64,000 nucleotides of DNA. Origin: Streptomyces resistomycificus. GTDB lineage: Bacteria; Actinomycetota; Actinomycetes; Streptomycetales; Streptomycetaceae. Positions 1-64,000 of the stretch are shown one piece after another; positions within the stretch are counted from its first letter, which is position 1; each line of letters starts with the position of its first letter. A program made the translations under genes and the position numbers. Where the stretch lies: positions 62,001-126,000 of the forward strand of contig NZ_KQ948989.1 of NCBI RefSeq assembly GCF_001514265.1. Direction: 5' to 3'. A model generated the notes under the pieces. The model had not been told where the DNA came from and did no database searches. It saw nothing but the letters and a program-made list of their open reading frames with translations.

Positions 1-1
1 C

Positions 2-523
2 GTCCTGACCATCACGGGCCGCGGGACGGTCGTCACGGGTGCGGTCGAGCGCGGCACGGTACGGCTGGGTGACCGCGTCGAGGTGCTCGGCGCCGACGTG
101 GAGACCGTGGTCACCGGTCTGGAGACCTTCGGCAAGCCCATGGAGGAGGCGCAGGCCGGCGACAACGTGGCCTTGCTGCTGCGCGGGGTCCAGCGCGACG
201 CCGTACGGCGAGGACACGTGGTGGCCGCGCCGGGGAGCGTGGTGCCCGGCCGGCGCTTCACGGCGCAGGTGTACGTGCTGTCGGCGCGGGAGGGCGGGCG
301 TACGACGCCCGTCGCCACCGGGTATCGGCCGCAGTTCTACATCCGGACCGCGGACGTGGTAGGTGACGTGGACCTCGGTGAGGTCGCGGTGGCCCGGCCG
401 GGGGACACGGTCGTCATGACCGTGGAACTCGGGCGGGAGGTACCGCTGGAGCCCGGTCTCGGGTTCGCCATCCGTGAGGGCGGGCGGACCGTGGGGGCGG
501 GGACCGTGACCGCCGTCGAGTGA
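2..523 (+). CDS. tuf3: Elongation factor Tu, C-terminal part (divergent tuf paralogue)
   Basis: Partial gene running in from the left edge; 173 residues are visible and the reading frame starts at base 2. The fragment opens with [15 protein letters not shown], the start of EF-Tu domain 2, and continues through domain 3 (YRPQFYIRT, then [15 protein letters not shown] at the end), so it covers the whole aminoacyl-tRNA binding barrel pair but not the GTPase domain. EF-Tu delivers aminoacyl-tRNA to the ribosome. Compared with the usual highly conserved EF-Tu it is clearly diverged (for example [14 protein letters not shown], and a short VTAVE end in place of a lysine-rich tail). Streptomyces commonly carry a second, diverged EF-Tu gene, and this looks like it. 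The specific tuf3 name is inferred from that divergence; the EF-Tu family itself is not in doubt. Confidence 0.93.
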
Positions 524-540
524 AGGGGGCCGTCGCCCGC

Positions 541-580
541 GGGGGACCGTGGGCCGGTCGCGGCCGGCCCACGGTCCCCC
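541..580 (+). terminator. Strong hairpin terminator after tuf
   Basis: A perfect 17-bp inverted repeat (541-557 with 564-580, 6-base loop) starts 17 bases after the EF-Tu stop. There is no long T tract, as is normal for high-GC terminators. It separates tuf from the next gene. Confidence 0.75.
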
Positions 581-607
581 TCACGCCTGCACAGGCACAA
601 TGGGCGG

Positions 608-1453
608 GTGAGCGAAGCCATACCCGTCACCCGAGCCGTCGACCACGGCACCGCCAAGCTGATGCCCGACGTCGACCGGGAACGGGCCTGGCTGCTCACC
701 GTGGACGGGGCGCCCCAGTCGTACGTCGATCTGGACGAGCCGGAGCACCTGGAGTTCGAGTACGCGCGGCGGCTCGGGCACGTGCTGGACACCGTCGCGG
801 AGACCGGCCGGGCGCTGGACGCACTGCACCTCGGCGGGGGCGCGCTCACCCTGCCCCGGTACCTGGCCGCCACCCGGCCCGGCTCCCGGCAGGACGTCGT
901 CGAGGCCGACCGAGGGCTGTTGGAGCTGGTCGCCGAACAGCTGCCGCTTCCGGACGACGCGGGCGTCACCCTGCACGCGGCGGACGCCCGCGCCTGGCTG
1001 GAAACCGCCCCCGACGACCTCGCCGACGTCCTGGTCGCCGACGTCTTCGGCGGCTCCAGAGTGCCCGCCCACCTGACGTCCCTCGCCTACGCCCGTGACG
1101 CGGCGCGGGTGCTGCGCGGCGACGGCGTCTACCTGGCCAACCTGGCCGACGCGGCGCCCTTCTCCTTTCTGCGCTCCCAACTCGCCACCTTCGCCACGGT
1201 GTTCGAGGAGCTGGTGCTGATCGCCGAGCCGGGCGTGCTGCGCGGGCGCCGCTTCGGCAACGCGGTGCTCGTCGCCGCCCACCGGCCGCTCGACACGACC
1301 GCTCTCGCCCGGCTCACCGCCTCCGACGCCTTCCCGGCCCGGGTCGAACACGGGCCCGCCCTGCGGAAGTTCATCGGCGGCGCGACGCCGGTCCACGACG
1401 CGGACGCCGTACCGTCGCCCGTGCCCCCGGACGGGGCGTTCGGCGTCGGGTGA
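608..1453 (+). CDS. Spermidine synthase-like SAM-dependent transferase
   Basis: 281 residues. Middle part has a Rossmann-type methyltransferase/polyamine synthase core: LHLGGGALTLPRYL (residues about 75-90) as the nucleotide-binding glycine loop, then VVEADRGLLELV (acidic residue for the cosubstrate), ADARAWLE, and DVLVADVFGGS in the place where spermidine synthases have a DxxxxDxxD-type catalytic loop. The GTG start at 608 has no convincing Shine-Dalgarno; a CACAAT hexamer at 595-600 sits seven bases before it, which suggests a leaderless transcript. Many actinobacterial proteins of this family are annotated as spermidine synthases without proof of polyamine activity, so the substrate is unknown. 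It is followed by a hairpin and a tandem repeat array shared with the convergent neighbour. Confidence 0.75.
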   Translation: MSEAIPVTRAVDHGTAKLMPDVDRERAWLLTVDGAPQSYVDLDEPEHLEFEYARRLGHVLDTVAETGRALDALHLGGGALTLPRYLAATRPGSRQDVVEADRGLLELVAEQLPLPDDAGVTLHAADARAWLETAPDDLADVLVADVFGGSRVPAHLTSLAYARDAARVLRGDGVYLANLADAAPFSFLRSQLATFATVFEELVLIAEPGVLRGRRFGNAVLVAAHRPLDTTALARLTASDAFPARVEHGPALRKFIGGATPVHDADAVPSPVPPDGAFGVG

Positions 1454-1476
1454 CGCGGTTGGGCCGAAAGGACCGA

Positions 1477-1510
1477 CCGGGTCTACCGCGGACACCTGCG
1501 GTAGACCCGG
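1477..1510 (+). terminator. Hairpin terminator whose downstream arm was duplicated
   Basis: Perfect 13-bp stem (1477-1489 with 1498-1510, 8-base loop) 23 bases after the stop of the spermidine synthase-like gene. The right arm, GCGGTAGACCCGG, recurs in each unit of the tandem array that follows, so the left arm could pair with any of four downstream copies. Confidence 0.65.
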
Positions 1511-1600
1511 AGGCGGCCCGGCGGTAGACCCGGTAAGCGCGGCCCGGCGGTAGACCCGGTAAGCGCGGCCCGGCGGTAGACCCGGTAAGCGCGGCCCGGC
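1500..1600. repeat. 26-bp tandem repeat array between convergent genes
   Basis: Three perfect 26-bp copies beginning GGTAGACCCGG start at 1523, 1549 and 1575, preceded by one shorter 23-bp copy at 1500-1522. The array fills the gap between the plus-strand gene ending at 1453 and the minus-strand gene ending at 1602. Each unit contains the right arm of the terminator stem at 1498-1510. Confidence 0.9.
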
Positions 1601-1601
1601 G

Positions 1602-2594
1602 TCAGCCCGTCGGCTCGCCGTGCAGGCGTACGGTGCTGAGGATCTTCATGATGGTCTCCTTGGAGACCTCTTCGTCGACGCCCTTGGCGCCGTAGAAGTT
1701 CCACGACACGAAGTCACCGGCGGAGTTCTTGAAGCCGAAGGTGATCGCCTTGCCGTCGGTGACGCACTTGCCCTTCGCGGGCGTGTCCTTCGACGACGCC
1801 CAGGCGTAGCTGCCCTCGACGCCCGACGTGGTCGTGTAGGGCGTGGCCTTCTTGTCGAGCGTGATGCTCTTCTTGTCCGGCTGCGTGTAGCCGCCGTAGA
1901 CCCACCAGGCCGGCGTGTTGATGGCGATCTCGTCGGTGTCCTTGGCTCCGTTGGCGCCCTTGGTGCCGGTCGCGGCCAGGGACATGGTGTCGGTGTTGCC
2001 GTCCTTGTCGTCGTCGGACTCGCACCACTTGGACTTGAGGATCGCCGGCGCCGACATCGTGATGATCGGCTTGATGTCGTCCGAGTTCTCCTCCTCGAAG
2101 GCGACGGCCGACCGCGGGGACTGCACCTCCCAGTCCGCCGGCACGTCGAAGGCCGTACCCCACTTGGGGTTGACGACGATCTTCCAGCCGCTGATGGTCG
2201 CCTTCTCGGCGTCACCGCCGCGCGGGTCGTCCTCGGAGGGGGACGCGCTCGGCTCGGAGGCGCTCGCGGACGGCTTCACGTCCTTGCCGTCCGCCACGTT
2301 CTCCTTGTCGTCGCCGCCCAGCACCAGGAATCCGGTCACACCGGCGGCCACGACCACGGCCAGCGCCGCCACGATCGCGACGACCTTCGTCCGGTTGCCG
2401 CCGTCACCGGGCGGCGGTCCGGGCGGGCCGGCCGGCCCCGGAGCACCCCACTGCGGTTGCTGCGGATAGGTGTTGGGCTGCTGGAATCCGGGCTGCTGGT
2501 ACGGATTCGGCTGCTGGTACCCCGGCTGCTGGTACGGGTTGTGCTGCTGTTGCGGGTTCTGCTCGCCCCCGGGCGGCTGCTGTCCTGGCCACAT
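1602..2594 (-). CDS. Proline/glutamine-rich single-pass membrane protein, paralogue A
   Basis: 330 residues from the ATG at 2594. That start is preferred over an in-frame ATG 30 bases upstream because the paralogue next door begins with the same MWPGQQPPGG. Order of parts: Pro/Gln/Tyr-rich cytoplasmic segment with repeated NPYQQPG-like units (residues about 5-65); a basic stop (NRTK) and one transmembrane helix (VVAIVAALAVVVAAGVTGFLVLGG); a Ser/Pro/Glu linker; then an extracytoplasmic domain of about 190 residues (GWKIVVNPKWGTAFDVPADWEVQ ... WCES ... VYGGYTQPDKK ... GKCVTDGKAITFGFKN). Two cysteines in the outer domain could form a disulfide. This architecture is common in Streptomyces, and the function of the outer domain is not known to me. 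The adjacent gene on the same strand is a diverged copy, so the pair arose by tandem duplication. Confidence 0.8.
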   Translation of the reverse strand: MWPGQQPPGGEQNPQQQHNPYQQPGYQQPNPYQQPGFQQPNTYPQQPQWGAPGPAGPPGPPPGDGGNRTKVVAIVAALAVVVAAGVTGFLVLGGDDKENVADGKDVKPSASASEPSASPSEDDPRGGDAEKATISGWKIVVNPKWGTAFDVPADWEVQSPRSAVAFEEENSDDIKPIITMSAPAILKSKWCESDDDKDGNTDTMSLAATGTKGANGAKDTDEIAINTPAWWVYGGYTQPDKKSITLDKKATPYTTTSGVEGSYAWASSKDTPAKGKCVTDGKAITFGFKNSAGDFVSWNFYGAKGVDEEVSKETIMKILSTVRLHGEPTG

Positions 2595-2685
2595 GGGCAG
2601 CCACCCTAGTCCCGCCAGGGACACGATCAGGTCACCGGGCCTTGTCAGGGACGTAGCAAAACGGTGCCGCGGTGGATCAACTCGC

Positions 2686-3627
2686 CTACGTGGACGGGGG
2701 TGTGTAGAGCCGTACGGTCTTCATGATTTCGCGGACCGTGGCATCCGGGACCTCGTCGTCCACGCCCGCGACCCCGACCAGCGACCAGGACGCGAAGTCG
2801 CCGTCCGTGTTCGTGAAGGCGAAGGTCGTCGCCTTGCCCTCGGTGTCGCACTTGTCCTTCCTGACGGCCCCGGAGGACCGGGAGGTGGCGGTACTGCCGG
2901 TGAGGCCGGAGGTCGTGGTGAAGGAGGTGACCGGCCCGGTGGTGACCTTCTTGCGGTCCGGTTGCGTGTAGCCGCCGTAGACCCACGTCGAGGAGTCGGT
3001 GCGGGCTATCGCCTCCGTGCTCTTGGCGCCGTTGTTGCCCCTGGTGCCCACGGCGGCCAGCGACGTGTAGTCCTTCTCGCCGTCCTTGTCGTCGTCCGAC
3101 CCGCACCACTCCTCCTTGAGGTACGCGGGAGCCTTCATGGCGACGAGGGGCTTGTCCTGCGGGTCGTCGTTCTCGGAGACCCAGGAGACCCAACCCGTGG
3201 ACTGCGGCGCCCAGTCGGACGGGACGTCGAAGGCGACGCCGAGGTCGGGGTTCACGACGACCTTCCAGCCGGCCACGGTGGGCTTCATGCCGTCGGCGGC
3301 GCGGGGGTTGCCCGAGGGGGAGGGGGACGCCGACGCCGGGGAGGTCGTCGGGCCGGGGCCGGCCTCGTCGTCCGAACCGCCGCCCAGGAGCACGGCGCCG
3401 GTGACGGCGGAGGCCAGCACCACGGCCGCGGCGACGCTGATCGCCACCACCTTGGTGCGACGCCCGCCGCCCGGCGGAGCGGGCACCAGGGTGGGCGCGT
3501 CCCACGGCTGGGGCTGCCCGGCATACGGGTTCGCCTGGTGGTATCCGGGCTGCTGGTAGGGGTTCTTCTCAGCCGGGTGCTGCTGCGGGTCCTGCCCGCC
3601 CCCCGGCGGCTGCTGTCCTGGCCACAT
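2686..3627 (-). CDS. Proline/glutamine-rich single-pass membrane protein, paralogue B
   Basis: 313 residues from the ATG at 3627. Same plan as the downstream gene: MWPGQQPPGG start, short NPYQQPGYHQ-type proline-rich segment, GGGRRTKVVAIS followed by one membrane helix, an acidic/Ser/Pro linker, and an outer domain with matching landmarks (GWKVVVNPDLGVAFDVPSDWAPQ, EEWCGSDDDKDGEKD, WVYGGYTQPDRKK, DKCDTEGKATTFAFTN). The two proteins are recognisably homologous over their full length but have diverged a lot in the linker and loops. The 91-bp gap to paralogue A would allow co-transcription. Likely role is at the cell envelope; no enzymatic motif is visible. Confidence 0.8.
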   Translation of the reverse strand: MWPGQQPPGGGQDPQQHPAEKNPYQQPGYHQANPYAGQPQPWDAPTLVPAPPGGGRRTKVVAISVAAAVVLASAVTGAVLLGGGSDDEAGPGPTTSPASASPSPSGNPRAADGMKPTVAGWKVVVNPDLGVAFDVPSDWAPQSTGWVSWVSENDDPQDKPLVAMKAPAYLKEEWCGSDDDKDGEKDYTSLAAVGTRGNNGAKSTEAIARTDSSTWVYGGYTQPDRKKVTTGPVTSFTTTSGLTGSTATSRSSGAVRKDKCDTEGKATTFAFTNTDGDFASWSLVGVAGVDDEVPDATVREIMKTVRLYTPPST

Positions 3628-3697
3628 GGGCGGTAAGGATACGGCGATCACCCGGGGGCTCTGGCCCCGCGAGGCTACTCATGGGTAACATGACGGC

Positions 3698-4150
3698 ATG
3701 AGCGCAGATCAGATGTCCATCGGCGAGTTGCTCGCCGCCACGGTGCCGATGGTTCGCACGCTGAACCTGGAGTACCTGGAGACCACCCCGGAGCAGGCCG
3801 TCCTGGCCCTCCCGGACCAGAGCGAGTACCGCAATCACGTGGGCGGGCCGCACGCCGGCGCGATGTTCACGCTGGGGGAGTCGGCCAGTGGGGCGATCGT
3901 CCTGGCGGCCTTCGGCGACCAGCTCTCGCGGGCCGTGCCGCTGCCGGTGACCGCCGAGATCGCGTTCAGGAAGATCGCCCTGGGGCCGGTCACCGCCACC
4001 GCGACGCTCGGCCGCCCCGCCGCCGAGGTCGTCGCCGAGCTCGACGAGGGCAAGCGCCCGGAGTTCCCGGTGTCCGTCGCCATCCGGCGCGAGGACGGGG
4101 CGGTCACCACCGAGATGACCGTGGTCTGGACCCTCCGGCCCAACGGCTGA
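3698..4150 (+). CDS. Hotdog-fold thioesterase (DUF4442/PaaI-like)
   Basis: 150 residues, the usual length of a single hotdog domain. The sequence NHVGGPHAGAMFTLGESASG is the typical PaaI/DUF4442 helix region, with an HxGAMFTLGE pattern matching the substrate-binding helix. It is followed by the strands PVTAEIAFRKIALGPVTATATLG and SVAIRREDGAVTTEMTVVWTLRP. Such enzymes hydrolyse acyl-CoA or acyl-carrier thioesters; the substrate cannot be read from the sequence. A TAACAT hexamer at 3686-3691 lies six bases before the ATG and there is no Shine-Dalgarno, so the mRNA is probably leaderless. It is divergent from the membrane-protein pair and ends in a strong hairpin. Confidence 0.8.
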   Translation: MSADQMSIGELLAATVPMVRTLNLEYLETTPEQAVLALPDQSEYRNHVGGPHAGAMFTLGESASGAIVLAAFGDQLSRAVPLPVTAEIAFRKIALGPVTATATLGRPAAEVVAELDEGKRPEFPVSVAIRREDGAVTTEMTVVWTLRPNG

Positions 4151-4173
4151 GTCAGGGCTCACGGCACGGGCGG

Positions 4174-4211
4174 GGAGGTGGACGGCCGGCCGCGTCCGGC
4201 CGTCCACCTCC
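4174..4211. terminator. Bidirectional hairpin terminator
   Basis: Perfect 16-bp inverted repeat (4174-4189 with 4196-4211, 6-base loop) between the convergent thioesterase and galU genes. By position it can serve both. Confidence 0.75.
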
Positions 4212-4250
4212 GCCCTCACCAGGAAGCGGACGGGTGCTCGGCCGCCCGGA

Positions 4251-5330
4251 TCAGGCGGCGGACCGCTCGCGTCCGGCGCTTTTGGTGTCCAGGCGTCCGG
4301 TGGTCCGGCCGTCGTTCACCTCCGCCGTCCCGGCCCCGTCGACCGCGGCCGCCCCGGCGCCGATCACCTCCGCCGTCCGGGCGTCCCGCAGCCCCGCCGG
4401 CCCGGTGTCCGCCAGCCCCGCGACGAACTCCCTGAGCCAGCCCACGAACTCGGGTCCGAGGTCGTCGCGGTCGCAGGCCATGCGGACGACCGTGCGCAGG
4501 TAGTCGGCCTTGTCGCCGGTGTCGTAGCGCAGTCCGTCGAAGACGACCGCGTGCACGGTGCCGCCGGTGGCCAGTTCCTGGAGGGCGTCGGTGAGCTGGA
4601 TCTCGCCGCCGCGGCCGGGCGGGGTGCGCTCCAGGATGTCGAAGACGGCGGGGTCGAGGACGTAGCGGCCGATGACGGCGTAGGCGCTGGGGGCGTCCTG
4701 TGCCGCCGGCTTCTCGACCAGGCCGGTGACGCGGACCACGTCGTCCTGCCCGGTGGGTTCCACGGCCGCGCAGCCGTAGAGGTGGATCTGTTCGCGGGGG
4801 ACCTCCATGAGGGCGACCACGCTGCCCGCGTGCTGGTCGCGGACCTCCAGCATCCGGCCGAGCAGGGTCTCGCGTGGGTCGATGAGGTCGTCGCCGAGCA
4901 GGACGGCGAACGGCTGGTCGCCGATGTGGCGGCGGGCGCAGAGCACGGCGTGCCCGAGGCCGAGGGGTTCGCCCTGGCGGATGTGGTGGATGTCGGCCAG
5001 GCGTGCGGGGTCGCGTACGGCGTCCAGTCGGACCGTGTCGCCCTTGGCCGCGAGGACCTGCTCCAGTTCGAAGGCGTTGTCGAAGTGGTCCTCGATGGCC
5101 CGCTTGTGGCGGCCGGTGATCATCAGTATGTCGTCGAGGCCGGCGGCCGCCGCTTCCTCGACGACGTACTGGATGGCCGGCTTGTCCACGACCGGGAGCA
5201 TCTCCTTGGGTGTCGCCTTCGTGGCGGGCAGGAAGCGGGTGCCGAGGCCGGCGGCGGGTACGACCGCCTTGCGGACCGGGCGGGCGGGGGCGTGGGTGGT
5301 TGTCGAGTGGGGGGCGATCATGCGGCTCAT
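4251..5330 (-). CDS. galU: UTP-glucose-1-phosphate uridylyltransferase
   Basis: 359 residues if started at the ATG at 5330. Makes UDP-glucose from UTP and glucose-1-phosphate, feeding cell-wall glycans, trehalose and exopolysaccharide. The nucleotidyltransferase signature AAGLGTRFLPATKATPKEMLP (split here as G28-L-G-T-R and K-x-x-P-K-E-M) binds the nucleotide; further family landmarks are QYVVEEA, GEPLGLGHAV, LLGDDL, GLVEKP, RYVLDPAVFDIL and GGEIQLTDAL. A C-terminal tail of about 60 residues rich in Ala, Gly and Thr extends past the usual end. The start is uncertain: ATGs at 5330 and 5321 are both plausible and neither has a good Shine-Dalgarno; the open frame continues to 5435 but the extra residues do not look like the family. 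Confidence 0.93.
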   Translation of the reverse strand: MSRMIAPHSTTTHAPARPVRKAVVPAAGLGTRFLPATKATPKEMLPVVDKPAIQYVVEEAAAAGLDDILMITGRHKRAIEDHFDNAFELEQVLAAKGDTVRLDAVRDPARLADIHHIRQGEPLGLGHAVLCARRHIGDQPFAVLLGDDLIDPRETLLGRMLEVRDQHAGSVVALMEVPREQIHLYGCAAVEPTGQDDVVRVTGLVEKPAAQDAPSAYAVIGRYVLDPAVFDILERTPPGRGGEIQLTDALQELATGGTVHAVVFDGLRYDTGDKADYLRTVVRMACDRDDLGPEFVGWLREFVAGLADTGPAGLRDARTAEVIGAGAAAVDGAGTAEVNDGRTTGRLDTKSAGRERSAA

Positions 5331-5721
5331 GCTGGCGTACGACGATGGGAACACCCCGAGAGAAAGCTCTGAGCCCGCTGTGTGACGCGGTGGGAAGTTG
5401 GAGATTTCGTGTGCCAACCGGTCTGCGGGGCACACAACTTGACGACGTCACTCCGGGGTATTTTCGAATGTGGGTGCGGATACCGACGGTAACTTTTCTG
5501 AAGTCGCCTCTTTTTGAACTCCGGTCACTCGAACTTCTTGTTTACTGTGACGCGCTTGTGCGAAAGTGAGCGGCCCCTGACCGACCGCTCATTACCGACC
5601 GCACCGACTGCTCAAAACCGACCCGCACCTGACGCGGTATAGGTACGCACCAATCAGGCACCTGCTTTCCTACGGACGCGCATTCCCCATGCCGTCCTGC
5701 GGCTTGGAAGGAATTGGTCCA
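5331..5721. promoter_or_regulatory. Divergent promoter region between galU and the ricin-lectin gene, with ACCGAC iterons
   Basis: A 391-bp region without a gene and noticeably more AT-rich than its surroundings. It must hold both divergent promoters. On the plus-strand side, four related 9-mers (ACCGACCGC at 5580 and 5594, ACCGACTGC at 5603, ACCGACCCG at 5617) form direct repeats just upstream of a good minus-10-like TATAGG at 5638-5643. No matching minus-35 is seen, so the repeats may be an activator site. I could not define the galU promoter. Confidence 0.5.
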
Positions 5722-7596
5722 GTGCAATCCGCCTACCCCCCACGGCCCCCGTACCCTCCCCGCCCCGGATCGAGCCCCGGGGAGTCGGACCGCGACCTCA
5801 TGGCCCGACTCGACGGACCTGCCCCGGACGCCCAGGCCGTTGCCCTGCTGATGGCCCGTCACTGGCGGGCGACCTATGACTACGCGGTCATCTGCCTGGT
5901 CTCGTCGGCCGGTTCGGCGTCCATGGCGGCCGCCGCCGCGTTCCACCGGGTACTGGAACGGGCGGGCGGCGGAGCCGTGCGGCCCCAGCTCCTGAGGGCG
6001 GTACGGGAGACCGTCAAGGAGTGGGCGTCGGACGACGGCATTTGCGCCGTACTGCCTGAACTCCGCAAACCGACCGGCGGTCGCGGACTGCGGGCCGCGA
6101 GGTCGGCCACCCCCGAAAGGCGACAGCTCGCCGAGCGCGCATTCCAGGGACTTCCCGGCGCCTCGCAATGCCTGCTGTGGCATACGGAGGTCGAAGCCGA
6201 GCCCATATCCGTACCGGCCGGACTGCTGGGCGTGGACGCGGCCCGCGCATCGGCCGCCCTGGAACAGGCCCGCGAGCAATTCCGGGCGGGCTGCGCACGG
6301 GCCCACCGGGAACTCGCGCCCACCCGGGAATGCCGCTTCTACAACCGTCTGCTCGACGTGCCCATTCGCCGGGGCGGCTCCCTGCTGCCCGACGTACAGG
6401 AGCATCTGACGGCGTGCCGGTACTGCCGGCACGCGGCGGAACAACTCAGTCATTTCGAGGGCGGACTGGAGGAGTTGCTCGCCGAGACCGTCCTGGGCTG
6501 GGGCGCCCGCCGCTATCTCGACTCCCGGCCGGGTCGCGGAGGCGGCCAGGCCGCTCCGGCCGCGCGTCCCGCCGGACGGCCGAGGCCCGGCGGCCGCCAC
6601 CGCCCCGCCCACCGCCCCGCCCAGGCAGGCCCCCTCGCTGCACCCCGCCGGCACACCAAGACGGTGCTCGTGGGGGCCGGGCTGACCTCCCTCGCCCTGC
6701 TGGCGACCGTGCTCGTCGCCCGGAGCTGGTCCGAGGAAGGCGGCGAACCCGGCCCCCGCGCCACCTGGGGCGCGTCCAGCGGAAACTCCGTCTCCCCGGG
6801 CACCTCGGGCGACGGCCCGTCCGGCGGGTCCCCGTCCGCCGCGTCCGTGGGCAACCCCGTCGAGGTCGGGCACGGCCGGTTCCGCAACGTCGCCGCCGGA
6901 CTGTGCCTCGACGTACGAGGCGGCCGGGCCGAGGACGGAGCCGGGGCGGTGCTGAAGGCGTGCTCCACGGCCCGGACCCAGCAGTGGTCGTACGAGGACG
7001 ACGGGCTGCTGCGCAGTGCCGTCGACCCCAGGCTCTGCCTCGACGCGGACGCCGACGAGGAAACGGTCGTCGTGGCCGACTGTCTGGTGCACGCCGGTGA
7101 GGTCCGCTACGACCTCACCGTCCGGGGTGAACTGCTGCTGCGCCGGGGCGGCGGGCTGCTCGTCGAGGACGGCCCGGGCACGGCCGTGGTAGTCGCCGAA
7201 CGGGACGGATCGGCGGAGCAGCAGTGGGTGCTGGAGAGCGCGGGCGGTGACAGGGGCGGCGCGGAGAAGCGGAGCGGGACGCCGGACAGCCGCTCGAAGA
7301 CGCCGGACTCGGCACCGGAGGACTCGTCGTCACCCGACGGCGACGCACTGAGCGAGGATCCGACGTCGCCGCAGGATGCCCCGGTGGCGCCGCCGCAGTT
7401 CGAGAGGCGGATGGCCCAGGTCGACGCCGACTCCGGTCAAGATCCGGCCGCACCGGCGGCGGACGCCGAGGCCCTCACCGGCGAGGCGCTGGACACGGCC
7501 GGGTCGGTCGTCGACGCGGCGGCCACGACCCTCGACCGGTCGGTCGGCGCGGCGACCGCGACCCTCGACCGGTCGGTCGGCGCGGTGCTCCGCTAG
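5722..7596 (+). CDS. Membrane-anchored sigma-like / zinc-finger protein with extracellular ricin-type lectin domain
   Basis: 624 residues from the GTG at 5722, which has a good Shine-Dalgarno (GGAAGGAA, 5706-5713); an in-frame ATG at 5689 lacks one. Order: Pro-rich N-end; residues about 20-190 resemble a degenerate ECF sigma factor, with a region-2-like helix pair (HWRATYDYAVICLV ... FHRVLE) and a region-4-like part (AFQGLPGASQCLLWHTE ... GLLGV ... ALEQAREQF); an anti-sigma-like zinc-finger motif H228-x3-C232-x2-C235; a basic Ala/Pro linker; one transmembrane helix at about 313-333; Ser/Gly linker; a ricin B-type beta-trefoil at about 383-500 (GLCLDVRGG, QQWSYEDDG, LCLDADAD, EQQWVLES); and a low-complexity acidic tail ending in two near-identical TLDRSVGA units. 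The topology puts the sigma-like and zinc parts inside and the lectin outside. Function unknown; a carbohydrate-sensing or envelope role is inference. Confidence 0.75.
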   Translation: MQSAYPPRPPYPPRPGSSPGESDRDLMARLDGPAPDAQAVALLMARHWRATYDYAVICLVSSAGSASMAAAAAFHRVLERAGGGAVRPQLLRAVRETVKEWASDDGICAVLPELRKPTGGRGLRAARSATPERRQLAERAFQGLPGASQCLLWHTEVEAEPISVPAGLLGVDAARASAALEQAREQFRAGCARAHRELAPTRECRFYNRLLDVPIRRGGSLLPDVQEHLTACRYCRHAAEQLSHFEGGLEELLAETVLGWGARRYLDSRPGRGGGQAAPAARPAGRPRPGGRHRPAHRPAQAGPLAAPRRHTKTVLVGAGLTSLALLATVLVARSWSEEGGEPGPRATWGASSGNSVSPGTSGDGPSGGSPSAASVGNPVEVGHGRFRNVAAGLCLDVRGGRAEDGAGAVLKACSTARTQQWSYEDDGLLRSAVDPRLCLDADADEETVVVADCLVHAGEVRYDLTVRGELLLRRGGGLLVEDGPGTAVVVAERDGSAEQQWVLESAGGDRGGAEKRSGTPDSRSKTPDSAPEDSSSPDGDALSEDPTSPQDAPVAPPQFERRMAQVDADSGQDPAAPAADAEALTGEALDTAGSVVDAAATTLDRSVGAATATLDRSVGAVLR

Positions 7597-7777
7597 AGCG
7601 GGTCGACCGGCCGGAGCACGCACGCAGGGCGGGGCGGTGGGCCGGGGAGGCCGGTGCGACCTGTGGGACGCCGAGGCGTCCCGTTGACCCGGTAGGCTTC
7701 CCGGCGTGCGCCTGCCCTGAGGGCGCGCGCCGGGACCGCCCGGGATCACAGGGACGCGAATTCGGGAGGAACCGGCG

Positions 7778-8434
7778 TTGCACGTCCAGGACTGGCTCGA
7801 CACGGTGCCCGCGGCAGCCGTCTACGCCCTCGTGGGAATCGTCATCGGTCTGGAGAGCCTGGGCATTCCGCTGCCCGGCGAGATCATCCTGGTCTCGGCC
7901 GCGTTGCTGTCCTCGCAGCACGCCGGCATCGACCCGGTGATCCTCGGAGCGTGCGCCACCGTCGGCGCGATCGTGGGCGACTCGATCGGCTACGCCATCG
8001 GCCGCAAGGGCGGGCGGCCGTTGCTCGCCTGGCTCGGCGGGAAGTTCCCCCGGCACTTCAGTGAGGGACACATCGCCACGGCCGAGCGTTCCTTCGAGAA
8101 GTGGGGCATGTGGGCCGTCTTCTTCGGCCGCTTCGTCGCCCTGCTGCGCATCTTCGCGGGGCCGCTCGCGGGCGTGCTGCGGATGCCGTACTGGAAGTTC
8201 CTGATCGCCAACGTGCTCGGCGGGATCGTCTGGGCGGGCGGCACGACCGCCGTCATCTACTACGTCGGTATCGTCGCCGAGTCGTGGCTGAAGCGGTTCT
8301 CGTGGCTGGGACTGGTCGCGGCGGTCCTCGTCGGGCTCACGTCGATGCTGGTGCTCAAGCGCAAGGCGAAGGCGGCGATGGCGGAGAAGCAGACGGCCGT
8401 GTCCGGGCCGGAAGCCGTGCCGGCCGCCGACTAG
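7778..8434 (+). CDS. DedA family membrane protein
   Basis: 218 residues. DedA proteins are multi-pass inner-membrane transporters, several of which recycle lipid carriers such as undecaprenyl phosphate or phosphatidylethanolamine. Family landmarks: ESLGIPLPGEIILVSAALL (re-entrant helix with the key Glu), GDSIGYAIGRKGG, FGRFVALLRIFAGPLAGVLRM (the conserved F-x-R-F/R-x3-G-x3-A/G region) and YWKFLIANVLGGIVWAGG. The start is a TTG at 7778 supported by GGGAGGA eleven bases upstream. It stands alone, with a tandem repeat array downstream. Confidence 0.88.
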   Translation: MHVQDWLDTVPAAAVYALVGIVIGLESLGIPLPGEIILVSAALLSSQHAGIDPVILGACATVGAIVGDSIGYAIGRKGGRPLLAWLGGKFPRHFSEGHIATAERSFEKWGMWAVFFGRFVALLRIFAGPLAGVLRMPYWKFLIANVLGGIVWAGGTTAVIYYVGIVAESWLKRFSWLGLVAAVLVGLTSMLVLKRKAKAAMAEKQTAVSGPEAVPAAD

Positions 8435-8480
8435 CACTTCCCGGCACGCGCCACCGGGCAGACCCCGGCGGCCCCACGGT

Positions 8481-8649
8481 TCAGGCTGGGGTCCCCACGC
8501 ATCAGGCCTGGGGGCCCACGCTTCAGGCTTGGCGGCCCCAGGGTTCAGTCCCGGTAAACCACGTTTCAGTCCCGGTGGAACAAGGCTCAGTCCCGGTGGA
8601 CCAAGGCTCAGTCCCGGTCGATCACGGTTCAGTCCCGGTGGATCTCGTC
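8481..8649. repeat. 21-bp tandem repeat array derived from a gene 3-prime end
   Basis: Eight degenerate units of 21 bp (one of 22), each beginning TCAG, start at 8481, 8502, 8523, 8545, 8566, 8587, 8608 and 8629. The last five share TCAGTCCCGGT. The unit at 8629 is the coding end of the minus-strand carbonic-anhydrase-like gene: its TCA is the stop codon and its CCCGGTGGAT encodes the last residues (IHRD). The array fills the gap to the convergent DedA gene. Confidence 0.9.
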
Positions 8650-9159
8650 GTGGGCCTTCGCGAGGTCCGCGTAGAGCGTGCCGTTCAGGGTGACTCCCTG
8701 GCGCTCCTCCTCCGTCAGCTCACGCCTGACCTTCGCGGGGACGCCCGCCACCAGTGAACCCGGCGGCACCTGCATCCCCTGCGGGACCAGCGCCTGCGCG
8801 GCGACCAGGGATCCCGCCCCGATCACCGCCCCGTTGAGGACCGTCGCGCCCATGCCGACCAGGCAGTCGTCGCCGACCGTCGCCCCGTGCACCACGGCGT
8901 TGTGGCCGACGGACACGCGCTCGCCGATGGTGACGGGGAATCCGGGATCGGCATGGAGCGTGCAGTTGTCCTGGATGTTGCTCCGCTCGCCGACGGAGAT
9001 CCGCTCGACGTCTCCGCGCAGCACCGCCCCGTACCAGACGCTCGCCCCCGCCCGAAGCGTCACGTCCCCGATCACCGAGGCGGTGGGCGCGACGAACGCT
9101 GCGTCGTCCACCTTCGGTTCCCGGCCGCCGATACCCGTGATCAACGCCTTCTGCGTCAT
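8629..9159 (-). CDS. Gamma-carbonic anhydrase-like left-handed beta-helix protein
   Basis: 176 residues from the ATG at 9159, which has a clear AGGAGG Shine-Dalgarno. The protein is built of hexapeptide repeats (ASVIGDVTLRAGASVWYGAVLRGDVERISVGE...), with the three zinc-type histidines of the family in place: NCTLHADPG and VGHNAVVHG. The C-terminal helix (RRELTEEERQG ... DLAKAHDEIHRD) packs against the helix in relatives. Family members are trimeric; some hydrate CO2 and others have no proven activity, so enzymatic function is not certain. The 3-prime end has been duplicated in tandem downstream. Confidence 0.87.
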   Translation of the reverse strand: MTQKALITGIGGREPKVDDAAFVAPTASVIGDVTLRAGASVWYGAVLRGDVERISVGERSNIQDNCTLHADPGFPVTIGERVSVGHNAVVHGATVGDDCLVGMGATVLNGAVIGAGSLVAAQALVPQGMQVPPGSLVAGVPAKVRRELTEEERQGVTLNGTLYADLAKAHDEIHRD

Positions 9160-9262
9160 CTCGCCTCCTGGTCCTGTGCACCGCACCGTACGCCACCCGG
9201 TGGGGCGAAGATCACAGCACCACCGGCTCATGGGTCCACCCGGCGCTGAGTACGGTGAGCGG

Positions 9263-10015
9263 GTGCCGAAGAAGAACACGTTCTCATCATGGCGACGCGG
9301 CGTCGTGCAGCGGGCCGTGCACGCGGGCTGGGCCTGGGTGCAGCGCACCGGCTCGGTCACCGCCGACCACCCGGGACGTTTCCGCTTCGGCGCCCTCGGC
9401 ACCGGCACCCGGCTGGCCTTCCCGCTGGGCACGGTCTTCGGCGAACCCTGGATCCACCTCGGCTCGCACTGCATCGTCGGCGAACAGGTCACCCTGACCG
9501 CGGGTCTGATGCCCGACCTCGACCTCGGCCCGGACCCCATCCTGCGGATCGGCGACGGCGTGGTCCTCGGCCGGGGCAGCCACGTCATCGCCGACACCAC
9601 GGTCACCATCGGCAGCGACTGCTACTTCGGGCCGTACGTCTACGTCACCTCCACGAACCATTCCTACGACGACCCGCACGAGCCCATCGGCAAGCAGTGG
9701 CCCCGGATGGAACCCGTGGAGATCGGGCCGGGCTGCTGGATCGGCACGGGCGCGGTCATCCTGCCCGGCGCGCGCGTCGGCCGGAACGTGGTCGTCGCCG
9801 CTGGTGCCGTGGTCCGCGGTGTGGTGCCGGACCACGCCGTCGTAGCGGGGGCACCCGCCCGGGTCGTCCGGCGCTGGACGCCGGGCGACGGCTGGCAGCC
9901 GCCGCTCAGGACACCGGCGCCGGTGCCGATTCCCGAGGGGGTCACCCCGGCGCAACTGCGCAGGCTGGCGGACCTGGACGAGGCGACGGCGGCGAAGCTC
10001 GCCGAGCTGGACTGA
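9263..10015 (+). CDS. Hexapeptide-repeat acyltransferase (LbH family)
   Basis: 250 residues from the GTG at 9263. A TACGGT hexamer at 9251-9256 lies six bases before it, without a Shine-Dalgarno, so the message is likely leaderless. The centre consists of left-handed beta-helix turns (IGDGVVLGRGSHVIADTTVTIGSDCYFGPYVYVTS) with the catalytic-type histidine in TNHSYDDP, followed by EIGPGCWIGTGAVILPGARVGRNVVVAAGAVVRG, typical of the NodL/LacA/WbbJ acetyltransferase group. The acceptor (sugar or other) is unknown. It is divergent from the carbonic anhydrase-like gene, also a beta-helix protein, but the two are not close relatives. Confidence 0.82.
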   Translation: MPKKNTFSSWRRGVVQRAVHAGWAWVQRTGSVTADHPGRFRFGALGTGTRLAFPLGTVFGEPWIHLGSHCIVGEQVTLTAGLMPDLDLGPDPILRIGDGVVLGRGSHVIADTTVTIGSDCYFGPYVYVTSTNHSYDDPHEPIGKQWPRMEPVEIGPGCWIGTGAVILPGARVGRNVVVAAGAVVRGVVPDHAVVAGAPARVVRRWTPGDGWQPPLRTPAPVPIPEGVTPAQLRRLADLDEATAAKLAELD

Positions 10016-10326
10016 CTCGGCTCGTCGCCAGCAGCAGGGTGCTCACCAGGGCCAGTCCCGCTCCCACCGCCTGGGCGGCCCGCAGCCGTTCGCCCACCAT
10101 GCCTGCGGCGACCGCGACCACAGCCGTGGTCCGGCCTCGCTCCAGCCGTGGTCGGGCCTCGCTCCAGCCGCCGGTGGCCACGACGACCGCGCCGAGCGCG
10201 ATCGCCTCGATCGTCTGCGCGACCACCACCACCGTCGGGGCCGGGGTATGCCGGGGTCAGCAGCCCGCCGCCGAAGTCGGCCAGGCCCCACAACAGGCTG
10301 GTGGTCGGGGCGAGGAGTGCTGTCAC
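10016..10326 (-). pseudogene. Remnant of an EamA/DMT family transporter
   Basis: Reading on the minus strand from the GTG at 10326 gives TALLAPTTSLLWGLADFGGGLL, the typical N-terminus of an EamA (drug/metabolite transporter) protein. The frame is then lost; a second frame carries VVVVAQTIEAIALGAVVVATGGWSEA, and after a large deletion the third piece GERLRAAQAVGAGLALVSTLLLATSR matches the C-terminal helix of the same family. About 200 residues from the middle of a normal 290-residue protein are missing, and a short CTCCAGCCGTGGTC-type duplication lies at the junction (about 10133-10170). It abuts the acyltransferase stop. Confidence 0.7.
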
Positions 10327-10345
10327 CGGTGACCTCGCAGTACAG

Positions 10346-10386
10346 TTCGGTGAACGATCGGGTGCACCACACAATAGTGCAGTGCA
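10346..10386 (+). promoter_or_regulatory. Putative promoter and operator of the XRE regulator
   Basis: TTCGGT (10346-10351) and CACAAT (10370-10375) with an 18-bp spacer form a candidate promoter. The inverted repeat TGCAC-N9-GTGCA (10363-10367 and 10377-10381), with another GTGCA at 10382, overlaps the minus-10 and would suit autoregulation. The region lies between the dead transporter and the regulator. Confidence 0.4.
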
Positions 10387-10431
10387 ATGAACCCTTTCAT
10401 TCAAAATATTGGCCTAGATGGTGGACGGAAC

Positions 10432-11004
10432 GTGTCGGACCTCGACCTGCTGACCCAGTCCCTGGCGCGCAACGTCAAGCGCTGGCGTACCGAGCGCGGC
10501 TTCACCCTGGACGCGCTCGCCGCACGCGCCGGGGTCAGCCGCGGCATGCTCATCCAGATCGAGCAGGCCCGCACCAACCCGAGCCTCGGCACGGTCGTCA
10601 AGATCGGCGACGCGCTCGGGATCAGCATCACGACCCTGCTCGACTACGAGCAGGGCCCCAAGGTGCGGATCATCCCGCCCGAGCAGGTGGTACGTCTGTG
10701 GCACACCGACGCGGGCAGCTACAGCCGGCTGCTCGCCGGCACCGAGGCGCCCGGCCCGCTGGAGATGTGGGAGTGGCGGCTGATGCCGGGCGAGAGCAGC
10801 CGGTCGGATCCGCACCCCGTCGGCACGGTGGAGATCGCCCACGTCACGGCGGGCGAGCTGACGCTGACCGTCGAGGACGCGGAGTACCGCGTCCCGGCCG
10901 GCTCGAGCGTCACGTTCGAGGCCAACGCCCCGCACGCGTACGGCAATCGGGGTGACGTACCGGCGGAGATGACGCTGACGGTGTCGGTCCCGGCCGTCCA
11001 CTGA
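10432..11004 (+). CDS. XRE family transcriptional regulator with C-terminal cupin domain
   Basis: 190 residues from the GTG at 10432 (GGTGGA just upstream); an in-frame ATG at 10387 has no ribosome site and would add unlike residues. N-terminal helix-turn-helix: LARNVKRWRTERGFTLDALAARAGVSRGMLIQIEQARTNPS-type pattern (residues about 7-60). C-terminal cupin_2 barrel: SDPHPVGTVEIAHVTAGELTLTV and VPAGSSVTFEANAPHAYGN. Such two-domain proteins sense a small molecule in the cupin and often control an adjacent EamA exporter; here the exporter on the divergent side is decayed, so the original target may be lost. The YbaK-like gene downstream is the remaining neighbour. Confidence 0.85.
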   Translation: MSDLDLLTQSLARNVKRWRTERGFTLDALAARAGVSRGMLIQIEQARTNPSLGTVVKIGDALGISITTLLDYEQGPKVRIIPPEQVVRLWHTDAGSYSRLLAGTEAPGPLEMWEWRLMPGESSRSDPHPVGTVEIAHVTAGELTLTVEDAEYRVPAGSSVTFEANAPHAYGNRGDVPAEMTLTVSVPAVH

Positions 11005-11045
11005 CGTCGAGGCCGCGGCCGCGACGGCCTTGTTAGCGTGCCCTC

Positions 11046-11603
11046 ATGCACGCACCCATCGGCCACTTCGAGCACGCCACTCCCGCCCCCGACGCCCTCG
11101 ACGAGCTGACCGGCCCCGTCGCCGACGCCGTACGCCACTGGAGCGGCAGCGTCCCCGCCGAGCGGATCGTCTACGTGGACACCGACCCGCGGTGGGCCGA
11201 CACCGCCGTCTTCGTGGAGCACTACGGCCGCGAGCTGCTGGAGCGGTCGGCGAACTGTGTGGTCGTCGCGGGCCGGCGGGGTGGCGAGAGCACTCTGGCG
11301 GCCTGCGTCGTCCTGTCCACCGCCCGAGTCGACGTCAACGGCGTCGTCCGCCGTCAACTCGGCGCCCGCAAGGCCTCGTTCGCCCCGATGGACACGGCGA
11401 CCGGTGAGACCGGCATGGAGTACGGCGGCATCACACCCATCGGGCTGCCCGGGGACTGGCCCGTGTTGGTGGACTCCGCCGTCGTCGACCTGCCCTATGT
11501 CCTGGTGGGCAGCGGACGCCGACGCGGCAAGCTGCTGGTGCCCGGCAAGGCGTTCGCGGAGCTGCCCGGCGCGGTGGTGCTGGAGGGATTGGGAGTCGCC
11601 TGA
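11046..11603 (+). CDS. YbaK/ProX-type aminoacyl-tRNA deacylase
   Basis: 185 residues. Matches the YbaK/EbsC editing domain that hydrolyses mischarged tRNA in trans: CVVVAGRRGGESTLAACVVLSTARVDVNGVVRRQLGARKASFAP contains the conserved lysine-containing loop, and ETGMEYGGITPIGLPGDWPVLVDSAV is the characteristic GGITPIG segment. Specificity (Cys-tRNA-Pro, Ala-tRNA-Pro or other) cannot be told. TAGCGT at 11034-11039 lies six bases before the ATG with no Shine-Dalgarno, so it is probably leaderless and transcribed separately from the XRE gene 41 bases upstream. It is convergent with the metal exporter, only two bases apart. Confidence 0.82.
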   Translation: MHAPIGHFEHATPAPDALDELTGPVADAVRHWSGSVPAERIVYVDTDPRWADTAVFVEHYGRELLERSANCVVVAGRRGGESTLAACVVLSTARVDVNGVVRRQLGARKASFAPMDTATGETGMEYGGITPIGLPGDWPVLVDSAVVDLPYVLVGSGRRRGKLLVPGKAFAELPGAVVLEGLGVA

Positions 11604-11605
11604 CC

Positions 11606-12769
11606 TCAGGCGGGCGAGGAACGTGCGGCCGTGTGGTGCGCGAGGGCGTGATGCGGGTCCGCCCGGCCCGGTTGCGGCGCCGGGTCGGCGTGCACGAGAG
11701 CCGCGGTGAGGCGGGGCACGGCGTGCAGCAGGGCGTGTTCGGCGTCCACGGTGATGGCGTGCGCCTGGCGTACCGTCGCCTCGCCGTCCACCACGACCGC
11801 CACCTCGGCGCGCAGCCGGTGCCCGATCCAGCGCAGCCGCAACTCGCCCACCGCGCGCACCCCCTCGACCTCCGTCAGCGCCTGTTCGGCCCGGTCCACC
11901 AAGGCCGGATCGACGGCGTCCAGCACCCGCCGGAACACCTCGCGCGCGGCGTCCCGGAGCACCAGCGCGATGGCGGCGGTGATGGCCAGTCCCACCACGG
12001 GGTCCGCCAGGTGCCAGCCGAGGGCCGAACCGCCCGCGCCCAACAGCACGGCCAGTGACGTGAACCCGTCCGTACGGGCGTGCAGTCCGTCCGCGACCAG
12101 CGCGGCCGAGCCGATGTCACGGCCCACCCGGATCCGGTACCGGGCCACCCACTCGTTGCCCGCGAAACCGACCAGCGCGGCCACCGCGACCGCCGGCACG
12201 TGTTCGACCGGCCGCGGATCGAACAGCCGGTCCACCGCCGCCCACCCCGCGAACGCCGCCGACGCGGCGATCGTCAGCACGATCACGATGCCCGCCAGAT
12301 CCTCGGCGCGGCCGTAGCCGTACGTGAAACGCCGCGTCGCCGCGCGCCGCCCCAGCACGAACGCGATCCCCAGCGGTACGGCGGTCAGCGCGTCCGCGGC
12401 GTTGTGCACCGTGTCGCCGAGCAGGGCGACCGACCCTGAGAGGGCCACCACGAAGGCCTGCGCCAGCGCCGTCGCCCCCAGCACCGCCAGCGAGATCCAC
12501 AGGGCCCGCATGCCACGGGCGGAGGACTCCAGGGCGGAGTCGAGCCTGTCGGCGGTCTCGTGGGAGTGGGGGGAGAGGAGGTGGGTGAGGCGGTGACGGA
12601 GGGGGGCCTTCGGGTGGTGCGGGTGCGGGTGCGGGTGGTGGGGGTGCGTGTGCTCGCGACGGCTGTGCGGGTCCCCGTGGTCGTGCCCATGTCCCTGCTC
12701 GTGGGCGTGGGCGTGGCCGTGCGCGTGCCCCTGGCCCTGCCCGTGCTCGTGGTCGTGCCGGTCGTTCAC
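11606..12769 (-). CDS. Cation diffusion facilitator metal exporter
   Basis: 387 residues from the GTG at 12769, chosen for its GGAAGGGGA ribosome site; the frame is open to 12850. The first about 60 residues are extremely His-rich (HDHEHGQGQGHAHGHAHAHE ...), a metal-chelating tail. Six membrane helices follow; helix 2 has GDTVHNAADALTAVPLG and helix 5 ADGLHARTDGFTSLAVLLG, supplying the two HxxxD metal-binding pairs of Zn-transporting CDFs. A cytoplasmic C-terminal domain (VDRAEQALTEVEGVRAVGELRLRWIGHRLRAEV) is the dimerisation/metal-sensing fold. It exports Zn2+ or a similar divalent metal in exchange for protons. The divergent ArsR gene is its likely regulator. Confidence 0.92.
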   Translation of the reverse strand: MNDRHDHEHGQGQGHAHGHAHAHEQGHGHDHGDPHSRREHTHPHHPHPHPHHPKAPLRHRLTHLLSPHSHETADRLDSALESSARGMRALWISLAVLGATALAQAFVVALSGSVALLGDTVHNAADALTAVPLGIAFVLGRRAATRRFTYGYGRAEDLAGIVIVLTIAASAAFAGWAAVDRLFDPRPVEHVPAVAVAALVGFAGNEWVARYRIRVGRDIGSAALVADGLHARTDGFTSLAVLLGAGGSALGWHLADPVVGLAITAAIALVLRDAAREVFRRVLDAVDPALVDRAEQALTEVEGVRAVGELRLRWIGHRLRAEVAVVVDGEATVRQAHAITVDAEHALLHAVPRLTAALVHADPAPQPGRADPHHALAHHTAARSSPA

Positions 12770-12826
12770 GTGGGTCCCCTTCCGGTGCGCCGGGAGTGGA
12801 CGTGAGGCGCCCACGAGGCCCATTAT

Positions 12827-13192
12827 GTGCGTATGAGCGCACGCATGCACCTATCACCTGCGCACGATGCGCACCCGCGCACTCCGGGCGAGGAGCAGTT
12901 CGCCCTCGCCGCCGACATCCTGGCCCTGCTCGGCGACCGGACCCGGCTCGCCCTGCTGCATGCCCTGGCCGGGGGAGAGGCCGACGTCACGTCGCTCACG
13001 GAGGTGTGCGGGGCGGCGCGGCCGGCCGTCAGCCAGCACCTGGCCCGGCTGCGGCTGGCCGGTCTGGTGAACACCCGCAAGGAGGGCCGCCGGGTGATCT
13101 ACTCACTGCGCGACGGCCATCTGCGTCGGTTGGTGGACGAGGCCCTGAACGTGGCCGACCACCGGCTCAGCGACCGGCCGCTGCACGACTGA
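12827..13192 (+). CDS. ArsR/SmtB family metal-responsive repressor
   Basis: About 120 residues. Winged helix-turn-helix: ALAADILALLGDRTRLALLHAL, then DVTSLTEVCGAARPAVSQHLARLRLAGLVNTRKEGRRVIYSL. Starts at GTG 12827, ATG 12833 or ATG 12845 are all in frame and none has a clear ribosome site; a perfect TGCGT-N8-ACGCA inverted repeat (12828-12845) overlaps them and may be its operator. The C-terminus DGHLRRLVDEALNVADHRLSD holds the His/Asp residues of an alpha-5-type zinc site. Being divergent from a His-rich CDF exporter, it most likely derepresses export when zinc or a related metal is in excess. Confidence 0.88.
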   Translation: MRMSARMHLSPAHDAHPRTPGEEQFALAADILALLGDRTRLALLHALAGGEADVTSLTEVCGAARPAVSQHLARLRLAGLVNTRKEGRRVIYSLRDGHLRRLVDEALNVADHRLSDRPLHD

Positions 13193-13210
13193 CGGACGGG
13201 CGCGGGCCGG

Positions 13211-14431
13211 TCAGTAACCGGAGGCGGTGCCCAGGTACTGCTCCGCGAAGGCCGCCGCGGCCCTGGGGGAGGTGAACAGGCGGCGGAGGCGGGCGAAGGT
13301 GGTGCCCGCGCGGTAGGCGTCGCCCGAGGAGGTGCCGTGGTAGACCTCCGAGAGCCACTGGGAGAACTCCTGGTAGTCCCACACCCGCCGCAGACAGGTC
13401 TCCGAGTACCCGTCGAGTCCGCTCTCGTCACCCCCGGTGAGATAGCCGACCAGGGCGTCGCCGAGGAGGAAGGCGTCGTGCAGGGCGAGGTTCATGCCCT
13501 TCGCGGCGATGGGGGCGGTCAGGTGGGCGGCGTCCCCGGCCAGGAAGAGCCGGCCGAACACCATGGGTTCGACGACGTAGTTGTGCATGTCCAGGACGCG
13601 CTTCTCGATCAGCCGCCCCTCGGTGAGCGGGCCGGTGCCCGTCGCCGCGAGGCGTAGCCGGAGCTCGGACCAGACCCGTTCGTGCGACCAGTTCTCCGGG
13701 TCGTCGCCGGGCGGGCACTCCAGGTAGTAGCGGGTCACCTCGGGACTGCGGGCCATGTGCCCGGCGAAACCGTTCGGGTGGATGCCGAACACCACACAGT
13801 CGTTGGACGGCGGCGCCTCGGCGAGCAGCGCCAGCCAGCCGACGCCGTAGTCGTGCCGGGAGATGCGCGCCTGCCCGGGCAGCGCGGTGCGGGTGACCCC
13901 GCGCCCGCCGTCGCAACCCGCGACGAAGTCGCACTCGACGATCTCGCGCTCGCCCGTCTCCGCGGAGACGTACGACACCGAGGGGCGGGCGCTGTCCAGA
14001 TCGTGCAGCCGGACGTCCCGCACTGCGAACCGCGCCTCGCCGCCCCGCACGTCCACGTACTCGCGCACCAGGTCCGTCACCAGGAACTGCTGCGGGTAGA
14101 TGAAGTGGTGAGTGTCCGTCAGTTCGGCGTAGGAGAAACGGAAGCGCTCGCCCCCGAACCGGAACTCGCACTCGCTGTGCAGCTGCGCCCGCTCCAGCAA
14201 GGTCTCCGCGAGGCCGCGCTGTTGGAGGCCGCGCACGGCCCACTCCTCGATGACGCCCGCCCGGGGCCGCCGCTCGATGAACTCGCGGGTCTCCGTCTCC
14301 AGGACCAGACAGTCGACGCCTGCGGCCCGCAGGACGTTGCCGACGGTGAGGCCGGCGGGTCCGGCGCCCACGACGACGACCGGAAAACGCTGCGGGGCAC
14401 CGGAGTCGAGGTGGACGGCAGTGGAGTTCAC
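13211..14431 (-). CDS. pobA: 4-hydroxybenzoate 3-monooxygenase (FAD-dependent)
   Basis: 406 residues, close to the usual 390-395. Converts 4-hydroxybenzoate to protocatechuate using NADPH and O2, the entry to the beta-ketoadipate pathway. GAGPAG at residues 22-27 binds FAD; RRPRAGVIEEWAVRGLQQRGL is the PobA-type substrate/NADPH region; YPQQFLVTDL and FVAGCDGGRGVTR (the DG motif) follow; FLAGDAAHLTAPIAAKGMNLALHDAFLLGDAL is the second FAD motif. GTG at 14431 is preferred: CATAAT lies six bases upstream and no Shine-Dalgarno is seen, again a leaderless pattern. No other protocatechuate genes are in the window. Confidence 0.92.
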   Translation of the reverse strand: MNSTAVHLDSGAPQRFPVVVVGAGPAGLTVGNVLRAAGVDCLVLETETREFIERRPRAGVIEEWAVRGLQQRGLAETLLERAQLHSECEFRFGGERFRFSYAELTDTHHFIYPQQFLVTDLVREYVDVRGGEARFAVRDVRLHDLDSARPSVSYVSAETGEREIVECDFVAGCDGGRGVTRTALPGQARISRHDYGVGWLALLAEAPPSNDCVVFGIHPNGFAGHMARSPEVTRYYLECPPGDDPENWSHERVWSELRLRLAATGTGPLTEGRLIEKRVLDMHNYVVEPMVFGRLFLAGDAAHLTAPIAAKGMNLALHDAFLLGDALVGYLTGGDESGLDGYSETCLRRVWDYQEFSQWLSEVYHGTSSGDAYRAGTTFARLRRLFTSPRAAAAFAEQYLGTASGY

Positions 14432-14499
14432 CCGAACATTATGTCGGGCTGAACCGGGCGGGGCGGCGGGGCAACGGGCAACGGGTCGGGCGGCGGGCC

Positions 14500-16143
14500 T
14501 CAGTGCGCCGGTGCCTCCGTCACCGCCACGTCGTCGATGCTCCGCTCGATCTCCTCCGGACGGGACGCGGACCCCCGCGCCCAGTAGTAGATCGCCAGCG
14601 AGAAGACCGTGACGACCAGGATGTCCCACCACAGGGGGATGCGGCCCCGGCCGCCGAAGCTGCCCAGCCAGGAGATGAGGCCCATGCCCACCAGGTAGAC
14701 CGGCAGCCACTGGGCAGCCTTCCAGTCCAGGCGCGGTGCGTCGGGCAGGCCCTTGCGGGTGGCGTACCAGGCGTACCCGCCGAGGAGGACGTAGCCGAGG
14801 ACGATGGCCAGGCCGAGCCGCCACAGGGTGTCCCAGGTGGACCAGTAGATGATGAGGTTGGCCACCACGAAGGACAGCGGGGCGATCACCGTGCCGCCGG
14901 GCAGCCGGTAGGGACGCTCGTGGTGCGGCAGGCGGTCGGCGAAGACGCCGTACGCCAGGGGGGCGCCCGCGTACATCAGGACGCTCGCCGAGGTGATGAA
15001 GCTGACGAGTTCCTGCCAGCTGGGGAAGGGCAGGAAACAGATCACGCCGGTCACGAAGGAGATGAGCAGCCCGAACCACGGCACGCCCCGCGCGTCGGTC
15101 CGTTCGAAGAGCTTGGGGGCGTAGCCGTTCCTGGCCAGGCCGTAGGAGACGCGGGCGGTCGCGGTGGTGTAGATCAGGCCGGTGCCGCCGGGGGAGACCA
15201 CGGCGTCCAGGTACAGCACCACGGCCAGCCAGCCCAGCCCGACGAGGGTCGCCAGGCCCGCCCAGGGGCCGTCGATGCCCGGGTAGTCGAGCCTGGCCCA
15301 GCCGTGCGCGAAGGCGTGGTGCGGCAGGGCGGCGATGAACACCACCTGGAGCAGTACGTAGACGACCGCGCCGATGGCCACGGAACCGAGTGTCGCCCTC
15401 GGCAGGTCCCGCTTCGGGTCGCGGCTCTCGCCCGCGAGTTGGATGGCCTGCTCGAACCCGAGCAGGGCGAAGATGATGCCGCTGGTGCTGATCGCGGTCA
15501 GCACGCCCTTGGCGCCGAACGGCGCGAAGCCCTCCGAGGTGAAGTTGCCGGGGTGGAAGTTGCCGACCGCGATGATGAAGATGGCGGCCAGCGGTACCGC
15601 GATCTTCCACCAGGTCGCGGCGCTGTTGGTGTGGGCGAGGGCCCGTACACCGAGGAAGTTGACGACGACGAAGACGGCCATCAGCGCGACGGCCACGAAC
15701 AGACCGCTGCTCGTCAGTGTGCCGTCCGGGTGGTGCTGGAAGCCCCGGGCCCAGGACCAGTGCCCGGCGTATCCGATCATGGCCTCGACCTCGATCGGCG
15801 CCACGGTCGCCGCCTGGAGCCAGGAGAACCAGCCGAAGGACATGCCGGCCAGACCGCCGAACGCGTAGTGCGGATATCGCGCGGTGCCGCCCGCGACCGG
15901 GAACATTCCGCCGAGTTCCGCGTGCACCAGCGCGAGCAGCACGATCGCCACCGCGCCGATCACCCAGGAGATGACGGCCGCGGGACCGGCCGCGGCGACC
16001 GCCTTCTCGGCGCCGTAGAGCCAGCCGGATCCGATGATGGAACCGACCGACGCCCACATCAGGCCGATCAGTCCGACGTCCCGCCGCAGTCCGCCGCCCG
16101 GGCCCTTCGTGGCCTCCGGGGCGGCGTGATCAACGCTTACCAT
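14500..16143 (-). CDS. APC family amino acid permease
   Basis: 547 residues, about twelve predicted membrane helices. N-terminal helix 1 has the unwound substrate-binding segment GSIIGSGWLYGAEKAV (GSG motif), and later family landmarks are VHAELGGMFPVAGGTARYPHYAFG, ALLGFEQAIQLAGESRDPKRDLPRA and RVSYGLARNGYAPKLFERTDARGVPWFGLL. It imports an amino acid or amine by proton symport; substrate unknown. A good promoter (TTGCAC, 17 bp, TATGAG) lies just upstream. It is 68 bp from pobA on the same strand, so co-transcription is possible, though PobA has its own minus-10-like site. Confidence 0.9.
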   Translation of the reverse strand: MVSVDHAAPEATKGPGGGLRRDVGLIGLMWASVGSIIGSGWLYGAEKAVAAAGPAAVISWVIGAVAIVLLALVHAELGGMFPVAGGTARYPHYAFGGLAGMSFGWFSWLQAATVAPIEVEAMIGYAGHWSWARGFQHHPDGTLTSSGLFVAVALMAVFVVVNFLGVRALAHTNSAATWWKIAVPLAAIFIIAVGNFHPGNFTSEGFAPFGAKGVLTAISTSGIIFALLGFEQAIQLAGESRDPKRDLPRATLGSVAIGAVVYVLLQVVFIAALPHHAFAHGWARLDYPGIDGPWAGLATLVGLGWLAVVLYLDAVVSPGGTGLIYTTATARVSYGLARNGYAPKLFERTDARGVPWFGLLISFVTGVICFLPFPSWQELVSFITSASVLMYAGAPLAYGVFADRLPHHERPYRLPGGTVIAPLSFVVANLIIYWSTWDTLWRLGLAIVLGYVLLGGYAWYATRKGLPDAPRLDWKAAQWLPVYLVGMGLISWLGSFGGRGRIPLWWDILVVTVFSLAIYYWARGSASRPEEIERSIDDVAVTEAPAH

Positions 16144-16157
16144 TTCTTAAGAGGCCT

Positions 16158-16186
16158 CTCATAAAGCAGATGCTTTTACTGTGCAA
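16158..16186 (-). promoter_or_regulatory. Sigma-70-type promoter of the APC permease
   Basis: On the minus strand TTGCAC (16186-16181) and TATGAG (16163-16158) are separated by exactly 17 bp and lie about 15 bp before the ATG at 16143. This is among the clearest promoters in the window. Confidence 0.55.
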
Positions 16187-16337
16187 GAGGCTTCAGATTA
16201 GGAATCACGCGCCGTCGCGCTGAAGGCGGTTGTCGAATTTTGACTGGTGTGCGGGGAATTCCTGGAACGTTATTCAGGAATTGCGGACGCGGTGGAAACC
16301 CGAGTGACCACCTGAGCTGTCAGGGGTCGGTCCGTCC

Positions 16338-16745
16338 TCACCCCAGCCGCGGGATCTCGATCGCCGGGCAGCGGTCCATCACCATCTCCAGGCCCGCTTC
16401 CCGGGTGCGGTCGTACGCCTCCTCGTCGATGACCCCGAGCTGGAACCAGACCGCCCGCGCCCCCTTCGCGACGGCCTCCTCGGCGACCGCCCCGGCGAGC
16501 TCGCTGTTCACGAACACGTCGACGACGTCCACGTCGAAGGGGATGTCCGCGAGCGAGGCGTACCCCTGCTCGCCGTGCACCGTCTCCGCCTTGGGGTGCA
16601 CCGGCACGACCCGTTTGCCGTAGCGCTGCAGCACCTCGGCGACGCCGTACGCGGCGCGCCGTCGGTTCGACGACAGGCCGACCACGGCCCAGGTGTCGCC
16701 GAGCCCGGTGAGGATCTTGCGGACTGTTGCCTCGTCGCCGTACAC
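16338..16745 (-). CDS. CoA-binding domain protein (YccU-like)
   Basis: 135 residues, the normal length of a stand-alone CoA-binding Rossmann domain. DTWAVVGLSSNRRRAAYGVAEVLQRYGKRVVPVHPKA is the nucleotide loop of the family, followed by SLADIPFDVDVVDVFVNSE and KGARAVWFQLGVIDEEAYDRTREAGLEMVMDRCPAIE, where the conserved cysteine near the end resembles the site that can be CoA-modified in relatives. The GTG start at 16745 has TGGAGA ten bases upstream. Role unknown, probably a CoA-linked sensor or regulator. It is divergent from the B12 riboswitch. Confidence 0.87.
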   Translation of the reverse strand: MYGDEATVRKILTGLGDTWAVVGLSSNRRRAAYGVAEVLQRYGKRVVPVHPKAETVHGEQGYASLADIPFDVDVVDVFVNSELAGAVAEEAVAKGARAVWFQLGVIDEEAYDRTREAGLEMVMDRCPAIEIPRLG

Positions 16746-16831
16746 CGTCGGTCTCCAGGGGTCGTATCAGCACTGACGCCTGGCACAACAGTGCGCCGGT
16801 CTCGGGGATTCCCCGCCGTGATAGCTTGCCG

Positions 16832-16995
16832 AGGCCAGTCGAACCCATGAACGTGGGTCAGGGAATCCGGTGTGAATCCGGAGCTGACGCGCAGCGGTGA
16901 GGGGGACGGGCGGGGCATCGGCCACTGGACGACTCTCGAGTCGTCCGGGAAGGCGCTCCGACCGGCTGAACCCGAGTCCGAAGACCTGCTGGCGG
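16832..16995 (+). promoter_or_regulatory. Cobalamin riboswitch
   Basis: Contains the conserved core in order: GGGAATCCGGTGTGAATCCGG (16861 on), GCTGACGCGCAGCGGT (16883 on), GCCACTGG (16921 on), the internal CGGGAAGGC stem-loop (about 16946) and the B12-box variant AGTCCGAAGACCTGC (16975-16989; consensus AGTCAGGAGACCTGC). It lies 80 bases upstream of a B12-type ABC uptake operon, and should shut the operon down when adenosylcobalamin is plentiful. Exact outer ends (P1 stem) are approximate. Confidence 0.93.
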
Positions 16996-17077
16996 CCCCC
17001 GCGGTCGAGCTACGGCGGGGGAGTTCCGTACGACCGGGCTCCGCGTTCGAGCCCTCGACGACCGAGGACCCACTCCC

Positions 17078-18103
17078 GTGCCGATAGCACGTCTTGCCCG
17101 CATGGCCCGTCCCACCGCGCTGCTCGCGGCCGGCTCCCTGCTGATGACCGGCTGCGGTGACAGCGGCCCGGCCGCCTCGCAGGCCGCCGTCAGCCTCGAC
17201 AACTGCGGCCGTGAGGTACGCGTCCAGGCCCCGCCCGAGCGGGCCGTCTCGCTCAACCAGGGCACCACCGAGATCATGCTCTCCCTCGGTCTCGCCGACC
17301 GGATGGCGGGTACGGCGACCTGGACCGACCCCGTGATGAAGGGGCTGGAGAAGGCGAACGCGAAGGTGGAGCGGATCGCCGACAACAACCCCTCCTTCGA
17401 ACGGGTCCTGGACGTCGAACCGGACTTCGTCGCCGCCTCCTTCGTCTCCACGCTGGGCAAGGGCGGGGTGGCCACCCGGGAGCAGTTCGAGAAGCTCGGC
17501 GTCCCCACCTACGTCTCACCGTCCGACTGCGTCGGCAAGGACAACTCCGGTGACGGGGACGGCGTACGCGACCAACCGGTGACCGCCGACGACGTCTACG
17601 GCGAAGTCCGCGACCTGGCCGCCGTGTTCGGAGTGAAGGAGCGTGGCGAGAGGCTCGTCGCCGCACTGAAGAGGCGCATGGCGAAGGCCACTGCGGGTGT
17701 CGACGCCTCCGACGTGAGCCTGCTGTTCTGGTTCGCCAACTCCGAGTCGCCGTACATGGCGGGCTGCTGCGGAGCGCCCGGCGTCATCACCCGTGCCCTG
17801 GGCGCGAAGAACGTCTTCGACGACACGCACGACGAGTGGCCGCAGATCAACTGGGAGACGGTCGCCGACCGCGACCCCGACGTCCTCGTCATCGGCGACC
17901 TGACCCGCAGGTCGCAGACCGCCGAGTCGGCCGAGCGGAAGATCGCCTTCCTGGAGTCCGACCCGGTCACCAGGAACATGACCGCCGTCCGGCACCACCG
18001 GTACGTCCTGCTCAGCGGGCAGGCCATGAACCCGACCATCCGGACGATCGAGGGCGTGGAGCGGGTCGCGGCCGGACTGCGCGAGTTCGGGCTCGTGAAG
18101 TGA
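17078..18103 (+). CDS. btuF: Cobalamin ABC transporter, substrate-binding lipoprotein
   Basis: 341 residues. The signal peptide ends in a lipobox LMTGC with the lipidated cysteine at residue 26, so it is anchored outside the membrane. The body is a periplasmic_binding_2/BtuF-FhuD fold: RAVSLNQGTTEIMLSLGLADRMAGT, then RVLDVEPDFVAASF, DPDVLVIGDL and NPTIRTIEGVERVAAGLREFG. Iron-siderophore binders share this fold; the upstream cobalamin riboswitch is the reason to assign B12 or a corrinoid. First of three overlapping genes: its TGA overlaps the GTG of the permease. Confidence 0.88.
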   Translation: MPIARLARMARPTALLAAGSLLMTGCGDSGPAASQAAVSLDNCGREVRVQAPPERAVSLNQGTTEIMLSLGLADRMAGTATWTDPVMKGLEKANAKVERIADNNPSFERVLDVEPDFVAASFVSTLGKGGVATREQFEKLGVPTYVSPSDCVGKDNSGDGDGVRDQPVTADDVYGEVRDLAAVFGVKERGERLVAALKRRMAKATAGVDASDVSLLFWFANSESPYMAGCCGAPGVITRALGAKNVFDDTHDEWPQINWETVADRDPDVLVIGDLTRRSQTAESAERKIAFLESDPVTRNMTAVRHHRYVLLSGQAMNPTIRTIEGVERVAAGLREFGLVK

Positions 18104-19113
18104 CCGCCCGGGCGGTCCTGCTCACCGCTGCCGGCACCCTCCTGCTGTGCTGCTCCCTCGCCGTCGCCATCACCATCGGACCGGCCGACATCCGGGTCGC
18201 CGACGTGTGGTCCGTCGTCGCCGCCCATCTCGGGCTCGGCACCTCGGAGTCGACGCCGATCCGGGACGGCATCGTGTGGCAGCTCAGGCTGCCGCGCACG
18301 CTCCTCGCGGCCGTGTGCGGCGCCGGACTGGCCGTGTGCGGGGCGGTGATGCAGTCCCTGCTGCGCAACCCGCTCGCCGACCCGTTCGTCCTCGGGGTGT
18401 CCTCGGGCGCGTCCACCGGGGCCGTGGTGGTGGTCGTCCTCGGCGTCGGCGGGGGCGCGTTGTCCGTTCCCGCGGGCGCGTTTCTGGGCGCCCTGGTCTC
18501 GTTCGCGCTGGTGCTGTTCCTCAGCCACACGCTCGGCGGCGGCACCGACCGCGTCGTCCTCGCCGGGGTCGCCGCCATGCAGCTCTTCTCCGCGCTCACC
18601 TCGTTCGTCGTGATGACCGCGGCCGACGCCGAGACCACCCGCGGTGTCCTGTTCTGGCTGCTCGGCTCGCTCGGCGGGGCGGGCTGGACCGACGTCTGGA
18701 TGTGCTTCGCCGTCCTGGCCGTGGCGCTGGTGGTCTGCCTGTCGTACGCCCGCACCCTCGACGCCTTCGCCTTCGGGCAGGACGCGGCGGCCACCCTGGG
18801 GGTGTCGGTGGCCCGCACCCGGCTGGTGCTGCTGTGCGTCACGGCCCTGCTCACGGCCGCGCTGGTCAGTTCCGCCGGCGCCATCGGCTTCGTCGGGCTG
18901 GTGCTGCCGCACGCCGCCCGTGCCCTGGTCGGCCCGGGCCACGCCCGGCTGCTGCCCGTCACCGCGCTGACCGGGGCGGTCTTCCTGGTGTGGGTCGACA
19001 CGCTGGCCCGCACGGTTCTCGACCCGCAGGAGGTGCCGGTGGGTGTGGTGACGTCGCTGATCGGGGTGCCGGCCTTCGTGGCGGTGCTGTACCGGACGCG
19101 GAGGGTGCGGTGA
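18100..19113 (+). CDS. btuC: Cobalamin ABC transporter, FecCD/BtuC-type permease
   Basis: 337 residues from the GTG at 18100, overlapping the previous stop by four bases (GTGA), a sign of translational coupling. About ten membrane helices. FecCD landmarks: ADVWSVVAAHLGL, RLPRTLLAAVCGAGLAVCGAVMQSLLRNPLADPFVLGVSSGAS (split over the family signature) and SAGAIGFVGLVLPHAARALVGPGHARLLP, the loop that touches the ATPase. It forms the membrane dimer of the uptake system. Confidence 0.92.
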   Translation: MTARAVLLTAAGTLLLCCSLAVAITIGPADIRVADVWSVVAAHLGLGTSESTPIRDGIVWQLRLPRTLLAAVCGAGLAVCGAVMQSLLRNPLADPFVLGVSSGASTGAVVVVVLGVGGGALSVPAGAFLGALVSFALVLFLSHTLGGGTDRVVLAGVAAMQLFSALTSFVVMTAADAETTRGVLFWLLGSLGGAGWTDVWMCFAVLAVALVVCLSYARTLDAFAFGQDAAATLGVSVARTRLVLLCVTALLTAALVSSAGAIGFVGLVLPHAARALVGPGHARLLPVTALTGAVFLVWVDTLARTVLDPQEVPVGVVTSLIGVPAFVAVLYRTRRVR

Positions 19114-19928
19114 AGCCGGCCCCGCGCACGGAGTCGAAGGCGCCGGCCGGGAACGGGGCCGGCCTCGGCGCCGACCGCGTCAGCCGCCGCGTCGACGGCC
19201 GGCTCATCCTCGACGGCGTCTGTCTCGCCCCCGAACAGGGCACCACCGTCGGACTGCTCGGGCCCAACGGCTCCGGAAAGTCGACCCTGTTGCGGCTGCT
19301 GGCCGGCCTGCTCAGCCCCAGCGCCGGTGTCGTCACGCTCGACGGAGCGCCCCTGGCCGGCCTGGCCCGCCGCGAGGTCGCCCGGCGCCTCGCCGTGGTC
19401 GAGCAACAGGTGGACACGCAGGTCGAGTTGACGGTCCTGGACGTCGTACGGCTCGGACGCGTCCCGCACCGCCGGGCCTGGACGCCCGCCTCCGCCGACG
19501 ACGAGCGAGCCGTGCGGGCCGCCCTGGCGCGCACCGGGCTCGGCGACCGCCGCGACCAGCCCTGGCACACCCTGTCGGGCGGTGAGCGCCAGCGGGTGCA
19601 GATCGCCCGCGCGCTCGCCCAGGAACCCCGCGAACTCCTCCTCGACGAACCCACCAACCATCTCGACATCCACCACCAGCTCGACCTCCTGACCCTGGTC
19701 ACCGGTCTCCCGGTCACCACCGTCGTCGCCCTGCACGACCTCAACCTCGCGGCGATGTACTGCGACCAGGTGGTCGTCCTGAACACGGGCCGGGTGGTGG
19801 CGGGCGGCGCTCCGGGCGAGGTCCTGACCGAGGAGCTCATCGCCGAGGTGTACGGGGTACGGGCCGCCGTGACCAGGGAAGGGCCCGGCGATCGGCCCCA
19901 TGTGCGATTTCTGGGCACGCTGCCTTGA
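19110..19928 (+). CDS. btuD: Cobalamin ABC transporter, ATP-binding protein
   Basis: 272 residues from the GTG at 19110, which overlaps the permease stop (GTGA). Walker A is GPNGSGKST, the signature is LSGGERQR, Walker B is ELLLDEPTNHLD and the switch histidine is in ALHDLNLAA: a FepC/BtuD-type ATPase of a type II importer. It begins with an extra about 20-residue Pro/Ala segment before VSRRVDGRLILDGV. Last gene of the riboswitch-controlled unit; the next gene starts 55 bases on and seems to have its own minus-10. Confidence 0.93.
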   Translation: MKPAPRTESKAPAGNGAGLGADRVSRRVDGRLILDGVCLAPEQGTTVGLLGPNGSGKSTLLRLLAGLLSPSAGVVTLDGAPLAGLARREVARRLAVVEQQVDTQVELTVLDVVRLGRVPHRRAWTPASADDERAVRAALARTGLGDRRDQPWHTLSGGERQRVQIARALAQEPRELLLDEPTNHLDIHHQLDLLTLVTGLPVTTVVALHDLNLAAMYCDQVVVLNTGRVVAGGAPGEVLTEELIAEVYGVRAAVTREGPGDRPHVRFLGTLP

Positions 19929-19983
19929 ACGCGTGTTCGGTCGGTCGGTGGCGCGGCGCGGTCCACCCGCCTACGCTCAGCCC

Positions 19984-20742
19984 GTGCTGCGCATCATCGA
20001 CGCCGGAACCGGCGAGCCCGTGGACGCCGCTCCCGCACGCCGGGGGCTGACCCGTGTCCAGGCCCACGTGCCGGGCCGCGACACCACCGCCCTGCGCGTG
20101 CTGCTGGTCGCCGACGTTCTGGTCCGTGCCCTGGAACTGGGCGGCACGCCCGTCTGGGCCCTGCTGGGCGGCGAACGAGAGTCGGCGGAACTGAGGGCAG
20201 GCGCCGCCGCCCTCGGGATCCGTCCGTTCGAGGACAGCCGGGACGTGTCGGCGGGGCCCGGGGAGGCCCAGGTGATCCACGTGCTCGCCGAGGACGCGGG
20301 TGCGGACAGCTCACCGCCCCCCTCCGGCGGCGTCCGGCTGATCGTGGCCCCTGTGGCCCCTGTAGCCCCCGTGGCCGCCGGTGCGGCCGTGGTCCCGGAG
20401 GGGGTCGACCCGACCGTCGTACGTCTTGCCCTGCTCTCCCGGCGCCGGAGCGAGCCCGTACGGCTCGACGCGGACGCGCTGGGTGAGGCCCGCGAGACGC
20501 TCGTACGGTGGCGGCGCGCGGTCGCCGACTGGGCGCGCAGGCCCTCACGGGCGATTCCGGAGGAGGTGCGCGGAGAGCTCCGGACCGCCTGGGAGGACGA
20601 CCTGGACGTCCTCGGGGTGCTGCGCGTGCTCAGGGAGGTGGAGACCTCGGAGCTGTTGGAGGGCGCCCGCTTCGAGACGTACGCCTACGCCGACCGGCTG
20701 CTCGGTCTCGAGCTCACCCGCGACCTGGGATCCCCGGCGTGA
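19984..20742 (+). CDS. Degenerate cysteinyl-tRNA synthetase-like protein
   Basis: 252 residues from the GTG at 19984 (TACGCT six bases upstream, no Shine-Dalgarno). The N-terminus LRIIDAGTGEPVDAAPARRGLTRVQAHVPGRDT resembles the first strand region of CysRS and MshC. LRVLLVADVLVRALELGGTPVWALLG resembles the helix after HIGH, and the C-terminal ELRTAWEDDLDVLGVLRVLREVE ... GARFETYAYADRLLGLEL resembles the CysRS helical linker. The HIGH and KMSKS motifs and the zinc cysteines are absent, so it cannot be a working ligase. It overlaps the next gene by four bases (GTGA), suggesting a joint role with the phosphatase. Homology is my reading and needs a profile search; function unknown. Confidence 0.6.
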   Translation: MLRIIDAGTGEPVDAAPARRGLTRVQAHVPGRDTTALRVLLVADVLVRALELGGTPVWALLGGERESAELRAGAAALGIRPFEDSRDVSAGPGEAQVIHVLAEDAGADSSPPPSGGVRLIVAPVAPVAPVAAGAAVVPEGVDPTVVRLALLSRRRSEPVRLDADALGEARETLVRWRRAVADWARRPSRAIPEEVRGELRTAWEDDLDVLGVLRVLREVETSELLEGARFETYAYADRLLGLELTRDLGSPA

Positions 20743-21278
20743 TCGCCCGGGCGGGAGCGGGCCCACTGCGCCATCTGGTCGTCCTGCGGCACGCCAAGTC
20801 CGCATGGCCGGCCGGTGTCCCCGACCACGAACGCCCCCTCGCCCCGCGCGGCCGCCGGGACGCGCCGGCCGCGGGACGGGCCCTCGCCGAGGCCGACCTG
20901 CTGCCCGACCTCGCGGTGTGTTCCACCGCCGTACGGGCCCGGCAGACCTGGGAGCTGGCCTCCGCACAGTGGGTGTCCCCGCCGCCGGCGCGGCTCGACG
21001 CGCGGGTCTACGCGGCGGACGTGCCCGAGCTGTCGGCCGTGCTGCACGAGACGCCCGGTGAGGTCGGCACCCTGCTGCTGGTCGGGCACAACCCCGGGCT
21101 GGAGGAACTCGTCCTCCACCTCGCCGGCGACGGCCTCGACGACGCTCTGGACGAGGTCCGGCTGAAGTTCCCGACCTCGGCGATCGCCGTACTCGCCTGG
21201 CGCGGCGGCACCTGGCGGGACCTCGCCCCGGGCACGGCCCTGCTGACGGACGTGATCGTGGCGCGCGGCAAGAAGTGA
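20739..21278 (+). CDS. SixA-type histidine phosphatase
   Basis: 179 residues. The catalytic RHG-type motif is LRHAKSAW (residues about 14-21, the phospho-accepting His), followed by DHERPLAPRGRRDAPAAGRAL, CSTAVRARQTWELA and the second-half VGHNPGLEELVLHLAG. This RHAK...HNPGLE combination is typical of SixA proteins, which remove phosphate from phosphohistidine or small molecules. The GTG at 20739 overlaps the previous stop, so it is translated with the CysRS-like gene. Confidence 0.88.
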   Translation: MIARAGAGPLRHLVVLRHAKSAWPAGVPDHERPLAPRGRRDAPAAGRALAEADLLPDLAVCSTAVRARQTWELASAQWVSPPPARLDARVYAADVPELSAVLHETPGEVGTLLLVGHNPGLEELVLHLAGDGLDDALDEVRLKFPTSAIAVLAWRGGTWRDLAPGTALLTDVIVARGKK

Positions 21279-21424
21279 CCGCGGACCGGCCGACGGGGAC
21301 GTGCGGCCGGCTCCGGGACCGATGCGGCGCGGCGCCTCGCGGGCGACCGGGGCGACCGGGGCTGCCGTGTCCGGGGCTTCGCACCCGCCGCGGCGGACGC
21401 GGAGGCTGCGCATAGGCTGACCGG

Positions 21425-22060
21425 ATGCAGGACGAGTACCGCACAGTCGCCCGCCCGGGCGTCCACGAGACCGAGGTCAACCGCTCCCGCTTCCTGTGCG
21501 CCCTCGCCCCGGCGGCCACCGAACAGGAGGCCCAGCACTTCGTCGCGAGCGTCCGCAGGCAACACGCGGACGCCACGCACAACTGCTTCGCGTACGTCAT
21601 CGGCGCCGACGCGGCGATCCAGAAGGCGAGCGACGACGGCGAGCCCGGCGGCACCGCCGGCGTCCCCATGCTCCAGATGCTGCTCCGCCGAGACATGCGC
21701 TACGTCGTCGCCGTCGTCACCCGCTACTACGGCGGCGTCAAGCTCGGCGCGGGCGGTCTCATCCGGGCCTACGGCGGAGCGGTCGGCGAAGCCCTCGACA
21801 GCCTCGGCACCCTCACCCGCCGCCGCTTCCGGCTGGCCACGGTGACGGTCGACCACCAGCGCGCCGGCAAGGTCCAGAACGACCTGCGGGCGACGGGCCG
21901 CGAGGTGCGGGACGTGCGCTACGGCGAGGCCGTCACCATCGAGATCGGACTGCCGGACGCCGACGTGGAGGCCTTCCGGGCGTGGCTGGCCGACGCGACC
22001 GCCGGTACGGCCGGGTTCGAGCTCGGCGGAGAGGCGTACGGGGACGCCCGGCGCCCGTGA
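21425..22060 (+). CDS. YigZ/IMPACT family protein
   Basis: 211 residues. N-terminal UPF0029 (IMPACT) domain: EVNRSRFLCALAPAATEQEAQHF, then THNCFAYVIG, ASDDGEPGGTAGVPMLQML and VVTRYYGGVKLGAGGLIRAYGGAV, all characteristic. The C-terminal DUF1949 domain has a ferredoxin-like fold. Eukaryotic IMPACT modulates Gcn2; bacterial YigZ may bind RNA or elongation factors, with no settled function. TAGGCT at 21413-21418 is six bases before the ATG, a leaderless pattern. Confidence 0.9.
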   Translation: MQDEYRTVARPGVHETEVNRSRFLCALAPAATEQEAQHFVASVRRQHADATHNCFAYVIGADAAIQKASDDGEPGGTAGVPMLQMLLRRDMRYVVAVVTRYYGGVKLGAGGLIRAYGGAVGEALDSLGTLTRRRFRLATVTVDHQRAGKVQNDLRATGREVRDVRYGEAVTIEIGLPDADVEAFRAWLADATAGTAGFELGGEAYGDARRP

Positions 22061-22186
22061 AGAACCTCACGACGAGGACGATCGCAGGCGAAAGGTGCAT
22101 AACGGCCGTGAACGCGGCCCGTCATGACGGGTCGATACGGGAGTAACCGCCCGTGCTGTCAGAAGCGGCCGTTAGTCTCGAGGATC

Positions 22187-23350
22187 ATGAGACTGCTGCA
22201 CACGTCCGACTGGCACCTGGGCCGGGCCTTCCACCGGGTGAACATGCTCGGCGCCCAGGCCGAGTTCATCGGGCACCTCGTCACGACCGTGCGGGAGCGC
22301 GGCGTCGACGCGGTGGTCGTGTCGGGTGACGTGTACGACCGGGCGGTGCCTCCCCTCGCCGCGGTCGAGCTCTTCGACGACGCCCTGCACCGCCTCGCCG
22401 CCCTCGGCGTGCCCACGGTGATGATCTCCGGGAACCACGACTCGGCCCGGCGGCTGGGAGTGGGGGCCGGGCTCATCGACCGAGCGGGTATCCATCTGCG
22501 GACCGAACCGTCGGCGTGCGGCACGCCCGTGGTGCTCGCCGACGCCCACGGCGACGTCGCCTTCTACGGGCTGCCGTATCTCGAACCCGCGCTGGTGAAG
22601 GACGAGTTCGGGGTGACGAAGGCCGGGCACGAGGCGGTGCTGGCCGCCGCCATGGACCGGGTCCGCGCGGACCTCGCCACCCGCGCGCCCGGCACCCGGT
22701 CCGTCGTCCTCGCCCACGCCTTCGTCACCGGCGGCCAGGCCAGCGACAGTGAGCGGGACATCACCGTCGGCGGCGTCGCCGCCGTGCCCGCCGGCGTCTT
22801 CGACGGCGTCGACTACGCGGCACTGGGGCACCTGCACGGCAGCCAGACCATCACCGAGCGCGTGCGCTACTCCGGCTCCCCGCTGCCGTACTCCTTCTCC
22901 GAGGCCGACCACCGCAAGACCATGTGGCTCGTCGACCTGGACGCCGAGGGCTCGGTCACCGCCGAGCGCCTCGACTGCCCGGTCCCGCGGGCGCTGGCCC
23001 GCATCAGGGGCCCGCTGGAGGAACTGCTCGCCGACCCCGCACTCGCCCGGCACGAGGACGCCTGGGTCGAGGCGACCCTCACCGACCCGGTCCGCCCCGC
23101 CGACCCCATGGCCCGGCTCGGCGAGCGCTTCCCGCACACGCTGAGCCTCGCCTTCGACCCCGACCGGGCACCGGACGACCCCGCCCTGTCCTACGCCAGG
23201 CGGCTCGCCGGGCGCAGCGACCAGCAGATCGCGGAGGACTTCGTGGTCCACGTGCGCGGCGCCGGACCCGACGAGCGGGAGCAGCTCGTGCTGCGGGACG
23301 CGTTCGACGCGGTGCGCGCGGACGAGGCCGTGCGGGAGGTGTCGCGATGA
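22187..23350 (+). CDS. sbcD: DNA double-strand nuclease subunit SbcD (Mre11-like)
   Basis: 387 residues from the ATG at 22187; the frame is open further upstream but MRLLHTSDWHLG is the invariant N-terminus. Calcineurin-type phosphoesterase motifs: DWHLG, SGDVYDR, SGNHDSARRL, VLAHAF and YAALGHLHG, which hold two manganese ions. With SbcC it forms the Mre11-Rad50-type complex that opens hairpins and protein-blocked DNA ends. The ATGA overlap with sbcC shows tight coupling. TAGTCT at 22173-22178 lies eight bases upstream of the start. Confidence 0.95.
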   Translation: MRLLHTSDWHLGRAFHRVNMLGAQAEFIGHLVTTVRERGVDAVVVSGDVYDRAVPPLAAVELFDDALHRLAALGVPTVMISGNHDSARRLGVGAGLIDRAGIHLRTEPSACGTPVVLADAHGDVAFYGLPYLEPALVKDEFGVTKAGHEAVLAAAMDRVRADLATRAPGTRSVVLAHAFVTGGQASDSERDITVGGVAAVPAGVFDGVDYAALGHLHGSQTITERVRYSGSPLPYSFSEADHRKTMWLVDLDAEGSVTAERLDCPVPRALARIRGPLEELLADPALARHEDAWVEATLTDPVRPADPMARLGERFPHTLSLAFDPDRAPDDPALSYARRLAGRSDQQIAEDFVVHVRGAGPDEREQLVLRDAFDAVRADEAVREVSR

Positions 23351-26340
23351 GGCTGCACCAGCTGGAGATCACCGCCTTCGGCCCCTTCGGCGGCTCCCAG
23401 ACCGTGGACTTCGACGAGCTGTCGTCGGCCGGGATCTTCCTGCTGCACGGACCGACCGGCGCCGGGAAGACCTCCGTCCTGGACGCCGTCTGCTACGCGC
23501 TGTACGGCAGCGTCCCGGGCGCCCGGCAGTCCGGACAGGGCACGGCGCTGCGCAGCGACCACGCCATACCCGGCACCCGCACCGAGATCCGCCTCGAACT
23601 CACCGTCGCCGGGCGCCGGTTGGAAGTCACCCGGCAGCCGCCCTGGGAGCGGCCCAAGAAACGCGGATCCGGCACGACCCTCGACAAGGCCCAGAGCCGG
23701 CTGCGCGAGTACGACCCGGCGGCCGGCGCCTGGAAGGACCTCAGCCGCTCGCACCAGGAGATCGGCGAGGAGATCACCCAGCTGCTCGGCATGAGCCGTG
23801 AGCAGTTCTGCCAGGTGGTGCTCCTGCCCCAGGGCGACTTCGCGCGCTTCCTGCGCGCCGACGCCGAGGCACGTGGCCGGCTGCTCGGCCGCCTCTTCGA
23901 CACCCACCGCTTCGGCGAGGTCGAGCAGCGGCTGGCGCACCGCCGACGGGCGGCCGAGGCCCAGGTGCGGGACGGCGACTCGGAGCTGCTGGCCGATGCG
24001 CACCGCATGCAGCAGGCGGCCGGCGCCGCTATGGAGCTGCCGGACCTGGCACCAGGCGAACCGGGCCTGGCCGACGCCGTGCTGTACGCGGCAGCCGTCG
24101 CCCGCAGCACCGCCCGGGAACAGCTGACGCTCGCCGGCTGCCGCCTCTCGGCCGCCGAGTCCGCCCACGCCGCCGCTGACCGCGACCTGGCCGACGTACG
24201 CGAACTGGACCGGCTGCAGCGGCGGTTCACCCAGGCGCGGGAGCGAGCCGCCCTCCTCGAGGAGCGCGTCGACGGCTACCACCAGGCGCAGGCCCGCATG
24301 GAGCGCGCCCGCAAGGCGGAGGCGGTGTCGCCCGCGCTGGACTTGCGGGAGGCCGCCGACACCGAACACCGGGGGGCGGCCGCGGCCGAGGCACACGCAC
24401 GGGGACTGCTCCCGGAGACCTTCGCAGACGCCTCAGCCGCCGGACTCGCCTCGGCCGCCCGCCGGGCCGCCGAGGAGCTGGGCGGACTGGAGTCGGCACG
24501 CCGGGGTGAACGCCGCCTGACCGAACTCGTCCACGAGTGCGCCGAGTTGGAGCGTCAGGAGCGGGACGACGAGGAGGTCGGGCAGGACGCGGAAGCCTGG
24601 CTCGCCGGGTGGGAGGAGACCCGGGCCGCACTGCAAAGCCGTATCGACTCGGCACAGGAAGCCGCCACCCGGGCCGAACAGCTCGCCGTCCAGCGCGAAC
24701 CCGCCCAGCGCCGGCTCGACGCGGCCCGGCTGCGCGACCAGCTGGCGGGCGACACGGAGACGGCAGCCGAGCAGGCCCGTCTCGCGCAGGAGCGGACGCT
24801 CCAGGCCAGGGCCCACTGGCTCGACGTCAAGGAACAGCGGCTGAACGGCATCGCCGCCGAACTGGCCGCCCAGCTGAAGAGCGGCGAACCCTGTGCCGTG
24901 TGCGGCGGCACCGAGCACCCCGCGCCGGCACGCAAGGATGCCGGGCACGTCGACCGGGAGGCGGAGGAGCAGGCGCTGACCGCCTACCAGCAGGCGGAGG
25001 AGCTGCGCGCCGAGAGGGAGCGGCGCCTGGGTGTGGCACGCGAGGCGCTGGCCGCCGCCACCGCCGAGGCCGGCGACGCCCCCACCGCACAACTCGCCGA
25101 AGAGGCGGAGAAGTTGGAGCGCCTGCACACGGACGCCCGCAGGGCCGCCTCCGCGCTGCACCCCGCACACGAGGAGCTGCGCCGCGCCCAGGCCGAGCAC
25201 GAGCAGCGGACCGAGGCCCGGCAGCAGGCCGCGGTCAGGGCCGCCTCCCGGGTCGGCCGCCGTGAACGCCTCGACCGCGAGAGGGCCACGCTGGAAGCCG
25301 AACTGGCCGAGGCCCGCGGCACCGCCGACAGTGTGGCCGCGCGGGCCGCGCAGCTGGAGCGGCGGGCCGCGCTGCTCACCGACGCCGCCGACACCGCGCG
25401 CACCGCCGAGGACACCGCCCAGCGCCTCAAGGACGCCGACGCCCGCCTCGCCGACGCGGCCTTCCGCGCCGGGTTCGACACTCCGCAGGCCGCGGCCGCC
25501 GCACTCCTCGACGACACCGAACACCGCGAGTTGCAAAGGCGGCTGGACGCCTGGCAGTCCGAGGAGACGGCCGTACGCGCCGTGCTCGCCGAGGCCGACA
25601 CCGCGGCCGCCGCGCGCCGGCAGCCGGCCGACGTCGACGAGGCGGAGCGGGCCGCGGCCGAGGCGGCCCGGCGGCTGCGCGACGCCGCCTCCGCCCGGGA
25701 CGCGGCCGCCCGCCGCTGCACCGAACTCGACCGGCTGTCCGCGCGGGCGACCGACTCGGTACGACGCCTCGCACCGCTGCGCGAGGAGTACGACCGGGTG
25801 GCCCGTCTGGCCGGCCTGGCCGCGGGCACCTCGGCGGACAACGAGCGCAAGATGCGCCTGGAGGCGTATGTGCTGGCCGCCCGGCTGGAGCAGGTGGCCG
25901 CCGCCGCGACCGCCCGGCTGCAGCGCATGTCGTCGGGCCGCTACACCCTCGTCCACTCCGACGACCGCAGCGGCCGCGGCCGCAGTGGCCTCGGTCTGCA
26001 TGTCGTCGACGCCTGGACCGGGCGGGAGCGGGACACCGCGACCCTGTCCGGTGGTGAGACGTTCTTCGCCTCGCTCGCCCTCGCCCTGGGGCTCGCGGAC
26101 GTCGTCACCGACGAGGCGGGCGGGGTCCGCCTCGACACCCTCTTCATCGACGAGGGGTTCGGCAGTCTCGACGACCAGACCCTCGACGAGGTCCTCGACG
26201 TCCTCGACTCGCTGCGCGAACGCGACCGCAGTGTCGGCATCGTCAGCCACGTCGCCGACCTGCGGCGGCGCATCCACGCGCAGCTGGAGGTCGTGAAGGG
26301 CCGCTCGGGGTCGGTACTGCGGCAGCGCGGCGTCGGCTGA
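23347..26340 (+). CDS. sbcC: DNA double-strand nuclease subunit SbcC (Rad50-like SMC ATPase)
   Basis: 997 residues. N-terminal ATPase half: LEITAFGPFGG and Walker A GPTGAGKTSVLDAV. Two long Ala/Glu/Arg-rich coiled-coil arms flank a zinc-hook CAVC at about residues 516-519, through which two molecules join. The C-terminal half has the ABC signature LSGGETFFASLALAL and Walker B LFIDEGFGSLD. Length and order are normal for SbcC. Together with SbcD it processes DNA ends, cruciforms and hairpins. The ATG at 23347 overlaps the sbcD stop by four bases. Confidence 0.95.
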   Translation: MRLHQLEITAFGPFGGSQTVDFDELSSAGIFLLHGPTGAGKTSVLDAVCYALYGSVPGARQSGQGTALRSDHAIPGTRTEIRLELTVAGRRLEVTRQPPWERPKKRGSGTTLDKAQSRLREYDPAAGAWKDLSRSHQEIGEEITQLLGMSREQFCQVVLLPQGDFARFLRADAEARGRLLGRLFDTHRFGEVEQRLAHRRRAAEAQVRDGDSELLADAHRMQQAAGAAMELPDLAPGEPGLADAVLYAAAVARSTAREQLTLAGCRLSAAESAHAAADRDLADVRELDRLQRRFTQARERAALLEERVDGYHQAQARMERARKAEAVSPALDLREAADTEHRGAAAAEAHARGLLPETFADASAAGLASAARRAAEELGGLESARRGERRLTELVHECAELERQERDDEEVGQDAEAWLAGWEETRAALQSRIDSAQEAATRAEQLAVQREPAQRRLDAARLRDQLAGDTETAAEQARLAQERTLQARAHWLDVKEQRLNGIAAELAAQLKSGEPCAVCGGTEHPAPARKDAGHVDREAEEQALTAYQQAEELRAERERRLGVAREALAAATAEAGDAPTAQLAEEAEKLERLHTDARRAASALHPAHEELRRAQAEHEQRTEARQQAAVRAASRVGRRERLDRERATLEAELAEARGTADSVAARAAQLERRAALLTDAADTARTAEDTAQRLKDADARLADAAFRAGFDTPQAAAAALLDDTEHRELQRRLDAWQSEETAVRAVLAEADTAAAARRQPADVDEAERAAAEAARRLRDAASARDAAARRCTELDRLSARATDSVRRLAPLREEYDRVARLAGLAAGTSADNERKMRLEAYVLAARLEQVAAAATARLQRMSSGRYTLVHSDDRSGRGRSGLGLHVVDAWTGRERDTATLSGGETFFASLALALGLADVVTDEAGGVRLDTLFIDEGFGSLDDQTLDEVLDVLDSLRERDRSVGIVSHVADLRRRIHAQLEVVKGRSGSVLRQRGVG

Positions 26341-26362
26341 GCCCCGGCGGCCGGGCCCGAGG

Positions 26363-26809
26363 TCAGCGGCCCAGGGGACGCCGGGGCAGCGGCGAGGAGT
26401 AGACGACGCTCGTGGTCACCGAACCCAGGGCGCCGATCTTGCCCGACACCTCTTCCAGATGACGCATCGAGCTCGCCGTGACCTTGATGACGAAGCAGTC
26501 GTCACCCGTCACATGGTGCGCCTCCAGGATCTCCGGCGTCGCGGCGACCAGGTCGTGGAAGGGCTTGTAGTTGCCGTTGGGGTAGCGCAGGCGGACGAAA
26601 GCGAGGATCGGCAGGCCGAGCCGCTCGGGGTCGACGACGGCCGCGTACCCCTTGATGACGCCCGCCTCCTCCAGCCGCCGCACCCGCTCCGTCACGGCGC
26701 TCGGCGACATGGACACGGCCCGGGCCAGCTCGGCGAAACTGGCCCGGCCCTCCCGCTGGAGGACGTCGAGGATGCGCCAGTCGGTGGCGTCCGGGGAATA
26801 CGCGGTCAT
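26363..26809 (-). CDS. Lrp/AsnC family transcriptional regulator
   Basis: 148 residues. N-terminal helix-turn-helix DWRILDVLQREGRASFAELARAVSMSPSAVTERVRRLEEAGVI (residues about 8-52), then a RAM/AsnC effector domain (LAFVRLRYPNGNYKPFHDLV, EILEAHHVTGDDCFVIKVTASSMRHLE). It probably responds to an amino acid and controls its own promoter and the divergent rhodanese gene, with which it shares 123 bp containing two GGGGAAT-type palindromes. Confidence 0.92.
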   Translation of the reverse strand: MTAYSPDATDWRILDVLQREGRASFAELARAVSMSPSAVTERVRRLEEAGVIKGYAAVVDPERLGLPILAFVRLRYPNGNYKPFHDLVAATPEILEAHHVTGDDCFVIKVTASSMRHLEEVSGKIGALGSVTTSVVYSSPLPRRPLGR

Positions 26810-26824
26810 GGCCGAGGAATAGCA

Positions 26825-26867
26825 GGGGAATCCCCGGCCGAGCAAGGCCCGCGCCGGGGAATGCCCC
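26825..26867. promoter_or_regulatory. Paired palindromes, candidate Lrp operator
   Basis: GGGGAATCCCC (26825-26835) and GGGGAATGCCCC (26856-26867) start 31 bp apart, close to three helical turns, in the divergent promoter between the Lrp gene and the rhodanese gene. Spacing and pairing fit binding by an Lrp octamer. Confidence 0.4.
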
Positions 26868-26932
26868 TTCATGTCAGCGATCGCCGACCGTAGATTTCCG
26901 CTCATCGGGAACGACCACGGAAGGGCCTCGAC

Positions 26933-27430
26933 ATGACCACCACGACGACCACCACGACGACCGCCACCGCCAACCCCGTCCTGCGGGTCGCCCCCGCCGC
27001 CCCCGCCGAGGCCGCCGCGTACTTCCGGGCCTCCCTGGTCTTCCACGCCGACGTGTCCGATGTCGCCGCCGCGCTCGCGGCCGGCGGCGACCCCGGCTTC
27101 GTGCTCCTCGACTCCCGTTCCACCGAGGCCTGGGACCAGGGACACGTCCCCCAAGCGGTCCACCTGCCCACCGCTCTCATCCCCGAACAGGCCGAGCAGC
27201 TCCTCGACAGGTCCGTGCCGGTCGTGACGTACTGCTGGGGTCCCGGCTGCAACGGCGCCACCCGGGCCGCGCTGGCCCTCGCCGAACTCGGCTACCAGGT
27301 CAAGGAGATGCTCGGCGGCTTCGAGTACTGGGCGCGTGAGGGCTTCGAGTTCGAGACCTGGCAGGGCCGCGAGCGGCGCGAAGCCGATCCCCTGACCGCG
27401 CCTAAGGACGCCGCAAACTGCGGCTGCTGA
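26933..27430 (+). CDS. Rhodanese-like sulfurtransferase
   Basis: 165 residues, one rhodanese domain. It opens with a run of nine threonines (MTTTTTTTTT), a low-complexity start encoded by ACC/ACG repeats. Core: VLLDSRSTEAWDQGHVPQAVHLP, then the active-site loop VTYCWGPGCNGATRAALALAELGYQVKEMLGGFEYW. The loop carries two cysteines (CWGPGC), unlike the simple CRxGxR of thiosulfate sulfurtransferases, so the true substrate is unclear. Cys-Gly-Cys ends the protein. It is divergent from an Lrp regulator, which suggests a link to amino-acid or sulfur status. Confidence 0.85.
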   Translation: MTTTTTTTTTATANPVLRVAPAAPAEAAAYFRASLVFHADVSDVAAALAAGGDPGFVLLDSRSTEAWDQGHVPQAVHLPTALIPEQAEQLLDRSVPVVTYCWGPGCNGATRAALALAELGYQVKEMLGGFEYWAREGFEFETWQGRERREADPLTAPKDAANCGC

Positions 27431-27473
27431 GCCCGAGGTTGCCCGCGCTTTGCGAACGTGTAGGTTCTGCCGC

Positions 27474-27989
27474 ATGGTGCGATACGCGGAGCCGGGCACG
27501 GTGGAGTGGGTGGAGTCGGGCGGCGGTCCGCTCATAGCGGTGCCGGAGACGGTCCTGCCGTTCTGGGCGGGGGCCGACGGGGACGAGACGGCGTCCGACT
27601 ACGACCGGGCCTGCGAGGTGGACGGGTTCATCGGGCTGCTGCCCGTAGGGGACAGTGCCGCGCTCGTCTTCGGCGACGAACCCGCCTCCACCACCTATCT
27701 GCCGGATCACCGGACCTTCGTACGCTGGTCCGCCGCCGACTCCGAGGCCGCCCTGCTCGCCGAGGTGCCGGCGGCGCTCGACACGGCGGCGTGGGAAGCG
27801 GAGGTCCGCTGGAGCGTCCCGGGTGCGGTGGTGCTGTTCGACGCGGCATGGCCCGGCACGGACGCCACCCGTGCCGACCGGGTCAGGATCGCCCTGGAAC
27901 CGGGCCGGTACGCCGTGCGGGCGGCTCATGTGCGGCCCGGCCCCGAGACGTGGCTGGGTCTGGTGCAGTTGCGGCGGCTGCCTGGCTGA
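27474..27989 (+). CDS. Imm21-type immunity protein (orphan)
   Basis: 171 residues. VEWVESGGGPLIAVPETVLPFWAGADGDETASDYDRACEVDGFIGLLPVGDSAALVFGDEP (read in parts) followed by STTYLPDHRTFVRWSAADSE matches the Imm21 pattern as I know it: W-ES-GGPL, DYDRAC, IPVG, LGDEPxxTT, VRW-AD. Imm21 proteins are predicted to neutralise polymorphic toxins. No toxin gene lies nearby: upstream is a rhodanese gene and downstream an SDR remnant. TTGCCC (27439-27444) and TAGGTT (27461-27466, 16-bp spacer) precede the ATG by seven bases, so it appears leaderless and expressed alone. Confidence 0.7.
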   Translation: MVRYAEPGTVEWVESGGGPLIAVPETVLPFWAGADGDETASDYDRACEVDGFIGLLPVGDSAALVFGDEPASTTYLPDHRTFVRWSAADSEAALLAEVPAALDTAAWEAEVRWSVPGAVVLFDAAWPGTDATRADRVRIALEPGRYAVRAAHVRPGPETWLGLVQLRRLPG

Positions 27990-28467
27990 TTCGTGGTGGA
28001 TGGCGGGGGGCGGACCAGGATCGACGCGGCGAGGCTTGACGCCCACTGGGCCGTCGACACCCGCTCGGTGCTGCTCCTGGTGCAGGCCTACGCACGGCCG
28101 CCCGCCGCGCTGCCGGAGCGTGCCCCGGGCGGCCGGCTGATGATGACCTCGGGCCAGGACCACGGCGGCGGCATGCCCGCCGAGATGGCGTACGCCCTCC
28201 GGAAGGGCGCCCTGGCCTCCGTCACCGTTCCCTGGCGACCACGCTCGCCGAGCAGCAGGTCACGGTGAACACGGTCAACCCCGGCCCCGTGGACACGGAC
28301 TGCCTCAGCGGCGAGGCGTACGAGACCGTCGCCGCGATGTTCCCGGCCGGTCGCTGGGGCATGCCCGACGACCCGGCCCGCCTCATCGCGTGGCTCGTGG
28401 CGGACGAGGCGGGCTGGGGCACCGGCAACGTGATCGACTCGGAGGGCGGCTTCCGGCGCCGGTGCCC
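27990..28467 (+). pseudogene. Remnant of a short-chain dehydrogenase/reductase
   Basis: Only the C-terminal half of an SDR remains. From about 28020: RIDAARLDAHWAVDTRSVLLLVQAYA and GGRLMMTSGQDHGGGMPAEMAYALRKGALASVT, matching the Asn/Ser/Tyr-x3-Lys catalytic stretch (here Y-A-L-R-K). At about 28225-28232 the frame shifts by one base; the next frame continues SLATTLAEQQVTVNTVNPGPVDTDCLS and ends GNVIDSEGGFRR. The Rossmann half with the TGxxxGxG loop is gone and there is no normal start or stop. It lies between Imm21 and the DUF885 gene. Confidence 0.8.
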
Positions 28468-28477
28468 GCGCGGTGGG

Positions 28478-30169
28478 TTACAGCTGCGACAGCTCGTCCA
28501 CCAGGTCGTCCAGGCCCAGCGAGCCCTGCGAAAGGGCCGCCATGTGCCAGGCCTTCAGGTCGAAGGCGTCACCGCGGCGGCTGCGGGCGTTCTCCCGGCC
28601 CAGCAGCCAGGCCCGCTCGCCGAGCTTGTAGCCGATGGCCTGCCCGGGGATCGTCAGATAGCGGGTCAGCTCGCTCTCCACGAAGTCCGCCGGCCGGCTG
28701 CTGTGCGCGCCGAAGAACTCCTGCGCCAGCTCCGGTGTCCAGCGCTCGCCCGGATGGAAGGGGGAGTCCGCCGGGATCTCCAGCTCCAGGTGCATGCCGA
28801 TGTCGACGATGACCCGCGCGGCCCGCATCATCTGCGCGTCCAGGTAGCCGAGCCGCTGCTCCGCGTCCGTGAGGAAGCCCAGCTCGTCCATCAGCCGCTC
28901 GGCGTACAGGGCCCAGCCCTCGGCGTTGGCGCTGACCATGCCGACGGAGGCCTGGTAGCGGGAGAGGTCCCCGGCGACGTGCACCCACTGCGCGAGTTGG
29001 AGGTGATGGCCGGGGACGCCCTCGTGGTACCAGGTGGAGACGAGGTCGTAGACCGGGAAGCGCGTCTGGCCCATCGTCGGCAGCCAGGTGCGGCCGGGCC
29101 GCGAGAAGTCCTCCGACGGAGGCGTGTAGTAGGGGGCCGCGGCGCCGCCGGGCGGGGCGATCCGGGACTCCACCTTCCGGACCCGCTCGGCGAGTTCGAA
29201 GTGCGTGCCGTCGAGCTTCTCGATGGCCTGGTCCATCAGCCCCTGCAACCAGTCGCGGACCTCGTCGACGCCCTCGATGTGCCTGCCGTGCTCGTCGAGG
29301 TGGGCGAGCGCCACCCACGGCGTCCCGGCCCCCGGCAGGATCTTCTCCGCCTCCTGCTTCATCTCGGCGAGCAGCCGGTGGTACTCGGCCCAGCCGTAGG
29401 CGTACGCCTCGTCGAGGTCGAGGTCCGTGCCGTTGAAGTAGCGCGACCAGCGGGCGTAGCGCTCGCGGCCCACCGTGTTCGGGGCACCCTCGATGGTCGG
29501 CGCGTACACGTCGCGCATCCAGTCCCGCAGCTCGGCCACGGCCGCGGTCGCGCCGCGGGCGGCGTCGTCGAGCTCGGTGCGCAGCGACTCGGGGCCCGCG
29601 GCGGCGAAGTCCTCGAACCAGCCGCGTCCCTGGCCGTCCGTGTCCGCCCACTCGGCGAGCTGGTCGACGAACGTGGCCGTCGGCCGCGGGCTCGCGTACA
29701 GCTTGCGCTCCAGACCCAGGGCGAGGGACTCGCGGTAGCCGGCCAGCGCGGCCGGCACCGCGCGCAGCCGCTCGGCGATCTGCGCCCAGTCCTCGTCGGT
29801 CTGCGTGGGCGTGACGGTGAAGATGTTACGCACCGAGTGCGCGGGCGTGGCCATGTTGCCGACCGAGCGCAGCCCCTCGTCCGCCTCGTGCACGGCGAGC
29901 TCCGCGCCGAGCCGCTCGCGCAGCAGCCGCGCGCACCGGCGCTCGATGTCACTGTCCGCACCGGGCTGCCGCTCGGCCTCGTCCAGCCGCGCGAGCGTCG
30001 AACGGTGCAGCCGCGCGATCGCCTCCTGGCCCGCGGGCGAGATGTCGGGAAGCCTGCTCGAACTCTCCTTCACGCCGAGATAGGTACCGGTGATGGGGTC
30101 GAGGGCGATGAGCTCGTCGACGTAGGTGTCGGCGACCTCTCGGGGCAGCGGGCTCTTGGTCTGTGACAT
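28478..30169 (-). CDS. DUF885 family putative metallopeptidase
   Basis: 563 residues, the usual size of the family. It carries the zinc-peptidase-like motif HEGVPGHHLQLAQ (about residue 385) and downstream EGWALYAERLMDELGF, which is the family's second conserved acidic motif. The sequence is mainly helical with no signal peptide, so it is cytoplasmic. DUF885 proteins are gluzincin-like and are presumed carboxypeptidases, with few characterised. The start ATG is at 30169, in MSQTKSPLPREVADTYVDELIALDPI. It is convergent with the SDR remnant. Confidence 0.88.
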   Translation of the reverse strand: MSQTKSPLPREVADTYVDELIALDPITGTYLGVKESSSRLPDISPAGQEAIARLHRSTLARLDEAERQPGADSDIERRCARLLRERLGAELAVHEADEGLRSVGNMATPAHSVRNIFTVTPTQTDEDWAQIAERLRAVPAALAGYRESLALGLERKLYASPRPTATFVDQLAEWADTDGQGRGWFEDFAAAGPESLRTELDDAARGATAAVAELRDWMRDVYAPTIEGAPNTVGRERYARWSRYFNGTDLDLDEAYAYGWAEYHRLLAEMKQEAEKILPGAGTPWVALAHLDEHGRHIEGVDEVRDWLQGLMDQAIEKLDGTHFELAERVRKVESRIAPPGGAAAPYYTPPSEDFSRPGRTWLPTMGQTRFPVYDLVSTWYHEGVPGHHLQLAQWVHVAGDLSRYQASVGMVSANAEGWALYAERLMDELGFLTDAEQRLGYLDAQMMRAARVIVDIGMHLELEIPADSPFHPGERWTPELAQEFFGAHSSRPADFVESELTRYLTIPGQAIGYKLGERAWLLGRENARSRRGDAFDLKAWHMAALSQGSLGLDDLVDELSQL

Positions 30170-30247
30170 GCCGACATCCTCATACGGCGGAGGGTGCCGC
30201 GTCAGCCCGGTACCACCGGGCGTCGAGCCGGGTCAGCTCGATTTCGC

Positions 30248-30739
30248 CTAGGGCGTGACGCCCTGCGGGCCGGGCGGCAGCAGCGGTCCGCAGTCCCACT
30301 GCTGGAAGATCAAGCGGGTCTCGACACGGGCCACTTCGCCCCGCGCGGTGAACTCGTCGAGGACCAGGCGTTGCAGATCGGCCATGTCCGCGACCGCCAC
30401 ATGGACGAGGTAGTCGTCCGGGCCGGTCAGGTGGAACACCGACCGTGACTCCGGCAGGGCGCGGATCCGTTCCACGAACGGCCCCACCAACTCCCGCCGG
30501 TGCGGCCTGACCTGGACGGACAGCAACGCCTCCAGACCGCGGCCCAGCTTGGCCGGATCGAGCCGGAGCTGGTGCCCGAGGATGACGCCGGAGCGGCGCA
30601 GCCGGGTGACCCGGTCCAGACACGTCGAGGGCGCGACCCCGACCTGCGCGGCGAGGTCCCGATAGGTGGTCCGGGCGTCGTTCTGCAACAGCCGCAGCAG
30701 ATGCAGGTCCACCGGATCCAGTGCGACGGATTCGGGCAT
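30248..30739 (-). CDS. Lrp/AsnC family transcriptional regulator
   Basis: 163 residues. Helix-turn-helix LDPVDLHLLRLLQNDARTTYRDLAAQVGVAPSTCLDRVTRLRRSGVI, then an AsnC ligand domain with SVFHLTGPDDYLVHVAVADMADLQRLVLDEF. It is divergent from the PLP-dependent lyase gene with only 60 bp between starts, an arrangement typical of Lrp-type control of amino-acid breakdown; the likely effector is the sulfur amino acid (or analogue) used by that enzyme. Confidence 0.92.
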   Translation of the reverse strand: MPESVALDPVDLHLLRLLQNDARTTYRDLAAQVGVAPSTCLDRVTRLRRSGVILGHQLRLDPAKLGRGLEALLSVQVRPHRRELVGPFVERIRALPESRSVFHLTGPDDYLVHVAVADMADLQRLVLDEFTARGEVARVETRLIFQQWDCGPLLPPGPQGVTP

Positions 30740-30799
30740 CGGCCGAACGTAGCACGGAGCAGTGCCCGTGTGACCCGTCCGGTGTTCACCCTTCCGTCC

Positions 30800-32008
30800 A
30801 TGGACTCAGCGAGCAGGGACACGACGTCGTACGTCACCGCACACCGGGCACTGGCCACCGAGGCCGTCCACGCCGGCCGTGACGACCTCGCCCGGCAGGG
30901 ACTGCACGCCCCGCCGATCGACCTGTCCACCACCTACCCGTCCTACGACAGCCGCGGTGAGGCCGCCCGCATAGACGCGTTCGCCGAAACGGGTGCCGAG
31001 CCGGACGGCCCACCCGTCTACGGACGGCTCGGCAACCCGACCGTCGCCCGCTTCGAGACCGCCCTCGCCCGGCTGGAGGGCACACAGGCCGCGGTCGCCT
31101 TCGCCAGCGGCATGGCCGCGCTGAGCGCCGTGCTGCTCGTACGGTCCGCCCTGGGCCTGCGCCACGTCGTGGCCGTACGCCCCCTGTACGGCTGCAGCGA
31201 CCACCTGCTCACCGCCGGCCTGCTCGGCTCCGAGGTGACCTGGACCGACCCCGCCGGAATCACGGACGCGCTGCGCCCGGACACCGGCCTCGTGATGGTG
31301 GAGTCCCCGGCCAATCCCACGCTCGCCGAACTGGACCTCAGAGCCGTCGCCCACGCCTGCGGCTCCGTGCCGCTGCTCGCGGACAACACCTTCGCCACGC
31401 CCGTCCTGCAACGCCCCGCCGAGCAGGGCGCGCGGCTGGTGCTGCACAGCGCCACCAAGTACCTCGGCGGGCACGGGGACGTCATGGCGGGCGTCGTGGC
31501 GTGCGACGAGGAGCTCGCCGGGCGGCTGCGGCAGGTGCGGTTCGCCACCGGCGGTGTGCTGCACCCGCTGGCCGGCTATCTGCTGCTGCGCGGCCTGGCG
31601 ACCCTGCCGGTGCGGGTACGGGCCGCGTCCGCGAACGCCGCCGAACTCGCCCGTCGTCTCGCCGCCGATCCGCGCGTCGCCCGGGTTCACTACCCGCGCA
31701 TCGGCGGCGCGATGATCGCCTTCGAGGTGTACGGCGACCCGCACCAGGTCATCGGCGGCGTCCGCCTGGTCACCCCGGCCGTGAGCCTCGGCAGCGTCGA
31801 CTCCCTCATCCAGCACCCGGCCTCCATCAGCCACCGCGTCGTGGACGCCGAGGACCGGCGCGGGGCGGGCGTGAGCGACCGGCTGCTTCGGCTGTCGGTG
31901 GGACTGGAGGACGTCGAGGACCTGTGGGACGACCTGGACCGGGCGCTCGGCGAACGGTCCGGCGGCACCCGCCGAACCGCCCTCCCGGCCTCGGTCGGCG
32001 AAGCCTAG
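30800..32008 (+). CDS. PLP-dependent Cys/Met metabolism enzyme (gamma-lyase/synthase family)
   Basis: 402 residues from the ATG at 30800. Family landmarks: STTYPSYDS, PVYGRLGNPTVARFETALARLEG, AVAFASGMAALSAVL, VESPANPTLAELDL, LLADNTFATPVLQRP and HSATKYLGGHGDVMAG with the PLP-binding lysine, then SLGSVDSLIQHPASISH and LLRLSVGLEDVEDLWDDL. Cystathionine gamma-lyase, gamma-synthase, methionine gamma-lyase and O-acetylhomoserine enzymes share this fold and cannot be told apart here. Between RVHYP and GGAMIAFEV it lacks about 15-20 residues that relatives have (the PGLPSHPQH-type loop). The divergent Lrp gene suggests a catabolic role such as methionine gamma-lyase. Confidence 0.87.
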   Translation: MDSASRDTTSYVTAHRALATEAVHAGRDDLARQGLHAPPIDLSTTYPSYDSRGEAARIDAFAETGAEPDGPPVYGRLGNPTVARFETALARLEGTQAAVAFASGMAALSAVLLVRSALGLRHVVAVRPLYGCSDHLLTAGLLGSEVTWTDPAGITDALRPDTGLVMVESPANPTLAELDLRAVAHACGSVPLLADNTFATPVLQRPAEQGARLVLHSATKYLGGHGDVMAGVVACDEELAGRLRQVRFATGGVLHPLAGYLLLRGLATLPVRVRAASANAAELARRLAADPRVARVHYPRIGGAMIAFEVYGDPHQVIGGVRLVTPAVSLGSVDSLIQHPASISHRVVDAEDRRGAGVSDRLLRLSVGLEDVEDLWDDLDRALGERSGGTRRTALPASVGEA

Positions 32009-32033
32009 CCGGACAGGTTCAGGACCCGGCCGG

Positions 32034-32195
32034 GCACAGAGCCCCCCCGGGGCACAGAGCCCCCCCCGGGGCACCGAGCCCCGGGGCCCTGAGCCCTGGC
32101 GGGCCCTGAGCCCTTGCGGGTGCCGAGCCCCGGCGGGCACCGAGCCCGGACAGGCACCGCCCCGGCAAGCACCGAGCCCGGACAGGCACCGAACC
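32034..32195. repeat. Degenerate tandem repeats of about 18 bp between convergent genes
   Basis: GCACAGAGCCCCCCC-type units start at 32034 and 32052, and the related GCACCGAGCCC recurs at 32071, 32138 and 32168, with variants at 32120 and 32187. The rest of the 235-bp gap (32009-32243) between the PLP enzyme and the convergent GNAT gene shows nothing else recognisable. Confidence 0.7.
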
Positions 32196-32243
32196 TCGCT
32201 CCGGGCACTGAAGCCCACCGGCAATGTCCCGGCCGGGTGGGCA

Positions 32244-33530
32244 CTAGTCCCGCACGGCCTCCTCGCCGATCTCGCGCCGCTCCTCGTGGGACGGGCGGGC
32301 CGCGTCAAGGCGGGCCGTGATCACCAGGGTTCCCTCCTCGATCTGGTAGTCGAGGGGGAGCCCGAGGCCGCGCATCGCGGCGACCATGCCGGTGTTGGCG
32401 GACTGCGTCACCGCGTACACGCTCGCGCAGCCCGCCTCGACGGCCATCGCCACCAGGCGGCCGAGCAGTTGGCCGCCGATGCCGCGCCGCTGCCAGCTGT
32501 CCTCGACGAGCAGGGCGACCTCCGTCTCGTCCCCGTCCCACAGCAGATGCCCGAGCCCGACGACGCGCCCCGAGGCGGTCTGCACGGCGAGCGTCCGGCC
32601 GAAGCGGGGGCTGAGCAGGTGGTTGAGGTAGCGGTCGGCGTCACGCACCGGACCGTGGTAGCGCATGCCCAGGGTCCGCTGCGAGCACCGCTCGTGCATC
32701 GCCCTGGCGGCCTCCAGATCACCCTGGTCGGCCCGGCGCACGGTGATGTCGCGGCCTTCCGGCAGGGTCAGCACGTCCCGGCCGTGCGGCACCCGCGGAC
32801 CGAGCCGCGCGTCCAGCTCGACCAGTGCCCGCGCCCGCGCGAACTCGGTGGGGGTGAACGGCAGATACGGCCGTTCCACGGTGAGTACGCCGCCTTCCGG
32901 CGCCCGAAGCCGCATCACGGTGTCCTCCAGCACCCCTTCCACCGGCACCGCCTCCGGCCCCCGGCCGGTACCGGCGACGGGCCTGGCGGGCAGCGAACGG
33001 ATGGTGCACCTGCCCAGCAACTGGCGCAGGGCGAGCGGGAGTTCCGCCGCGTCCAGCGCCGTACGGGCGGCCAGGCCCAGCACCCGGGTCGGCGCGTCCA
33101 CCAGATCGTGGGCGTCCGCCCGCTCGATCCAGGTGTCGGTGCCGCCGGCCGAGGCGGTCGCGCGGGTGATGTCCCCGCCCGCGAGCTCGCCCGGGGCCCG
33201 CAGCAGGAACTCGTCCACGGTGCCGGCGGCCAACGGGTGCGTCTGCAGGCTGAGGATGTCGATGCGCTGCCCGGCGAGGGCCGAGCACAGCACGGCCAGT
33301 GATCCCGGCTGGTCCCGCACGGTGGTCCGCATCCGCCACAGCGTGCTCTCCACCGCTGCCTGGTCGGGGGCCACCGACGCCCGGTCGGACCGGGCATCGG
33401 TATCGCCTGTCGGGGGCGCGTGACCGTGGCGGCGTGCCCACCATGAGTGGAACCTGGCTGAGGCACGCCGCCAGTGGCGTACGGGGCGCTCGTCGTCGTG
33501 GTGCGTCGTTTCAGAAACTTCTCGAGTCAT
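32244..33530 (-). CDS. GNAT N-acetyltransferase with N-terminal ACT domain
   Basis: 428 residues. After a basic, His/Arg-rich N-end of about 60 residues comes an ACT-type regulatory domain (WRMRTTVRDQPGSLAVLCSALAGQRIDILSLQTHPLAAGTVDEFLL), then a linker region and a C-terminal GNAT domain: DITVRRADQGDLEAARAMHERCS, VALLVEDSWQRRGIGGQLLGRLVAMAVEAG (the acetyl-CoA loop R-R-G-I-G) and SANTGMVAAMRGLGL. ACT domains bind amino acids, so acetyltransferase activity is probably amino-acid controlled; actinobacterial proteins of this type acetylate lysines of metabolic enzymes. That role is inference for this one. A perfect ACCGATCGGT palindrome (33578-33587) lies 48 bp upstream of the start. Confidence 0.85.
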   Translation of the reverse strand: MTREVSETTHHDDERPVRHWRRASARFHSWWARRHGHAPPTGDTDARSDRASVAPDQAAVESTLWRMRTTVRDQPGSLAVLCSALAGQRIDILSLQTHPLAAGTVDEFLLRAPGELAGGDITRATASAGGTDTWIERADAHDLVDAPTRVLGLAARTALDAAELPLALRQLLGRCTIRSLPARPVAGTGRGPEAVPVEGVLEDTVMRLRAPEGGVLTVERPYLPFTPTEFARARALVELDARLGPRVPHGRDVLTLPEGRDITVRRADQGDLEAARAMHERCSQRTLGMRYHGPVRDADRYLNHLLSPRFGRTLAVQTASGRVVGLGHLLWDGDETEVALLVEDSWQRRGIGGQLLGRLVAMAVEAGCASVYAVTQSANTGMVAAMRGLGLPLDYQIEEGTLVITARLDAARPSHEERREIGEEAVRD

Positions 33531-33653
33531 GCGACCACTGTGAAGGAACGGTGTTGCGTGATCACGAACGCTTTGTGACCGATCGGTAAAGTGCGGTCCG
33601 TACCTTTTGTTTTCCCTTGTACGGTTCCGATGCGGACGTTTCCGGTGCCGGCC

Positions 33654-35228
33654 CTACTGCCCGACCCGCCCCGGCTGCAGGACCTGGGTGAACAGCACGT
33701 TGCCGTCCTGCTCCCGCAGCCGGACCGTCAGCTCCCCGCTGTCGCCGTCGATGTCGACCTCGCCGAAGAACTGGTACCCGTCGGCCGGCGAGACGTTGGC
33801 GGTGGTGGGCGCCTTGACGAAGACGCGGTCCGGGCCGAACGTGCCGTCCAGCGTGTTGGCCGGGAAGGCCCCCGCGTTGAGCGGACCCGAGACGAACTCC
33901 CAGAACGGCGCGAAGTCCTTGAACGCCGCGCGCGAAGGGTCGTAGTGCTGGGCCGAGGTGTAGTGCACGTCGGCCGTCAGCCACACCGTCCCGGTGATCC
34001 GCCGGTGCTTGACGAACCGGAGCAGCTCGGCGATCTGCAGCTCGCGGCCGAGCGGAGCGCCGGGATCGCCCTGCGCGACCGCCTCGATGTTGGGCTTGCC
34101 GTCCCCGGTGTCGGGCACGACGAGGCCGAGCGGCATGTCGGAGGCGATCACCTTCCACACCGCGCGGGAGCGGGCCAGCTCCCGCTTGAGCCACTCCAGC
34201 TGTTCCCGGCCCAGGATGCCCTGCCCGTCGGTGCTCTGGTCGTCCGGTGAGTTGGCGTTGCGGTAGGTGCGCATGTCCAGGACGAAGACGTCCAGGAGCG
34301 GCCCGTGGTGCTGCACGCGGTACACCCGGCCGTCGGGGCGGCGCAGCGTGGAGATGGGGAAGTACTCCGAGAACGCCCGCCGTGCGCGCGAGGCGAGCAC
34401 GTCGACGTTCTTCTCGGTGTAGCGGGTGTCGGTGAGGATCTCGCCCGGATACCAGTTGTTGGTGACCTCGTGGTCGTCCCACTGGATGATGGAGGGCACC
34501 CGCGCGTTGAACCGCTTGAGGTTCTCGTCCAGCAGGTTGTAGCGGAAGTTGCCGCGGAACTCCGCCAGGGTCTCGGCGACCTTGGACTTCTCCTCGGTGG
34601 TGACGTTCCGCCAGGTCCGCCCGTCGGGCAGGGCCACCGCCTGCGTGATCGGGCCGTCCGCGTAGATGTTGTCGCCGCTGCACAGGAAGAAGTCAGGGTC
34701 CAGCTTGGCCATGGCGTCGTAGATCCGGTAGCCGCCGAGATCAGGGTTGATGCCCCAGCCCTGTCCGGCCAGGTCGCCCGACCAGACGAACCGCACGCCG
34801 TCGCGCCGCCTGGCGGAGGCCGTACGGAAGGTGCCGGTGACCGGCCGGCCGGTCCGGCGCGGGTCGTCGGGGTCGGCGAGCAGGACACGGTAGTGGATCT
34901 GCTCGCCCGCCGGCAGGCCGCGCAGCCGGGTCGTCCCGGTGAAGTCGGTGTCCGCGCCGAGCAACGGGCCCCGCCATCTGCGCGGGTTGCGGAACGACTC
35001 GGTGGCGGAGGTCTCCACGACCATCCGGGCCGGCCGGTCGGAGCGCACCCACACCAGGCCGGAGTCGCAGCCCACGTCCCCCGCCTGCACGCCCCAGCCG
35101 GCCTCGGGGCGGCCGGACAGGGCGAACGCCGGTGCCGCTCCCGCGGCGGTGGGCAGGGTCAGCGCCGCCGACGCGGCGAGCGAGCCGCGCAGGACGCTGC
35201 GGCGACCGGGGAACGGACGGTGTGTCAT
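33654..35228 (-). CDS. phoD: Tat-exported alkaline phosphatase/phosphodiesterase, PhoD family
   Basis: 524 residues from the ATG at 35228 (GGAGG eight bases upstream). N-terminal Tat signal GRRSVLRGSLAASAALTLPTAAGAAPAFA. Then a fibronectin-like N-terminal domain (GVQAGDVGCDSGLVWVRSDRPARM), and the PhoD phosphatase core with metal ligands in VWSGDLAGQGWG, LCSGDNIYADG, QWDDHEVTNNWYPGE and LTADVHYTSAQHYD. PhoD enzymes use iron and calcium and release phosphate from mono- and diesters or teichoic acid outside the cell. Several PhoD paralogues exist in Streptomyces, so the symbol denotes the family. A weak PHO-box-like site lies upstream. Confidence 0.9.
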   Translation of the reverse strand: MTHRPFPGRRSVLRGSLAASAALTLPTAAGAAPAFALSGRPEAGWGVQAGDVGCDSGLVWVRSDRPARMVVETSATESFRNPRRWRGPLLGADTDFTGTTRLRGLPAGEQIHYRVLLADPDDPRRTGRPVTGTFRTASARRRDGVRFVWSGDLAGQGWGINPDLGGYRIYDAMAKLDPDFFLCSGDNIYADGPITQAVALPDGRTWRNVTTEEKSKVAETLAEFRGNFRYNLLDENLKRFNARVPSIIQWDDHEVTNNWYPGEILTDTRYTEKNVDVLASRARRAFSEYFPISTLRRPDGRVYRVQHHGPLLDVFVLDMRTYRNANSPDDQSTDGQGILGREQLEWLKRELARSRAVWKVIASDMPLGLVVPDTGDGKPNIEAVAQGDPGAPLGRELQIAELLRFVKHRRITGTVWLTADVHYTSAQHYDPSRAAFKDFAPFWEFVSGPLNAGAFPANTLDGTFGPDRVFVKAPTTANVSPADGYQFFGEVDIDGDSGELTVRLREQDGNVLFTQVLQPGRVGQ

Positions 35229-35298
35229 GGATACGCCTCCAGCGACGGGATCCGGCCAGTGTGCAGTGCCACAACTACTGGTACGCCGCAGCGCCCAC

Positions 35299-35322
35299 GG
35301 AAACCACAAGTGAACAACTGAC
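35299..35322 (-). promoter_or_regulatory. Weak PHO-box-like direct repeat upstream of phoD
   Basis: On the minus strand GTTGTTCACTTGTGGTTTCC contains GTTCACTTGTG followed by GTTTCCGTGGG, two 11-mers with the GTT..C spacing of PhoP boxes, about 75 bp before the start codon. The match to the GTTCACC consensus is only partial. Confidence 0.25.
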
Positions 35323-35374
35323 CGTGCGGTGGGGGAAGCGGCGTCGCCGGGATCCGCTGAAGTGGGCGTCGAGC

Positions 35375-35406
35375 AGGACGGGAGGTCCGGTCGGAGCTCC
35401 CGTCCT
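35375..35406 (-). terminator. Hairpin terminator of the alpha/beta hydrolase gene
   Basis: Perfect 10-bp inverted repeat AGGACGGGAG / CTCCCGTCCT (35375-35384 with 35397-35406) 28 bases downstream of the hydrolase stop on the minus strand. Confidence 0.5.
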
Positions 35407-35434
35407 CAGCCGGCCGTGACGGCCGACTCCCGTC

Positions 35435-36265
35435 TCAGCGGCTGCCGTCGAGGATGACGCGGGCGACCAGCGCGGGGTCGTCGTTCATCGGGACGTGGCC
35501 GCAGCCCGGCAGCCTCACCAGCCGCGCCTTGGGGATGATCTGCTTGGCGCGCACGCCCTGGCGGCGTACCAGCAGCAGGTCCCGGGTGCCCCAGGCCACG
35601 GTGACCGGGACGCCGGGGACGTCGTCGGTGAAACGGACCGCGGTCCCGGCCCGGAGGGTGTCGGCGAAGCCGGTGGCCCGCGCCAGCGCGAGCGTCTCGG
35701 CGACGACGGCCTCGGGCGCACGGCGGCTCGGACGGGCGTAGATCGTGCTGGTCAGGGCGGTGCGGCCGGCCGCCGTACGGGCCAGCCGCTCGACCAGCGG
35801 CAGCGGCATCCGCTCCGCGATCCGCCGCATCGTCAGCAGCACGCCGAAGGCGTAGCGCCGCTCGGCCTGCGACCAGAAACCGGCCGGGGACAGGGCCGTG
35901 ACCGACCGCACGAGCTTCTCGCGGCCGAGCTCGAGGGCGAGCAGACCGCCGAGCGAGTTGCCCGCCACGTGCGGCCGGCCCAGCTCCAGGGCCTCGCAGA
36001 ACGAAGCGAACACCTTGGTGGTCGTGGGCAGGTCGTAGGCCAGCCCGCCCGGCAGGCCGGGGGAGACGCCGAACCCCGGAAGGTCCACGGCGATCACGTC
36101 GCGCTCGGTCGCGAGGATGTCCACCACCGGGTCCCACGCCTGCCGGTGGTGTCCTATGCCGTGCAGCAGGAGCAGGGGCTCACCCCGGCCGGCGCGCGTG
36201 TAGGAGACGGTGACGGGCTGCGAGCCCTGTGCGGAGGGCACGTTGAAGGAGACGGATGCGGACAT
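35435..36265 (-). CDS. Alpha/beta hydrolase
   Basis: 276 residues, cytoplasmic (no signal). Oxyanion region LLLLHGIGHHRQAW, nucleophile elbow VAGNSLGGLLALEL (serine in GNSLGG), catalytic aspartate probably in WGTRDLLL, and histidine in LPGCGHVPMNDDPALVARVIL. Typical of esterase/epoxide-hydrolase/haloalkane-type enzymes; the substrate cannot be deduced. It is divergent from the SigJ-type gene across 148 bp that contain a perfect 16-bp palindrome. Confidence 0.85.
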   Translation of the reverse strand: MSASVSFNVPSAQGSQPVTVSYTRAGRGEPLLLLHGIGHHRQAWDPVVDILATERDVIAVDLPGFGVSPGLPGGLAYDLPTTTKVFASFCEALELGRPHVAGNSLGGLLALELGREKLVRSVTALSPAGFWSQAERRYAFGVLLTMRRIAERMPLPLVERLARTAAGRTALTSTIYARPSRRAPEAVVAETLALARATGFADTLRAGTAVRFTDDVPGVPVTVAWGTRDLLLVRRQGVRAKQIIPKARLVRLPGCGHVPMNDDPALVARVILDGSR

Positions 36266-36331
36266 GGGGCTGCTCCTCGACGGGGTGACGGACGTGACGA
36301 CAGACGCGGCGTAGACAGCTTGTCAGCAAAA

Positions 36332-36347
36332 GCTACCCACGGGTAGC
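36332..36347. promoter_or_regulatory. Perfect palindrome in divergent promoter, candidate operator
   Basis: GCTACCC-AC-GGGTAGC, 7+7 bp with a 2-bp centre, between the divergent hydrolase (start 36265) and sigma-factor (start 36414) genes. It has the size of a TetR- or similar dimer site; no such regulator gene is adjacent. Confidence 0.4.
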
Positions 36348-36413
36348 CCCTGGAGTGGCCGCAGGATGGCTCGGCCGGGTGCCGCCTGGACAGCACCGCA
36401 CGGGTCCGCTGGG

Positions 36414-37307
36414 ATGGAACCCGTGACCGCCGACACCGTGACCGACGTCTTCGAAGAGCACCGTCCCGTCCTCCTGGGGGTCGCCTACCGCATGCTCGGG
36501 CGCGTGGCCGACGCGGAGGACGTGGTGCAGGATGCCTGGCTGCGCTGGTCGGCCGCCGACCGCAGCGAGGTGCGCGAACCGCGCGGCTACCTGGTCCGCG
36601 TCACCACCCGCCTCGCCATCGACCGGCTGCGCCAGGTCAAGGCCCGGGGCGAGACGTACGTCGGCCCGTGGCTGCCGGAGCCTTACGTCACCGACTTCGG
36701 CGCCGGCGTGCCCGACACCGCGGAACGGGCGGTCCTCGCCGACTCCGTCTCCCTGGCCGTCCTCGTCGTCCTGGAGTCGCTGTCGCCCCTGGAGCGCGCG
36801 GTGTTCGTCCTGCGGGAGGCCTTCGGTTACCCCTACGCCGACATCGCCGCCATGCTGGAGCGCGGCGAACCGGCGGTACGGCAGCTCGCGGGGCGGGCCC
36901 GCAAGCACGTCGAGGAGCGCAGGCCGCGCTACGAGGTCGACCCCGTGCAGCGCCGTGACCTCACCGAGCGGTTCCTCGCCGCCGCGGGGGAGGGCGATCT
37001 GGAGGGGCTGATGTCCCTGCTCGCCCCGGACGTCCGGCTGGTCGGCGACAGCGGCGGCAAGGCCAAGGCGCCGCTGCGGGTCCTGGAGACAGCCGACAAG
37101 GTGGGCCGCTTCCTGCACGGCGCCGCCCGCAAGGGCGTCCCGGCTCCGTCCTTCCGGTTCCTGGAGCTCAACGGCGGCCCCGCGATCCTCTTCCTGTCGG
37201 ACGGCAGGCCCGACTCCGTCTTCCAGCTGGACGTCCGGGACGGGCGCATCCAGTGCGTCTACGTCATCCGCAACCCCGACAAGCTGCGGTCGCTGGCCTT
37301 TGTCTGA
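36414..37307 (+). CDS. sigJ: ECF RNA polymerase sigma factor, SigJ family (ECF41-like)
   Basis: 297 residues. Sigma region 2: EEHRPVLLGVAYRMLGRVADAEDVVQDAWLRW; region 4: LVVLESLSPLERAVFVLREAFGYPYADIAAMLERGEPAVRQLAGRARKHV. About 110 further residues form a SnoaL-like C-terminal domain (FLAAAGEGDLEGLMSLLAPDVRLVGDSGGK ... NPDKLRSL) typical of the SigJ/ECF41 group, where it controls sigma activity in place of a separate anti-sigma factor. Starts at ATG 36414 or GTG 36423 are both possible. ECF41 genes often adjoin a COE (carboxymuconolactone decarboxylase, oxidoreductase or epimerase) partner; here the divergent neighbour is an alpha/beta hydrolase. Confidence 0.88.
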   Translation: MEPVTADTVTDVFEEHRPVLLGVAYRMLGRVADAEDVVQDAWLRWSAADRSEVREPRGYLVRVTTRLAIDRLRQVKARGETYVGPWLPEPYVTDFGAGVPDTAERAVLADSVSLAVLVVLESLSPLERAVFVLREAFGYPYADIAAMLERGEPAVRQLAGRARKHVEERRPRYEVDPVQRRDLTERFLAAAGEGDLEGLMSLLAPDVRLVGDSGGKAKAPLRVLETADKVGRFLHGAARKGVPAPSFRFLELNGGPAILFLSDGRPDSVFQLDVRDGRIQCVYVIRNPDKLRSLAFV

Positions 37308-37374
37308 GGTCCTTCACGAACGTCGCGTGAACGCTTGGACGTGACACTTCTGTGCGGTTCCGGGGGATCGATGA

Positions 37375-37409
37375 TTGGTCTTGACCAAGGGTGGGGGCCG
37401 CCTTATGGT
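37375..37409 (+). promoter_or_regulatory. Promoter with DasR-type operator (dre-like) upstream of gntR
   Basis: TTGGTCTTGACCAA (37375-37388) is a perfect 6-2-6 palindrome and matches the DasR box TGGTCTAGACCA at 11 of 12 positions. Its right half forms the minus-35 TTGACC (37381-37386), followed after 17 bp by TATGGT (37404-37409). A repressor bound here would block the promoter. The dre consensus is recalled from the Streptomyces chitin/GlcNAc literature. Confidence 0.6.
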
Positions 37410-37485
37410 CGCAGATAAGTGCAACAACCTTTAATAAACAAGGGCGCTAAAACGCCGCCGGACCACGGCGATTGCGGAGGCAAGG

Positions 37486-38247
37486 GTGGGGACCACGCAG
37501 CTGGAGACGGTGCCGGAACCGAAGTACTGGCATCTCAGGACCGTGCTCAGTGAGGCACTGGACACCGAGTTCACGGTGGGCGAGATCCTGCCCAACGAGC
37601 GTGACCTCGCCGCCCGTTTCGGCGTGGCCCGTGCGACGCTCCGCCAGGCCCTGGAACAGCTCGAACTGGAAGGCCGCCTCCAGCGCCGCCGCGGAGTCGG
37701 TACGACCGTCGCCCCGCCGCGCATGGGCGTGGCCGTCGGCACGGAGCAGCACGCCTGGCCGGGCGGGGCAGGCGACGACTGGCAGCCCGTGGACGCGACG
37801 CCGGAGGTGCCGCCCGCCGGCGTCGCCGCCGCACTGGAGACCGGCGCCGACGAGGCCGTGCACCTGGTGCGGCGCTCCCTCACGACGCACGGCCAGCCCG
37901 TCGCCGCCGAACTGCTCTACGTCGCCGTGGGGGCGGTGCCCGAGCTCGCCGCCATCGACACGTCGGCCGGGGCGGCACGCGCGCGTGCCGTGCTGCGCGA
38001 GCTGCAGCGTCTGGAACTGGAAGGACGGGAGAGCGCCGTCGAGCTGGGCTCCGCCCGCGCGGACGACGCCCGGCAACTGGACCGGCTCCCGGGGGCGCCC
38101 GTCCTCGTCGTCACCACCCGCTACTTCGCCGGCGGCCGCACGGTCGCCGTGTCCGTCGCCACGTACCGCGCGGACACCTGCCGGCTGACCTTCGGGGACT
38201 CCGGCGGCGTCGAGGTCCACCCGGACCCCCAGCCCCAGGCCTCCTGA
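37486..38247 (+). CDS. GntR family transcriptional regulator (HutC/UTRA subfamily)
   Basis: 253 residues from the GTG at 37486 with GGAGG upstream. N-terminal GntR winged helix: YWHLRTVLSEALDTEFTVGEILPNERDLAARFGVARATLRQALEQLELEGRLQRRRGVGTTVAPPR. C-terminal UTRA ligand domain: VHLVRRSLTTHGQPVAAELLYVAVGAVPEL ... VLVVTTRYFAGGRTVAVSVATYRADTCRLTFG. UTRA domains bind sugars, sugar phosphates or amino-acid derivatives. The gene stands alone and its promoter carries a DasR-type palindrome, so it is probably controlled by DasR or by itself through a DasR-like site. Confidence 0.9.
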   Translation: MGTTQLETVPEPKYWHLRTVLSEALDTEFTVGEILPNERDLAARFGVARATLRQALEQLELEGRLQRRRGVGTTVAPPRMGVAVGTEQHAWPGGAGDDWQPVDATPEVPPAGVAAALETGADEAVHLVRRSLTTHGQPVAAELLYVAVGAVPELAAIDTSAGAARARAVLRELQRLELEGRESAVELGSARADDARQLDRLPGAPVLVVTTRYFAGGRTVAVSVATYRADTCRLTFGDSGGVEVHPDPQPQAS

Positions 38248-38267
38248 CCACGACTGCCCCGCACGTC

Positions 38268-38300
38268 CAGCGCCCCGGGACTGTCCCCGGGGCGCTGTTT
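38268..38300 (+). terminator. Hairpin terminator after gntR
   Basis: Perfect 12-bp stem CAGCGCCCCGGG / CCCGGGGCGCTG (38268-38279 with 38286-38297, 6-base loop) followed by TTT, 20 bases after the stop. Confidence 0.75.
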
Positions 38301-38420
38301 CGCGCCGCTCCGCGCGCGGAGCTCATAGAAGAGGTCCCGTTCTTCGCACGCGTCGTGTGTGGGCTCCGCGGTGTGCGGCGTTGCCGAGTGGGCCCCCGCG
38401 ATGTGCCGTCCCCGCGTGCG

Positions 38421-38501
38421 GCCCGTGGGGCCCGTGGGGCCCGTGGGACCCGTGCGGCCCGTGCGGCCCGTGCGGTTCGTGGGGCCCGTGCGGTTCGTGT
38501 G
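38421..38501. repeat. 9-bp tandem repeat, nine units
   Basis: Nine contiguous 9-bp units of GCCCGTGSG type (GCCCGTGGG three times, ACCCGTGCG, GCCCGTGCG twice, GTTCGTGGG, GCCCGTGCG, GTTCGTGTG). Lies in the convergent gap between the gntR and ROK genes. Confidence 0.9.
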
Positions 38502-38705
38502 GTGTGCCGTGCCGGCCTTCGGACGTGCGCGTCCGGGTGCGCGGTGTTTCCGCGCGCGGTCGCAGTGGTTCAGCGGTGCGCTGCGTTGCCGGGAGGTCCC
38601 TTGACGCGCCGTCTTCGCGCGCGGTTCTCGCGGTGTCCGCCTTCGGCCGCACACCCTCGCGGCCCGCCGTACCCCCGCGGGCGCTTCTCCACGGCCCGCC
38701 CCGCC

Positions 38706-39863
38706 TCAGCGACGGGCCGTCATGGTGCCCTCCACCGCGAACAGTTGCTCCTCGACGTGGTCCAGGGCCAGCCGCAGCGCGCCGGTCGCCACCGCCGCCT
38801 CGCCCAGGAGTGAGAGGACCACCCTCGGGGGCCGCAGGCAGTAGCGCGCCAGCTCGCGGCGCAGCGGTTCAAGTACACCGTCGAGGCCGGCCGCCCAGCC
38901 GCCGACGACCACCAGTTCCGGATCGAGGGCGAGAACGAGTGCGGCCACGTCGTGGACGAGACGCTGGATGAACCGGTCGACGGCCGCGCGGGCCCGCAGG
39001 TCGCCGTCACGGGCCTGGGCGAAGACCGCGGCCACGGCCTGCTCGTCGAGGGGGTGCAGCGGCTCGTCCGTGGTGGACAGCAGCGTCTCCGGCGTCACCT
39101 CGCGGCCCAGCAGGTGCAGCGCGCCGATCTCGCCGGCCGCCCCGCCGTAGCCCCGGTGCAACTGTCCGCCGATCAGCGCGCCGGCCCCGGGGCTCAGCCC
39201 GGCCAGCACGAACACCACGTCGTCGGACTCGGTGGCGGAGCCCTTCCAGTGCTCGGCGACCGCCGCGGCGTTGGCGTCGTTCTCGACGAGCACCGGGCAC
39301 TTGAAGGAGCGGCTCAGCCGCTCGCCGAGGCGCAGCCCGGTCCATTCGGGCAGCGCGGTCCCGAGCCGGACCGTTCCGTCGGCCTCGACGATCCCCGGCG
39401 TGCCGACGCCCACGGCCCGCAGCGAGCCGCGGGCGATCCCGGCGCGGCGCAGGAGTTCGGCCACCGCGGTACGCAGCCGCTCCAGGCGCTCGTCCGCCGA
39501 GGCCGTCTCGTCGACGTCCTTGGCCTGCGCGCCGATCACCCGGCCGTCCAGGTCGGACAGCAGCGCGGCCACGCGGTGCGCGCCGATCTCCAGGCCCAGC
39601 AGGTGACCGGCCTCGGCGCGGAACCGGAACCGCCGCGCGGGCCGCCCCTGCCGCCGCACGACGCTCTCGTCGGCCGCCTTCTCGACGACGTACCCCGCCT
39701 CGATGAGCCCTTCGACGACCCCCTCGACGGTCGGCCGGGACAGCCCGGTCACCCGGGTGATCTCGGTCAGCGTCGCGCAGTCCGTGGCGCGCAGCGCGTG
39801 CAGCACCACCGCGGAGTTGATCCTTCGCAGCAGCGAGGGATCCCCGCCGGTCAGCCGCCCCAC
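38706..39863 (-). CDS. ROK family transcriptional regulator
   Basis: 385 residues. N-terminal winged helix (NSAVVLHALRATDCATLTEITRVTGLSRPTVEGVVEGLIEAGYV), then a ROK/sugar-kinase-like fold: GHLLGLEIGAHRVAALLSDLDGRV (phosphate-1 strand), VGVGTPGIVEADGTV, CPVLVENDANAAAVAEHW and GAGALIGGQLHRGYGGAAGEIG. The CxCGxxGCxE zinc motif usual after GEIGH is missing: it reads GEIGALHLLGREVTPETLL, with Ala in place of His. It is thus a regulator rather than a kinase, and an atypical one. Effector sugar unknown. Confidence 0.88.
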   Translation of the reverse strand: MGRLTGGDPSLLRRINSAVVLHALRATDCATLTEITRVTGLSRPTVEGVVEGLIEAGYVVEKAADESVVRRQGRPARRFRFRAEAGHLLGLEIGAHRVAALLSDLDGRVIGAQAKDVDETASADERLERLRTAVAELLRRAGIARGSLRAVGVGTPGIVEADGTVRLGTALPEWTGLRLGERLSRSFKCPVLVENDANAAAVAEHWKGSATESDDVVFVLAGLSPGAGALIGGQLHRGYGGAAGEIGALHLLGREVTPETLLSTTDEPLHPLDEQAVAAVFAQARDGDLRARAAVDRFIQRLVHDVAALVLALDPELVVVGGWAAGLDGVLEPLRRELARYCLRPPRVVLSLLGEAAVATGALRLALDHVEEQLFAVEGTMTARR

Positions 39864-39962
39864 GGTCCGTCCTCCCAGCTCGTGCGCGTGTTGGCCGGAT
39901 CGTACTCGTCGCGACGTACCCCGGCGAGTGCCGGGATGCCCGCGACGTCCGGCCGGTGCCGG

Positions 39963-40625
39963 TCAGCCGGGCGCCACGAACCCCGACTCGTACGCCGCGA
40001 TCACCGCCTGTGTGCGGTCCCGCGCGCCCAGCTTCGTCAGGACGGCGCTCACGTGCGACTTCACGGTCTCGGTGCCGACGACCAGCAGGGCGGCGATCTC
40101 CGCGTTCGACAGCCCGCGGGCCATCAGCCGCAGCACCTCCGCCTCCCGCTCGGTCAGCCGGGCCGCCTCCATGACGGCACGGGCCGCGCGGTTCCCGCCG
40201 GCCTCGCCGTACTCGGCGGCCAGTTGCCGCACCGAGGCCGGAAACAGCAGCGACTCGCCTTCGGCGACCAGCCGCACGGCGTGCACGATCTCGGCCGGCC
40301 GTGCCCGCTTCAGCAGGAACCCGTCGGCGCCGGCCCGCAGCGCCTCGTACACGTACTCGTCGTTCTCGAACGTCGTCACCACGAGGATCTTCGGCGGCTC
40401 GTCGACCGTCCGCAGCACCGCACGCGTGGCCGCGATGCCGTCCATGAGCGGCATTCGCACGTCCATCGCCACCACGTCCGGCCGCAGCCGCCGCACCAGC
40501 GGGATCACCGCCGCCCCGTCGGCCGCCTCCCCGACGACCTCGATGTCGGGCTGCGCCTCCAGGACGGCCCGCAGACCGGCGCGTACGAGCGGCTCGTCGT
40601 CGACGAGGAGAACGGTGACCGGCAT
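39963..40625 (-). CDS. NarL/LuxR-type response regulator
   Basis: 220 residues from the ATG at 40625. Receiver domain: DDEP acidic pair (D9, D10), phospho-acceptor D55 in VAMDVRMPLMDG, TTF (Thr switch) and LLKRA (Lys). C-terminal LuxR helix-turn-helix: LTEREAEVLRLMARGLSNAEIAALLVVGTETVKSHVSAVLTKLGARDRTQAVI. It is 14 bp downstream of its histidine kinase on the same strand and should act on the divergent ABC exporter genes or similar targets. Confidence 0.95.
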   Translation of the reverse strand: MPVTVLLVDDEPLVRAGLRAVLEAQPDIEVVGEAADGAAVIPLVRRLRPDVVAMDVRMPLMDGIAATRAVLRTVDEPPKILVVTTFENDEYVYEALRAGADGFLLKRARPAEIVHAVRLVAEGESLLFPASVRQLAAEYGEAGGNRAARAVMEAARLTEREAEVLRLMARGLSNAEIAALLVVGTETVKSHVSAVLTKLGARDRTQAVIAAYESGFVAPG

Positions 40626-40639
40626 CCGGCCAGCGTAGA

Positions 40640-41794
40640 TCAGCGCAACGGCAGCTCTACCCGCACCTGCCAGTCGCCCTGGTCGGGCCCGGTCCGTGCC
40701 CGCCCGCCGAGCAGGGCCGCACGTTCGCGTATCCCGCGCAGCCCGCTGCCCCGACCGGGACCCGGTATCCCGGCGGTGAGCGGGTTGCGCACCTCCAGGC
40801 CGAGGGCGTCGCCGGTGACCTCGATGTGGACCCGCACGGGCACGGCGCCCGCGTGCCGCAGCACGTTGGTCAGGGACTCCTGGAGGATGCGGTAGCCCTC
40901 TCTGGACACCGGCCCCGGCACGGCGCCCAGCGGGCCGGTCAGTTCGGCTTCCACCTTCGCCCCGGAGGCGCGGGCCGACTCCAGCAGCCGGTCGGCGTCG
41001 GTGAGCGTGGGCCGGCTGCTCACGGGGCGCTCCGACTCCCGCAGGATGCCCAGCACCCGTTCCAGATCCTCCAGCGCGGCCCGGCCGGTCTCCTCGATGG
41101 CGTCCAGGGCCCGGTCCGTGAACGCGGAGTCGTTCGCGGCGCGTGCCGCGCCCGCCTGCACGACGGCCACCGTCAGGGCGTGCCCGATCGAGTCGTGCAG
41201 TTCCCGCGCGATGCGGTTGCGCTCCAGCAACTGCTCGGTGCGCTCCTCGAGCACGGCGAGACGCTCGGCGGCGGACGGCCCCAGAAGCCGGCGCGCGAGC
41301 GCGGTGATCAGCACCCCCAGGCCCACCACCAGCACGCACATCACCACGAGCGGGACCGGGACCAGCCAGGCGTAACCCCGGCGCGGGGCGAGGTCCTCCA
41401 GAACCGGGAAGCCCCGCGGCCGCCCGCCGGCCGCGAGCTCCCCCAGCGAGTACGACAGCATCGGCAACCACGCGGTGGCGAATCCCGCCAACGCCCCCAG
41501 CGCCATGCGCACTTCCAGCCACAGCACGGTCCGCAGCCGGTCACGCCAGGTGGCCGACGGCTCCACGGAGATCTCCGCGTCCCGCACGCCCACCGTCAGC
41601 AGCAGCCGCGCCTGCACGCCCTCGCCCTTGCGCACGGCCGGGATCAGACCGACCGGAACCAGCGCGAGCGCGGGCACCCACGGCTTCGACATGTCGATCC
41701 ACAGCCACACGCTGACGACCAGCACCGGCACCCACAGGTGCAGCAGGCGCGTGTAGGTCGTCCCCCGCAGCAGCGGGCGCAGGATGCCGGTCAT
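40640..41794 (-). CDS. Sensor histidine kinase (HisKA_3, NarL-type partner)
   Basis: 384 residues from the ATG at 41794. Two N-terminal membrane regions (LLHLWVPVLVVSVWLWI and WVPALALVPVGLIPAV) and two more in the middle (ALGALAGFATAWLPMLSYSL, LVVMCVLVVGLGVLITALA). Dimerisation/phosphoacceptor helix: RNRIARELHDSIGHALTVAVVQAGAA with the His in ELHDSIGH. ATPase: RILQESLTNVLRHA (N box) and GSGLRGIRERAALLGG (G box). No large extracytoplasmic sensor, so it belongs to the intramembrane-sensing type that often detects envelope stress. It is paired with the response regulator and divergent from an ABC system. Confidence 0.93.
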   Translation of the reverse strand: MTGILRPLLRGTTYTRLLHLWVPVLVVSVWLWIDMSKPWVPALALVPVGLIPAVRKGEGVQARLLLTVGVRDAEISVEPSATWRDRLRTVLWLEVRMALGALAGFATAWLPMLSYSLGELAAGGRPRGFPVLEDLAPRRGYAWLVPVPLVVMCVLVVGLGVLITALARRLLGPSAAERLAVLEERTEQLLERNRIARELHDSIGHALTVAVVQAGAARAANDSAFTDRALDAIEETGRAALEDLERVLGILRESERPVSSRPTLTDADRLLESARASGAKVEAELTGPLGAVPGPVSREGYRILQESLTNVLRHAGAVPVRVHIEVTGDALGLEVRNPLTAGIPGPGRGSGLRGIRERAALLGGRARTGPDQGDWQVRVELPLR

Positions 41795-41902
41795 CCCGTC
41801 ATCGTGCCAGCCGCCACCGACAACGAACCTCCCCCGCACGGGGGAGCCGATCTCCACGCGTGGGGGAGGCCACGCACCCCCTTGGGCCGTCACGCTGTGG
41901 CC

Positions 41903-42838
41903 ATGACCAGCATCGACGTCCAGGACCTCACCAAGGAGTACGGCCCCCGGCGAGCCGTGGACCACCTCACCTTCCGCGTCCTGCCCGGCCGGGTCACCGG
42001 CTTCCTCGGCCCCAACGGCGCCGGAAAGTCCACCACCATGCGGCTGGTGCTCGGCCTCGACCGGCCCACCTCCGGCACCGCCACCGTCGGCGGCCGCGCC
42101 TACGCCACCCTCCGCGAACCCCTCCACCACGTCGGCGCCCTCCTCGACGCGCAGGCCGCGCACGGCTCCCGCACCGGCCGCGACCACCTGCGCACCCTCG
42201 CGGCCGGCAACCGCATCCCCGACCGCCGGGTCGACGAGGTGCTGGAGGAGACCGGGCTCGCCCCGGCGGCGCGCCGGCGGGTGAAGACGTACTCCCTGGG
42301 CATGCGCCAGCGGCTGGGCATCGCGGCCGCACTGCTCGGCGACCCCGAGGTGGTCATGCTCGACGAGCCGTCGAACGGCCTCGACCCCGAAGGCATCATC
42401 TGGATCCGCGAGTTGCTGCGCCGGCTCGCCGGTGAGGGGCGCACCGTCCTGGTGTCCAGCCACCTGATGAACGAGACCGCGTCCTTCGCCGACCACCTCG
42501 TCGTCCTCGGCCGGGGCCGTCTGCTCGCCGACACCCCGATGCGGGAGTTCATCGACGCGCGCGTACGGCCACGGGTGCGGATCCGCACGACCGACCCCAC
42601 CGCGCTCAGGGACGTCCTGGCCCGGCACGGCCACGACGCACAGCAGCACGAGGAAGGGCACTGGACCGTGCACCACGCGCGCGTGGACGACATCGGCCGC
42701 CTCGTGTCCGCCGAGGGAGTGCCGGTCCTCGAACTCACGGCGCAGGAGGGCACGCTGGAACAGGCCTACCTCGATCTCACGGCCGAGGAAGCCGAGTTCG
42801 CCGCCCATCCGTCCACGCCGCAGCCACAGGAGGCCTGA
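41903..42838 (+). CDS. ABC transporter ATP-binding protein (ABC-2 export type)
   Basis: 311 residues. Walker A GPNGAGKSTTMRLVLGL, signature YSLGMRQRLGIAAALLG, Walker B VVMLDEPSNGLDPEGI, switch SSHLMNETASFADHL: a DrrA/BcrA-type exporter ATPase, with the usual C-terminal extension that closes with EGTLEQAYLDLT. It is co-transcribed with the permease (one base apart) and divergent from a histidine kinase/response regulator pair, an arrangement found for antimicrobial-peptide and envelope-stress exporters. Confidence 0.93.
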   Translation: MTSIDVQDLTKEYGPRRAVDHLTFRVLPGRVTGFLGPNGAGKSTTMRLVLGLDRPTSGTATVGGRAYATLREPLHHVGALLDAQAAHGSRTGRDHLRTLAAGNRIPDRRVDEVLEETGLAPAARRRVKTYSLGMRQRLGIAAALLGDPEVVMLDEPSNGLDPEGIIWIRELLRRLAGEGRTVLVSSHLMNETASFADHLVVLGRGRLLADTPMREFIDARVRPRVRIRTTDPTALRDVLARHGHDAQQHEEGHWTVHHARVDDIGRLVSAEGVPVLELTAQEGTLEQAYLDLTAEEAEFAAHPSTPQPQEA

Positions 42839-42839
42839 C

Positions 42840-43565
42840 ATGTCCTTCGCGCCCGTCCTGCACGCCGAGTGGCTGAAGATCCGCACACTGCGTTCCCTGT
42901 GCGGAACACTGCTGGCGCTGTTCGCCGTGACCGTCGCCTTCTCCGCCCTCGCCGGGACCTCCGGCACGTCCGACCCCGAGTTCGACCCGCTGTTCACGGC
43001 CCTGTCCGGGGTGGCGCCCGGCCAGATCGCCGCGATCGCCTTCGGCACGACGGCCGTGTCCTGCGAGTTCCACGGGGGCGGCCTTCGTCTGACCCTCTCC
43101 GCGGTGCCACAGCGTGGACGGTGGTTCGCGGCCAAGGTGACCGCCGTCGCCGTACCGGCTCTCCTCATGGGCCTGGTCACCGCGTTCGCGGCGCTCGTCG
43201 TGGCGCGGGCGGGCCTCGGCGACGCCGCGAGCGGACTGACCGTCGGCGAGCAGGTGCGCGGGGTCGTGGGCTGCGGTCTCTACCTCATGCTCATGGCCCT
43301 GTTCTCGGCCGGCCTCGCGGCCCTGCTGCGCAGCGGGGTCGCCACCCTGTCGATCCTGATCCCGTTCGTCCTCGTGGTCTCGTTCGTCATCGGGGACGCG
43401 GCGGGCACCGCCGCCGACCTCCTGCCGGACAGAGCAGGCCAGGTCGTGCTGTACCAGACGTACGACGGAACGCTGGGCCCGTGGTCCGGGCTCGCGGTGA
43501 CCGCGCTGTGGACGGCGGCGGCACTGCTGGCCGGGGCGTGGAGCGTGCGGCGCAGGGACGCCTGA
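42840..43565 (+). CDS. ABC-2 type transporter permease
   Basis: 241 residues, six predicted membrane helices: LHAEWLKIRTLRSLCGTLLALFAVTVAFSALAG at the N-end (LxAEWLKxRT is typical of this permease group), then APGQIAAIAFGTTAVSCEFHGGGLRLTLSAVPQRGRWFAAKV (the conserved E-F-xxG-x-R loop) and further helices. An AGGAGG site within the end of the ATPase gene precedes the ATG. With the ATPase it should export a drug, peptide or lipid; substrate unknown. Confidence 0.87.
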   Translation: MSFAPVLHAEWLKIRTLRSLCGTLLALFAVTVAFSALAGTSGTSDPEFDPLFTALSGVAPGQIAAIAFGTTAVSCEFHGGGLRLTLSAVPQRGRWFAAKVTAVAVPALLMGLVTAFAALVVARAGLGDAASGLTVGEQVRGVVGCGLYLMLMALFSAGLAALLRSGVATLSILIPFVLVVSFVIGDAAGTAADLLPDRAGQVVLYQTYDGTLGPWSGLAVTALWTAAALLAGAWSVRRRDA

Positions 43566-43606
43566 CGGCACGCCAGTTGTCAGTGGGGCCGGGTTTACTG
43601 GATCCC

Positions 43607-44035
43607 ATGAACATCGCACGGCACATCGCCCTCATCGACGAGCTGTGCTTCCGTCCCTTTCCGGCGGAGCACGGCCCGTCGGACGTGGGCGTCGGGGGAC
43701 CGGGCTACCACGTCGCGGTGTTAGAGCGCGGCCGAGCCGACCGCGACGAGCGAACGACGACCGTGGAGCAGTACGAGAAGTGGAGGGACGCCCTCTACGA
43801 ACTGCTGGCGCCGCGCTGGGGACACACGCTTCCCATGAGTCTCGTTACCACGCGGTTGCGCACCGAGCGGGAGGAGATACCGGAGCCGTGGGCGACGCTC
43901 AGCGTGGAGGCGGGGATGGCACATCTGTGGGAGGTGGAGGGCACCGGCCGCTGGGTCGCGGTGGCCGTCGCCGACCGGGACGAGGCCGACGACGTCCGCC
44001 TGCTGGCCGTGGTCACGGAGACCGACCCGCCCTGA
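43607..44035 (+). CDS. Conserved hypothetical protein
   Basis: 142 residues, soluble, about half charged or polar. I do not recognise a family. Features: a start MNIARHIALIDELCFRPFPAE, an Arg/Asp/Glu-rich middle (ERGRADRDERTTTVEQYEKWRDALYELLAPRWG), a conserved-looking PMSLVTTRLRTEREEIPEPWATLSVEAGMAHLWEVEGTGRWVAVAVADRDEADDVRLLAVVT end. No signal peptide or membrane span. TACTGG five bases before the ATG suggests a leaderless message. It is convergent with the DNA glycosylase gene, ten bases apart. Confidence 0.65.
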   Translation: MNIARHIALIDELCFRPFPAEHGPSDVGVGGPGYHVAVLERGRADRDERTTTVEQYEKWRDALYELLAPRWGHTLPMSLVTTRLRTEREEIPEPWATLSVEAGMAHLWEVEGTGRWVAVAVADRDEADDVRLLAVVTETDPP

Positions 44036-44045
44036 CCGGGCGCCG

Positions 44046-44591
44046 TCAGGCTTCGGCCGCCGCCCGCAGCCGCCCGAACTCCTCGGCCATCGTCGCCGCC
44101 GTCCAGTGGGCGTTCAGCCCGCTCGGGTTCGGCAGCACCCACACCCGCGTGTCCCCGATCGTCCGCTCCTGCGGCCCCACTTGCGCCTTGCGGTCGTCGA
44201 ACGCGGCCCGGTAGGCGGTCACCCCGACCACGGCCAGCCAACGCGGCCGCAGCCGCGCCACCTTGAGCGCCAGCAGCCGGCCGCCCTCGCGGTACTCCTC
44301 CGCGCTCAACTCGTCAGCCCGGGCCGACGCCCGCGCCACGACGTTCGTGATGCCGAGCCCGTACGACAGCAACTCCTGCTGCTCCGAGGGCTTCAGGAGC
44401 CTCGGCGTGAATCCGGACAGGTGCAGCACCGGCCAGAACCGGTTGCCGGGGCGGGCGAAGTGGTGGCCCGTCGCGGCCGTCATCAGGCCGGGGTTGATGC
44501 CACAGAACAACACCCGCAGGCCGTCCGCGACGACATCCGGTACCAGACGGTCGCGGGCGGCCTCCAGCTCCTCGGGCGAAAAACGCGTCAG
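44046..44591 (-). CDS. mug: Mismatch-specific (G:T/U) DNA glycosylase, Mug-type
   Basis: 181 residues if translation starts at the CTG at 44591. Removes uracil or thymine from G:U/G:T mismatches. Active-site region VLFCGINPGLMTAATGHHFARPGNRFWPVLHLSGF is the Mug/TDG motif (GINPG with the catalytic Asn, and the FARPGNRFW pocket), and WVLPNPSGLNAHW is the second motif (NPSGLNAH). The sequence upstream of the first ordinary start (TTG/GTG at about 44513-44516) is clearly part of the protein (SPEELEAARDRLVPDVVADGLR), and no ATG, GTG or TTG precedes it in frame. CTG at 44591 overlaps the purB TGA (CTGA) and has GGGAG seven bases upstream, so a non-standard CTG start coupled to purB is the best reading. 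Confidence 0.82.
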   Translation of the reverse strand: MTRFSPEELEAARDRLVPDVVADGLRVLFCGINPGLMTAATGHHFARPGNRFWPVLHLSGFTPRLLKPSEQQELLSYGLGITNVVARASARADELSAEEYREGGRLLALKVARLRPRWLAVVGVTAYRAAFDDRKAQVGPQERTIGDTRVWVLPNPSGLNAHWTAATMAEEFGRLRAAAEA

Positions 44592-46030
44592 AGGATCGCT
44601 CCCGGGGTGTAACCCGCGGCCTCCGGGTGCTGCTTCACGATCTCCTCGATGCGGCCGACGACGGCGGTGACCTGGTCGGCGGCGGCGCCCGTGAAGGACA
44701 GCTTGTCCGCCATCAGCGCGTCGAGCCCGGCGCGGTCGAGCGGGATCCGCTCGTCGGCGGCCAGCTTGTCCAGCAGCTCGTTGCGCTCGGCACCCTGCTC
44801 ACGCATCGCGAGGGCGGAGGCGACGGCGTTCTCCTTGATGGCCTCGTGCGCCACTTCACGGCCGACGCCCGCGCGCACCGCGCCCATCAGTACCTTGGTG
44901 GTGGCGAGGAACGGCAGGTAGCGGTCCAGCTCCCGGGCGACGACCGCCGGGAAGGCACCGAACTCGTCGAGCACCGTCAGGAACGTCTCCAGCAGACCGT
45001 CGAGCGCGAAGAAGGCGTCCGGCAGCGCGACCCGGCGCACCACCGAGCAGGACACGTCACCCTCGTTCCACTGGTCGCCCGCCAGCTCACCGGTCATCGA
45101 GGCGTAGCCGCGCAGGATGACCATCAGGCCGTTGACGCGCTCGCAGGAGCGGGTGTTCATCTTGTGCGGCATCGCGGAGGAGCCGACCTGGCCGGGCTTG
45201 AAGCCCTCGGTGACCAGCTCGTGCCCGGCCATCAGCCGGATCGTCTTCGCCAGCGAGGAGGGGGCCGCCGCCAGCTGCACCAGCGCGGTCACGACCTCGT
45301 AGTCCAGCGAGCGAGGGTAGACCTGGCCGACCGAGGTGAACGCCTGCGAGAAGCCGAGGTGTCCGGCGATCCGCTGCTCCAGGTCCGCGAGCTTGCCCGC
45401 GTCCCCGCCGAGCAGGTCCAGCATGTCCTGGGCCGTACCGACCGGGCCCTTGATGCCGCGCAGCGGGTAGCGGCCGAGCAGTTCCTCCACGCGGAAGTAC
45501 GCCACCAGCAGCTCGTCGGCCGCCGTCGCGAAACGCTTGCCGAGGGTGGTGGCCTGCGCGGCCACGTTGTGCGAACGGCCGGCCATGACCAGCTCGCCGT
45601 ACTCGCCCGCCAGCTTCCCTAGCCGCGCCAGCACGGCCACCGTACGGTCGCGCACCAGCTCCAGCGAGAGCCGGATCTGCAGCTGCTCCACGTTCTCGGT
45701 GAGGTCGCGGGAGGTCATGCCCTTGTGGACGTGCTCGTGGCCGGCGAGGTCGTTGAACTCCTCGATCCGCGCCTTCACGTCGTGCCGCGTGACCTTCTCG
45801 CGCTCGGCGATCGAGGCCAGGTCGACGGTGTCGAGGACACGCTCGTAGTCGGCGATCGCCGCGTCCGGCACCTCGATCCCGAGGTCCTTCTGGGCCCGCA
45901 GCACGGCGAGCCAGAGCTGTCGCTCCAGCTTCACCTTCTGCTCGGGCGACCAGAGCGTGGCGAGCTCGGCGGAGGCGTAGCGTCCGGCGAGGACGTTCGG
46001 GATGCGGGGCTTGGCGGGAGCGGAAGTCAC
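44588..46030 (-). CDS. purB: Adenylosuccinate lyase
   Basis: 480 residues. Cleaves SAICAR and adenylosuccinate in purine synthesis. Fumarase/aspartase-superfamily motifs: EHVHKGMTSRDLTENVEQ, MAGRSHNVAAQATTLGKR and the signature GSSAMPHKMNTRSCERV (loop with the catalytic Ser). GTG start at 46030 has no Shine-Dalgarno; TAGAAT (46044-46039 on the minus strand) lies eight bases upstream, so it is probably leaderless. The mug gene follows with a four-base overlap. The 225 bp upstream (46031-46255) hold its promoter and nothing else I can identify. Confidence 0.95.
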   Translation of the reverse strand: MTSAPAKPRIPNVLAGRYASAELATLWSPEQKVKLERQLWLAVLRAQKDLGIEVPDAAIADYERVLDTVDLASIAEREKVTRHDVKARIEEFNDLAGHEHVHKGMTSRDLTENVEQLQIRLSLELVRDRTVAVLARLGKLAGEYGELVMAGRSHNVAAQATTLGKRFATAADELLVAYFRVEELLGRYPLRGIKGPVGTAQDMLDLLGGDAGKLADLEQRIAGHLGFSQAFTSVGQVYPRSLDYEVVTALVQLAAAPSSLAKTIRLMAGHELVTEGFKPGQVGSSAMPHKMNTRSCERVNGLMVILRGYASMTGELAGDQWNEGDVSCSVVRRVALPDAFFALDGLLETFLTVLDEFGAFPAVVARELDRYLPFLATTKVLMGAVRAGVGREVAHEAIKENAVASALAMREQGAERNELLDKLAADERIPLDRAGLDALMADKLSFTGAAADQVTAVVGRIEEIVKQHPEAAGYTPGAIL

Positions 46031-46038
46031 GTGGACGG

Positions 46039-46044
46039 ATTCTA
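46039..46044 (-). promoter_or_regulatory. Minus-10 element of purB
   Basis: TAGAAT on the minus strand, eight bases before the GTG start; transcription would begin at or next to the start codon. No minus-35 at 16-18 bp is evident. Confidence 0.4.
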
Positions 46045-46255
46045 CTGGCGATTCCTGCAGGCCAGCGCAACGGGTGCGTTTGTCGGAACCTACGAGTGCG
46101 TCTCGCGAGTTCGGCCTGCACGTCGGCCGGGCACGGTTTCGGCGCGTACCAGCAGGCCGGCGCCTTCCCGCGCGGGGCCGGGACCAGGTCCAAGAGGTCA
46201 GGGCCTACGCGTGGATCCGGCCCCGGACGTTGATCACCCGCGTGGCCCTCGGGGA

Positions 46256-47044
46256 CTACTCCGCGGTCCGCTCGTACGGATGCAGGTCCGGGCGCTTCGG
46301 CGGCAGCCCGTCGCCCGAGGAGCGGCCGGTGAGACGGCGGCCTATCCACGGCAGCAGGTACTGCCGGGCGAACCGGACGTCCGCGACCCGGCGCGCGGCC
46401 CACCCCGGCGGCAGCGTGAGCGGCATCGGGGCGTGCCACTCGGTGTCCTCCGGTTCGTACCCGAGGCCCTGCCACACCGCTTCCGCCACCCGTCGATGGC
46501 CCTCGGCGGTCAGGTGCAGCCGGTCCACGTCCCACATCCGGGGATCGCTGAGCGAGGGCGCCCCGTAGAGGTCGACGACCAGAGCGCCGTGCCGCTCGGC
46601 GAGCGAGTCGATGCAGGCGAACAGCTCCTCCATGCGGGGCCGGAAGCGTTCCAGGACCGGCCCCTGACGCCCGGGGCTGCGCATCAGCACCAGCTGCTTG
46701 CAGGACGGGGCGAGCCGCTCCACCGCCTCCGTCAGCAGGGCCCGGACCCGCCCCATGTCGCACTTGGGGCGAAGGGTGTCGTTCAGTCCGCCAACCAAGG
46801 TGACGACATCGGCCTTCATGGCGGCCGCCACGTCGATCTGCTCGTCGACGATCTGCCCGATCAGCTTGCCGCGCACCGCGAGGTTCGCGTACCGGAACCC
46901 GGGGGAGTGGGCGGCCATCCGCCCGGCGAGCAGGTCGGCCCAGCCCCGGTAGGTGCCGTCCGGCAACAGGTCGGACATGCCCTCGGTGAACGAGTCGCCT
47001 ACGGCGACCAGGCTGGTGTAAGCGGGGTGCGGGTTCGTCTCCAT
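46256..47044 (-). CDS. SGNH/GDSL family hydrolase
   Basis: 262 residues, no signal peptide. Block I VAVGDSFTEGMSDLL with the nucleophile Ser in GDSFTEG; block II glycine region ANLAVRGKLIGQIV; block III VGGLNDTLRP (Asn of the oxyanion hole); block V DVDRLHLTAEGHRRVAEAV with the catalytic Asp and His (D-x-x-H). A complete SGNH tetrad, so it is probably an active esterase, lipase or acyl-carrier hydrolase; substrate unknown. It lies alone between purB and the CBS-domain genes. Confidence 0.9.
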   Translation of the reverse strand: METNPHPAYTSLVAVGDSFTEGMSDLLPDGTYRGWADLLAGRMAAHSPGFRYANLAVRGKLIGQIVDEQIDVAAAMKADVVTLVGGLNDTLRPKCDMGRVRALLTEAVERLAPSCKQLVLMRSPGRQGPVLERFRPRMEELFACIDSLAERHGALVVDLYGAPSLSDPRMWDVDRLHLTAEGHRRVAEAVWQGLGYEPEDTEWHAPMPLTLPPGWAARRVADVRFARQYLLPWIGRRLTGRSSGDGLPPKRPDLHPYERTAE

Positions 47045-47114
47045 GGCGTCAGAGATGGTAACCCGGCACCATACTCAGCGGTCGGTCACCCCAGGCGGCG
47101 GCTCCCTCCACCGC

Positions 47115-48128
47115 TCACGCCCGCTGCCCGAACAGCTCCCGCAGCACGTCCTCCATCGTCACCAGGCCCGTCAGCCGGCCGTCCGCGCCCAGCACGGCCG
47201 CGAGGTGGGTGCGGCTGCCGCGCATCGCCGTCAGGACGTCGTCCAGCGGCGTGCTCTCCCGCACCCGGGCGATGGATCGCATGTCCCTGTGCTGGAACGG
47301 CAGGTCGCGCGGGGTCTTGTCCAGCGCGTCCTTGACGTGGAGGTAGCCGGTGATGCGGCGCCCCTCGTCCACCACCGGGAAGCGGGAGTAGCCGGTCTCG
47401 GCGGACAGCGCCTCCAGCTTCTCGGGCGTGACACCCAGGTAGACGTAGGCGACCCGGTCCAGAGGGAGGACGACGTCCCGCACCGGCCGCCGGCCCAGTT
47501 CCAGCGCGTCGTGCAGCCGCTCCCGCGCCCGGTCGTCGATCAGGCCGGCCTCGCCGGAGTCCCGCACGATCCGGGCCAGCTCGGCGTCCGAGAACGTGGC
47601 CGTGACCTCGTTCTTGGCCTCGACCTTGAGCAGCTTCAGCAGGCCGTTCGCGAAGGCGTTGACCGTGAAGATCACCGGGCGCAGCGCCCGCGACAGGGTG
47701 ACCAGCGGCGGACCGAGCAGCAGCGCGCTGCGCACCGGCTCCGCCAGTGCGATGTTCTTCGGCACCATCTCGCCGAGCAGCATGTGCAGATACGTCGCCA
47801 GGGTCAGCGCGATCACGAAGGAGACCGCGTGTCCGGCGCCCTCGGGCACGCCCACCGCGTGGAACACCGGCTCCAGCAGATGTGCGATGGCCGGCTCGGC
47901 GACCACGCCGAGGATCAGGGTGCACAGCGTGATGCCGAGCTGCGCGGCCGCCATCAGGGCGGACACGTGCTGCAGACCCCACAGCACGCTCTTGGCGCGC
48001 CGGTCGCCCTGCTCGGCGTACGGCTCGATCTGGCTGCGGCGCACGGAGATCAGCGCGAACTCCGCACCCACGAAGAAGGCGTTGACGACGAGGGTCGCCA
48101 GGCCGATCAACAACTGGACGGCGGTCAC
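47115..48128 (-). CDS. CNNM/HlyC-CorC family protein (DUF21 + CBS pair)
   Basis: 337 residues. N-terminal DUF21/CNNM membrane domain (LLIGLATLVVNAFFVGAEFALISVRRSQIEPYAEQGDRRAK; LGEMVPKNIALAEP), four helices, then two CBS motifs (DVVLPLDRVAYVYLGVTPEKLEALSAETGYSRFPVVDEGRRITGYLHVKD; MRSIARVRESTPLDDVLTAMRGSRTHLAAVLGADGRLTGLVTMEDVLRELFG). It lacks the C-terminal CorC domain of its partner. CNNM proteins are linked to magnesium or other divalent-cation efflux. Its ATG overlaps the stop of the longer paralogue upstream, so the two are co-translated. Confidence 0.9.
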   Translation of the reverse strand: MTAVQLLIGLATLVVNAFFVGAEFALISVRRSQIEPYAEQGDRRAKSVLWGLQHVSALMAAAQLGITLCTLILGVVAEPAIAHLLEPVFHAVGVPEGAGHAVSFVIALTLATYLHMLLGEMVPKNIALAEPVRSALLLGPPLVTLSRALRPVIFTVNAFANGLLKLLKVEAKNEVTATFSDAELARIVRDSGEAGLIDDRARERLHDALELGRRPVRDVVLPLDRVAYVYLGVTPEKLEALSAETGYSRFPVVDEGRRITGYLHVKDALDKTPRDLPFQHRDMRSIARVRESTPLDDVLTAMRGSRTHLAAVLGADGRLTGLVTMEDVLRELFGQRA

Positions 48129-49459
48129 CGGCCCTCCACCTCCGTGGTCTCGTCGTGCAGGGGTGCGTGCATCAGCAGCCGCGCGGCCCGGTGACCCGAC
48201 GCGTCCACCACGTCCAGCAGCCAGCCCTCCACGTCGACGTGGTCGCCGACGGCGGGGATGCGGCCGAGTTCCGTGGCGACGAGACCGGCGAGGGTCTCGT
48301 ACGGCCCCTCCGGCGCCTTCAGGCCGACCCGGGTCAGCTGGTCGATGCGGGCGGAGCCGTCGGCGGAGTACAGGGTGCGGCCCGCGTCGTCGGTGCCGGC
48401 CGCGGCCAGGTCGGGCGTCTCGTGCGGGTCGTGCTCGTCCCGCACCTCGCCGACGACCTCCTCGACGATGTCCTCCAGCGTGGCCACGCCCGCCGTACCG
48501 CCGTACTCGTCGATGACGACGGCCATCGTGCGCTTGCCGGACAGCCGGTCCAGGAGCCGGTCGACGGTGAGGGATTCCGGCACCAGGAGCGGCTCCCGCA
48601 TGATCTCGGAGACCCGGACGCGGCGCCGGCGCTCGGCGGGCACCGCCAGGCAGTCCTTGATGTGCGCGGTGCCCACCACGGAGTCGAGGTTGCCGCGGTA
48701 GACGGGAAAGCGGGACAGGCCTGTCGCCCGGGTCGCGTTCGCGACGTCCTCGCAGGTCGCCTGGACGTCCAGGGCGATGACCTGCACCCGCGGTGTCATC
48801 ACGTTCTCCGCGCTCAGGTCGGCGAGGTTCAGCGTCCGCACGAACAGCTCGGCGGTGTCCGCCTCCAGGGCGCCCTCGCGGGCGGAGTGCCGGGCGAGCG
48901 CGGCCAGCTCCTGCGGCCCGCGCGCGGAGGCCAGCTCCTCGGCGGGCTCCAGACCGAACAGGCGCACCGCGCGGTTGGCGGTGTTGTTGAGGTGGGTGAT
49001 GAAGGGGCGGAAGGCGGCGCTGAACCAGCGCTGCGCGTTGCCCACCCGTTTGGCCACGGCGAGCGGTGAGGAGATCGCCCAGTTTTTCGGTACCAGCTCA
49101 CCGACGACCATCAGGAAGACCGTCGACAGCGCCGTACCGAGGACCAGAGCGATCGAGCTCGACGTGGAGCGCGAGATGCCCATGGATTCCAGCGGGCCGG
49201 CGATCAGCGCGGCGATCGACGGCTCGGAGAGCATGCCGACCACCAGGTTGGTGACCGTGATGCCGAGCTGCGCGCCGGAGAGCTGGAACGTCAGGTTCTT
49301 GACGGCCTTGAGGGCGCCGGCGGCGCCCCGCTCGCCGCGCTCCACCGCGCGTTCCAGTTCGCTGCGCTCGACGGTGGTCAGCGAGAACTCGGCGGCGACG
49401 AAGGCACCACAGGCGAGCGAGAGCAGGATCGCCACCAGCAGGAGGAGCACTTCGGTCAT
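48125..49459 (-). CDS. CNNM/HlyC-CorC family protein (DUF21 + CBS pair + CorC domain)
   Basis: 444 residues from the ATG at 49459 (GGAGG upstream). DUF21 membrane domain: LLLLVAILLSLACGAFVAAEFSLTTVERSELERAVERG and VVGELVPKNWAISSPL; CBS pair: NVMTPRVQVIALDVQATCEDVANATRATGLSRFPVYRGNLDSVVGTAHIKDCL and LLVPESLTVDRLLDRLSGKRTMAVVIDEYGGTAGVATLEDIVEEVVGEVRDEHD; C-terminal CorC_HlyC domain (DGSARIDQLTRVGLKAPEGPYETLAGLVATELGRIPAVGDHV). Probably works with the downstream paralogue as a heteromeric cation exporter or its regulator. The older name hemolysin is misleading. Confidence 0.92.
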   Translation of the reverse strand: MTEVLLLLVAILLSLACGAFVAAEFSLTTVERSELERAVERGERGAAGALKAVKNLTFQLSGAQLGITVTNLVVGMLSEPSIAALIAGPLESMGISRSTSSSIALVLGTALSTVFLMVVGELVPKNWAISSPLAVAKRVGNAQRWFSAAFRPFITHLNNTANRAVRLFGLEPAEELASARGPQELAALARHSAREGALEADTAELFVRTLNLADLSAENVMTPRVQVIALDVQATCEDVANATRATGLSRFPVYRGNLDSVVGTAHIKDCLAVPAERRRRVRVSEIMREPLLVPESLTVDRLLDRLSGKRTMAVVIDEYGGTAGVATLEDIVEEVVGEVRDEHDPHETPDLAAAGTDDAGRTLYSADGSARIDQLTRVGLKAPEGPYETLAGLVATELGRIPAVGDHVDVEGWLLDVVDASGHRAARLLMHAPLHDETTEVEGR

Positions 49460-49620
49460 CGGGTCACCTCCGTCCCATGGTCGGACAGGGCTGGGAGGAT
49501 CGCGCGATGTCGCGTACTGGGAGGCTCGCCCATGGGCGGACGCTCACACCTTTCATGAAGAACCGAGTGACCCATCAATAGTAAAGGATGGGCAAAGGAG
49601 CGTGATCGGTTGATCGGGTC

Positions 49621-50046
49621 CTACTCGGCGAGGGGCTTCACCCAGCGCCGCCACTTCTCCTCCGGCCCGTACCCGGCTGCCCGCCACGCATGCTGACCGG
49701 TCTCGTTGCGCTGGAGCACCATCGCGTCGGCGCGACGCCCGCCCAGCCGTACGAACCGTTCCTCGGCGGCCGTGAGCAGGGCGCTTCCGATCCCCCGGCG
49801 CCGGCGGTCGGGGTGCACCGCGAGCCGGTACAGATGGCAGCGCCAGCCGTCGAAGCCCGCGATCACCGTGCCGACCAGCTCCCCGTCGAGCTCGGCCAGG
49901 ATCAGCGCCTCGGGGTCGCGGGCGATCAGCCGCTCCACCCCGTCCCGGTCGTCGCTGATGCTGGTCCCCTCGGCGGACACCTTCCAGAAGGCCAGCACGG
50001 TGTCGAGGTCGGTGGGCGTCGCGGCCCGTATCCGCAAGTCGGTCAT
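49621..50046 (-). CDS. GNAT family N-acetyltransferase
   Basis: 141 residues, one GNAT domain. IRAATPTDLDTVLAFWKVS at the N-end, AELDGELVGTVIAGFDGWRCHLYRLAVHPDRRRRGIGSALLTAAEERFVRLGGRR with the acetyl-CoA loop (R-R-R-G-I-G), then MVLQRNETGQHAWRAAGYGPEEKWRRWVKPL. Substrate unknown. It is a single gene between the CNNM pair and the ABC system, with 157 bp upstream that show no gene. Confidence 0.9.
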   Translation of the reverse strand: MTDLRIRAATPTDLDTVLAFWKVSAEGTSISDDRDGVERLIARDPEALILAELDGELVGTVIAGFDGWRCHLYRLAVHPDRRRRGIGSALLTAAEERFVRLGGRRADAMVLQRNETGQHAWRAAGYGPEEKWRRWVKPLAE

Positions 50047-50203
50047 ACGAAGATCCCATCACGCCCGCGGGGCCGGGACGCGCGATTCCAGCATCCGGAC
50101 GGACGTCACCGGCCGCGCGACGCGACGGCCCACCGGCGCGACACGCCTCCCCACGCGCCTGCGCAGACGGCATCGGGGCGGTCGGACCCGAGAGCCCCCG
50201 CGC

Positions 50204-52771
50204 TCACTCGTGCGCGATCGCCGCCAGCACGTTCATGCGGGAGGCGCGCAACGCGGGCAGCAGCGCCGCCACGACCCCCACCACCGCCGAGCCGACCACG
50301 ACCGCGACGATCGTGCCCCAGGGAATCGCGAGCGCGTTCATGCCCTGCAACGCCAGTACCTGCTGGGTGCACACACCCCACACCAGCCCCAGCGCGAGCC
50401 CCAGCACCGCGCCGAACACCGCGATCACCACCGACTCCAGCCTGATCATCCGGCGCAGCTGCCGCCGGGCCAGTCCGATGGCCCGCAGCAGTCCGATCTC
50501 GCGGGTCCGCTCCACGACCGACAGGGCGAGGGTGTTGACCACGCCGAGGACCGCGATGACGATCGCGAGGCCGAGCAGCGCGTACACGAGGTAGAGCAGC
50601 ACGGCGATCTGGTCGTGGACCAGCTCCTTGTAGTCGGCCAGGTCGCGCACCTGCACCTGCGGATACGGGTCGAGCGTCTTCTCCAGGCTCGTGCGCAGCT
50701 CGTCCGCGTCGGTCCCGGAGGCGGCGTTCACGTACAACGCGGAGTCCTGCCCGCCCGGCGCGAACCGAGCCGACGTGGCCAGGCCGAAGAACAGACCGCC
50801 CTGCGTCCCGAACCCCTCGGCCGCGTCCTGGTCGGTGAGCGCGCCCACCGTCAGTTCCGTGGTGCGTCCGCCCTGGAACTCGACCGGGATCACGCTGCCG
50901 ACCCGCACGCCGTGGTCGCGCGCGAAGTCCAGGTCCATGGCGATCCGGCCGTCCGCGAGCGCCGCCGAGGTGTCGCCCCGCGCGTACGTGATGTTGGCGA
51001 CCTCGTCGAGCTTCGGGTCGTAGGCGGCGGCGGTCGTCTCCACGCGGTCGCCGTCCGGCAGCCGTACGGCGACCGGCGCGAACCGCGAGCGTACGACCAG
51101 GCCCGCGCCCGGTGTGTCCCGTACCGCGTCGGTGACCTCCGCCGGGAAGGGCAGGAAGTTGCCGTTCTGGATGACGAAGTCGGCGCCCAGCGTGTCGTCG
51201 ATCTGCTGGTCGAAGGACTCCGTCATGGAGGCGCTCGCCACCGACATCCCCCCGACCAGTGCCAGGCCCACCATCAGCGCGGCCGCCGTGGCGCCGGTAC
51301 GGCGGGGGTTGCGCAGGGCGTTGCGCTGGCTCATCCGGCCGACGGACCCGAACAGGGCGGGGAAGGCGCCGCCGAGGACCCGGATCACCGGCCGGACCAG
51401 CAGGGGGCCGGCGATCACCATGGCGATGAGCGTCAGGACGATGCCCAGGGCCAGCAGGGAGGCCGCCGAACCGGTCTGGGACGCGGTGACGCATCCCAGG
51501 AGCGCGGCCGCGCCGAGCGCTCCGACGACGCCGCCCACGATCGCCCGTGTCCTCAGCGGCCGGCCGATCCCGGCGATCTCGGCGTCCGCCAGCGCCGCCA
51601 TCGGCGAGACACCGGCGGCGCGCCGGGCCGGCAGGTAGGCGGCGACGAAGGTGACGCCCACGCCGACCACGTACGCCGCCACCGGCGTGCCCCAGCCGAT
51701 CACCATCTCGCTGGACCTGATGTTCATGCCGAGCGTGTTCATGAGCGCGATGAGCCCGGCCGCCAGCCCGATGCCGGTGGCCAGGCCCAGTGTGGAGCCG
51801 ACCAGGCCGAGCAGTGTCGCCTCGGTCAGGACGGAGCGGCGCACCTGGCGCCGGTCGGCGCCCAGCGCGCGCAGCAGGCCCAGTTCACGGGTGCGCTGGG
51901 CGATCAGCATCGAGAAGGTGTTGACGATGAGGAAGACACCGACGAGCACGGCGATACCGGCGAAGCCGAGCATGACGTACTTGATCACGTCGAGGAATCC
52001 GCCGAGCTGCTCGACGTCCGACTCGGCCTGCTCGTCCGCGGTCCGGTAGTCGTAGCGGTCCGCGCCGAGCGCGGCGGCCACCCGCTGCTTCAGCTGCCCG
52101 TCGCCCACGCCCTCCTCGGCGTCGATCGAGATGCCGGTGGCGGCCCGCGGATCGCCCAGCAGCTTCTCCCGCGCGGTCTCGGGGGCCAGGTAGAGCAGCG
52201 CGGCACCGGGGTTGGTGGTGGTGAAGGTGGCGATGCCGACCACCTCGACCTTGAACGAGCCCGGACCGGCGATCACGGTGAGGGTGTCGCCGATCCGCAC
52301 GTCCTTGCGGTCGGCGGTCTCCGAGTCGAGCATCGCCTCGGAGGGGCCGCTCGGGGCGTGCCCCGAGGTGAGCTCGACCGGGGTGCGCGCGTCCGGGCTC
52401 CAGTCGGTGCCGATGGTGGGGGCACCGGTGGTCGGGCCGACGGACTCGTTGTCGGCGTCGACGACGGTGATGTTCGCGACCTCGGCGTCCGCGCGCGCGG
52501 CGGCGACGCCGTCGATCCGGGCCACCCGGGCCGCGAGCTCGGCCGGCAGGGTGGCCGTCATGCCGGACGGCACCGCCTCGTCGAGGTTCTCCTCGGGGCT
52601 GACGGTGACGTCGGGCGCGGTCGTGGCGAAGAGCCGGTCGAAGGTCCGGCTGAGGGTGTCGGAGAAGATCAGGCTGCCCGCGACGAACGCCACGGACAGC
52701 ACGACGGCCAGCGCGGAGAGCAGCAGCCGCCCCTTGTGGGCGAGGAAACTGCGGAGGGTCGCCTTCAGCAC
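50204..52771 (-). CDS. MacB/FtsX-type ABC transporter permease
   Basis: 855 residues from the GTG at 52771 (AAGGA eight bases upstream). A duplicated FtsX permease: an N-terminal helix (FLAHKGRLLLSALAVVLSVAFVAGSLIFSDTLS), an outer domain of about 200 residues, three helices (YVMLGFAGIAVLVGVFLIVNTFSMLIAQRTRELGLLRALGA), then a second helix/outer domain/three-helix set (VVNTLALSVVERTREIGLLRAIGLARRQLRRMIRLESVVIAVFG). MacB-like permeases move envelope lipids, lipoproteins or drugs, or act as mechanical transducers. The ATPase gene lies four bases upstream on the same strand. Confidence 0.92.
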   Translation of the reverse strand: MLKATLRSFLAHKGRLLLSALAVVLSVAFVAGSLIFSDTLSRTFDRLFATTAPDVTVSPEENLDEAVPSGMTATLPAELAARVARIDGVAAARADAEVANITVVDADNESVGPTTGAPTIGTDWSPDARTPVELTSGHAPSGPSEAMLDSETADRKDVRIGDTLTVIAGPGSFKVEVVGIATFTTTNPGAALLYLAPETAREKLLGDPRAATGISIDAEEGVGDGQLKQRVAAALGADRYDYRTADEQAESDVEQLGGFLDVIKYVMLGFAGIAVLVGVFLIVNTFSMLIAQRTRELGLLRALGADRRQVRRSVLTEATLLGLVGSTLGLATGIGLAAGLIALMNTLGMNIRSSEMVIGWGTPVAAYVVGVGVTFVAAYLPARRAAGVSPMAALADAEIAGIGRPLRTRAIVGGVVGALGAAALLGCVTASQTGSAASLLALGIVLTLIAMVIAGPLLVRPVIRVLGGAFPALFGSVGRMSQRNALRNPRRTGATAAALMVGLALVGGMSVASASMTESFDQQIDDTLGADFVIQNGNFLPFPAEVTDAVRDTPGAGLVVRSRFAPVAVRLPDGDRVETTAAAYDPKLDEVANITYARGDTSAALADGRIAMDLDFARDHGVRVGSVIPVEFQGGRTTELTVGALTDQDAAEGFGTQGGLFFGLATSARFAPGGQDSALYVNAASGTDADELRTSLEKTLDPYPQVQVRDLADYKELVHDQIAVLLYLVYALLGLAIVIAVLGVVNTLALSVVERTREIGLLRAIGLARRQLRRMIRLESVVIAVFGAVLGLALGLVWGVCTQQVLALQGMNALAIPWGTIVAVVVGSAVVGVVAALLPALRASRMNVLAAIAHE

Positions 52772-52775
52772 CGGA

Positions 52776-53606
52776 TCAGTCCTTGTCGAGGTTGACGTCG
52801 CCGGCCGGCGTCTCGCCACCGTCGAACGCGGCCCTGGAGACGTCGAACCTCTTCATCCGTTCCAGCACCGCCTCCGCCGTCGGCTGCTGCATCCGGTCCA
52901 CGATCCGTCCGTCCGCGAGGAAGAGCACCAGGTCGGAGTGGGCGGCGGCACCGGGGTCGTGGGTGACCATGACGACGGTCTGCCCCAGCTGGTCGACCGC
53001 CTCGCGCAGGAACCCGAGGACCTCCAGTCCGGCCCGGGAGTCGAGGTTGCCGGTCGGCTCGTCCGCGAAGATCAGCTCGGGCCGGGAGGCCAGTGCCCGC
53101 GCGCACGCGACCCGCTGCTGCTGGCCGCCGGAGAGCTGGGAGGGGCGGTGCTTGAGCCGGTCCCGCAGCCCCAGCGTGTCGATGACCTGGTCCAGCCACT
53201 TCTCGTCGGGTTTCTTGCCCGCGATGTCCATGGGCAGCGTGATGTTCTCGGCCGCGGTCAAAGTGGGGATGAGGTTGAACGACTGGAACATGAACCCGAT
53301 CCGGTCCCGCCGCAGCCGGGTCAGCTCACGGTCCTTCAGGCCGGTGATCTCGGTGTCGCCGAGCCACACCTGGCCGGCCGAGACGGTGTCGAGCCCGGCC
53401 AGGCAGTGCATCAGCGTGGACTTCCCGGACCCGGACGGCCCCATCACCGCGGTGAACCGGCCGCGCGCGATGTCCGCGTCCACCGAGTCCAGGGCCAGCA
53501 CGGTCGTCTCGCCCGAGCCGTAGGCCTTGGTCAGGCCACGGGCGCGGGCCGCGATGCCGTCGGCCGGGGCCTGGCCCGGCCCATGCTGAGCAGCGGGTGT
53601 GGACAA
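52776..53606 (-). CDS. MacB/LolD-type ABC transporter ATP-binding protein
   Basis: 276 residues from a TTG at 53606 supported by GAGGAG upstream; an ATG at 53687 is in frame, but the added residues are unlike the family. Walker A GPSGSGKSTLMHCLAGLD, Q-loop FMFQSFNLIPTLTAAENI, signature LSGGQQQRVACARAL, Walker B LIFADEPTGNLDSRAG, switch VTHDPGAAAHSD. Tight coupling to the FtsX-type permease (four-base gap). Confidence 0.92.
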   Translation of the reverse strand: MSTPAAQHGPGQAPADGIAARARGLTKAYGSGETTVLALDSVDADIARGRFTAVMGPSGSGKSTLMHCLAGLDTVSAGQVWLGDTEITGLKDRELTRLRRDRIGFMFQSFNLIPTLTAAENITLPMDIAGKKPDEKWLDQVIDTLGLRDRLKHRPSQLSGGQQQRVACARALASRPELIFADEPTGNLDSRAGLEVLGFLREAVDQLGQTVVMVTHDPGAAAHSDLVLFLADGRIVDRMQQPTAEAVLERMKRFDVSRAAFDGGETPAGDVNLDKD

Positions 53607-53768
53607 GGCTGTCTCCTCGCTCGTGGACGTCGCGCACTCATGGTCCCGGCCGAGCGTAGTGTGACCGGGCCCACACTCGGTATCCATCGTGGGGTCGAGT
53701 CGGCCTCCGTCGCAGGTCGGGTCCCCGATGCCGGTGTAAGGGGCACCTTCCGGGCCGGTGAGAGATGC

Positions 53769-53798
53769 TTGCGGGTGCTAGCGAACCGGCGCTAGCTT
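53769..53798 (+). promoter_or_regulatory. Leaderless promoter and operator of the RHH/Doc-type module
   Basis: TTGCGG (53769-53774), 18 bp, TAGCTT (53793-53798), with the ATG six bases further on. An exact inverted repeat CTAGCG-N6-CGCTAG (53778-53795), including two GCTAGC palindromes 14 bp apart, covers the spacer and minus-10, as expected for autorepression by a ribbon-helix-helix antitoxin. Confidence 0.55.
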
Positions 53799-53804
53799 CG
53801 AGTC

Positions 53805-54044
53805 ATGGCGAAGACCCAGCTGAACGTACGCGTCGACGAGGGCACCGCCCGCGCGGCCCGCGAACGGGCCCTGGCCCGTGGCATGAGCGTCAACCGCTAC
53901 ATCGAGGAACTCGTCAGACAGGACACCGGCGAGGTCGGCCACACCTTCGTCGAGGCCGCCGCCGACTTCATGAAGCAGTACGAGTCCGTGTTCGCCGAGG
54001 AGTTCGGCGCCGAACGCGAGGGCACCCGCGAAGGTCGCCACTGA
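53805..54044 (+). CDS. Ribbon-helix-helix antitoxin-like protein
   Basis: 79 residues. N-terminal RHH fold: strand TQLNVRVDEG followed by two helices (TARAARERALARGMSVNRYIEELVRQDTGE), the pattern of MetJ/Arc-type DNA-binding antitoxins. The C-terminal half (FVEAAADFMKQYESVFAEEFGAEREG) is an acidic helix likely to contact the partner. No Shine-Dalgarno; the promoter places transcription start at the ATG. It is followed after four bases by the Doc-like gene, giving the antitoxin-first order of TA modules. Confidence 0.78.
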   Translation: MAKTQLNVRVDEGTARAARERALARGMSVNRYIEELVRQDTGEVGHTFVEAAADFMKQYESVFAEEFGAEREGTREGRH

Positions 54045-54048
54045 TCCC

Positions 54049-54423
54049 TTGAGCGACCTCGGAATCGACCTCGCCTGGCTCCTCATGCTCGCCGAGCACA
54101 ACACCCCGGGCGACCCCCAGGTCACCGACTGGGGCGCGCTCGTGGCCGCCGTCGCCCGCCACGATGCCGAGATATTCGGCGTCCCCGTCTACGACAGCCC
54201 GCACGCGCGAGCCGCCGCACTGCTCCAACTGCTCCTCCACGTCCCGGCGTTGGAGCGCTCCAACGCCCTGTTCGCCTGCGCGGTCGCCTACGCCTACCTG
54301 GCCGCCAGCGGACTCAAGGTCGTCACCTCGCCGGAGCAGGTCCGCGACCTGGCCCGACTGGTCAAGAACGGTGAGGCGTCCGTGCACGACATCGCGCGGG
54401 AACTGCGCCAGTGGAGCCTGTGA
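54049..54423 (+). CDS. Doc/Fic-like putative toxin with degenerate Fic motif
   Basis: 124 residues from a TTG at 54049, the size of phage P1 Doc. The helix pattern LVAAVARHDAEIFGVPVYDSPHARAAALLQLLLH and ALFACAVAYAYLAASGLKV corresponds to the helices around the Doc active loop (compare TALAAALVFLELNG). The Fic motif HxFx(D/E)xNxR is not intact: positions 64-72 read HVPALERSN, so the His is kept but the Phe and the Asn-Lys-Arg spacing are lost. It is either an inactive toxin, a member of a variant subfamily with a shifted motif, or a regulator. Its stop TGA directly abuts the stop of the convergent methyltransferase (TGATCA, 54421-54426). Confidence 0.65.
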   Translation: MSDLGIDLAWLLMLAEHNTPGDPQVTDWGALVAAVARHDAEIFGVPVYDSPHARAAALLQLLLHVPALERSNALFACAVAYAYLAASGLKVVTSPEQVRDLARLVKNGEASVHDIARELRQWSL

Positions 54424-55113
54424 TCACGGCTCCCCGGCCGGGGGCCGCCACGCGGTGCCCAGCACGCAGTACGACGTCGGCAGTCTCGGCCCCGTCTCCG
54501 GCATCGACACCCGCCGGTAGGGGCCCAGCTCGAACCCGGCCGCCCGCAGTGCGCCGATCGGGTCACGGGCCAGATGACAGCCGCCGCTCAGCGGCGGCCA
54601 CAGCGTGCGGTCCAGTGCCCGCTGGGTGAAGGTCATCGCCCGCCCGCCGCCGCGGCCGTGTTCGAAGAACCGCACCTCGCCGCCGGGCCGCAGCACCCGC
54701 CGTACCTCGCCGAGGGCCCGCGGCACGTCCCGCACGCTGCACAGCACCAGGGAGACCACCACCGCGTCGAAGGCCTCGCTCTTGACCGGCAGCGCCTCCG
54801 CCGTGCCCGGCACCACGTCGACGGGCACCCCGGAACGCAGCGCGGCCTCCACGGCCAACTTCCGCAGTCCGCGCTCCGGTTCGATGGCCACGACCTCCGA
54901 GACGGCGCCCGGGTAGTGCGCGAAGTTCAGGCCGTTGCCCGCGCCGATCTCGATGACCCGGCCGGAGAGCCCGGCCAGCAGTCGCCGGCGCACGCCGGCC
55001 ATGCCCAGTCTGGTCTCGGCGCTCACACTGACCCGGGCGTAGCACCGGGCGAACAGCGGGTGGTGGACGGGATCCCGGGACACCTTGCCGGAGCCGGCGG
55101 ACCGTAGCGGCAT
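54424..55113 (-). CDS. Class I SAM-dependent methyltransferase
   Basis: 229 residues. Motif I GRVIEIGAGNGLNFAHYP, motif II VVAIEPERGLRKLAVEAA, motif III-like GTAEALPVKSEAFDAVVVSLVLCSV, then PRALGEVRRVLRPGGEVRFFEHGRG (motif IV) and SGGCHLARDPIGALRAAGFEL. This set, including FFEHGR and the Gly-Cys-His region, is typical of the METTL7/UbiE-like group that methylates thiols or small acceptors. Substrate unknown. No membrane segment. Confidence 0.87.
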   Translation of the reverse strand: MPLRSAGSGKVSRDPVHHPLFARCYARVSVSAETRLGMAGVRRRLLAGLSGRVIEIGAGNGLNFAHYPGAVSEVVAIEPERGLRKLAVEAALRSGVPVDVVPGTAEALPVKSEAFDAVVVSLVLCSVRDVPRALGEVRRVLRPGGEVRFFEHGRGGGRAMTFTQRALDRTLWPPLSGGCHLARDPIGALRAAGFELGPYRRVSMPETGPRLPTSYCVLGTAWRPPAGEP

Positions 55114-55193
55114 GGCAACCTCCCTCGCAGGCGGGCCTCACCAGGATTGTCCCCCGTCCGGGCCCGTCGCACCCCCCTCACGGCAGGCCGGGC

Positions 55194-55880
55194 TCACTCG
55201 ACGAAGTCGCGCACCTGCTCGTAGACGCCGTGGTCGTTGTTCATGTCGGTGTGCGAGACACAGCCGACCTCGACATTGGTCGCGCCGCTCAGGATCGCGG
55301 TGGTGTCCGGGGTGAGCGCGTCGTCGCAGTTGGACCAGTAGCTGGCGTACGAGACAGCGCCCGGGGTCTCGTCGCCGGAGTTCAGCGAGGACAGGAAGGA
55401 GCTGCCGGTGTACATCTCCGCACAGGAGGTGTACAGCCACGAGCACCAGGACGCGGTGGTCGTGCCGTGGTTCACGCCGGCGGTCGAGACGAAGTCGTCG
55501 ACGTACGCCGTCCCGCCGAGGTTCTTGAGGTAGTAGCGGGAGCTGAGAGCGCCCATCGAGTGCACGACCAGATCCACCTTCGAGGCGCCGGTCCGGGCGA
55601 GCACGTTCTTGATCTCGGTGGCCAGCTGCTGCGCGGTGGTCACGTTCGACTGCGACCAGCTGTACGACCAGGCGTCCAGCTCCGCGGCGGTGTAGCCGTC
55701 GGCCTTGAAGTCGGCGACCCATTCGTCCCAGCTGCTCGACGAACTGCTGAGGCCGTGCACGAAGACGATCGGGTTGTGGGTCGCGGCGTGAGCGGGGGTC
55801 GCGGCCAGGGAGAGCGACAGAAGGAGCGATGCCGTCACGGCCGACACAGCCGTGGCGATGCGACGCCTTGAGCGCTGCAT
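55194..55880 (-). CDS. Secreted lipase (LipA/EstA-like, alpha/beta hydrolase)
   Basis: 228 residues. Sec signal peptide (RSRRR, hydrophobic core, cleavage after AHA at residue 32). Oxyanion strand [17 protein letters not shown], nucleophile Ser108 in [14 protein letters not shown], and catalytic His probably in [11 protein letters not shown]; the Asp is likely in NCDDALTPD. Cysteines in [10 protein letters not shown] and in SNC/GC could form disulfides. It matches secreted triacylglycerol lipases/esterases of Streptomyces. A LAL-type regulator gene lies divergently 114 bp away, an arrangement that recalls lipA-lipR in other Streptomyces. Confidence 0.88.
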
Positions 55881-55994
55881 GATGCCTCCTGATACGGGTG
55901 GGGTTGTCAGGAGTGTCAGGCGGGTCTACGCGCGGCGCATCGGTGAAATCGCCGGTCTTTACGGCTCAATTAACTCGCCAGTAACGTCATTTGC

Positions 55995-58241
55995 GTGGTG
56001 ACTCCGGTGAACCCCCAGCCCCGCGAACGCACTTCGCCACCGCGGCGCACTGACACGTGCAGACCCGCGGCGCCCGAGCCTGCCGAAGGCGTCCGCGTCC
56101 GCGTGCTGCGTGCCGTGTACGGCGATCCCCGTGCCGCCGCCGAACTGCTGCCGCGGCTCACCGAACGGCAGGCGGCCGGTCTTGACCCGCTGCCCACCGA
56201 ACCGGCCGAACTGGCGCCCGCCCTGCTGCGCGCACATCGCGCGGAGATCCAGTCGCTGCCCGACGACACCCGCCTGCTGCTGCTCCTCGCGGCCGCGGAC
56301 CAGCACCCGGTCCCCACCCACGCCTTCCCGCGGGCCGTCACAGCCGCCCGCCTCGACACCCGGCCGCTGGAGGCCGCCGAGGCGGCCGGGATCGCGCAGG
56401 CCACCGCGGACGGGGTCCTCTTCCGGGACGCCTGGACGAGGATCGCCGCGTACGAGACCGGTTCGCCGGCCGCCCGGCGCGACGTCCACCGACTGCTGGC
56501 CGGCGTGCTGCGCGGCGACGGGGAGACGGCCGGCCGCTCCTGGCACCGGGGCGCGGGCGCGCTGGGTCCGAGCGGCCGGCTCGCGACGGAACTCGGGGCC
56601 GCCGCGGAACGGGCGTGCGCGGCGGGCCGGCGCACCACGGCCCGCGCCCTCGCCGAGCGCGCCGCCGCCCTCAGCCCCGACCCGCACGCGCAGTCCCGCC
56701 TCCTCGCCCTCGCCGCCGCCTGCGCCTGGCAGTCAGGCGACGCCGACCGGGCCCGCCGACTGGCCGCCGCCGCCCAGGAGGAGACGCTGACCGGCGTCCT
56801 CGCGCTGCGGGCGGGCAACGCCTCCGAGGCGTTCGACGCCCTGCTGGGAGCGGCGGTGCGGCGGGCGGCGGGGGAGAGCGGGGGCGAGGACGCCGAGGCG
56901 GGCGGCGAGCCGTCCGCTGCCGGCCCCGTGCGCTCGGTGCCCGCCCAGCTCCTCGCCCACGCCACCGAAGCCGTCATCCACACCGGTGACCTGCGCCGGT
57001 GCCGAGAGGCGGCGCAGACCGCCGAGCGGGTGGGGATCGCGGCGCCCGGCACACTCGCCGGACTCGCGGCGGCGTTCGACGGGCGGTACGAGGACGCGCG
57101 GGACCTGCTGATGGCGGCGGCCGGGCGGTGCGGTCCGGGCGGGGATCCCACCGTGCTGATGCACGCCGGCATCGCCGCGCTGCTGCTCGGCGACCACACC
57201 CGCGCCGCCACCGCCACGCTCCGTGCGGCGGACTCGGCCAGGACCCGGGGCGAGACGGCCACCGTCGTACAGGCGATGGAGTTCCGGGCGTACGCCGAGT
57301 TCTGGACCGGCCGCTCCCGGGTCGGCGAAGCCGCGGCGAGGGACGCGCTGGGGCAGGCCTACGCCACCGGCCAGGACAACGGCGCCTGTCATCTGCGGGC
57401 CGCGCTCGCCATGTTCGCGGCGGTCACCGGCGACACGGACGCCTGCCGGGAACACGCCGCCGCCGCCCGGTCGTACGCTCTGGCCCGCGGCCTCGGCCTG
57501 CCCGCCGCGCTCGCCCAGTGGGCGCTCGCCCACCTCGACCTCAGCAGTGGCCGCTACGCCGCGGCCGCGGCCCGGCTGCGCGCCCTGGCCGCGTTCGGGC
57601 CCGGACACGGCCACCGCGCGATCCGGCACCTGGCCACCCCGCACTACGTGGAGGCCGCCGTCCGCACCGGCGACACCCGGGTCGCCCGGGCCGCCCACGC
57701 CGACTACCACCGCTGGGCGACCACGGTGCTCAGCCCCGACGACCTCGCCCTCAGCGCCCGCTGCCGTGCCCTGCTGGCCACCGGCGGGGAGGCCGTGGAC
57801 CACTACCGCGACGCACTTGACCTGCACTCCCGCGGCACCCGGGACTTCGAACGCGCCCGGACGGAACTGCTGTTCGGCAGCGCGTTGCGCAGACTGCGCC
57901 GCCGTACCGAGGCACGCGACCGCCTGCACAGCGCCCTGGAGGCCTTCGACGCCTTCGGCGCGCCGCACCTCGCGGCACAGGCCCGCACCGAACTCCGGGC
58001 CCTCGGCGCCCCGGCGTCCTCCGCACAGGCCGCGCCCGACACCCCCACCGCCCGACTCACCGCCCAGCAGCTCCTGATCGCCCGGATGGCCGCCGACGGC
58101 GCCACCAACCGGGAGATCGCGGTGCGCCTGGCGCTCAGCCCCCGCACCATCGACCACCACCTGCGCGGCGTCTTCACCCGGCTGGGCATCCGATCCCGCA
58201 TCGACCTGGTACGGCTCCTCGCGGAAGGAGACGAGACCTAG
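55995..58241 (+). CDS. LuxR family regulator, LAL type lacking the ATPase domain
   Basis: 748 residues from the GTG at 55995. The C-terminal LuxR helix-turn-helix LTAQQLLIARMAADGATNREIAVRLALSPRTIDHHLRGVFTRLGIRSRIDLVRLL is complete. Most of the protein is Ala-rich TPR-like helical repeats as in LAL (large ATP-binding LuxR) regulators (SPAARRDVHRLLAGVLRGDGETAGRSWHRGAGAL ... LAAACAWQSGDADRARRLAA). The Walker A/B module that normally occupies the first about 250 residues is missing; the N-end begins at a point equivalent to the end of that module (ALLRAHRAEIQSLPDDTRLLLLLAAADQ). It may control the adjacent lipase gene. Confidence 0.85.
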   Translation: MVTPVNPQPRERTSPPRRTDTCRPAAPEPAEGVRVRVLRAVYGDPRAAAELLPRLTERQAAGLDPLPTEPAELAPALLRAHRAEIQSLPDDTRLLLLLAAADQHPVPTHAFPRAVTAARLDTRPLEAAEAAGIAQATADGVLFRDAWTRIAAYETGSPAARRDVHRLLAGVLRGDGETAGRSWHRGAGALGPSGRLATELGAAAERACAAGRRTTARALAERAAALSPDPHAQSRLLALAAACAWQSGDADRARRLAAAAQEETLTGVLALRAGNASEAFDALLGAAVRRAAGESGGEDAEAGGEPSAAGPVRSVPAQLLAHATEAVIHTGDLRRCREAAQTAERVGIAAPGTLAGLAAAFDGRYEDARDLLMAAAGRCGPGGDPTVLMHAGIAALLLGDHTRAATATLRAADSARTRGETATVVQAMEFRAYAEFWTGRSRVGEAAARDALGQAYATGQDNGACHLRAALAMFAAVTGDTDACREHAAAARSYALARGLGLPAALAQWALAHLDLSSGRYAAAAARLRALAAFGPGHGHRAIRHLATPHYVEAAVRTGDTRVARAAHADYHRWATTVLSPDDLALSARCRALLATGGEAVDHYRDALDLHSRGTRDFERARTELLFGSALRRLRRRTEARDRLHSALEAFDAFGAPHLAAQARTELRALGAPASSAQAAPDTPTARLTAQQLLIARMAADGATNREIAVRLALSPRTIDHHLRGVFTRLGIRSRIDLVRLLAEGDET

Positions 58242-58256
58242 GGCCCGGGCATCGCC

Positions 58257-58979
58257 TCAGGCCTCAGGAGCCTCCCGCCTCCGGAACTCCTCCGGGTCCC
58301 ACGTCCCGTCCAGCCGCGACGCCAGCCAACCCGGTGCCGCGGCACGGAAGTCGGCGGGGGCCAGCGCCCCGGCGCCGGCGGGGAGGGCGCCCAGCAGCGG
58401 CGCGCCGGACACCTCCGGCAGGTCGGCCAGGTTGCAGCGGGAGGCGAGGTCCGGCGCGCCGGGCCAGCTGCCGATCACGATTCCCGCCAGGTCGAGCCCG
58501 CGGAGCCGCAGTTCACGTGCCGTCAGTTCCGTCGTGTTCAGCGTGCCGAGCCCCGCCGACGCAACCACCAGCACCGGAGCCGACAGCAGCCCCGCCGCGT
58601 CCGCCAGCGTTCCGCCCGTCGCGTCGAACCGGACGAGCAGCCCGCCCGCCCCCTCGACCAACACCAGATCGTGCTCGGTGGCCAGCTTGGCGGCGGCCTC
58701 CGCGACCTCGCGCGGACGCACCGGCGTCCGGCCGGCCCGCCGCGCCGCCGTGGCCGGAGCCAACGGCTCGGGATACCGCGCGACTTCGGCCGCCGTCACG
58801 GCACCGGCGAGCCGTGCCACCTCGGCGGCGTCCCCGGGCTCGTCGGGCCCCACGCCCGTCTGCGCGGCCTTCAGCACGGCCACCGACCGCCCGGCCGCGA
58901 GCGCGGCGGCGGCCACGGCGGCGGTCGCCACCGTCTTGCCGACCTCCGTGCCCGTGCCCGTGATCACCAGTACCGGCAT
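58257..58979 (-). CDS. bioD: Dethiobiotin synthetase
   Basis: 240 residues. ATP-dependent ring closure of DAPA with CO2, third step of late biotin synthesis. P-loop VITGTGTEVGKTVATAAVAAA, then LKAAQTGVGPDEPGD (substrate Lys/Thr), PLAPATAARRAG and LVLVEGAGGLLVRFD (VEGAGG Mg-binding motif). An AGGAGG Shine-Dalgarno precedes the ATG, and only one base separates it from the bioA stop. Last gene of bioB-bioA-bioD. Confidence 0.95.
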   Translation of the reverse strand: MPVLVITGTGTEVGKTVATAAVAAAALAAGRSVAVLKAAQTGVGPDEPGDAAEVARLAGAVTAAEVARYPEPLAPATAARRAGRTPVRPREVAEAAAKLATEHDLVLVEGAGGLLVRFDATGGTLADAAGLLSAPVLVVASAGLGTLNTTELTARELRLRGLDLAGIVIGSWPGAPDLASRCNLADLPEVSGAPLLGALPAGAGALAPADFRAAAPGWLASRLDGTWDPEEFRRREAPEA

Positions 58980-58980
58980 G

Positions 58981-60261
58981 TCACCCCTCCTGTGCCGCCG
59001 CGCACACCGCGCGCGCGATCCGTGCCACGTCCGCGTCGCCGGTGACGTACGGCGGCATCGTGTAGACGAGGTCGCGGAACGGCCGCAGCCACACGCCCTC
59101 ACGCACCGCGGCTGCTGTGGCCGCGCCCATGTCCACGGCGTGGTCGAGCTGGACGACGCCGATGGCGCCGAGGACCCGGACGTCCTTCACCCCGGGCAGC
59201 TCCGACGCCGGCGCCAGCCCCTCCCGCAGCCCCGCCTCGATCCGCTTGACCTCCGCGAGCCAGTCCTGGCCCAGCAGCAGCTCGATCGAGGCGCAGGCCA
59301 CGGAGGCCGCCAGCGGGTTGCCCATGAAGGTCGGGCCGTGGGCGAGGACCGGGACCTCGCCCCGCGAGATGCCGTCCGCCACCCGCGACGTGCACAGCGT
59401 CGCCGCCATCGTGAGATAGCCGCCGGTCAGCGCCTTGCCCACGCACATCACGTCCGGCGTCACCGCCGCGTGCTCCGCCGCGAACAGCGCGCCCGTACGG
59501 CCGAACCCGGTCGCGATCTCGTCGAACGCCAGCAGCACGCCGTGCTCGTCACACGCCTCGCGCAGCACCCGCAGATACGCGGGGGAGTGGAACCGCATCC
59601 CGCCCGCGCCCTGCACCACCGGCTCGACGATCACCGCGGCCAGCTCGTCGGCGTGCCGCCGGACCAGCGCGCGCAACTGATCGGCGTACGACTCCTCGTA
59701 CTCCGTCGGCGGCGGGTCGGCGAACACCTGGCGCTGGAGCACCCCGGACCACAGCTCGTGCATCCCGCCCTCGGGGTCGCACACCGACATCGGCTGCCAG
59801 GTGTCGCCGTGGTAGCCACCGCGCCAGGTCAGCAGGCGCTGCTTGCCGGGACGGCCCAGCGAGCGCCAGTACTGCAGGCACATCTTCACGGCCACCTCGA
59901 CCGACACCGACCCGGAGTCGGCGAGGAAGACGTGTTCCAGGCCGTCCGGCGACATGTCGACAAGGAGCTTCGCGAGCCGCACGGCGGGCTCGTGGGTGAG
60001 CCCGCCGAACATCACGTGGCTCATCCGCCCGAGCTGCTCGCGCGCGGCCTCGTTCAGCACCGGGTGGTTGTAGCCGTGGATGGCCGACCACCAGGAGGAC
60101 ATGCCGTCGACGAGTTCGCCCGAGCCGTCGGCCATCCGCAGCCGTACCCCGCTCGCCGACTCCACGACGAGCGGTTCCTGCCGGCCGGGCATGGGGCCGT
60201 ACGGATGCCAGACGTGCCGCCGGTCCAGCTCCAGCAGGTCCGGCACCGTCAGGTCAGGCAT
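58981..60261 (-). CDS. bioA: Adenosylmethionine-8-amino-7-oxononanoate aminotransferase
   Basis: 426 residues. PLP enzyme converting KAPA to DAPA with SAM as amino donor. Motifs: [10 protein letters not shown] (substrate Trp/Tyr), [90 protein letters not shown] and [19 protein letters not shown] with the PLP lysine. The ATG overlaps the bioB stop by eight bases (ATGCCTGA), so it is translationally coupled. Confidence 0.96.
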
Positions 60262-61444
60262 TGGGCGCGAGGTCCGTTCCGGCACCCCGACGGCGTACGG
60301 CGACCAGGTCCGTCCGGGCCTCGCCCGCGGACGAGGTCTCAGGAGCGGGGGCCGCGGCGGCCGCCGGAGCGGAACCGCACACACCGCCGCCCTCCTGCGA
60401 GCCGCACCCGCCACCGGCCTCCTCGGAGCCGCAGCCGCCCCTGCGGTGCTCCGGCAGAGTCACCTGGTCGGTGCCCTCCACCTCGAACCCGGCGTCGGCG
60501 ATCATGTCGAGGTCGGCCTGGCCGGCCTGGCCCTCGCTGGTGAGGTAGTCGCCCAGGAAGATCGAGTTGGCCAGGTGCAGGGCCAGCGGCTGCATCGAGC
60601 GCAGGTGGACCTCACGGCCGCCCGCGATGCGCACCTCGACGTCCGGGCAGACGAACCGGACCATCGCCAGGATGCGCAGACACCGCTGAGGGGTGAGGTT
60701 CCACTCCTTGGCGAGCGGCGTGCCCTCGAACGGGATCAGGAAGTTGACCGGCACCGAGTCCGCGTCCAGCGCGCGCAGCTCGAACACCACGTCGACCAGG
60801 TCCTCGTCGCGTTCGCCCATGCCCGCGATCAATCCGGAGCAGGCGGACAGTCCGGCCGCGTGCGCCTTCTGCACGGTGTCCACCCGGTCGGCGTACGTGT
60901 GGGTGGTCGTGATGTCCCCGTACGTCTCCTCGGACGTGTTGAGGTTGTGGTTGTAGGCGTCCGCGCCCGCCTCGCGCAGCCGCTCCGCCTGACCGTCGGA
61001 GAGCAGACCGAGGCAGGCGCACACCTCGACGCCCTCGTTCTGGTCCTTGATGGCCTTGATGGTGTCGGAGACCCGGTCCACGTCCCGGTCGGTCGGCCCG
61101 CGTCCGCTGGCCACCAGGCAGACGCGTTTGGCGCCTCCCGCCAACCCGGCCGCCGCGGCCTTCGAGGCGTCGTCGGGCTTGAGCCAGGTGTACTTCAGGA
61201 TGTCGGCCTTGGAGCCGAGCCGCTGGGAGCAGTAGGAGCAGTCCTCCGGGCACAGGCCCGACTTGAGGTTGACGAGGTAGTTGAGTTTCACCCGTTGGCC
61301 GAACCAGTGCCGGCGCACCTTGCCGGCCGCGGCCACCACATCGAGCAGGTCGTCGTCGGAAGTGGCGAGGACGGCCAGCGCCTCCTCGCGGGTCGGCAGC
61401 TCGCGCCGAAGCCCCTTGTCCACCAGCGTGTTCAGCAGGTCCAT
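60254..61444 (-). CDS. bioB: Biotin synthase with Cys-Gly-rich C-terminal tail
   Basis: 396 residues. Radical-SAM enzyme inserting sulfur into dethiobiotin. The 4Fe-4S motif C65-x3-C69-x2-C72 ([13 protein letters not shown]) is intact, as are the 2Fe-2S-region motifs [26 protein letters not shown] and [15 protein letters not shown], and [34 protein letters not shown] near the normal end. After that comes an extra tail of about 60 residues with three GGxCGS units (GGCGS, GGGCGS, GGVCGS) and an Ala/Pro stretch, longer than usual BioB. It is divergent from bioF with 166 bp between. Confidence 0.95.
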
Positions 61445-61513
61445 GAGAGCCGATCCTGTCCTAAGGAGCCCTCCGGGGCCAAGGAGAGTTCGTACAACAG
61501 AGGCGCTTCGACG

Positions 61514-61529
61514 TGTGGGTATTGCCACA
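61514..61529. promoter_or_regulatory. Palindrome in the bioB/bioF divergent promoter
   Basis: TGTGG-N6-CCACA (61514-61518 and 61525-61529) in the 166-bp region between the divergent bioB and bioF genes. A minus-10-like TAGGGT lies at 61553-61558 on the plus strand. It may be a site for a biotin-responsive repressor; it does not match a biotin operator I know. Confidence 0.35.
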
Positions 61530-61610
61530 TCCTGGGTGCCTGGTCGTCCCGCTAGGGTCTGTGCACTGCCTACAAAACCGGGCACCGCCCACTCAATCCC
61601 TGGAGGGCCG

Positions 61611-62738
61611 ATGGCGTTCGCCTGGATCGACGAGCAGGCCGAGCTGCGCCGCCGCGCCGGCCTGGTACGGACGCTGCGTCCGCGGCCCGCGCAGTCGCCG
61701 CTGCTGGATCTGGCGAGCAACGACTACCTGGGCCTGGCCCGCCACCCCGAGGTCACCGAGGGCGCGGCGCGGGCCGCGCGGACCTGGGGCGGCGGCTCCA
61801 CCGGCTCCCGGCTGGTCACCGGCACGACGGAACTCCATCACGAGCTGGAACGCGAGCTGGCCGAGTTCTGCGGCTTCGAGGCGGCGCTCGTCTTCTCCTC
61901 GGGCTACGCGGCCAACCTCGCCGCGGTCACCGCGCTGGCGCCGCACGGCTCGCTCATCGTCTCCGACGCCGGCAACCACGCCTCGCTGATCGACGGCTGC
62001 CGGCTGGCCCGTGGCAGCACCCAGGTCGTCGCGCACGCCGAACCGGACGCCGTACGCAAGGCACTGCGGACCCACGAGGGCGCGGCGGTCGTCGTGTCCG
62101 ACACGGTCTTCTCCGTCGACGGCGACGCGGCCCCGCTGGCCGGGCTCGCCGAGGCGTGCCGGGCGCACGGCGCGGGGCTGGTGGTCGACGACGCCCACGG
62201 CCTCGGTGTCCTCGGTGACGGCGGCCGCGGCGCCCCGCACGCGGCGGGACTCGCGGGCGCCGACGACGTCGTCGTGACGGTCACGCTGTCCAAGTCGCTC
62301 GGCAGCCAGGGCGGGGCCGTCCTCGGCCCGGCCCGGGTGATCGACCATCTGGTCAACGCGGCCCGGACGTTCATCTTCGACACCGGTCTCGCCCCCGCGG
62401 CGGCGGGTGCGGCCCTGGCCGCCCTGCGGCTGCTGCGCGGCGAGCCGCAGCGGGCGGCGCGGGCCCGCGCGGTGGCCGCCGAGCTGCACGCACGCCTGAG
62501 CGCCGCGGGTCTGGAGGCGGTACGTCCGGACGCCGCGGTCGTCTCGGTGCGCGCACCGTCCCCGGAAGGGGCGGTGCGCTGGGCGGCCGACTGTCGTGCG
62601 CAGGGGCTCGCCGTGGGCTGCTTCCGTCCTCCTTCCGTGCCCGACGGCATCTCCCGGCTGAGGCTGACGGCCCGCGCGGATCTCTCCGACGGGCAGATCG
62701 AACGCGCTGTACGAGTGATCGGCGAGACGCGACCGTGA
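61611..62738 (+). CDS. bioF: 8-amino-7-oxononanoate synthase
   Basis: 375 residues. PLP enzyme that condenses pimeloyl-CoA/ACP with alanine, first late step of biotin synthesis. Motifs: [94 protein letters not shown] and [16 protein letters not shown] with the PLP lysine. CTGGAGGGCCG before the ATG provides a ribosome site. Together with bioBAD the pathway from pimelate thioester to biotin is complete here; bioC/bioH-type pimelate genes are not in the window. Confidence 0.95.
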
Positions 62739-62760
62739 GTCGGCGTGCCACGGTCGGATG

Positions 62761-62827
62761 TCGCTCGACGAGGGGAATGGTCAGATGACGAGAGAAGCGG
62801 TCAGATGACGAGGGAAACGGTCAGATG
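62761..62827. repeat. 20-bp tandem repeat copying a gene 3-prime end
   Basis: TCAGATG recurs at 62781, 62801 and 62821, exactly 20 bp apart, with GACGAGRGAARCGG between, and one more degenerate half unit at about 62766. The copy at 62821 is the end of the DUF397 gene (TCA is its stop on the minus strand). It fills the gap to the convergent bioF. Confidence 0.85.
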
Positions 62828-63051
62828 CGGTCGACGGCGGCCGTGAAACCCGCCCAGCTCTCGGGGGAGAAGAGCAGCGCGGGTCCGGCCGGGTTCTTGG
62901 AGTCGCGCACGGCGAGCAGTCCGCTCCAGCGGCCGACCGCCGGCCGAGCCGTCTCGACGCAGTTGTTGGCTCCCGTGCTGTAGCTGCTGCGCAGCCACCG
63001 TGGGCTGCGCAGATCGGTGCTGGAGGTTACGTGCCGAGGCAGTGCTGACAT
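62821..63051 (-). CDS. DUF397 domain protein
   Basis: 76 residues, the normal size of a DUF397 protein. RWLRSSYSTGANNCVETAR (W-x-KSSYS-x4-NCVE pattern), GLLAVRDSKNPAGPALLFSPESWAGFTAAV (VRDSK and the F-x-P-x-x-W-x-x-F end). DUF397 proteins are small acidic partners of XRE/DUF5753 regulators, as in the whiJ and abaA-like loci, and probably counteract their DNA binding. The partner regulator lies nine bases upstream on the same strand. Confidence 0.9.
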   Translation of the reverse strand: MSALPRHVTSSTDLRSPRWLRSSYSTGANNCVETARPAVGRWSGLLAVRDSKNPAGPALLFSPESWAGFTAAVDRI

Positions 63052-63060
63052 GGTGCCTCC

Positions 63061-63921
63061 TTACGCGCCGCCACCTATCGCGGCGATGTAATCCATCGAG
63101 TCCTCGGGCGAAAGGGCGTGGATCCGAAGGGCGTCGAAGGCCTCCGTGTAGGCCTGGAGGTCTTCTTTCCGTTCGAGGTAGAGGCTACTCGTCAAGTGGT
63201 CGAGAACAACCACATCCAGATCAGACGTGCGCGAAAATGAGAAGATAACGAAAGGCCCGGTGATGCCGATGTGCGCGCCGGCCGTGAACGGCAGTACCTG
63301 CAACCGCACTTGGGGCAGTCGCCCCGCCTCGACCAGCCGCGCCAGTTGGCGCGCCATGATGTCGGGTCCGCCGACCTCCCGGCGCAGCACGGCCTCGTCC
63401 AGGACGGCACTCAGCTCCAGCGGCGGATCCGAGCGCAGCACGTGCTGCCGGGCCAGACGCACTTCGACCAGCGCGTCCAGCTTCTCCTCGTCCAGCCCGT
63501 CCACCGCGGCCCGCGTCACCGCCCGGGCGTACTCCGGCGTCTGCAGCAGCCCGGGCACCACCGAGGTCTCCAGCGTGCGCATCGCACTCGCCTGCGACTC
63601 CAGGCTGATGAAATCCCGGTACGTCGGCGGCAGCACCCCTCGGTAGGCGTGCCACCAGTGGTGACGGCCACCGCCCTCGTGGGACCCCGCCAACACCATC
63701 AGGAACTCTCGCAGTTGGGGGTCGTGCACACTGTAGGCGTCGAGGAGTAACCGCACGTCGGTCGGTTTCACCCCGCTCGCGCCGGTCTCGATCCGGCTCA
63801 CCTTCGACTGGTGCCAGCCCACCAGCCGGGCCGCCTCACCACTCGTGAGCCCCGCACCGGTGCGCAGCGCACGCAGTTCGGCGCCCAGCTTCCGGCGGCG
63901 CACCGCGGGACCGTGCTGCAT
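63061..63921 (-). CDS. XRE/DUF5753 family transcriptional regulator (WhiJ-like)
   Basis: 286 residues from the ATG at 63921 with an AAGGAG ribosome site; the frame stays open upstream. N-terminal helix-turn-helix: RRRKLGAELRALRTGAGLTSGEAARLVGWHQSKVSRIETGASGV. C-terminal DUF5753: MRTLETSVVPGLLQTPEYARAVTRAAVDG, VEVRLARQHVLRSDPPLELSAVLDEAVLRREVGGPDIMARQLARLVE, LPFTAGAHIGITGPFVIFSFS. Such proteins pair with DUF397 partners and control development or antibiotic genes. Its promoter would lie in 63922-64000, which is AT-richer, but I cannot name the boxes. Confidence 0.92.
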   Translation of the reverse strand: MQHGPAVRRRKLGAELRALRTGAGLTSGEAARLVGWHQSKVSRIETGASGVKPTDVRLLLDAYSVHDPQLREFLMVLAGSHEGGGRHHWWHAYRGVLPPTYRDFISLESQASAMRTLETSVVPGLLQTPEYARAVTRAAVDGLDEEKLDALVEVRLARQHVLRSDPPLELSAVLDEAVLRREVGGPDIMARQLARLVEAGRLPQVRLQVLPFTAGAHIGITGPFVIFSFSRTSDLDVVVLDHLTSSLYLERKEDLQAYTEAFDALRIHALSPEDSMDYIAAIGGGA

Positions 63922-64000
63922 GGAGTCACTCCTTACTCCAACCGAGGCACCCAAATACGGTCTGCCGTCGTAGAGTTCACCGCTTCGAGCGACAGATATA

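What the first reader, a model, noticed from the sequence alone, without database searches (positions are those of the whole stretch)
5722..7596. Sigma-like, zinc-finger, transmembrane and ricin-lectin parts in one protein
The cytoplasmic half looks like a degenerate ECF sigma factor followed by an anti-sigma-like HxxxCxxC motif, then one membrane helix and an outside ricin-type beta-trefoil. If correct, one polypeptide would join a carbohydrate sensor to a tethered transcription element. It is unclear whether the sigma part still binds core polymerase or is a relic used as an adaptor.
Basis: partly seen in the sequence, partly recalled or inferred. Interest (0 to 1): 0.65.

Follow-up and report, generated by a model that had tools for sequence, protein, structure and literature searches.

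The report
Streptomyces membrane lectin with worn-out sigma factor
A soil bacterium carries a membrane protein with a sugar-binding part outside and, inside, a gene-switching (sigma) part that has lost residues it would need to switch genes but is still kept under selection, so it probably signals by a different route than its known relatives.

Summary
Observation confirmed. Window 5722-7596 (+) encodes 624 aa: a sigma-like part (about 36-196), a zinc-finger anti-sigma-like domain (C204, H228, C232, C235), one membrane helix (about 312-335) and a ricin-type trefoil (384-504). No sigma model recognises the sigma-like part; its descent from an ECF sigma factor rests on relatives, profile comparison with shuffled controls, and a predicted sigma-2 fold. 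The architecture is that of the published ECF52 group (SCO4117), so the fusion itself is not new. What differs: this protein belongs to a set of Streptomyces paralogs lacking the acidic pair of region 2.2, the surface where ECFs bind RNA polymerase (0 of 113 A/B/C/X proteins keep either residue; 9 of 9 ECF52-like ones keep both), while all four zinc ligands are kept in 136 of 136. The sigma-like and zinc parts are under strong purifying selection (dN/dS 0.16-0.24; 0.44-0.56 in linkers, TM and lectin). Most likely it is a carbohydrate-responsive pseudo-sigma/anti-sigma adaptor, neither a working sigma factor nor a relic. Partner, ligand and mechanism are inferred. Interest 0.45; new variant of a known kind.

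The parts
5706..5713 (+). GGAAGGAA, likely ribosome-binding site 8 nt before the GTG start
   Evidence: read; start supported by similar N-terminal peptides in relatives
5722..7596 (+). whole coding sequence, 624 aa, GTG start
   Evidence: window-type matches in other genomes have no stop inside
5827..6057 (+). sigma-2-like domain, residues 36-112
   Evidence: hhalign of the sigma-2 part alone, score 34.3 vs control maximum 18.1; VIA-align top 24 rows sigma factors
5914..5955 (+). remnant of region 2.2, residues 65-78: the acidic pair of the ECF52-like DDLTAE stretch is replaced (M68, A72)
   Evidence: consensus, column counts
6121..6309 (+). sigma-4-like helix-turn-helix region, residues 134-196; mean recognition-helix charge -0.9 in window-type proteins vs +2.0 in ECF52-like ones
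6310..6525 (+). zinc-finger anti-sigma-like (ZAS) domain and the helix after it, residues 197-268; ligands C204, H228, C232, C235
   Evidence: 136 of 136; lowest dN/dS, 0.16
6526..6654 (+). basic Pro/Arg-rich linker, residues 269-311
6655..6726 (+). transmembrane helix, residues 312-335
   Evidence: hydropathy; flanking charges
6727..6870 (+). extracellular Gly/Ser-rich linker, residues 336-383
6871..7233 (+). ricin-type (R-type, CBM13-like) beta-trefoil, residues 384-504; the first repeat has CLD...QQW, the other two are incomplete
7234..7593 (+). poorly conserved C-terminal tail, residues 505-624
   Evidence: 20% mean identity to the window in 83 window-type proteins

Best explanation
The protein descends from a membrane-tethered ECF52-type sigma factor with a carbohydrate-binding sensor, but its sigma domain is now a pseudo-sigma. 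Shown from sequence: architecture, descent, loss of the acidic region-2.2 pair and of positive charge in the 2.4 core and the 4.2 recognition helix, retention of the zinc site, strong purifying selection on the sigma-like and ZAS parts, weaker selection on the lectin. Inferred: the trefoil binds a glycan outside the membrane; binding changes the cytoplasmic module by conformation or regulated proteolysis; pseudo-sigma and ZAS pack on each other; the module acts by protein contact, either capturing a real sigma factor with its ZAS domain or, like PhyR, offering a sigma mimic to another anti-sigma factor. It does not itself start transcription.
For: Region 2.2: D at the column of window residue 68 in 9 of 9 ECF52-like (E) proteins and in L014, in 0 of 113 A/B/C/X proteins (84 A, 15 B, 12 C, 2 X) and 0 of 12 CBM2-type (D); E at the column of residue 72 in 9 of 9 E, L014 and 12 of 12 D, in 0 of 113. 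Regions 2.1 and 2.2 are described as binding the clamp helices of beta-prime (PMC7406223, passage). Mean net charge of the 2.4 core is +1.9 in E vs -1.4 in A; of the 4.2 recognition helix +2.0 vs -0.9. Zinc ligands 136 of 136. dN/dS pooled over 42 non-overlapping window-type pairs: sigma-2-like 0.24, linker plus sigma-4-like 0.18, ZAS 0.16, basic linker 0.55, TM 0.44, external linker 0.56, lectin 0.45. ZAS is the best conserved part (88% mean identity to the window in 83 proteins). A tree of 82 proteins, rooted on group E, puts L014 (intact sigma pair, ricin) outside the clade of 72 in which the pair changes (support 99). PhyR is a published degenerate sigma domain used to titrate an anti-sigma factor (PMC8103513, passage).
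Against: No partner sigma or anti-sigma factor was found. AlphaFold of the cytoplasmic part has mean pLDDT 67.7, below 50 from residue 247 on, so packing of sigma-2 on ZAS is untested. Losing two acidic residues and charge does not prove loss of core binding. Over the wider helix-turn-helix stretch (160-193) the charge difference is small (E 0.0, A -0.9, D +1.4), and the wider 2.3/2.4 stretch of group C is slightly positive (+0.3). The 113 proteins are related and were fetched by similarity to the window or its paralogs, so they are not independent events. One group C member, L003, still matches NCBIfam sigma models weakly (best 2.4e-4, far under the cut-off), so the decay is graded. Sugar binding is inferred from fold and motif only.
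Confidence: 0.5

Rival explanations
1. It is still a working, very divergent ECF sigma factor: glycan binding outside triggers proteolysis, the sigma part is released from its own anti-sigma domain and directs RNA polymerase to a regulon, as proposed for ECF52.
For: Same order of parts as SCO4117, for which proteolytic release was proposed (PMC5826349, PMC8999054, passages); sigma-2 fold predicted; kept under selection; the related L006 and L014 have recognisable sigma domains.
Against: Acidic region-2.2 pair absent in 113 of 113 A/B/C/X proteins, and the mean charge of the 2.4 core and 4.2 recognition helix changed from positive to negative in group A; no sigma model recognises the window protein or the other 69 window-type domains scanned.
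Confidence: 0.25
2. It is a surface lectin or scaffold: the lectin fixes the hypha or an enzyme to a polysaccharide and the cytoplasmic part is only a conserved anchor.
For: Clear lectin domain with a membrane anchor; paralogs B and C lie on either side of GH2 and GH9 genes.
Against: A mere anchor would not be expected to keep the cytoplasmic part as the slowest-evolving part with an invariant zinc site.
Confidence: 0.13
3. It is a one-component membrane transcription factor that binds DNA through the sigma-4-like helix-turn-helix without RNA polymerase core.
For: The sigma-4-like region is well conserved (84% mean identity; dN/dS 0.18 with its linker).
Against: The recognition helix is on average net negative (-0.9) where ECF52-like proteins have +2.0; Pfam gives no helix-turn-helix match in the window protein.
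Confidence: 0.07

Closest known systems
ECF52 sigma factors, SCO4117 of Streptomyces coelicolor (PMC5826349, abstract and passages)
   Same: Sigma, zinc finger, transmembrane region and extracytoplasmic carbohydrate-binding domain in one polypeptide; actinobacterial. The window's genome has a likely SCO4117 counterpart (L006/L011: sigma region 2, weak zf-HC2, NPCBM; a TetR gene lies next to it as atrA lies next to SCO4117).
   Different: R-type trefoil in place of NPCBM; the sigma domain is not recognised by sigma models and lacks the acidic region-2.2 pair.
ECF53 group (PMC8999054, PMC10766802, passages)
   Same: Described as a C-terminal anti-sigma-like fusion with a transmembrane portion and, in some, carbohydrate-related domains.
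   Different: Not compared directly: no ECF53 sequence was fetched by name.
L014, plasmid protein WP_190031662.1 of S. goshikiensis
   Same: The zinc ligands and a ricin-type lectin follow the sigma part; annotated as sigma-70 family.
   Different: Sigma70_r2 and r4_2 recognised, acidic pair intact.
PhyR of Alphaproteobacteria (PMC8103513, passage)
   Same: A sigma-like domain degenerate where it would meet promoter and core, kept for protein contact.
   Different: PhyR is a response regulator with an N-terminal sigma-like domain; that it is soluble and has no lectin is recalled, not looked up.
Class I (ZAS) membrane anti-sigma factors (PMC7406223, passages)
   Same: HxxxCxxC zinc motif; often a membrane helix after it.
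   Different: Here behind a sigma-like domain in the same chain, with a lectin outside.

Membership tests
ECF52 sigma factors | recognisable ECF sigma domain (TIGR02937, Sigma70_r2/r4) | tested here: not met
   no sigma hit in the window protein at E up to 10 nor in any of 70 window-type domains at E up to 1; the ECF52-like L006 scores 1.9e-14 with TIGR02937
ECF52 sigma factors | zinc-finger domain after the sigma part | tested here: met
   four ligands invariant in 136 of 136; the Pfam zf-HC2 model itself does not match the window protein
ECF52 sigma factors | transmembrane helix | tested here: met
   (hydropathy and flanking charge only)
ECF52 sigma factors | proline-rich stretch and extracytoplasmic carbohydrate-binding domain | tested here: inconclusive
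   a trefoil lectin is there; the external linker is Gly/Ser-rich rather than clearly Pro-rich
ECF52 sigma factors | phylogenetic placement in the official ECF52 group | tested here: inconclusive
   own trees place it in a clade next to the ECF52-like group E and L014; the official ECF52 model was not at hand
functional ECF sigma factor | acidic region-2.2 residues at the beta-prime clamp contact | tested here: not met
   M68 and A72 in the window; 0 of 113 A/B/C/X proteins keep either
functional ECF sigma factor | binds core polymerase and starts transcription | not testable with these tools
   needs an experiment
R-type (CBM13/ricin B) lectin | beta-trefoil fold with QxW repeats | tested here: met
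   Pfam 1.3e-17, Foldseek 8.5e-8; only the first of three repeats has the full CLD...QQW signature in the window
R-type (CBM13/ricin B) lectin | binds a sugar | not testable with these tools
   -
PhyR-like sigma mimic | binds an anti-sigma factor in competition with a sigma factor | not testable with these tools
   proposed by analogy only

The most novel reading that the evidence does not exclude
Streptomyces has a radiating family of one-protein membrane lectin receptors in which the sigma domain has repeatedly turned into a non-transcribing pseudo-sigma while the anti-sigma zinc domain is kept. These receptors would read different glycans through exchangeable modules (ricin, CBM2, LamG) and control real sigma factors in trans by mimicry or sequestration.
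Probability: 0.33. Interest if true: 0.7.

Novelty: new variant of a known kind. Interest (0 to 1): 0.45.

Why it matters
It would show how a membrane-tethered sigma factor can evolve into a signalling adaptor, a membrane counterpart of the PhyR pseudo-sigma, and would give a testable route by which Streptomyces senses polysaccharides. Pfam sees only the ricin domain in it, so the sigma ancestry is easily overlooked.

Tried and rejected
Relic or pseudogene: rejected, since the window-type matches have no stop inside and the sigma-like parts have dN/dS 0.24 or lower. Chance resemblance to sigma through composition: rejected by 100 column shuffles and a reversed profile and an unrelated profile (E 0.48). 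Ribosome-inactivating toxin: only the R-type lectin part is found and no toxin A-chain domain. Phage origin: no PHROG match at E up to 0.01. Operon partner: neighbours are partly conserved but none is a known sigma partner. In 85 other A/X loci a DUF4442 gene is found in 75, a GalU-like nucleotidyltransferase gene in 60 and a DedA/VTT gene in 62 within the fetched flanks (80 of 85 have at least 1.5 kb upstream and 83 of 85 downstream). No second family member lies in the fetched flanks of the window-type loci at E up to 1e-10; other sigma factors were not sought there. A profile search of PDB sequences with the window-type alignment found no sigma factor, and Foldseek had no match at E up to 0.001, its four best rows being SigW and AlgU at E 0.48-0.75. 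A second hydrophobic stretch (residues 56-74, 1.73) was not taken as a TM because it lies in a predicted sigma-2 helix. Groups A and B are only weakly resolved (support 42 for the 13 A proteins; 0.87 for 84). Searches for a published ricin-bearing or pseudo-sigma member gave ECF52/53 and PhyR but no listing that described this variant; two central papers, the ECF re-classification and the 2015 actinobacterial survey, are not held, so it may be mentioned there.

Full report
What is there. Window 5722-7596 (+) is an open frame of 624 codons starting with GTG, with GGAAGGAA 8 nt upstream. In it Pfam recognises only the ricin-type trefoil, 384-502, E 1.3e-17; NCBIfam adds lectin models and a weak anti-sigma match at 225-242, E 0.21. 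One hydrophobic segment lies at about 313-333, with basic residues before it. The zinc motif is C204, H228-x3-C232-x2-C235.

Relatives. The same genome holds four more members: two with ricin domains (L002, group B; L003, group C), one ending in CBM2 (L004, group D) and one with Sigma70_r2, weaker Sigma70_r4_2 and zf-HC2, and an NPCBM domain (L006, group E). Group E fits SCO4117 of S. coelicolor, the studied ECF52 protein (PMC5826349, abstract and passages): same domains, and a TetR gene lies next to it, as atrA lies next to SCO4117. All 31 Streptomyces genomes searched have some member at E up to 0.001. By my reading of the bit scores 16 of 31 have an A/B/X-like copy (8 of 31 a copy placed in A later), 12 of 31 a C-like and 12 of 31 a D-like copy, the last two in the same 12 genomes; one further match in G027 may be D-like. 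In 41 genomes of the family 39 have a match, but matches as strong as groups A, B or C (188 bits or more) occur only in the four or fewer same-genus genomes; the best outside the genus have 106 and 102 bits. From the loci fetched by then I kept 136 non-redundant proteins: 84 A (window-type, window included), 2 X, 15 B, 12 C, 12 D, 9 E, and L014 and L083. Pfam was run on the whole window protein and on six others of these; in the alignment the Trp of the first lectin QxW motif is present in 84 of 84 A, 15 of 15 B and 11 of 12 C.

Is the N-terminal half sigma? Not by direct search: none of 70 window-type domains matches a sigma family at E up to 1, and a profile of them finds no sigma factor among PDB sequences. 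Group C is less far gone: L003 matches NCBIfam sigma models weakly over its sigma-4 part, best E 2.4e-4, far under the cut-off. The window-type profile aligns to the group E profile over 234 columns, E 7.6e-20, and to the group D profile, E 2e-26. An unrelated profile gives E 0.48. With the sigma-2 part alone the score is 34.3 (E 8.2e-6, probability 84%), against a mean of 11.7, SD 2.5 and maximum 18.1 in 100 column-shuffled controls and 13.9 for a reversed profile. AlphaFold of residues 20-290 has mean pLDDT 67.7, with ten-residue means of 69-91 over its first 100 residues. Foldseek's four best rows are SigW and AlgU, but at E 0.48-0.75. In the VIA-align second look the 24 best rows, Z 9.7 to 6.9, are sigma factors alone, with anti-sigma factors or in polymerase complexes (row 5 is titled only RNA-guided transcription complex), and the next row, unrelated, has Z 5.3. 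The tool warns that helical bundles can reach such Z values without kinship, so this supports the case but does not prove it.

What was lost and kept. In the ECF52-like group the region-2.2 stretch reads DDLTAEVF. At the column of window residue 68 D is present in 9 of 9 E and in L014, and in none of 84 A, 15 B, 12 C, 2 X, 12 D and in L083; at the column of residue 72 E is present in 9 of 9 E, L014 and 12 of 12 D, and in none of 84 A, 15 B, 12 C, 2 X and L083. Regions 2.1 and 2.2 bind the beta-prime clamp helices, and helix 4 of class I anti-sigma factors covers the same area (PMC7406223, passages). Mean net charge of the 2.4 core goes from +1.9 (E) to -1.4 (A), and of the 4.2 recognition helix from +2.0 to -0.9; over wider stretches the contrast is weaker (helix-turn-helix 160-193: E 0.0, A -0.9, D +1.4). 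The four zinc ligands are kept in 136 of 136. Of twenty further, more distant loci 2 keep both acidic residues (L180, L181) and 18 show all four zinc ligands in the alignment; the other two, cut short there, have a zf-HC2 match. Of the 19 scanned with Pfam 14 carry a ricin domain, one of these also CBM2, and 2 carry LamG (L192 repeats L083). A tree of 82 proteins rooted on group E places L014, with ricin and an intact pair, outside the clade of the other 72 (support 99). In both large branches of that clade (16 and 56 proteins) some members keep the E and others have lost it. Read by eye, the lectin fusion preceded the decay and the decay happened more than once; no formal ancestral reconstruction was made.

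Selection. Pooled over 42 non-overlapping window-type pairs dN/dS (Nei-Gojobori counts, Jukes-Cantor correction) is 0.24 in the sigma-2-like part, 0.18 in linker plus sigma-4-like, 0.16 in ZAS, 0.55 in the basic linker, 0.44 in the TM, 0.56 in the external linker and 0.45 in the lectin. So the cytoplasmic module is kept for a function, and the lectin drifts faster, as would suit a changing ligand. Mean identity to the window in 83 window-type proteins is 69% in sigma-2-like, 84% in sigma-4-like, 88% in ZAS and 63% in the lectin.

Surroundings. The window-type gene sits in a partly conserved place (Pfam), without an evident partner. Groups B and C lie about 10-21 kb apart in 10 of the 12 genomes that have C. 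Between them in the window's genome are a GH9 cellulase with CBM4_9, a GH2 enzyme, a SpoIIE/PAS/GAF protein and a CitMHS/ArsB transporter; relatives of these genes are found in 9, 8, 11 and 7 of 16 loci searched, several of which do not span the cluster. This ties the sister paralogs, not the window gene itself, to polysaccharide breakdown.

Mechanism. For ECF52, release of the sigma domain by proteolysis after carbohydrate sensing has been proposed (PMC5826349, PMC8999054, passages). Here the sigma end of that chain looks disabled while the anti-sigma end is the best conserved part. I therefore favour an adaptor: lectin binding outside alters the pseudo-sigma/ZAS module, which acts on a real sigma or anti-sigma factor, as the degenerate sigma domain of PhyR does (PMC8103513, passage). 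Partner, ligand and proteolysis are inferred, not shown.

Novelty. The architecture is known. The searches listed under Tried and rejected found no description of a ricin-bearing or pseudo-sigma branch, but two central papers are not held. I file it as a new variant of a known kind.

Noticed in passing
L008 and L009 (same genome, contig C6, 44-69 kb): Paralogs B and C lie on either side of a partly conserved cluster with GH9 (CBM4_9), GH2, SpoIIE/PAS/GAF and CitMHS/ArsB genes; an FMN_dh gene lies beyond B and an AraC-type regulator beyond C.
   Followed up: partly
L008:6515-7141: Two small adjacent ORFs next to B, 88-96% identical in 13 and 12 of 16 loci searched, without a Pfam match at E up to 1e-5; they look like a toxin-antitoxin pair (my guess).
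   Followed up: no
L010 (same genome, contig C1): Group D (CBM2) lies between a gene without Pfam match (found in 10 of 11 D loci, 73-99% identical) and an RsgA GTPase gene (8 of 11).
   Followed up: partly
L014:4956-6641: S. goshikiensis linear plasmid protein with an intact sigma domain, zinc ligands and ricin-type lectin: a good active control for the window protein.
   Followed up: partly
L176: A relative from another genus of the family (G040) with both a ricin domain and a CBM2 in its outer part.
   Followed up: no
window 1602-3651 (-): Two neighbouring, similar-looking proteins with Pro/Gln-rich N-termini followed by a hydrophobic stretch, perhaps a local duplication (by eye).
   Followed up: no
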